Both the position numbers and the translations under genes were made by a program. Below are positions 1 through 20,828 of a DNA stretch of 20,828 nt, piece by piece (position 1 is the stretch's first letter; each line of letters begins with the position of its first letter). Origin of the DNA: a virus. The stretch is from IMG/VR virus record IMGVR_UViG_3300002231_001865, positions 1 through 20,828 of that record; one strand, written 5' to 3'. The notes beneath the pieces were generated by a model. It ran no database searches, had not been told where the DNA came from, and was given only the letters and a program-made list of their open reading frames with translations.

Positions 1-98
1 AGGTGCAGAAGCCGGGGCTTCGAGGGCCGACTGAGCAGAACCCAGAGGGCAACTGGGGCTACATGTGGTGGAGGTACGAGCGTGGCGTTACCCACTGA
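1..98 (+). CDS. Partial small protein, C-terminal end (W-R-Y motif family)
   Basis: Only the last 31 codons are present in a frame open from the left edge, ending at TGA 96-98. A GTG at position 3 could be a start, but the gene more likely begins upstream of the window. The visible end carries G-Y-M-W-W-R-Y about ten residues before the stop. The next gene ends with G-Y-V-N-W-R-Y and the gene at 479-850 contains G-T-V-S-W-K-Y, so this looks like one member of a small local family. Function is not recognised. Confidence 0.5.
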   Translation, partial: VQKPGLRGPTEQNPEGNWGYMWWRYERGVTH

Positions 99-132
99 AT
101 GGGACGAGAAATGGACGGACGAGTATTGAGCC

Positions 133-369
133 ATGACAATCCTCAACACGGGCTTTGATGCGACCAAGGGCTACCGTGGCAGCGGGCAGGACTTTGAATG
201 GCAGAAGATTGGATCGCGCGAACTGGCTGAAGAGCGCATGCGTATGGAAATGCAGTTCTACATTCCGGCAGAGTACAGGGGCTGGCCGCACATGATTATC
301 ATCCGTACTCCGCCATACTGGGCTGCCGCTGCCGGTCAGGGGTACGTCAATTGGAGGTATCGGCCGTGA
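133..369 (+). CDS. Small hypothetical protein with C-terminal G-Y-V-N-W-R-Y motif
   Basis: The protein is 78 residues and soluble-looking. A charged middle section (residues about 28-40, rich in Glu, Arg and Met) is followed by a hydrophobic strand-like part and a C-terminal G-Y-V-N-W-R-Y ending three residues from the stop. The same motif occurs in the genes on both sides, suggesting tandem paralogs. No clear Shine-Dalgarno precedes ATG 133. The stop overlaps the next start in a GTGA arrangement (GTG 366-368, TGA 367-369), which argues for translational coupling. I do not recognise the family; a virion or host-interaction role would be guesswork. Confidence 0.6.
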   Translation: MTILNTGFDATKGYRGSGQDFEWQKIGSRELAEERMRMEMQFYIPAEYRGWPHMIIIRTPPYWAAAAGQGYVNWRYRP

Positions 370-482
370 AGAAGCGGTTGTGCGACGAGGCGGCCTATGG
401 TGCGATCGGGGCCGTGCTGGCCCTGATTGCGATCATCAGCGTGATTGGGCTCGTGGACGCTGTGGTGAGGGCGATTGGATGA
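366..482 (+). CDS. 38-residue single-pass membrane microprotein
   Basis: This is a short frame starting at GTG 366 and stopping at TGA 480-482, fitting exactly between two neighbours. Its start overlaps the stop of the previous gene and its stop overlaps the next ATG (ATGA at 479-482). The first eight residues are charged (V-K-K-R-L-C-D-E). They are followed by an uninterrupted hydrophobic stretch of about 25 residues rich in Ala, Ile, Val, Leu and Gly, then a short V-V-R-A-I-G tail. A basic N-terminus followed by one transmembrane helix would place it in the inner membrane. It is too small to assign; holin-like or regulatory membrane peptides are possibilities. Perfect tiling with both neighbours is the main support for its reality. 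Confidence 0.6.
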   Translation: MKKRLCDEAAYGAIGAVLALIAIISVIGLVDAVVRAIG

Positions 483-850
483 GAGAATGGATCAGATCAA
501 AGTTATGGGCCCTGTCGGATTGGCTGTTCAATCCCAGGGTGCAGATTGGCGGGTTCGAGTGGTTTATGCCCCCCACAATAGGGGCCCGGCAGCCCGATCG
601 GTATAAAGCAACTGAGCGGGCAGAGCAGGCGGCGAGTAGAGCTGTGCCGCGAAAATACCTGGAACTGAGGCTGGTAGAGTTCACTATCACTGATCCAGTT
701 GACCCGACACAGCACGATCCTCTGGGCGAGCGCGGCACAGTATCCTGGAAGTACACACCGGAGGAGCCAAAACCGAAAGTTACAGTCACTGACGGCGGTG
801 CGCTGAAGCGAGACTCGGCCGAGGTGTCGGCGTACAGGAAGCGGAAATAA
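479..850 (+). CDS. Hypothetical protein, 123 residues, with G-T-V-S-W-K-Y motif
   Basis: I chose ATG 479 because it overlaps the preceding microprotein stop as ATGA. The frame stays open further upstream to a GTG at 380, but that extension would cover the membrane microprotein. The N-terminus is aromatic and rich in Trp, Leu and Phe, the middle is charged, and a beta-like segment (Y-L-E-L-R-L-V-E-F) leads to G-T-V-S-W-K-Y. This motif corresponds to the W-R-Y motif of the two genes upstream. A basic tail ends the protein. The stop TAA 848-850 shares a base with the next ATG. Function unknown. Confidence 0.65.
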   Translation: MREWIRSKLWALSDWLFNPRVQIGGFEWFMPPTIGARQPDRYKATERAEQAASRAVPRKYLELRLVEFTITDPVDPTQHDPLGERGTVSWKYTPEEPKPKVTVTDGGALKRDSAEVSAYRKRK

Positions 851-1179
851 TGGACAGCACCAGGCGCACATTCATCAAGGCTGCCGCCCTCCCTGCGCTG
901 AGCATACTCTCGTATATTCGCGCTGGTCCTGAAGGCGATGGGCTCTTTATGTATTGTGGTAAGTGCCGCAAGCCGGTGCTGCGGTTTGTGGGCAACGACA
1001 TGGGGTCTCTGAAGCAGATCAAGGCGCGTCTCAAGGCAGATGGCGTGATCCGGTCGGCTGATTGGGAGAGTCTGGACGATCCCGCGTATCCGAAGTACGG
1101 GAGCACGTCCCGCCCATGTCATCATTGTGGGAAACCGTTTAAACTGACGTTGAATCTACTGAGGCCACAAGATGGATAG
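850..1179 (+). CDS. Tat-signal-like zinc-ribbon protein
   Basis: The protein is 109 residues. Residues 3-10 read S-T-R-R-T-F-I-K, very close to the twin-arginine export consensus (S/T-R-R-x-F-L-K). A short Ala/Leu-rich hydrophobic stretch follows to about residue 23. The remainder has two CxxC knuckles, C36-C39 and C90-C93, as in a four-cysteine zinc ribbon. Tat exports folded, often metal-bound proteins, so a small zinc protein carried to the periplasm or held in the membrane is a coherent reading. No clear A-x-A cleavage site is visible. The start overlaps the previous stop by one base. A Tat-type signal on a phage gene is unusual, and the next gene has one too. The metal and function are inferred. 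Confidence 0.65.
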   Translation: MDSTRRTFIKAAALPALSILSYIRAGPEGDGLFMYCGKCRKPVLRFVGNDMGSLKQIKARLKADGVIRSADWESLDDPAYPKYGSTSRPCHHCGKPFKLTLNLLRPQDG

Positions 1180-1459
1180 ACGAACATTCCTACTTGAGGC
1201 AGTTACAGCGATTGGCGCTGCTGTGGTCGCGCCCCTGGCCAGGTTATTTAAGCCGGACGTGAATACTACACCGATCGAGCCAGCGTATACGGTGCTGACC
1301 GACAGCCTGACTGCGGGCGCGGGGCCGCCTGTTGAGGACGAGATATCTCTGGAACAGTTGAGGCTAATTGTGCGAGAGTTAAAGAAACACAAGGCGCCGA
1401 TCATTTGGGACGGAAAGATGTGTTGGTATCAGGAACCGGACCCCAGCCCTGAGGGATAG
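1172..1459 (+). CDS. Second Tat-signal-like small protein
   Basis: The protein is 95 residues and begins M-D-R-R-T-F-L-L, again matching the twin-arginine motif. A hydrophobic Ala/Val-rich segment spans residues about 9-23. After this come a Pro/Thr-rich linker, an amphipathic helix around residues 58-72 (Q-L-R-L-I-V-R-E-L-K-K-H), then a W-D-G and C-W-Y region near the C-terminus. A GAGG Shine-Dalgarno at a suitable distance precedes ATG 1172, and the gene overlaps its neighbour by 8 nt. The mature part is not recognised. Two adjacent genes with this signal type suggest a pair of exported or membrane-tethered proteins acting together. Confidence 0.6.
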   Translation: MDRRTFLLEAVTAIGAAVVAPLARLFKPDVNTTPIEPAYTVLTDSLTAGAGPPVEDEISLEQLRLIVRELKKHKAPIIWDGKMCWYQEPDPSPEG

Positions 1460-1514
1460 ACGGGCCGCGGAAAAGCGGAGTGATGCCGCGTCATTAAGGG
1501 CTGAGAGATGTACG

Positions 1515-1805
1515 GTGGATCCCGAGCAGTACTCAGCGCCGACCAAATTAATCCTCCGCAGCCAGAGGTCGTATCATTGCCTGAGTGCCGTTGCCTGCAC
1601 AGCCCGGTTGGGCATCCAGGTGGACGAGCGAGAAGTACAGGAACTCCTTGCGATTGATCTGGAGGGTGGGTGGTTCTGGGGATTAACTGGAGATATGTAT
1701 GTCTGCACCGAGACAGCCGTTAAGGCCAAGGTTCGAGGAAAAGGTACAAAAGACGCCGTTTTGCTGGATATGGCATGGCGTGAAGAGCCGGGAGGGGTAC
1801 GGTAG
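1515..1805 (+). CDS. Possible small protein, perhaps truncated by the HNH gene
   Basis: An open frame from GTG 1515 encodes 96 residues. Its last 107 nt overlap the HNH gene in another frame. The non-overlapping part, about 61 residues, has a protein-like composition (charged helix around D-E-R-E-V-Q-E-L-L, then aromatic G-G-W-F-W-G). Its third-position GC bias is similar to the neighbours. There is no good ribosome binding site at 1515, and the frame remains open well upstream without an ATG. It may be a real gene, the remnant of one cut by insertion of the HNH endonuclease, or a chance frame. A competing ATG frame at 1508-1657 looks less protein-like. Confidence 0.35.
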   Translation: MDPEQYSAPTKLILRSQRSYHCLSAVACTARLGIQVDEREVQELLAIDLEGGWFWGLTGDMYVCTETAVKAKVRGKGTKDAVLLDMAWREEPGGVR

Positions 1806-2133
1806 GGTATCGTATGAGGGGAAGATTGTATTAGCTCATCGTGCAGCCTGGTTTCTTGCGTATGGTGAATGGCCGGACGGTATTATTTGTCATACATGCG
1901 CCAACAAGAAGTGTGTGAATCCAGGGCATATGTACATCGGTGATGATGCCACGAACGCGAGCGACGCGGCTGCCTGTGGGGTGATGTCGCATCCGGTCAT
2001 ATCGGATTGGGATATCCAGCGGATCCGGTTCTTGGGGAGCAGGGGGTGGAAGAATGCCAATATCTCCAAACTGGTCGGTGTGTCTGTGTCTCATGTGCAC
2101 GGGGTTATAAAAAGGGAGCGGAGGGCTGGATGA
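1699..2133 (+). CDS. HNH homing endonuclease
   Basis: The 144-residue protein follows the HNH_3-type pattern seen in many free-standing phage endonucleases. It has F-C-W-I-W at 21-25, G-Y-G-R at 33-36, A-H-R at 46-48, and the metal/active-site section H65-x-C67 with C72-V-N74-P75-x-x-H77. I-G-D and T-N-A-S-D follow. Residues about 100-138 form a helix-turn-helix-like DNA-binding tail (D-I-Q-R-I-R and I-S-K-L-V-G-V-S). A GGAG six bases before ATG 1699 supports the start. Such genes nick or cut DNA and promote their own spread. Here it sits in an accessory block and overlaps a possible disrupted frame. The stop overlaps the next start (ATGA). Confidence 0.85.
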   Translation: MSAPRQPLRPRFEEKVQKTPFCWIWHGVKSREGYGRVSYEGKIVLAHRAAWFLAYGEWPDGIICHTCANKKCVNPGHMYIGDDATNASDAAACGVMSHPVISDWDIQRIRFLGSRGWKNANISKLVGVSVSHVHGVIKRERRAG

Positions 2134-2246
2134 CAGCCAAACCGAAGACCGATCCCAACGCCAAGGCGCCGCTGTGCAAGATATGCGATAACAAGCACTT
2201 TGGCGTGAAGCACATCTGGACGAAGAAGAAGAGGGCGAAGAAGTGA
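2130..2246 (+). CDS. 38-residue CxxC microprotein
   Basis: ATG 2130 lies in an ATGA overlap with the HNH stop and follows a strong GGAGG. The protein has C16-K-I-C19 followed by H23 and H28, a possible C2H2-like zinc knuckle, and a very basic tail (T-K-K-K-R-A-K-K). Its size, metal-binding pattern and positive charge suggest a small nucleic-acid-binding or host-targeting peptide, but no function is known. The frame is open upstream to 2007, inside the HNH gene, but that extension is unsupported. Confidence 0.6.
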   Translation: MTAKPKTDPNAKAPLCKICDNKHFGVKHIWTKKKRAKK

Positions 2247-2320
2247 TCACATACGACGACTGGCTGCTGGGAGAGGAGGCCTATTGGCGTAAGGTCTGGC
2301 TGCTCGGCGTGCGAGAGTGA
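2243..2320 (+). CDS. 25-residue candidate microprotein
   Basis: GTG 2243 overlaps the stop of the upstream microprotein (GTGA), and the frame ends at TGA 2318-2320, three bases before the next ATG at 2324. The peptide is acidic at its N-terminal half and rich in Trp and Leu (D-D-W-L-L-G and Y-W-R-K-V-W-L-L). Because it fills the space between two coupled genes it may well be translated. At this length, chance cannot be excluded. Confidence 0.35.
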   Translation: MITYDDWLLGEEAYWRKVWLLGVRE

Positions 2321-2344
2321 GGAATGCGTGGCGAGGGGAGTGAT

Positions 2345-2512
2345 GTGAGTGAGACGATTGATCTGACCCTGGACGAGGAAACGGGCGAGATGCGCTGGCG
2401 TGGTGAGATCGTGAACCCGGAGAGCGAGTCCTACGAACTGCTGAAGGATGTCTTGATGAAACTCAAGGCCCGCCAGGAGCAAGAGGAAGGGAGGCCGGTG
2501 AGCACGGTATGA
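2345..2512 (+). CDS. Small acidic hypothetical protein
   Basis: I favour GTG 2345, giving M-S-E-T-I-D-L-T-L and 55 residues, because GAGGGGAG lies just upstream. ATG 2324 in the same frame would add seven residues (62 total) and is possible. The protein is acidic, with a strand-like T-G-E-M-R-W-R-G-E-I hairpin followed by an amphipathic helix (S-Y-E-L-L-K-D-V-L-M-K-L-K). The stop overlaps the next ATG at 2509. No family is recognised. Confidence 0.6.
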   Translation: MSETIDLTLDEETGEMRWRGEIVNPESESYELLKDVLMKLKARQEQEEGRPVSTV

Positions 2513-2733
2513 CGTGTACACGCTGCGGCAAGGACAGGGAGATTGTGCTGAAGCTGAAGCGAACCACGCACTCCTCTGATATTGAAGAGGAACTCAGGCT
2601 TCTCAATAACGTAGAGGAGCGGCTGTGCCGGCCATGCGCGGAGAGCCACATTGCGGACGTGAAGTGGTCAAGCGTTATCCGCTCAATGCCTTACGGCGAG
2701 AACCATGAAGGCCCGAGAGTGATCTGGAGATGA
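2509..2733 (+). CDS. Small zinc-ribbon-like protein (two CxxC pairs)
   Basis: The 74-residue protein opens M-T-C-T-R-C, so the first CxxC is C3-C6. A second pair, C40-R-P-C43, follows a charged helical spacer (I-E-E-E-L-R-L-L). H47 could add to the metal site. The layout is typical of small treble-clef or zinc-ribbon proteins, which often contact nucleic acid or other proteins. Starts and stops overlap both neighbours as ATGA, placing it firmly in the microprotein operon. Specific role unknown. Confidence 0.65.
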   Translation: MTCTRCGKDREIVLKLKRTTHSSDIEEELRLLNNVEERLCRPCAESHIADVKWSSVIRSMPYGENHEGPRVIWR

Positions 2734-2813
2734 GAGATCCCGAGCACCACAAGCTGACTCGACGCGAGCCAATGACTTCGGAGGATCTTGACAATTCAAA
2801 TACACTGGTCTGA
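2730..2813 (+). CDS. 27-residue candidate microprotein
   Basis: ATG 2730 overlaps the previous stop (ATGA), with GGAG just before it. The frame ends at TGA 2811-2813, inside the start of the next frame. The peptide is very polar (R-D-P-E-H-H-K-L-T-R-R-E). Support is positional only: the same overlap style as all its upstream neighbours. Confidence 0.3.
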   Translation: MRDPEHHKLTRREPMTSEDLDNSNTLV

Positions 2814-2997
2814 TTGCGGATTGTATGATGACCCGGAACGTGTGTGTGATTGTGGCGCGCCTATAACTGACAGAATATCTGTGTCATTGCTGTATCGTTT
2901 CGCTTGTATCCTATTCGCGCACGTGAGAACGAACGCTCTTCTCTGGTTAACCCACGCATTTCCTCCAAGAAGAAAGCGGGTTGAACCAGCGGGATGA
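2788..2997 (+). CDS. Candidate small cysteine-containing protein
   Basis: A TTG start at 2788 follows a close GGAGG and gives 69 residues. The first third has H6, C10, C20 and C22 in the order H-W-S-D-C ... V-C-D-C-G, a possible metal site seen in other small phage proteins. The remainder is hydrophobic and basic without recognised features and runs up to a promoter that starts at 2981. The non-ATG start and tight spacing keep confidence low. The N-terminal half is more convincing than the C-terminal half. Confidence 0.4.
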   Translation: MTIQIHWSDCGLYDDPERVCDCGAPITDRISVSLLYRFACILFAHVRTNALLWLTHAFPPRRKRVEPAG

Positions 2998-3009
2998 TTC
3001 TGGTATAAA
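2981..3009 (+). promoter_or_regulatory. Sigma70-type promoter with extended -10
   Basis: TTGAAC at 2981-2986 is separated by exactly 17 nt from TATAAA at 3004-3009. The TG at 3001-3002 makes an extended -10 (TGGTATAAA). The -35 lies within a short palindrome GGTTGAACC. Predicted transcription start is near 3016. It faces the structural genes and is the best promoter I can see in the window. The phage's own sigma factor (12791-13573) keeps housekeeping-like regions 2.4 and 4.2, so either it or the host sigma could use this site. Confidence 0.7.
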
Positions 3010-3015
3010 ACTGCT

Positions 3016-3087
3016 ATTGTGTGGATTCCTGACTCGATCAGGGCCTCACAAAATCAAATTTAGGCCCTCTCGGAGGGTCTTTTTTTT
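3016..3087 (+). ncRNA. Leader RNA or small RNA with attenuator-like alternative helices
   Basis: The predicted transcript from 3016 ends at a terminator about 70 nt later. It can form three helices. P1 is CCTGA 3028-3032 with TCAGG 3038-3042. P2 is GGGCCT 3041-3046 with AGGCCC 3062-3067. P3 is the terminator stem 3063-3069 with 3073-3079. P2 shares bases with both P1 and P3, so P1 plus P3 (terminate) and P2 (read through) exclude one another. That is the logic of an attenuator. It could equally be a stable small RNA made on its own. No ligand or factor is known. Confidence 0.45.
3063..3087 (+). terminator. Intrinsic terminator ahead of the late genes
   Basis: GGCCCTC (3063-3069), a TCG loop and GAGGGTC (3073-3079) form a seven-pair stem with one G-U pair. 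A run of eight T follows at 3080-3087. It sits between the promoter at 2981 and the first late gene at 3102, so downstream expression requires readthrough, antitermination or the alternative P2 helix. Confidence 0.8.
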
Positions 3088-3101
3088 GCCTGGAGGCAAG
3101 C

Positions 3102-3308
3102 ATGGAAAACCCGAATGGCCGTAAGCCAATACTGTCGCATTCCACCAAAGACACGCACACGATTGGTCAAGATCACGTCCAGTACCGGAACAAGACGAAC
3201 AGCCGGAGCGATGGCAAGCATCGTCCGAAGCCTGCAAAACCTGCTGGTCCGCATAACCCGGATGGGAAGGGCGCCGCCGATCATAGAAAGGGTATTGGCG
3301 GATACTAA
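3102..3308 (+). CDS. Small polar basic protein of unknown function
   Basis: GGAGG nine bases upstream supports ATG 3102. The 68-residue protein is highly polar and low in hydrophobic residues. It is rich in Lys, Arg, His, Asn, Pro and Gly (for example R-P-K-P-A-K-P-A-G-P-H) and likely disordered. Such basic tails bind nucleic acid or acidic partners, but no family is recognised. A longer frame at 3115-3369 overlaps it without a ribosome binding site. Confidence 0.55.
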   Translation: MENPNGRKPILSHSTKDTHTIGQDHVQYRNKTNSRSDGKHRPKPAKPAGPHNPDGKGAADHRKGIGGY

Positions 3309-3323
3309 TCCCAGGAGGTTCCT

Positions 3324-3545
3324 GTGGATGCGCTATCAAAGCGGGTTACAGATATCTGCGTGGTGCTGATAACGGCCGCAATCATCTGGGCCGCCGGTAC
3401 GATAACCCTCGCTGCAAGCGATATTGACGTGATGCAGCGTGATGTCACCGAGATCAGGGATACTCTCAAAGGGCAGGAGACGCGGATTCGCGCTGCGGAA
3501 CTCGCGATTGCCCGGATGGAGGGTCTCAGCCCGAGGGAAGGCTGA
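3324..3545 (+). CDS. Single-pass membrane protein with coiled coil
   Basis: AGGAGG precedes GTG 3324 at a good distance. Of 73 residues, about 11-31 form one transmembrane helix (V-V-L-I-T-A-A-I-I-W-A-A-G). This is followed by an amphipathic coiled-coil stretch to about residue 66 (D-V-T-E-I-R-D-T-L). This architecture occurs in phage inner-membrane lysis proteins (small holins or i-spanins) and in other membrane anchors. There is no endolysin beside it in the window, so the lysis reading is only a suggestion. Its stop shares a base with the next ATG. Confidence 0.65.
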   Translation: MDALSKRVTDICVVLITAAIIWAAGTITLAASDIDVMQRDVTEIRDTLKGQETRIRAAELAIARMEGLSPREG

Positions 3546-3946
3546 TGAGTGCAACCGTTGATCTGATATCTGCAGTGGTCCTGCGGGTTCTACGGGCCTG
3601 CAAGATCCTGCCTCCAGCATCCGGTCCTCCCGCAGGCTCCGCAGCCGAAACTCAGAGCAAGTGGCTCCTGAAGCGGGCCGAACTCAACACCAAGGACCGC
3701 GGCGTCCTGGAGGCGTTCGAGGAGGCCAGCAGGGATCCAGGCCTTCCCCAGCAGATCACTCAGCACAGGCTGGCCAAGATGTTCGAGTCGGACCCGGTTC
3801 TCCTGAAGCGGGTAGCGCTCCTCATGGCCTACGGCTTTATCGCCTCAGTCCAGGAGGGCAGACATCCGGCCTGGGCAATCACCGATGAATACGAGCCCTG
3901 GATGCCAGGGCCACCTCACCCCCATACCCAATTTCAGAATCCCTGA
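3545..3946 (+). CDS. Winged-helix-like hypothetical protein
   Basis: The protein is 133 residues. After a short hydrophobic N-terminus and a Pro/Ala/Gly linker (to about residue 35) comes a compact domain. It has the pattern L-x-x-K-D-x-x-V-L-x-x-F, then I-T-Q-H-R-L-A-K-M-F, then V-A-L-L-M-A-Y-G-F-I and A-W-A-I-T-D-E. That order of helices and a terminal hairpin resembles a winged helix-turn-helix. It could bind DNA or mediate protein contacts. The start overlaps the previous stop, suggesting the two proteins work together. No specific function is assignable. Confidence 0.6.
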   Translation: MSATVDLISAVVLRVLRACKILPPASGPPAGSAAETQSKWLLKRAELNTKDRGVLEAFEEASRDPGLPQQITQHRLAKMFESDPVLLKRVALLMAYGFIASVQEGRHPAWAITDEYEPWMPGPPHPHTQFQNP

Positions 3947-3970
3947 TCGCCTGATGCGCCCTCAAGCTAT

Positions 3971-4005
3971 GCGGCGGAGCGAGTATCATCCCCCAGGCCC
4001 GCCGC
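3971..4005 (+). other. Hairpin in the gap before the virion genes
   Basis: GCGGCGG at 3971-3977 is perfectly complementary to CCGCCGC at 3999-4005 with a 21-nt loop. No T-run follows, so it is not a typical intrinsic terminator. It may stabilise or process the message upstream of the 4028 gene. Confidence 0.4.
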
Positions 4006-4027
4006 TCAGGGTCCTATGGAGAGATAG

Positions 4028-4999
4028 ATGAGACGAAAGGTTGCGCTAATCACGACACTTACAGATGACGCAAACGGGGTTTGTGTGGACCAGCAGATAG
4101 CTGCTGCCGGCGCACTCACTCTGGATGGCGCTCTGGTCGGGAGTAACATCGCCAGATTACCGACGGCTCGTAAATTGACGATTGAAGGGACAGGCGATAA
4201 TTCCCTTGTCACATTCACGATTGTGGGTACTGACGCTCAACGCAGGCCACTCACCGAGTTGGTGTATGGGGCGAATGCTGGATCGGTCACGACGGAAGGG
4301 GAGTTTCTGACGGTATCGAGCATTACCACTAGCGCGGCTGTTACCGGCAATGTCGAGGTGGGCTGGATTGCAGCGAATGACCCGAATTTAGTACCCGACA
4401 CAGATGCCGTTTGTACGGACCAGACCACGACGTCGGCCACGACCCTATCGCTTGATGGCGCGTCTGTGACGACCGGTACGGCAACCACGGCCGGCTGGGC
4501 GCAGCGCCTCTCAATGGAGAGTGCCGCCGATCTCTCAGGCGTCAATGTCACAATTGTGGGATGGGATGCCGATGGGGAGCCGCGGACGGAAACCGTTGCG
4601 CTGCCCAATGAGACCACCTCATATTCAGTGCAGTACTGGACAGAGATCGATTCCCTCACCGTCGATGGCGCGGTTGGTACGAACGTGGAGATCGGGTTCA
4701 CGGCCAGCGATGGCGCGGTCAGCGCTACCCTGGTCCCTGAGGAGCAGGGTTACCATCATGACCTCTCAATCCAATTGACTGTCTCGGGCACCATGACCAT
4801 TACCAGCGAGTACACGACGGAGCGTATGCCGGCGTTTAGCAATGTTGAGCCCACCTGGGAAGACATCACTGGGTTGGCGGGCGTGACCGCTTCTGTATCC
4901 GTGCTCTTGGCGCGGCCAATTGGCGGGATGCGCACTCGGATATCGGCCTATACGAGCGGGACCTGCGAGACGGAACTGCTGCAGGACTTGGCGGCGTAA
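4028..4999 (+). CDS. Beta-rich virion protein with internal duplication
   Basis: The 323-residue protein is rich in Thr, Ser, Val, Gly and Ala and low in Lys, as in extracellular or virion beta proteins. It contains two related units. Residues about 12-118 and 124-228 both carry V-C-[VT]-D-Q near the start, then [TS]-L-D-G, then T-I-V-G-[TW]-D, then S-[IL]-T-[TV], and [VI]-E-[VI]-G at the end. Residues about 241-323 form a separate C-terminal domain with T-I-T-S-E-Y-T-T-E and G-G-M-R-T-R-I, a pattern I associate with phage decoration-type beta-sandwiches. GGAGAG precedes the start. It is probably a capsid decoration or appendage protein, with the exact role inferred. Confidence 0.65.
   Translation: MRRKVALITTLTDDANGVCVDQQIAAAGALTLDGALVGSNIARLPTARKLTIEGTGDNSLVTFTIVGTDAQRRPLTELVYGANAGSVTTEGEFLTVSSITTSAAVTGNVEVGWIAANDPNLVPDTDAVCTDQTTTSATTLSLDGASVTTGTATTAGWAQRLSMESAADLSGVNVTIVGWDADGEPRTETVALPNETTSYSVQYWTEIDSLTVDGAVGTNVEIGFTASDGAVSATLVPEEQGYHHDLSIQLTVSGTMTITSEYTTERMPAFSNVEPTWEDITGLAGVTASVSVLLARPIGGMRTRISAYTSGTCETELLQDLAA
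4061..4711 (+). repeat. Internal domain duplication in the 323-residue virion protein
   Basis: The first unit is about 4061-4381 and the second about 4397-4711, each roughly 105 codons. Shared positions include V-C-[VT]-D-Q, T/S-L-D-G, T-I-V-G-x-D and N-V-E-[VI]-G. The similarity shows at protein level and is weak at DNA level, so it is an old duplication. Confidence 0.6.
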
Positions 5000-5302
5000 A
5001 TGGCATGGAAGGCGGACAAAGACTCAATCACTGTCGATCTGGCAGCGGGAGACCAGCAACTTACTGAGAAGCCCATCAAACTGCACGGGATCTATATTGA
5101 TGAGAAAGTGGTGGGTGACAGCGTTGTCCAGGATGGTACCGCGACGAACGTGCCGGCGGCGGGTTCCATGACAATCCCGGACGGCTCTCTCCCCGGTCGC
5201 CAGATATCTGGAGGAGATACCGAGTTCTATCGCTACCTGCAGATCGTTTCAGGCGGTTCGGGCAAGATCACGATTTTCTTCTACCAGAAGCTACAGCAAT
5301 GA
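5000..5302 (+). CDS. Small beta-rich virion-associated protein (putative)
   Basis: The ATG follows the upstream stop directly. The 100-residue protein is composed of alternating strands and Gly/Asp turns (I-T-V-D-L-A-A-G-D, I-P-D-G-S-L-P-G-R), ending in K-I-T-I-F-F-Y-Q. It has no Cys, signal or membrane segment. Composition and position within a block of similar proteins suggest a small decoration or fibre-base protein. It is likely made from the same message as 4028-4999. Confidence 0.55.
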   Translation: MAWKADKDSITVDLAAGDQQLTEKPIKLHGIYIDEKVVGDSVVQDGTATNVPAAGSMTIPDGSLPGRQISGGDTEFYRYLQIVSGGSGKITIFFYQKLQQ

Positions 5303-5499
5303 CAGATGACGCATATCCAGCGGTAGATCCGGCCAACGTGATCACCAGTCCACTGGATAGCGAGGGCAATGTACTTACAGCAGACAGTGATGCAAAGGAA
5401 GTCCTTTGGGCTGTACTGCGCGAACTCAGATTACTGAACGTCCGGTTTGAAGAGGCGTTTGAGACACATATCAGCGAGGCTGACATCAATGAGAATTGA
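5299..5499 (+). CDS. Small acidic protein with short helical segment
   Basis: ATG 5299 overlaps the previous stop as ATGA. The 66 residues are acidic. The first half reads like an extended beta arm (D-P-A-N-V-I-T-S-P-L-D-S-E-G-N-V-L). Residues about 33-58 form an amphipathic helix (A-V-L-R-E-L-R-L-L-N-V-R-F-E-E-A-F). Short helix-plus-arm proteins of this kind are common among phage structural genes. No specific assignment. Confidence 0.55.
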   Translation: MTDDAYPAVDPANVITSPLDSEGNVLTADSDAKEVLWAVLRELRLLNVRFEEAFETHISEADINEN

Positions 5500-6022
5500 A
5501 GGACGTAGCGGAAATATTGTTGAGGTCGATGACGACGGGTATCTCCAGAGCCGATCGATTATAGAAGATCCATTTATGCGGGCCTCAAGGCAGGGTAAGG
5601 CGTGGACGTTCGAGGCGCCGACCATCGACATTGACGCAGGGGATACTATCCTTTTTATCAAGAACACGGCTGATGATTCACTGTTCCTGCACAGCATCTT
5701 ACTTAACGGATCCAACGTGATCTGTGAGTACGATCTTGGACTTGGCAAAGCGACGACCACCCCGGCGGGTACAGACGTTGTACCGCAGAGCACGAACACA
5801 GAGTTCACCAAAGACTCTGAGACGAACGCCAAGACGGATGAGACTGCTGTGGCAACAGCGACCGTCATGATGCGGTTTTGGACGGTGGTGGCGGGCACCG
5901 GTGCGCAGCCGCCCGAATACTCGCTTCACGGCCTGATCCTTGGCAAGAACCACTATGTCCAGGTGAACCAGGTCACGGAGTCCACATCGGGTTCGGTGTT
6001 AATCAAGGCCTATCGCGAATAA
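5489..6022 (+). CDS. Beta-rich structural protein (putative decoration or head fibre)
   Basis: I start at ATG 5489, overlapping the previous gene by 11 nt. The frame is open to a TTG at 5447, but that would overlap far more. The 177-residue protein begins with a strand-rich section (I-E-G-R-S-G-N-I-V-E-V-D-D-D-G-Y-L). A jelly-roll-like middle follows (F-E-A-P-T-I-D-I-D-A-G-D-T-I-L-F-I), then a long Thr/Asp-rich loop and a C-terminal strand pair. Composition matches the neighbouring virion-like proteins. Likely exposed on the particle; unproven. Confidence 0.6.
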   Translation: MRIEGRSGNIVEVDDDGYLQSRSIIEDPFMRASRQGKAWTFEAPTIDIDAGDTILFIKNTADDSLFLHSILLNGSNVICEYDLGLGKATTTPAGTDVVPQSTNTEFTKDSETNAKTDETAVATATVMMRFWTVVAGTGAQPPEYSLHGLILGKNHYVQVNQVTESTSGSVLIKAYRE

Positions 6023-6038
6023 CCAGTTTCCAGGGGAA

Positions 6039-6063
6039 GTGACGCCCCCGGCATCAGCGTCAC
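6039..6063 (+). other. Intergenic hairpin
   Basis: GTGACGC (6039-6045) pairs perfectly with GCGTCAC (6057-6063) across an 11-nt loop. It lies between two virion-like genes with no T-run after it, so message stability or processing is more likely than termination. Confidence 0.4.
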
Positions 6064-6094
6064 ACCTACTTACCTACTTTCGGAGAAAGAGAAA

Positions 6095-6493
6095 ATGGTT
6101 GCAAAGAGAATTGGCGCTAACCAGTTCGATGTGAACGAGGTTGCAGGCGTCACGATGACAGTTGGTACAGAGGCAACGAACGTGATCAACGTGGTTTGCC
6201 AATTGACCGACACGAACGGTGATGACGTTGCGGTTGGATGCGCACTGCTTGCGTATCTATCCGACGATGCGGCTGGTGCAACGGCTGGTACAGCTCATAG
6301 CACTTCGCCGGCAATCGGCACGGACGGTTTGATCAACATCCTGCTGACTGACCTGGCGTGGCTGGTGACGTTTGAAGACGATGGTGATGCGGACCTGGAC
6401 TTCACGGACAGTGGCGCGCAGACCGTCTATCTGAATTTCGTCTTGCCCTCTGGGCTGGTCGTACACAGTGGCGCGATCACTCACGCTGCATAA
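6095..6493 (+). CDS. Beta-sandwich virion protein (putative)
   Basis: The 132 residues are rich in Ala, Gly, Thr, Asp and Val with almost no Lys. Strands alternate with acidic turns (T-D-T-N-G-D-D-V-A-V, E-D-D-G-D-A-D-L-D-F). This resembles an Ig-like or bacterial-surface beta-sandwich of the sort used on phage heads and fibres. The central section (G-T-D-G-L-I-N-I-L-L-T-D) and the final strand (G-L-V-V-H-S-G-A-I-T) resemble segments in the next gene. GGAG upstream fits ATG 6095. It is directly followed by a strong terminator, so it may be the last gene of a separately dosed message. Confidence 0.6.
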   Translation: MVAKRIGANQFDVNEVAGVTMTVGTEATNVINVVCQLTDTNGDDVAVGCALLAYLSDDAAGATAGTAHSTSPAIGTDGLINILLTDLAWLVTFEDDGDADLDFTDSGAQTVYLNFVLPSGLVVHSGAITHAA

Positions 6494-6525
6494 GATCTGA
6501 TCCGCCTATGGTGGAAACATTTGAG

Positions 6526-6553
6526 GGGCTGTCTTCGGGCAGCCCTTTTCTTT
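6526..6553 (+). terminator. Intrinsic terminator with UUCG tetraloop
   Basis: GGGCTGTC (6526-6533) pairs with GGCAGCCC (6538-6545) across a TTCG loop, followed by TTTTCTTT at 6546-6553. UUCG loops make very stable hairpins. The terminator stands between two virion-like genes on the same strand, and I see no convincing promoter after it. It would give graded expression, with more of the upstream proteins than of the packaging genes. Confidence 0.85.
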
Positions 6554-6608
6554 AACCCGTAATAAGGCAGGCAGCACGCCTGTCTGTCATTTATAAACGG
6601 AGGTACCC

Positions 6609-7319
6609 ATGCGGTACGAACCCGGAACATTTGGAAAAGCAGTAATTGGCGTAGGCGCCCGCTTCATCCTGGGCAAGAACGCCGTCATTGATATTCAGCA
6701 AAGCGATGGCACTTTTACGACCATTGACCTGCTGGAACTGGCAGCAATCGACTCAATCGGTGCTGCGGATCTCGCGAAGATCGACGGGATCACGAATGGT
6801 ACGCAGGCGGCTGGTAAGGCTGTTGTGGCAGACGCCAACGTAAATACTGGGGTCTCGAAGGTCACGGAACTCCATATTGGGGCGTCCGGCTCTGAAACGC
6901 AGGTTACGTCAACTGCGGCGGAATTGAACCTACTGGATGGCCAGATTGCGAGTGCCGTGCCGGTATTGACAGCCGGGGCGGCGACTGACGAGATGGATAT
7001 TACCATCACGGTCAAGGACGCGGCCGGCGCGACGATTGCAGATAGCCATCATTTGGAAGTCTGGATCACCGATGATGCTGACGCACTGACGCTGACGGGT
7101 ACTGCGGCAAGCGGCGCCCTCACAGCAGTTGATGGCGGCATCTTGTCTGTGCTTACGGCGAAAAAGCACATTACCTGTGTTACGCCGGCAACGGGCGTTA
7201 TCAACCTGTCTCTCGTGGATAGCGCGAACACGGCAGGCGAGTATGTGGTAGTCAAGCTGCCTAACGGCCTGTTCTCCATATCTGCCGCAAGCGTATCCGG
7301 CAGTTACGAAGGCGGATAA
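6609..7319 (+). CDS. Fibre-like structural protein
   Basis: The 236-residue protein has GGAGG five bases before ATG 6609. Residues about 57-68 (K-I-D-G-I-T-N-G-T) and 104-111 (A-E-L-N-L-L-D-G) are motifs often seen in phage tail- and head-fibre shafts. The rest is Ala/Thr/Asp/Val-rich beta structure. Residues about 130-225 resemble the 6095 gene product in layout (strand, Asp turn, G-x-L-[TS]-x-x-x-G-G-I-L), suggesting shared ancestry. No Cys-rich, membrane or enzymatic motifs. Probably a head fibre or decoration protein, since the tail genes are far downstream. Confidence 0.65.
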   Translation: MRYEPGTFGKAVIGVGARFILGKNAVIDIQQSDGTFTTIDLLELAAIDSIGAADLAKIDGITNGTQAAGKAVVADANVNTGVSKVTELHIGASGSETQVTSTAAELNLLDGQIASAVPVLTAGAATDEMDITITVKDAAGATIADSHHLEVWITDDADALTLTGTAASGALTAVDGGILSVLTAKKHITCVTPATGVINLSLVDSANTAGEYVVVKLPNGLFSISAASVSGSYEGG

Positions 7320-7332
7320 TAGTACACAGCTT

Positions 7333-7360
7333 CCCAGGGACGGCCTCGGCCCTCCCTGGG
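7333..7360 (+). other. GC-rich hairpin upstream of terminase genes
   Basis: CCCAGGG (7333-7339) is perfectly complementary to CCCTGGG (7354-7360). The loop also contains GGCC repeated around TC. No T-run follows. This may be an RNA processing or attenuation structure. A DNA packaging recognition site is another possibility, since cos and pac sites often lie near terS, but nothing here proves that. Confidence 0.4.
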
Positions 7361-7394
7361 GTGCCAGACAATTACCCTCAACAGACGGTGATTT

Positions 7395-7982
7395 ATGGAC
7401 TTTGAACGCAAACCGGAATTCGATCGTCCGCCGGAAATAACGGACGACCGCCACTGGGCGTGGATCCTACTGGTAGTAGCGGGGACCAACGCGTCCGCGG
7501 CCGCCCGCGAGGTGGGTTATACAGAGAAGTACTCGAAGAATCAGGGCCACCGGCTCCGAAGGCGGTATAAGGAGGTCCTGGAGAAACTGATCAAGGAGGA
7601 TCTGGACTACCTGGAGTCCAATGCACACCGGATCTTAGCTGCAACTGCAGCGCTGGCTTATTCAAATATGGACAATTACCTAGTCGAGGTATTGATTCCA
7701 GAGGAAGTCGATGAGGACGGCGTTGTTATTGAGAGCGCCCGGAGGGAATTCAGGTTTAAACCGTGGGATGAGATTGATATCGCAGACAAGGCCGCAATTA
7801 GGAGAATTGAGACCAAGCCTGATGGGACCATTAACATTTGGTTGCACGGGAAGGAGAGGCCGCTGGAACTGCTGGGCCAACACGAGAGCCTTTGGGGCAA
7901 GGAGATTGGCGAGAGAACGGTAGTTCACCTCAACAATCATTACGGCCCGGATGCGCCGACGTTCCCAGAAAATGTTGGCTAA
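7395..7982 (+). CDS. terS: Terminase small subunit
   Basis: The 195-residue protein binds the packaging start site and recruits the large subunit. Residues about 24-60 form the helix-turn-helix region typical of the Terminase_2/XtmA type (W-I-L-L-V-V-A-G-T-N-A-S-A-A-A-R-E-V-G-Y). A coiled-coil-like helical section follows to about 95. The C-terminal part has the I-K/R...L-H-G-K-E-R-P-L-E-L-L-G-Q-H motif seen near the end of many small subunits. A GGTGA precedes ATG 7395. It overlaps the large-subunit frame by 32 nt, and that pairing strengthens the call. Confidence 0.8.
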   Translation: MDFERKPEFDRPPEITDDRHWAWILLVVAGTNASAAAREVGYTEKYSKNQGHRLRRRYKEVLEKLIKEDLDYLESNAHRILAATAALAYSNMDNYLVEVLIPEEVDEDGVVIESARREFRFKPWDEIDIADKAAIRRIETKPDGTINIWLHGKERPLELLGQHESLWGKEIGERTVVHLNNHYGPDAPTFPENVG

Positions 7983-10578
7983 GGACTATTTCCCGATACG
8001 CCGGGTAGCGATGAGGACGGCGGCCGAGGTTAGGGAGCGATATATCAACTATATCGCCCTGCCCACCGCAGAGAAGTTTCACGCGCAAACAGGGATTAAC
8101 CGGTTTGTCATGGGCCATTTTGCTAGCGGCAAGACGGTGATGATGATCCAGGAGCTGATCCGTGAGGCGCAGCTCCAGCGGATATTTTTGCAGCGCCGAT
8201 GCTCTCGCTTTGCGATTATCCGTAATACGTACCCACAGCTCAAATCGACAACGATCAAGACTTTTCAGCAGTGGCTACCAGAGGATATCTGCCCGATCAC
8301 CTATGGCTCGCCAATTATTGGTCGGTATCGCCATGGCATGCCGGACGGCACGACGATCGATATAGAGTTTGTGTTTATCGCGCTTGATAAGCCGAAACAT
8401 GTGGCCAACCTGCTTTCAATGGAATTGACGGGCGCCATGATCCATGAATTCCGAGAAGTGCCCAAGGCGATTGTTGATGCGGTTGGTGGCAGGGTAGGAC
8501 GGTTTCCCGCACCCAAGGACGGGGGCTGGGCTCGTAAGTTCGTGATAGGGGATTCAAACCCGCCGGACGACGATCATTGGATATTCACCTCGTTTGAAGA
8601 TCCGGAGCATGATCTATACGTAGGGGATAATCCGGACTGGTGGCTTTTTAAGCAGCCGCCAGCGATTGTTAAGGGCAGGAATGGCTGGGAGCCAAATAAA
8701 GGCCAGGTCCAGGGGATACCGCCCGCAGAGAACTGGATCAATGTAGAAAACCTGGAGATCGGCCAGACATGCACTCTGGAGGAGGCGTCTTTCAAGTATT
8801 GGATGGACATGATCCCGAACAAGACTGCCCAATGGATCAAGGTCTATCTGGAAGGCAAATACGGCACCATCTCAGATGGCCTGCCGGTATACGGCGATCA
8901 CTGGGGGGGCGCATTTCATACCTCTGAATACGACCTAGTCCCGATAAAGAACAGGGATATCTTTCTTGGATGGGACTGGGGGTTGTGCTATGACGATCAA
9001 ACGGAAGTACTGACAAGGGACGGCTGGAAACTGTTTAAGGACGTTGACGAGAAGATTGATACCGTTGCGACCCGGGACCCGAAGACTGGGCGTATGTCAT
9101 ACACGGGCATCAATTTCAAAGTGGACAGGCAGTACAAGGGGCCGATGCTGCAGTGCGAGACCCAGAACGTCAATTTTTGTGTTACACCCGAGCATAGGAT
9201 TCCTTATACGAAACGGGATTACCCGGGGGATGTGAGGTTTGCAGAGGCAGGGTGGGTTCGAGATCATTCTACAGCGCATTTGTATGTCGATTTGGTTAGT
9301 GTATGGGAGGGGAAGAACCCGCGAGAGATATTCGGGATGGAACCGCATGTGTTTGCTGGGTTTATGGGGATTTATCTATCAGAGGGGTGCGTAGATAAAA
9401 AGTATGGCCGGATAATTATTTATCAGAATGTCCGGGATAGAGAAATTCAAGAACTCCTTGACAGAACTGGTCTGGTCTGGAAGTACTCCAAATACGGTAA
9501 GACTGGCTCTTGGCGGTTGAGGAACAATAATCTGGCAGATTTTCTCAGGCCTCTGGGGAAATCATATGAAAAGAGAATTCCAGGAATTGTTCGGGATCTC
9601 TCTCAGGGCTGCCTTCGAGAATTTATTCGATTCTTCACTATTGGTGATGGTCATATTCGAACCAGAAAGAATGGGTCTTTAGAACATGTGTGTTTCACAA
9701 CATCATTAGTAATGGCAGGGGATTTAGCAGAAATCGCACAGAAGATTGGCTGGTACACATCCCAGACGGTGGTACAGCCGCAGTCAAGTGTGATCATGGA
9801 AGGGAATACTGCCAGGGTTATTCAGTCAAGGCGTATTGGGTACGCAATCATATTTAAGAAGAAGGCGAAGCGAGCAGAGCTGCTAAAGACGGCATGGAGT
9901 GAAGTCGAGTACGATGGCCGGATATATTGTCTGAACGTCCCCTACCACACTCTATATATCAGAAGGAATGGAAGGCCGTCTTGGAACGGGAATACCCCAG
10001 CATGTATTGTTGGGCAGATGATGCCAAGCGGACAACTCCGAATTCTGGAGGAATTCTGCGCTACCTCGATGGGGCTACGGAATTTCGCTGAGAATGTGGT
10101 CAGGCCGGTTATCTCGACAAAATATAGAGGACGGAAGATACAGTCGGAGGGTGATCCATCTGGGCGCAGCAGGGATTATGAGGAGCACGATGCTTTTCAG
10201 ATTTGTAATGATGTGTTCAAGGCGGATAGGGGCGGATTTTTCACCAACCCGTCTTCAACGAACGATTTGCGGCCGAGATTGGAATCTGTGCGTTTCTTTC
10301 TCAGTAGGACGATAGGGGCGGGCCAGCCAGCATTTCTGATCGACCCGCGCTGCAAGATGTTGATTCGGGGCTTTGAAGGGCATTACAGATACAGAATGAT
10401 GCAGATTGTGGGTGAGACGAAGTATTACGCGACCCCAGATAAAAACGCCTGGAGTCATCCGCATGATGCGCTGCAGGCGCTGTGCCTAATGATCAGCCCT
10501 GGGACGGATCAACGGACAGAACTCCCGTTAATGGGACAGGCGCATGCACGGCCATTGGATAAGGTGACTAATTTTTGA
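7951..10578 (+). CDS. terL: Terminase large subunit, interrupted by an intein
   Basis: The precursor is 875 residues. Removing the intein (346-681) leaves 539, an ordinary TerL size. The ATPase part has a Walker A G55-H-F-A-S-G-K61-T62, a Walker B-like A-M-I-H-E166 whose usual first acidic residue is His, and a coupling motif D-S-N-P-P-D. The RuvC-like nuclease has D342 in G-W-D-W-G, D735 in G-D-P-S-G and D839 in S-H-P-H-D-A. It cuts concatemers and powers DNA into the prohead through the portal. ATG 7951 overlaps terS by 32 nt and lacks a strong ribosome binding site; in-frame ATG 7972 is an alternative. The stop overlaps the portal start. Confidence 0.92.
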   Translation: MRRRSQKMLAKDYFPIRRVAMRTAAEVRERYINYIALPTAEKFHAQTGINRFVMGHFASGKTVMMIQELIREAQLQRIFLQRRCSRFAIIRNTYPQLKSTTIKTFQQWLPEDICPITYGSPIIGRYRHGMPDGTTIDIEFVFIALDKPKHVANLLSMELTGAMIHEFREVPKAIVDAVGGRVGRFPAPKDGGWARKFVIGDSNPPDDDHWIFTSFEDPEHDLYVGDNPDWWLFKQPPAIVKGRNGWEPNKGQVQGIPPAENWINVENLEIGQTCTLEEASFKYWMDMIPNKTAQWIKVYLEGKYGTISDGLPVYGDHWGGAFHTSEYDLVPIKNRDIFLGWDWGLCYDDQTEVLTRDGWKLFKDVDEKIDTVATRDPKTGRMSYTGINFKVDRQYKGPMLQCETQNVNFCVTPEHRIPYTKRDYPGDVRFAEAGWVRDHSTAHLYVDLVSVWEGKNPREIFGMEPHVFAGFMGIYLSEGCVDKKYGRIIIYQNVRDREIQELLDRTGLVWKYSKYGKTGSWRLRNNNLADFLRPLGKSYEKRIPGIVRDLSQGCLREFIRFFTIGDGHIRTRKNGSLEHVCFTTSLVMAGDLAEIAQKIGWYTSQTVVQPQSSVIMEGNTARVIQSRRIGYAIIFKKKAKRAELLKTAWSEVEYDGRIYCLNVPYHTLYIRRNGRPSWNGNTPACIVGQMMPSGQLRILEEFCATSMGLRNFAENVVRPVISTKYRGRKIQSEGDPSGRSRDYEEHDAFQICNDVFKADRGGFFTNPSSTNDLRPRLESVRFFLSRTIGAGQPAFLIDPRCKMLIRGFEGHYRYRMMQIVGETKYYATPDKNAWSHPHDALQALCLMISPGTDQRTELPLMGQAHARPLDKVTNF
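8986..9993 (+). other. Intein with LAGLIDADG endonuclease inside TerL
   Basis: This is a 336-residue intein. It begins with Cys (C-Y-D-D-Q-T-E-V-L) and has a block B T-P-E-H at V-T-P-E-H-R-I. Two LAGLIDADG helices follow, F-A-G-F-M-G-I-Y-L-S-E-G and L-R-E-F-I-R-F-F-T-I-G-D-G, with acidic residues at intein positions 133 and 221. Block F is Y-H-T-L-Y-I-R-R-N-G, and it ends W-N-G-N before Thr. The penultimate residue is Gly rather than the usual His. Ligated exteins read G-W-D-W-G-L-T-P-A-C, restoring nuclease motif I. The endonuclease section (about 9300-9900) is visibly more AT-rich than the flanks, fitting horizontal spread. Splicing is inferred. Confidence 0.92.
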
Positions 10579-12794
10579 TTACCGATCATGAAGTGCAGTT
10601 GCTGCGGAAGGACAAGTCCAGAGCAATACGACTCGGCGAGCGCCTCGCGGGCGTTATCGAGCAAGCTGTCTATGACCGTCTGCCGTTCGAGGCCCGCTGG
10701 CTTGAGGATTTACGTCAGATCAACGAGATTATTCCCACAGTGGGCAAATCGAAAGATGACGTTTTTGCTCAGACGGGAATAGGCCGGGCGAACGTATTTG
10801 CCAATATCACACGCCCGAAGACAGAGACGGCCATCGCCCAGCTCGAGGAGATGAGCATACCCAATGACGACAAGAACTGGAGCATAAATCCGACACCGGT
10901 GCCCGAGATAGCCGGCGAGATGATGAATAACGAGATCGCGCAGAATGAACGCGGTCAGACCGTCGAAAACCCCGAGACAGGCGAGCCCTTCACTTGGTCC
11001 GAAGTAGCGGCCAAGACGATGGAGGAAGCTACCGACAAGGCCAAAGCGATGAGTCGGCAGATCGAAGACGATCTGGTTCAGACGCAGTTCAACGTGGTGC
11101 AACGTCAGGTCCAGAAGAGCGCGGTGATCTATGGCACAGGGATAATCAAAGGACCGATCAAAGAGGAGCGGATCAAGAAGAAGTGGCGGCAGCGCAACTA
11201 CGCCGATCTGGATGATCAGGGCAATATCGTTGGCCGAGGCAAGGATTGGGTCTTGGATATGGCCACGATCTCTCAGCCAGGGGCGGGCGTCGTGGATATC
11301 TGGAACGCATTCCCAGACCTCTCGGCACGGACGCTGAAGCAGTGTGAGTACTTTCTGGAGCGTTCCTACCACGTCAGAAAGTCGCTGGTGCAGCTCCAGC
11401 ACATCCCTGGCGTAAACCTCGAACAGCTCAAGCTGGCGATTGAGCGGGGGCCTGGTGAGTCGCAGACCCATGGCAGCACGTACATTGACCGGATGCGCGA
11501 GATCAATGGACAGATCCGGTTGATGAGCGATAACCGCTATGAGCAGTGGCGGTATCACGGCCCGGTTAATGGCGAGGACCTGATCGCAACGGGTGCCAGC
11601 ATTTATGGTGACATGAGCACGTCCCTGGACATGCAGGATGCCATTATCTGGATGGTGGGTAGTCAGCCGATCCGGGCGGTGCTGAACCCACTGGATTCAA
11701 AGGAATGGCCCTACGGCATCTTTGTATGGGAGGAGGACGACGCATCGATCTTCGGATTTGGCGTACCCTATCGAGTGCGCAATCCACAACGGATCATGAA
11801 CACGTCCTGGAACATGCTTCTGGACCATGCCGGCCACATCGCGGGCCCGCAGATTATTATTGACCGCAAATTGCTGGACCCTGTTGATAAGCAATGGGAC
11901 AACCTGCACCCATTCAAGGTCTGGCAGTTCAACGCGAAAGAGGCGGGGCCCAATCTCAAACCGGGCGATGTCTTCCACTTCGCGCAGATCGATTCCAATC
12001 AGGAAGCGATTGCGAATATATACGATATGGCCCGACTCCTCATGGATGAGGTCAGCCAGATTCAGACCCAAAATCAAGGGCTTGGGCAACAACAGAACAA
12101 GATGGGCGCGGACACGCTTGGTGGCATGATCCTGCTGCAGAATCAGAGCAGCGTGACGACCCGGCATCGCGTCCAGATGTGGGATGACAACATCATCAAG
12201 CCGATCATTACCCGGTTCTACGATTATGAGATGCAGTTCAACCCGAATGACGAGATTAAGGGAGACATGGAAGTCAATCCGAGAGGGACCTCGGCCCTTC
12301 TCGTCAAAGAACTGCAGACCAAGAGCTTGGTTGAGATGGCCAAACTGGGCGAGTCGGAGATCTACGCGCCGTATATCAAGCACGATGAAATCCTGAGACG
12401 GCTGCAGGCATCACTGCGCATCGAGGGCGAGGGCGTGGTCAAAAGCGAAGATGAGATCTCCCAGGAAGAACAGCAGGCTGCACAGCAGCAACAGCAACCG
12501 AGTCCGGAGGAGGAACTCAAGGAAGCGGAACTGGCGATCGATTCAGCCAGGGTCCAACTCGAGCAGCAGAAACTCCAAGTCATGGTGCAGCTCGCTATCC
12601 AGAAGATGGAGCATGAGGAGCGCATGGAGATGTTTAAACGTGCCAAAGAAGAAGGATTGAGTGATAAGCAACTCCAAGCCAAACTCTCCGAAACAGCGCT
12701 CAAAGAGTACAACACCAATGAGCGGTTCAAGGCTGAGGTTGATATAAAACTAAGGGAAGGCCAGACCGCCAATTACGGGCTGGAGGCGGCATGA
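10575..12794 (+). CDS. Portal protein, P22-like long type
   Basis: The 739-residue protein would form the dodecameric channel for DNA at one capsid vertex. Its length is close to P22 portal (about 725). It has an early basic/helical section, a large middle part, and a core near residues 510-560 with N-K-M-G-A-D-T-L-G-G-M-I-L-L-Q-N-Q and V-Q-M-W-D-D-N-I-I-K-P. That core is a pattern typical of podovirus portals. The C-terminus (about 625-739) is a Gln/Glu-rich helical extension with a short poly-Gln tract, suggesting a barrel or coiled coil inside the head. The TTG start overlaps the terL stop, with AAGGTGA upstream. The stop overlaps the sigma-factor start. Confidence 0.85.
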   Translation: MITDHEVQLLRKDKSRAIRLGERLAGVIEQAVYDRLPFEARWLEDLRQINEIIPTVGKSKDDVFAQTGIGRANVFANITRPKTETAIAQLEEMSIPNDDKNWSINPTPVPEIAGEMMNNEIAQNERGQTVENPETGEPFTWSEVAAKTMEEATDKAKAMSRQIEDDLVQTQFNVVQRQVQKSAVIYGTGIIKGPIKEERIKKKWRQRNYADLDDQGNIVGRGKDWVLDMATISQPGAGVVDIWNAFPDLSARTLKQCEYFLERSYHVRKSLVQLQHIPGVNLEQLKLAIERGPGESQTHGSTYIDRMREINGQIRLMSDNRYEQWRYHGPVNGEDLIATGASIYGDMSTSLDMQDAIIWMVGSQPIRAVLNPLDSKEWPYGIFVWEEDDASIFGFGVPYRVRNPQRIMNTSWNMLLDHAGHIAGPQIIIDRKLLDPVDKQWDNLHPFKVWQFNAKEAGPNLKPGDVFHFAQIDSNQEAIANIYDMARLLMDEVSQIQTQNQGLGQQQNKMGADTLGGMILLQNQSSVTTRHRVQMWDDNIIKPIITRFYDYEMQFNPNDEIKGDMEVNPRGTSALLVKELQTKSLVEMAKLGESEIYAPYIKHDEILRRLQASLRIEGEGVVKSEDEISQEEQQAAQQQQQPSPEEELKEAELAIDSARVQLEQQKLQVMVQLAIQKMEHEERMEMFKRAKEEGLSDKQLQAKLSETALKEYNTNERFKAEVDIKLREGQTANYGLEAA

Positions 12795-13573
12795 AGGATG
12801 CAGTGACCCTTTATCTCAAAGAGGTGTATCGCGGCGTCCTCTTGAACGATGACGAGGTTTGCGCGCTGGCCAGGCGCCGGGATGAGGGGGATATAAGCGC
12901 CCGCAATGAGCTTGTTGAGAAAAACCAGGGGTTGGTACAGAGGTGGGCACGGAACTATATACGGGCCATGCGCCATCTCCAGATGATCGATCTGATTCAG
13001 TACGGAAATATCGGCCTGATGCGGGCTGCAGATCTATACGATCCGGACCGGATCAACGCCCAGACGGGAAAGCCCTTCAAGTTCTCTACTTATGCGGTCT
13101 GGTGGATTCGGCAAACCATTGATCGTGGTGTGATGAACGATGATCGTGATGTACGGCTGCCGGTTCATATCCATAAACGGATCCGCAAGATGTTGCGCGG
13201 TGAAGCTGAGGATGATTGGCAGCTCGCTATATTGACGGATGGAAATCATATTGGAATCCGGACGGCTGGCCCGTATCGCTTTGAAGATGGAGAAGTTGAG
13301 TTACCGGACGAGCAGGACCACATCGGTGCGGTTGAGCACATGTACCTGATTGATGAAATCAAGGATATTCTGGAGCAGATGGTTGAGGACAGCCCATACG
13401 AGACGATGGAGCGGAACGTCCGTATATACCGCCGCCGGATGGGCCTTGATGGCCTTGACCCGGTTACCCTGGAGGAATGCGGGCAGGAGGTCGGAATGAC
13501 TCGGGAGCGGGTCCGCCAGGTATGTGAGGAGGTCAAAAAACAATTGAGGGTGAGACTGCACGAGTACGCGTAG
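12791..13573 (+). CDS. RNA polymerase sigma70-family factor
   Basis: The protein is 260 residues. Residues 1-35 resemble region 1.2 (D-A-V-T-L-Y-L-K-E-V). Residues about 36-127 are region 2, with L-I-Q-Y-G-N-I-G-L-M-R-A-A (core binding) and F-S-T-Y-A-V-W-W-I-R-Q (-10 melting and recognition), then V-R-L-P-V-H-I as in RpoD. Region 3 is much shortened. Residues about 186-256 are region 4, with a recognition helix M-T-R-E-R-V-R-Q at 236-243. It would steer host polymerase to housekeeping-like promoters. ATG 12791 overlaps the portal stop, so it is expected to be co-translated with a head protein. Phage sigma factors are known, but this placement is odd. Confidence 0.9.
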   Translation: MKDAVTLYLKEVYRGVLLNDDEVCALARRRDEGDISARNELVEKNQGLVQRWARNYIRAMRHLQMIDLIQYGNIGLMRAADLYDPDRINAQTGKPFKFSTYAVWWIRQTIDRGVMNDDRDVRLPVHIHKRIRKMLRGEAEDDWQLAILTDGNHIGIRTAGPYRFEDGEVELPDEQDHIGAVEHMYLIDEIKDILEQMVEDSPYETMERNVRIYRRRMGLDGLDPVTLEECGQEVGMTRERVRQVCEEVKKQLRVRLHEYA

Positions 13574-13581
13574 GGGGCGAG

Positions 13582-13809
13582 ATGGATATAAACGAACTGG
13601 AGGAGTGGCTGGTAGACGAGTACGCCGCTGCTGGCCGCGCTGGGATGGCCACGGCCACCGAGGACAGAGAACGGTTTGCAGCGATCGGGAAGCAACGATT
13701 CATTGAGGCGCTTTTCGATAAATTTCACACAGATCCAACACGGGTCATCGTAAGGATGGTCCAGAAGGGGCAGCCGGTACCGGGATTTCCGCCCCCGCTA
13801 CCCCAATAA
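13582..13809 (+). CDS. Small hypothetical protein between sigma factor and scaffold
   Basis: The protein is 75 residues with a GGGGGCGAG before ATG 13582, eight bases after the sigma stop. It is mostly helical (E-L-E-E-W-L-V-D-E-Y and R-F-A-A-I-G-K-Q-R-F-I-E-A-L-F-D-K-F), followed by a Pro-rich C-terminal tail (P-G-F-P-P-P-L-P-Q). It could be an accessory to the sigma factor (for example a co-regulator) or to head assembly. Nothing in the sequence decides. Confidence 0.6.
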   Translation: MDINELEEWLVDEYAAAGRAGMATATEDRERFAAIGKQRFIEALFDKFHTDPTRVIVRMVQKGQPVPGFPPPLPQ

Positions 13810-13878
13810 CGGACCGGGCATAAGCCTGCTCCACCAAGTAACCTGACGCCGCCTGATGGCCGCGAGGGAGTATGAGTC

Positions 13879-14997
13879 ATGAGTGAGTTCCAAGAAGACA
13901 CCACCAATATGGATGATGCGCTGGCCAGTTTTGTCAGCGTTGAGAGAGTAAGGCATGGGATCGACGAGGAGCCCGCCAGTGTAGACGCTGAGCCGGCCCC
14001 CGACGAGGATCCGGCGGATGAGAGCGCAGCTGCGGCAGATGACGAGCAGCCCGGTGACGGCCAGGCTGTTGATGATTCGGCGAGTGGCGACGACACTCCT
14101 CCAGAAGATCCCGATGATTCTCCCGACACTACGGATGGCGACGGCCCTCAAGCAGATGCCGGCGAGGATACTCGGACCCAGGAAGAACTGCTGGAAGCTC
14201 TCAAAAAATCCGAAGAACGTGTTGTCGCCCTGGAGCATACGAACGACTCAAACAAAGGGAGAGTAAAGGCGCTGCAGCGTAAGGGCCAGTCCCTGCGCAA
14301 CCAGCTATCTGCTCTCGGAACAAGTAGAGTTGGGCCCTCCCAAGAGACGGCCCAACGTGAACTGACAGAGGCGGAGAGCGAGCTCGCTCAACTTAAAGAG
14401 GAGATGGGTGAGGATTACCCAGCTACTATCAAGTTGGTCAATGCCGCTCTGCGGGTGAATAGCCTGCGCACCGCTGGTGCAGTTGACGAGAAGCTCGACC
14501 CCCTACGCACTGCTGCTGAGACTCTAATCACTGAAGAGGTGCACTCGGATAGCGTGGAGGTCGCGGAATTATTGTCGGCAAAATACGATGTGCCAGGCCT
14601 GGTGAACTCGGAAGGGTTTGCCAAGTGGCTCGAGGTGTTACCCCCGACATACCGCGAACTCTTCGATAATTCCGAAGATCCCGCCGATCAGTTGATGATT
14701 CTCGACACTTATGCGGAAGGGCGCGATGTTTCAGAATTTTTGGTCAATCCACCGGCCCAGACCGAACCCGTAGAGACTACTGACTCAGACAAGGACCTGC
14801 CGCCCTCAAACGATGGTGTCAGGAGCCAACAGGAGAAGGACGCTGCCGACATCGACGGTAAAGCGAACGCACTGCCAGACCCAGCGGGTCCCGCAGGCGG
14901 CGCAGCCGACAATAGCGCAGAGGCCTCCTTCGCCATAGTCGAGAAGGAAAAACAGCGGGCAAGGGAAGGGAGGACCCGGAGGGTTGAGATTCCCTAA
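13879..14997 (+). CDS. Scaffold-like head assembly protein
   Basis: The 372-residue protein lies directly before the capsid gene, the normal place of a scaffold. Residues about 28-98 are strongly acidic and disordered (Asp/Glu/Pro/Ala). Residues about 100-180 form a coiled coil (E-E-L-L-E-A-L-K-K-S-E-E-R). The middle is helical, and the last 25 residues are basic (E-K-E-K-Q-R-A-R-E-G-R-T-R-R). In P22-type scaffolds a basic C-terminal hook binds the capsid protein, which fits. It is expected to fill the prohead and leave before or during packaging. ATG 13879 has GAGGGAG upstream. Confidence 0.75.
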   Translation: MSEFQEDTTNMDDALASFVSVERVRHGIDEEPASVDAEPAPDEDPADESAAAADDEQPGDGQAVDDSASGDDTPPEDPDDSPDTTDGDGPQADAGEDTRTQEELLEALKKSEERVVALEHTNDSNKGRVKALQRKGQSLRNQLSALGTSRVGPSQETAQRELTEAESELAQLKEEMGEDYPATIKLVNAALRVNSLRTAGAVDEKLDPLRTAAETLITEEVHSDSVEVAELLSAKYDVPGLVNSEGFAKWLEVLPPTYRELFDNSEDPADQLMILDTYAEGRDVSEFLVNPPAQTEPVETTDSDKDLPPSNDGVRSQQEKDAADIDGKANALPDPAGPAGGAADNSAEASFAIVEKEKQRAREGRTRRVEIP

Positions 14998-15024
14998 TCT
15001 ACTGAAACCCACGGAGGTTAGCGC

Positions 15025-16035
15025 ATGGTGCTAACTGCATTCGGCGATATCGGTAATCGTACCGCCGGCTGGGTAGTTTCTGAGATGCTGGAGCATGCGA
15101 GACCGCAGCTCGTTCTGACAAAGTTTGGTCAGCATTTTATTATGCCAACCAACAGCTCGAACATTGCGCGTTTTCGGCGCCCCGTACCATTCTCGGTAGC
15201 TACTACGGCACTTACCGAAGGGCAGACGCCGACTGCCCAACAGATGTCCTACACGAACGTGACCGCGACCCTGCTGCAGTATGGTGCGGTGGTTGAGATC
15301 ACTGACAAAGTGCAGGACATGAATGAAGACCCAGTGTTGAAAGACGCTGCTCTTCTGTGCGGCGAACAGGCCGCGGCAACCATTGAGGTTTTGACCTGGA
15401 ACGTACTCCGTGCGGGTACGGCAGTGCTCTACGGAGCATCTGGTGACAGTGCCAGGACCGACGTGAATGATCCGATCTCCCTCTCCCGTCAACGAGCGGT
15501 TACGGCCGTCCTGAGACGTCAGAAAGGAAAGAAGATCAACAAAATGCTGTCGGGCTCGCCCGATGAGAACACCACCCCGATCGAGCAATCCTACATTGCT
15601 TTTGGTCACACCGAGCTTGAATCGGACATCAGGGATATGGCTGGGTTCGTCCCGGTAGCTCTGTATGGTTCGCGCGAGCGGCTGTGTGAGTTCGAGGTCG
15701 GCTCTTGTGAGGACACGCGGTATGTCCTGACAGCAGAGGTAACCAATTTCGCTGATAGCGGATCGTCCACTCTCAACGGCATGCGTTCAACCAGCGACTC
15801 GCAGGTTGACGTATATCCGATTGTATTCATCGCTCGCAATGGCTACGGTTGTGTGCCGCTGAAAGGGTTCAATTCAATCACTCCATCCGTCCTGAATCCT
15901 GGCACACCCAGCAAGTCTGACCCCCTGGGGCAGATCGGCTATGTGGGCTGGAAGACATGGTTTGTTGCAGTGATCCTGAATCAGACCTGGGTGCATCGAC
16001 TCGAAGTCGGCGTTACCGACCTGGGCGACGGATAA
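15025..16035 (+). CDS. Major capsid protein, N4-gp56 family
   Basis: The 336-residue protein would form the icosahedral shell with an HK97-like fold. Diagnostic sections for the N4-gp56 type are an N-terminal helix with K-F-G-Q-H-F-I-M-P, then F-R-R-P-V-P-F, then A-L-T-E-G-Q-T-P-T (about 63-71), and L-L-Q-Y-G-A-V-V-E-I-T-D (about 83-94). C-E-V-G-type receptor-loop strands and V-Y-P-I-V-F-I-A-R-N-G-Y-G come later. ACGGAGG lies at a good distance before ATG 15025. It follows the scaffold by 27 nt and is followed by a GC-rich hairpin, suiting high expression. Confidence 0.88.
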   Translation: MVLTAFGDIGNRTAGWVVSEMLEHARPQLVLTKFGQHFIMPTNSSNIARFRRPVPFSVATTALTEGQTPTAQQMSYTNVTATLLQYGAVVEITDKVQDMNEDPVLKDAALLCGEQAAATIEVLTWNVLRAGTAVLYGASGDSARTDVNDPISLSRQRAVTAVLRRQKGKKINKMLSGSPDENTTPIEQSYIAFGHTELESDIRDMAGFVPVALYGSRERLCEFEVGSCEDTRYVLTAEVTNFADSGSSTLNGMRSTSDSQVDVYPIVFIARNGYGCVPLKGFNSITPSVLNPGTPSKSDPLGQIGYVGWKTWFVAVILNQTWVHRLEVGVTDLGDG

Positions 16036-16057
16036 TCGTCGCTTAGCACACTGAACG

Positions 16058-16077
16058 GCGGGTCCCTCGGGGCCCGT
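16058..16077 (+). terminator. Possible weak terminator after the capsid gene
   Basis: CGGG-T-CCC (16059-16066) pairs with GGG-CCCG (16069-16076 region) in a strong GC hairpin. It is followed only by TCCTTCACTT, not a clean T-run. It could lower transcription of the downstream genes relative to the capsid, or protect the 3' end of the capsid message. Confidence 0.45.
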
Positions 16078-16104
16078 CCTTCACTTAATCCCTGGAGGCA
16101 TATA

Positions 16105-16980
16105 GTGGATACCCTCGACTTAACAGCAGCATTATCGAATATCGCGGGCGGAAAGGACGCAGGAGCAGCAGATCTGCGTGAGTACATCGCCGAATACCTG
16201 GGCCTCGAAGCGCCCAGATCCCACAACAAGACGCAGTTGTGGGGCATGATCTGTAAGGGGGAGGAGAATATCCCCGAAGAGATCGTGGAGGCCATCAAGG
16301 CCAAGCAGATTCAGTCCAAACAGCCATTCAAGCCTGCGGGCGAGCCCAAGCCGAAAGACCCGGACCCGAATTTTGATCCAAAAAAAGCGCTACGGGAATT
16401 CATGCTGACCGAGACAAATGATCAGATGAAGTACCTCGCCGGTATGGCGCCGGAAGAGCGCGTGGCCATGCTGTTCGCCATACCCAACGATCAGATGTCG
16501 CTGCCCACAGTTCTCCCGATGCGGGACTTGTACAGGCGCATTCAGCGCGAGATGATGTTTTTGGCCGATGAGATGTTTGAGGTCATGACGTTCGAGCAAC
16601 GGCGTGAGTCTTACACAGGCCCGCGGTCACGATCAGGACAGGTTGCGCCGCTCAAGGTGCAGGTAAAGCTACTGCCGGACCCGGATGATGCGCAGGACCC
16701 GCAACTCTGCTCCCAAGGCACTAATTGGCAGGTCATGCGTGATGTCGTGGTGGATTTGCCCTGGCGGGCATTCAATGCGCTCAATGATGCGCATTATCCA
16801 CAGGACCGGGATACGGGACAAAAGGACCCGATCACCCAGTTGCCTCTCTATGAGCAGGTTGAGGTGTACGTGTACCCGTTCACGATTCTCGGCACCATTA
16901 TGCCGGAGGGTTACGGGTTTGCAGACAAGAGTTACAAGCCGGTAGAAGAGGTCCTGGAGCCGGAACTGGAGTTATTGTAG
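16105..16980 (+). CDS. Conserved-looking structural protein, unknown role
   Basis: The 291-residue protein uses GTG 16105 with GGAGG upstream. Residues about 20-70 form a small helical domain with L-R-E-Y-I-A-E-Y-L-G-L and S-H-N-K-T-Q-L-W-G-M-I, resembling SAP/HeH-type nucleic-acid-binding folds. A Pro/Lys linker (about 72-95) leads to a mixed domain with D-L-Y-R-R-I-Q-R-E-M-M-F-L-A-D-E-M. The C-terminal half is beta-rich and acidic. The gene lies between capsid and adaptor, so it may be a head-completion, internal or DNA-binding virion protein. I do not recognise a named family. Confidence 0.55.
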   Translation: MDTLDLTAALSNIAGGKDAGAADLREYIAEYLGLEAPRSHNKTQLWGMICKGEENIPEEIVEAIKAKQIQSKQPFKPAGEPKPKDPDPNFDPKKALREFMLTETNDQMKYLAGMAPEERVAMLFAIPNDQMSLPTVLPMRDLYRRIQREMMFLADEMFEVMTFEQRRESYTGPRSRSGQVAPLKVQVKLLPDPDDAQDPQLCSQGTNWQVMRDVVVDLPWRAFNALNDAHYPQDRDTGQKDPITQLPLYEQVEVYVYPFTILGTIMPEGYGFADKSYKPVEEVLEPELELL

Positions 16981-17754
16981 ATGGCGCTATACACGTACCT
17001 CGAGCAATGTCAGCGGGCTTGGCAGGAATCTGGGCAATCGGGTGAGGGCCTGCCCACGGCTCTGGATGCGCTGACGGGTAGAGAGAAGGAGGTGCGGGAC
17101 GCGGTTGCGTTCTCGAACACCCTTCTACAGAACTACCAGAACTGGGATTGGCTGTGGAACGAGATCACGGGATTTTCCCTGACCTCGGGCACAAACCGGT
17201 ATTCCGCGGCAACGCTTGTCGCTGGAACAAACCATGTCGTGCGCTCATGGAACCTGCCGCTTTGTTATGTAACGCCATCTGGGGGGCAACGGGGCAAACT
17301 GACGCGTGAGAAAAGCCGGGAGGTCTGGAAACAGGAGCGATCGGTGCAAGCCGGAAATACCGGCCCCCCAACCAAGTTCTATCTGTACCCGAACAATGAT
17401 CTGGAGTTTGGTCCGTTGGATATGAGCGCTGGCCACACCGTTGATCTTGAGTACTGGCGGAAGGGCGTTGACCTCAACATGAACCTCAGCACGGCGAATA
17501 CTGATCTGTCCGGGGTTGCGGTTAGTGATGATACTTTGCCGGATGCGGATATGGATGAAGCGTTTGATGACATTATCTGGCAGATGGCCGCAATGATCAT
17601 GTCGGAGAAGATATCGGCGGTCGAGCGATCAGAAACCTGCAGGGCCTGGCTGGCCGAGCAGATCTCGATGATGGGCCGGGATAACCTACCTGAACTGGCT
17701 TTTGCACAAAGCGAGTTTTTGAGACATCAGAGCTACTTTGGTGATCAGGCTTGA
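16981..17754 (+). CDS. Head-tail adaptor candidate
   Basis: The 257-residue protein begins directly after the previous stop with GGAG upstream. It has an N-terminal helical section ending in L-L-Q-N-Y-Q-N-W-D-W-L-W, then F-S-L-T-S-G-T-N-R-Y. This matches the usual layout of podovirus adaptors such as P22 gp4-like proteins: helices, a Trp-rich hinge, then a G-x-x-x-Y beta section. The C-terminus is helical (D-D-I-I-W-Q-M-A-A-M-I-M-S-E-K). It would sit under the portal and hold packaged DNA in the head. Position before the hub protein supports this. Identity is by pattern only. Confidence 0.65.
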   Translation: MALYTYLEQCQRAWQESGQSGEGLPTALDALTGREKEVRDAVAFSNTLLQNYQNWDWLWNEITGFSLTSGTNRYSAATLVAGTNHVVRSWNLPLCYVTPSGGQRGKLTREKSREVWKQERSVQAGNTGPPTKFYLYPNNDLEFGPLDMSAGHTVDLEYWRKGVDLNMNLSTANTDLSGVAVSDDTLPDADMDEAFDDIIWQMAAMIMSEKISAVERSETCRAWLAEQISMMGRDNLPELAFAQSEFLRHQSYFGDQA

Positions 17755-17796
17755 CGGCCCCTTATCGCATTTTAACAAGGTTAATGTAGAGTATCG

Positions 17797-19971
17797 ATGA
17801 TCAGGCGTAAGGGAATAAGCAGGCCGCTCAGGAATAAACTGACGCCGACCGCGTTCGCGATCGACGATGGCTTAGACTTAATATCTGACGACCTGGAGAT
17901 ATCGCCTGGAAGGCCCAAGGACGGCATCAACTATGTGCTGCGTAAGCAGGGCGGCGTGGAGCGGGTTTGGGGGTACCAGTTATTCGATGGCACGCCTACC
18001 ACAATAATTCCGGATCCGTCGGTAGATCTCTCGGACACGAACATCACCAATCCGATCGGTGAGGATACGCTCTTCGCGCAGGCATCAGGGGTGATGACCC
18101 TGACCGCGCTGAATGGGGGGACTGCCAAGGTCTCATTTGAGTTCACAACAGTAAATGGAGGGAGCTGTACATTCACCTTCGATCAGGACTCTGCTGCGAT
18201 CAATTACACGGTGGGGAGTACGGAAGAGGGTACCGACATTACCGGTGAGACCGATACCGGGGCGGGCGCCAAGACCAACACGGTGGCATTCACCGCGCTT
18301 GGAACCAAGAGCTATATTACGCTCTACTTCACGACTGCGACGGCCCAGACGTACGATACGTTTACCTGGGCGACGGCACGGGCATCTGCGATGGCTCAGG
18401 CGCTCGATGTCAGGGCAGTCTTCCAGGTTGGCACGACTTGGTACGCCATTCAGAACAATGCCGGAGAGACAGCGGGTCTCCTTTTCAAGGAATCCACGAG
18501 CGGCTGGACCGCCGTTTCCCTTGGAAACCGACTCGGATTTGATACCGGACTGCTTGCTGAAGTTGAGGAGGGAGACACAATCGTTGGGGCGGTTTCCGGG
18601 GCCTCTGCGACGGTTAATCGGGTAGTTCGCAAGACCGGGACTTGGAAGGCAGGCGATGCGGCGGGGTTCTTCTGTATCGGCACAGTGACTGGGGGGCCAT
18701 TCCAAGCCGAGGGCTTGACCGTATCTGGTGTGTTATCCGCCAATGCGACCGGGGCAGAGACCGCGATCACATTGCCTGCTGGCGGCACATATGACGTGAA
18801 GATCGGTAGTTACTATTCCGGCGTATCGGGCAAGCGGGCGTATGGTGCTAACGGGGTAGGGACAGCGTTTGAATTTGACGGGACTACCTTTGTACCTATT
18901 GAATCAGGGCTCAGCGGCGATACTCCCAGCCACGTCGAGGTGGGTGAGTATCACCTGATGTTGGGCTGGGATACTGGGGACTGGGCTTGGTCGAGTACGC
19001 TGCTTCCGACGGTATTCGATGCATACCGCGGGGCGGGGACCGAACTGATCCCCGATGAGATCACCGAGATCCGCAAGCTCGAGGGCGCGGGCAGGACTGC
19101 ATTTATCTGCCGAGATTCGCTCTTTATCTTGAGTGGGGACGTGAGCTCATCCTGGCGGATGGACTCGTACACCTACGAGGTGGGCGGGATTGCGGGCACG
19201 GCAGGCATGCTGGGCTCCAAACTGTTCTACCTGGATGATCAGGGCGTGACTTGGTTGGGCGCTTCTCAGGACTTCGGTGGATATGCGCGCGAGCCAGTCA
19301 GTTTTGATGTGGATCCAGACCTGATCAAAAGAAAAAACGATGTGACGGCCAGCCTGGTATCCAAACGGACAAGCACGTACAGGTTATTTTACGGGGCGAG
19401 GGCGTTTTACTTCACAATGAAGGGGACGGAATTGCGCGGGGTTATGCCGGTTCTGTTGGACGATACAGTGCTTTGTACGGGGGTTGGTAGGGACGCGAAC
19501 GGCAAAGAAATGCTGATGTTCGGGTCCGATGGTGGTGAGGTGTTTCATTTAGATAACTCCTCGTATTTCGATTTTGCGGATATTGAGGCGTGGATCAAAC
19601 TGCCGTTCAATTTTGTTGATAATCCGTTACTTATCAAGGAGTTTATCAAAGCTGTTATAGGCATGAAGGTGGACGATCTCGATGCATTCAATCTCTCTGT
19701 CCGGGTTGAGTACGGGCAGAATGCTCCAAGAGGAGCTGCAGCGGATAATTGGACGTTTGCGTCACCAGACGGGGGGGTACCGGCGATTTGGGCGTTTGCC
19801 AATTGGGCAGAGTTTTTCTGGGGGGTTACGGATTCAAATCATGGGACGGTCCCTCTGCGAGGGATTGATACCTCAATCTCGTTCACGTTCTATTCGGATG
19901 GGGACGGTGGCCAGGCTCATTCAATCAATGATGTAACGTTCCTTTACAAATCAGAGAGCATACAGGTGTAG
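17797..19971 (+). CDS. Tail hub / packaged-DNA stabilisation protein
   Basis: The 724-residue protein has an N-terminal segment characteristic of podovirus hub proteins: G-L-D-L, then E-I-S-P-G-R, then N-Y-V-L-R-K-Q-G-G-V-E-R-V-W-G-Y and F-D-G. An inserted domain lies near residues 254-312 (E-G-D-T-I-V-G-A-V-S-G-A). The rest reads as a beta-propeller-like repeat of Gly/Asp/Trp strands, as in P22 gp10-type tail plugs. It would close the portal after packaging and carry the fibres. The start at ATG 17797 has only a weak ribosome binding site. It ends three bases before the fibre gene. Confidence 0.7.
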   Translation: MIRRKGISRPLRNKLTPTAFAIDDGLDLISDDLEISPGRPKDGINYVLRKQGGVERVWGYQLFDGTPTTIIPDPSVDLSDTNITNPIGEDTLFAQASGVMTLTALNGGTAKVSFEFTTVNGGSCTFTFDQDSAAINYTVGSTEEGTDITGETDTGAGAKTNTVAFTALGTKSYITLYFTTATAQTYDTFTWATARASAMAQALDVRAVFQVGTTWYAIQNNAGETAGLLFKESTSGWTAVSLGNRLGFDTGLLAEVEEGDTIVGAVSGASATVNRVVRKTGTWKAGDAAGFFCIGTVTGGPFQAEGLTVSGVLSANATGAETAITLPAGGTYDVKIGSYYSGVSGKRAYGANGVGTAFEFDGTTFVPIESGLSGDTPSHVEVGEYHLMLGWDTGDWAWSSTLLPTVFDAYRGAGTELIPDEITEIRKLEGAGRTAFICRDSLFILSGDVSSSWRMDSYTYEVGGIAGTAGMLGSKLFYLDDQGVTWLGASQDFGGYAREPVSFDVDPDLIKRKNDVTASLVSKRTSTYRLFYGARAFYFTMKGTELRGVMPVLLDDTVLCTGVGRDANGKEMLMFGSDGGEVFHLDNSSYFDFADIEAWIKLPFNFVDNPLLIKEFIKAVIGMKVDDLDAFNLSVRVEYGQNAPRGAAADNWTFASPDGGVPAIWAFANWAEFFWGVTDSNHGTVPLRGIDTSISFTFYSDGDGGQAHSINDVTFLYKSESIQV

Positions 19972-19974
19972 CTG

Positions 19975-20828
19975 ATGTCTACATATTTCACGATCCCTGC
20001 TGGTCACGGACTGGTTGATAAACAGATCGCACGTGGCAGCGATGTCCTCGCTCTGTTCAACCGTGTTGATACCGGGTTTGGATATCTGCCCACGCCAGAG
20101 ACGGGCGCGAACCCCGGCTTTGCAGAAGTCTTCACCGTTCAGACACCGACAGCGGACGCGCATGCTGCCACCAAGGCCTATGTGGATACGGTCGCGATAT
20201 CAGGTGTAGTCTTTGCCAACCAGGCTGAGACGGATGCTGGTACAGAGGCAGCCAAGGCGGTACCGCCTGATCACCTGAACTCTTGGCCGGGCTCCACCAA
20301 CATCACGACCCTGGGCACAATCACCTCACTCACAGCGAGCGCGATCACGGTCGATAACCTGTCGATCGATGGGAATACGGTATCCTCGACGACCGGGGAC
20401 CTCAATCTCACGCCTGTTGCCGGTAGCCAGGTTGTCCTGGACGGAGTGATCAACGTGGATGCCGGCGTGGTGACCGGTGCGACCTCGATCACATCCACTG
20501 CATTTGTCGGCGCGCTGACGGGCAATGCGGATACCGCTACAACAGTTACCGCGGCCGCTCAGGCAGCGATTACCTCTCTTGGCACCTTGACCACCCTCAC
20601 CGTTGACGATATCACGATCAACGGGAACACCATCTCCTCTGCCGGCGCGTCCAGCCTGGCGATCACCCCCACTGCTGGTCAGAACATCACGTTTGACGGC
20701 ACAGTTACGCTCGATGCGGGCGTGATTGCAGGCGCGACCTCGATTACTTCGACCGCCTTTGTGGGCACTCTCAGTACGGCTGCACAGCCCAACGTGACCA
20801 GTCTGGGTACCCTCACAACCCTGACGGT
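19975..20828 (+). CDS. Tail fibre or tailspike, 5' part (runs off the window)
   Basis: The frame opens at ATG 19975, three bases after the hub stop, with AGGTG upstream, and is still open at 20828 (284 complete codons). Residues about 57-71 carry T-P-T-A-D-A-H-A-A-T-K-A-Y-V-D, a motif common where fibres join the tail. From residue 113 the protein is a shaft of imperfect repeats, each with T-S-L-G-T-L-T-T-L, I-x-G-N-T-[VI]-S-S, L-x-[IL]-T-P and G-A-T-S-I-T-S-T-A-F-V-G. It is probably trimeric and involved in host adsorption. The receptor-binding end lies beyond the window. Confidence 0.75.
   Translation, partial: MSTYFTIPAGHGLVDKQIARGSDVLALFNRVDTGFGYLPTPETGANPGFAEVFTVQTPTADAHAATKAYVDTVAISGVVFANQAETDAGTEAAKAVPPDHLNSWPGSTNITTLGTITSLTASAITVDNLSIDGNTVSSTTGDLNLTPVAGSQVVLDGVINVDAGVVTGATSITSTAFVGALTGNADTATTVTAAAQAAITSLGTLTTLTVDDITINGNTISSAGASSLAITPTAGQNITFDGTVTLDAGVIAGATSITSTAFVGTLSTAAQPNVTSLGTLTTLT
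20311..20828 (+). repeat. Tandem imperfect repeats in the fibre shaft
   Basis: Unit 1 is 20311-20577 (267 nt), unit 2 is 20578-20802 (225 nt) and unit 3 begins at 20803. Units share L-G-T-[IL]-T-[ST]-L at the start and G-A-T-S-I-T-S-T-A-F-V-G near the end. Unit 1 has about 14 extra residues (a N-A-D-T-A-T-T-V section) before its end. DNA is similar but with many synonymous changes, so the duplication is not recent. Confidence 0.7.

Follow-up and report, generated by a model that had tools for sequence, protein, structure and literature searches.

Two small, overlapping genes of an uncultured phage, P1 and P2, both begin with Tat-type signals, and in P2 the signal seems to be fused to two segments from the capsid protein of the same phage. 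They lie in the window, by which we mean the whole stretch of DNA analysed, a linear 20.8-kb IMG/VR virus record with podovirus-like packaging and head genes. In other uncultured phages, we found by computation that like signals occur in tandem pairs, lie near terminase genes, are transferred between phages as DNA, and are joined to fragments of capsid, terminase, and portal-position genes, as P2 is to its capsid pieces. No description of this class was found. We give a probability of roughly 0.45 to the explanation that P1 and P2 are coupled Tat-signal proteins of a recurrent class in which a recombined signal precedes changing passengers and the signal would do most of the work. The features of the window are collected in Table 1.

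Table 1. Positions of P1, P2, their parts, and the packaging and head genes in the window.
Feature	Position	Strand	Description
P1	850..1179	+	ORF, 109 aa; coding by codon usage; passes the Tat rules
P2	1172..1459	+	ORF, 95 aa; coding; passes the Tat rules; capsid match
P1 Tat-type signal	850..924	+	MDSTRRTFIKAAALPALSILSYIRA↓G (↓, plausible cleavage); TRRTFIK, 13-residue uncharged stretch
P2 Tat-type signal	1172..1240	+	MDRRTFLLEAVTAIGAAVVAPLA; DRRTFL, 14-residue uncharged stretch
First CxxC of P1	955..966	+	C36GKC39, from the sequence
Second CxxC of P1	1117..1128	+	C90HHC93, from the sequence; sub-threshold zinc-finger Pfam matches
P2 residues 28-39	1253..1288	+	PDVNTTPIEPAY, like capsid residues 179-190 PDENTTPIEQSY
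P2 residues 54-78	1331..1405	+	VEDEISLEQLRLIVRELKKHKAPII, like capsid residues 147-171 VNDPISLSRQRAVTAVLRRQKGKKI
Terminase small subunit (TerS)	7395-7982	+	phrog_51
Terminase large subunit (TerL)	7951-10578	+	phrog_2
Portal/adaptor	10575-12794		
Major capsid protein gene	15025..16035	+	phrog_1357, E=1.8e-52
Capsid gene segments, presumed sources for P2	15463-15537 and 15559-15594		

The N-termini read MDSTRRTFIKAAALPALSILSYIRAG in P1 and MDRRTFLLEAVTAIGAAVVAPLARLFKP in P2. The ATG of P1 overlaps the stop of the upstream gene (TAATG), the stop of P1 overlaps the ATG of P2 at 1172 by 8 nt (ATGGATAG), and Shine-Dalgarno sequences of the AGGA and GAGG types lie 5' of the two starts. P1 and P2 would be translationally coupled. 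By codon usage, the annotated frame scored better than the other five for both genes, also when the N-terminal part was taken alone. TATFIND-like rules, which were re-implemented and applied to the six frames of the window, were passed only by P1 and P2, and both have a twin-arginine consensus near the N-terminus followed by at least 13 uncharged residues. A second, related filter (RRx[FLM][ILVMF]) gave a mean of 0.053 matches per dinucleotide-shuffled window, no adjacent pair in 150 shuffles, and no match in 503 kb of capsid-related phages. When the N-terminal residues were shuffled, 13 and 8 of 20,000 sequences passed the filter. The tests with shuffled sequences and with relatives indicate that the arrangement reported in the first-pass annotation, consecutive and overlapping phage genes with Tat-type N-termini, is beyond chance.

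The signals resemble those of bacterial Tat substrates in the motif (S/T-R-R-x-F-I/L-K or DRRxFL), in the weakly hydrophobic h-region, and in the basic c-region, where each protein has a basic residue. The maximum KD19 was 1.23 for the weakly hydrophobic P1 signal and 1.85 for P2, below the 2.78 and 2.36 of the neighbouring TM proteins. P1 could plausibly be cleaved after IRA at an SPase-I-like site (IRA↓GP). No good AxA signal peptidase site was found in the P2 signal, which is probably uncleaved. P1 and P2 differ from the bacterial substrates in being phage-encoded, tiny, and tandem, with only putative export, and in falling below the Pfam cut-off: P1 scored 12-14 bits and P2 scored 8 bits with PF10518 (TAT_signal), whose cut-off is 22.7 bits. 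P2 differs further by its capsid-derived passenger. The NCBIfam models matched neither protein, and the glutamate directly after RRTFLL in P2 was counted against the Tat reading. A tblastn search of INPHARED with the signal peptides alone gave no useful match, a result made uninformative by the low-complexity filter. A weak match in Vibrio phage D479 was rejected, as it sits inside a structural gene.

Rz/Rz1 spanin pairs overlap and are often found near terminase genes in podoviruses, and P1 and P2 share with them the small size, the overlap, a putative envelope destination, and packaging genes nearby. They differ from spanins in having no lipobox, no coiled-coil ectodomain, and an overlap of just 8 nt. 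No lipobox cysteine was read in either N-terminus. The spanin reading of the pair was judged weaker, and so was a reading as TM anchors.

Searches of IMG/VR, GTDB genomes, and INPHARED returned no homologue of either P1 or P2; the first two relied on exact short patterns that could miss remote relatives. A pattern search for relatives by terminase gave no match, and a Tat ORF was present in 0 of 30 loci of capsid relatives, most of which end short of the equivalent upstream region. Because homologues were not found, the architecture was searched instead of the sequence. IMG/VR was scanned with three degenerate DNA patterns for RRxFLK-type starts. The resulting sample favours the codons and residues written into these patterns and gives no estimate of prevalence. 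The scan yielded 81 small ORFs with strong RRxFLK-type signals in 74 contigs, with one large marine-type family left out. Many of the related phage signals have canonical AxA sites (AFA↓NI, ALA↓TV, ALA↓TA). The first-pass annotation had called phage-encoded Tat substrates uncommon. Since narrow DNA patterns alone gave about 80 Tat-like ORFs outside one large family, such proteins are not uncommon in uncultured phages. Tandem Tat-type pairs occurred in five other contigs; four had a stop/start overlap (L073/L130, L117, L125/L129, and L151), and the fifth, L199, had a spaced pair with a 300-bp gap. The arrangement seen in the window thus recurs in other phages. As for the occurrence of the pair in other phages, which the same annotation had raised, the tandem arrangement was found again and homologues of P1 and P2 themselves were not.

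The family left out comprises about 56 ORFs (L137, L145, L171, L206, and relatives), has M.RR.FLK..PGKPEWFD starts, and probably belongs to marine phages. It was set aside from the class counts because in some relatives RRxFLK and the hydrophobic segment do not start the protein but lie inside ORFs of 417-647 aa, after a GGRxGFK motif. The RRxFLK motif is therefore not always an N-terminal signal, which warns that it can serve another membrane role. The passengers of this family are conserved, which argues against passengers as mere ballast there.

A terminase was found on the contigs of 18 non-redundant Tat genes; 10 of the 18 were within 2 kb of it, a limit set after seeing the data (3.3 expected, P=2e-4), and 15 of 18 were on the terminase strand. 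PHROGs confirmed TerS and TerL beside the Tat genes in L130 (Tat-Tat-TerS-TerL), L131 (Tat-TerS-TerL), and L120 (TerS-Tat-TerL), and TerL in L129 (TerL-Tat-Tat). The window pair is on the same strand as its terminase genes and about 6 kb upstream of them, beyond the distance of about 2 kb that marks the class, and fits this pattern only loosely. The Tat-type genes would be expressed with or near the packaging genes.

The signal DNA was compared between contigs. The signal DNA of L108 was identical to that of L131, L112, or L100 at 69-71 of 72 nt (about 97-98%), and the flanks (60 nt upstream and 108 nt downstream) were at background identity. Between L150 and L151, the signal DNA was 89% identical. 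In 25 contig pairs, the signal DNA had an identity of 80% or more and each flank was below 45%; some of these pairs belong to the marine-type family, and since one contig can occur in several pairs, they are not independent. The 115 unique proteins, the marine-type family included, formed 48 passenger clusters, and 73 pairs of these proteins shared at least 62% of the signal without alignable passengers. Because about 70 nt of signal DNA are nearly identical between phages with unrelated flanks and passengers, the signal behaves as a transferable module. We suggest that a twin-arginine module of roughly 25 residues is recombined before short passengers that change rapidly.

Passengers often copy part of the capsid, terminase (nuclease), or portal-position gene of their own phage. 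A match to another gene of the same contig (E<1e-3) was found for 7 of 52 passenger clusters, compared with 22 of 670 control genes of matched size (P=0.003, Fisher test). The target was the major capsid protein in L144, L091/L107, and L199, and the terminase large subunit in L139, L160, L188, L194, and L101/L111. In L190 and L151, it was a protein of 640-750 aa downstream of the terminase; PHROGs did not recognise this protein, which from its position may be the portal. In L139, L160, L188, and L194, directly after a complete-looking terminase, a Tat-type signal leads into another copy of the terminase C-terminal part, 35-43% identical. Passengers of L084, L158, and L059 had been considered as P22-type coat pieces; PHROGs gave no confirmation, and the reading was dropped.

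The likeness of the P2 passenger to the capsid protein had been missed in the first-pass annotation. Among all window proteins, the top score of this passenger was with the window's own capsid protein. Residues 28-39 were identical to the capsid at 9 of 12 positions (hhalign P=0.006; 26 of 36 nt identical to the capsid gene). Residues 54-78 gave an hhalign P of 1.4e-4 against the 25-sequence capsid family, with a nucleotide identity of just 29/75. The score of P2 against the capsid profile was above all 3000 shuffles. When the two best local scores of P2 against its own capsid were summed, z was 7.05 and 0 of 3000 shuffles reached the sum; the same sum against nine other large window proteins gave z from -1.0 to 1.3, and against the capsid family consensus it was reached by 44 of 3000 shuffles. 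Because the best single match, unpooled, was reached by 4 of 300 shuffles searching all window proteins, the capsid claim leans mainly on the agreement of the two segments. The reading is limited by their length (12 and 25 residues) and by their order: adjacent segments of the capsid occur swapped in P2, which could come from a tandem partial duplication with trimmed ends. The single-sequence AlphaFold model of P2 was poor (pLDDT 47). P2 thus shares two segments with the window's own member of phrog_1357, an HK97-type major head protein family, and the Tat passenger of L144 likewise matches the phrog_1357 capsid of L144. P2 differs from the family in having only these swapped pieces, too little for a capsid fold, behind a Tat signal.

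Partial, scrambled copies of neighbouring genes without conserved homologues could also be recombination scraps in a mosaic accessory region, with a Tat-like start arisen by chance and no selected function, and the HNH and LAGLIDADG endonucleases of the window suggest active recombination. We consider this very improbable. The genes keep their ribosome binding sites, codon usage, and stop/start overlaps; unrelated phages repeat the RR signal, the pairing, and the position near the terminase; and the DNA of the signal is conserved while the passengers change. Another explanation, suggested by passengers that derive from head and packaging proteins and by genes close to the terminase, is that the RRxFLK-hydrophobic segment is an anchor, not an export signal, and holds capsid, portal, or terminase pieces at the inner membrane for assembly, packaging, or ejection. 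The lack of a cleavage site in P2 and the position of the segment inside long proteins of the marine-type family agree with such tethering. However, the capsid, portal, and terminase segments differ between phages, which leaves no common virion interface and makes a tethering of assembly less likely. The hydrophobicity of P1 and P2 relative to their TM neighbours is also low for a stable anchor, and an anchor would not require so strong a twin-arginine consensus. On balance, tethering appears improbable.

The P1 passenger showed no similarity to virion proteins when compared with the window proteins. The first-pass annotation had noted its two CxxC pairs as fitting a metal-loaded protein; the pairs are present, and the fit to metal or zinc is weak, with the Pfam matches below threshold and a poor single-sequence AlphaFold model (pLDDT 49) in which strands flank both pairs. 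The pairs suggest a zinc ribbon for the passenger. P1 and P2 might be effectors exported by Tat whose mature parts work in the periplasm, with superinfection exclusion or envelope change as examples; function would then lie in the passengers, and their diversity would be the trace of an arms race. The first-pass annotation had listed envelope change, a superinfection block, and lysis as candidate roles. Tat moves folded proteins, two CxxC pairs fit metal-loaded cargo, and the canonical AxA sites of many related signals agree with export. L192 encodes a further Tat signal with a Cys-rich passenger, whose L151 homologue is without a signal. However, capsid pieces in P2 and terminase or portal-position pieces in several other phages are poor periplasmic candidates, P2 has no good cleavage site, and no homologues keep the passenger of P1 or P2. 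We hold the export of effectors as a tentative explanation only, nearly as likely as the reading in which the signal does the work, especially for P1.

Signal-led engagement of Tat or the membrane late in infection is the explanation we favour from these sequences. The signals would direct the proteins to TatBC in the inner membrane. As the passenger changes and the signal does not, the signal probably does most of the work: it may occupy the host Tat or anchor the protein at the membrane late in infection, and the cargo would be largely incidental. P1, which perhaps folds with zinc, might be exported as well. For P2, whose cargo is capsid scraps and whose signal has no good cleavage site, a location at the membrane is probable. 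Several points were counted against this explanation: the PF10518 scores below the cut-off, the glutamate and the lack of a good cleavage site in P2, the short and swapped capsid segments with the low nucleotide identity of the longer one, the 6 kb between the pair and the terminase, the P1 passenger without virion similarity, and the internal RRxFLK segment and conserved passengers of the marine-type family. It is also conceivable, and in our opinion rather unlikely, that a mobile Tat-signal cassette captures fragments of the phage's own late virion genes and so produces poor-cargo decoys, often in tandem, which bind TatBC and block host Tat export late in infection, weakening the envelope or altering superinfection.

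To our knowledge, no class of phage-encoded Tat substrates has been described, and no report of one was found in open-access full texts, a search to which subscription journals were largely external. Should the signals be real, the host Tat translocase is a late target of many uncultured phages. A fixed signal with a changing passenger copied from capsid or terminase would, if true, mean that genes are born by an unusual route, and it would offer a directly testable phage-host interface. In a 2026 Klebsiella screen, tatC was among the phage host factors (PMC13412088), and phage-encoded Tat signals were sought in that screen's own phages and none were found (PMC13412088). The releasin gp25 of phage Mu is a membrane protein with a twin-arginine motif and was proposed to borrow part of the Tat system (PMC9239132). 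It resembles P1 and P2 as a phage protein with a twin-arginine motif at the membrane, and differs in its reversed motif order, its role as a lysis regulator, and its lack of a Tat-type N-terminus.

Several other genes of the window were also identified. In the nuclease domain of TerL, DWGL is followed by an intein of about 330 aa (about residues 345-677) that has a match to LAGLIDADG_3. The terminases of the capsid relatives have no intein and align to TerL on both sides of its position. Positions 12791-13573, between the portal and scaffold genes, encode a sigma-70-type RNA polymerase sigma factor (phrog_351, Sigma70_r2), which had no match among the ORFs of the capsid relatives. Just downstream of the Tat pair, an HNH homing-type endonuclease (1699-2133, PF13392) hints at local recombination. 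Near the pair there are also a 38-aa single-TM ORF (366-482) and an ORF with a TM and a charged, coiled-coil-like part (3324-3545), and these small membrane proteins are possible lysis or envelope genes. The three upstream genes at 3-98, 133-369, and 479-850 have a C-terminal G-x(2)-xW(R/K)Y motif in common and are possibly paralogues. The W(R/K)Y motif also ends the Tat passengers of L077 and L125; the statistical support is weak, and the motif that the window genes 133-369 and 479-850 share with these two passengers from other phages is no more than suggestive.
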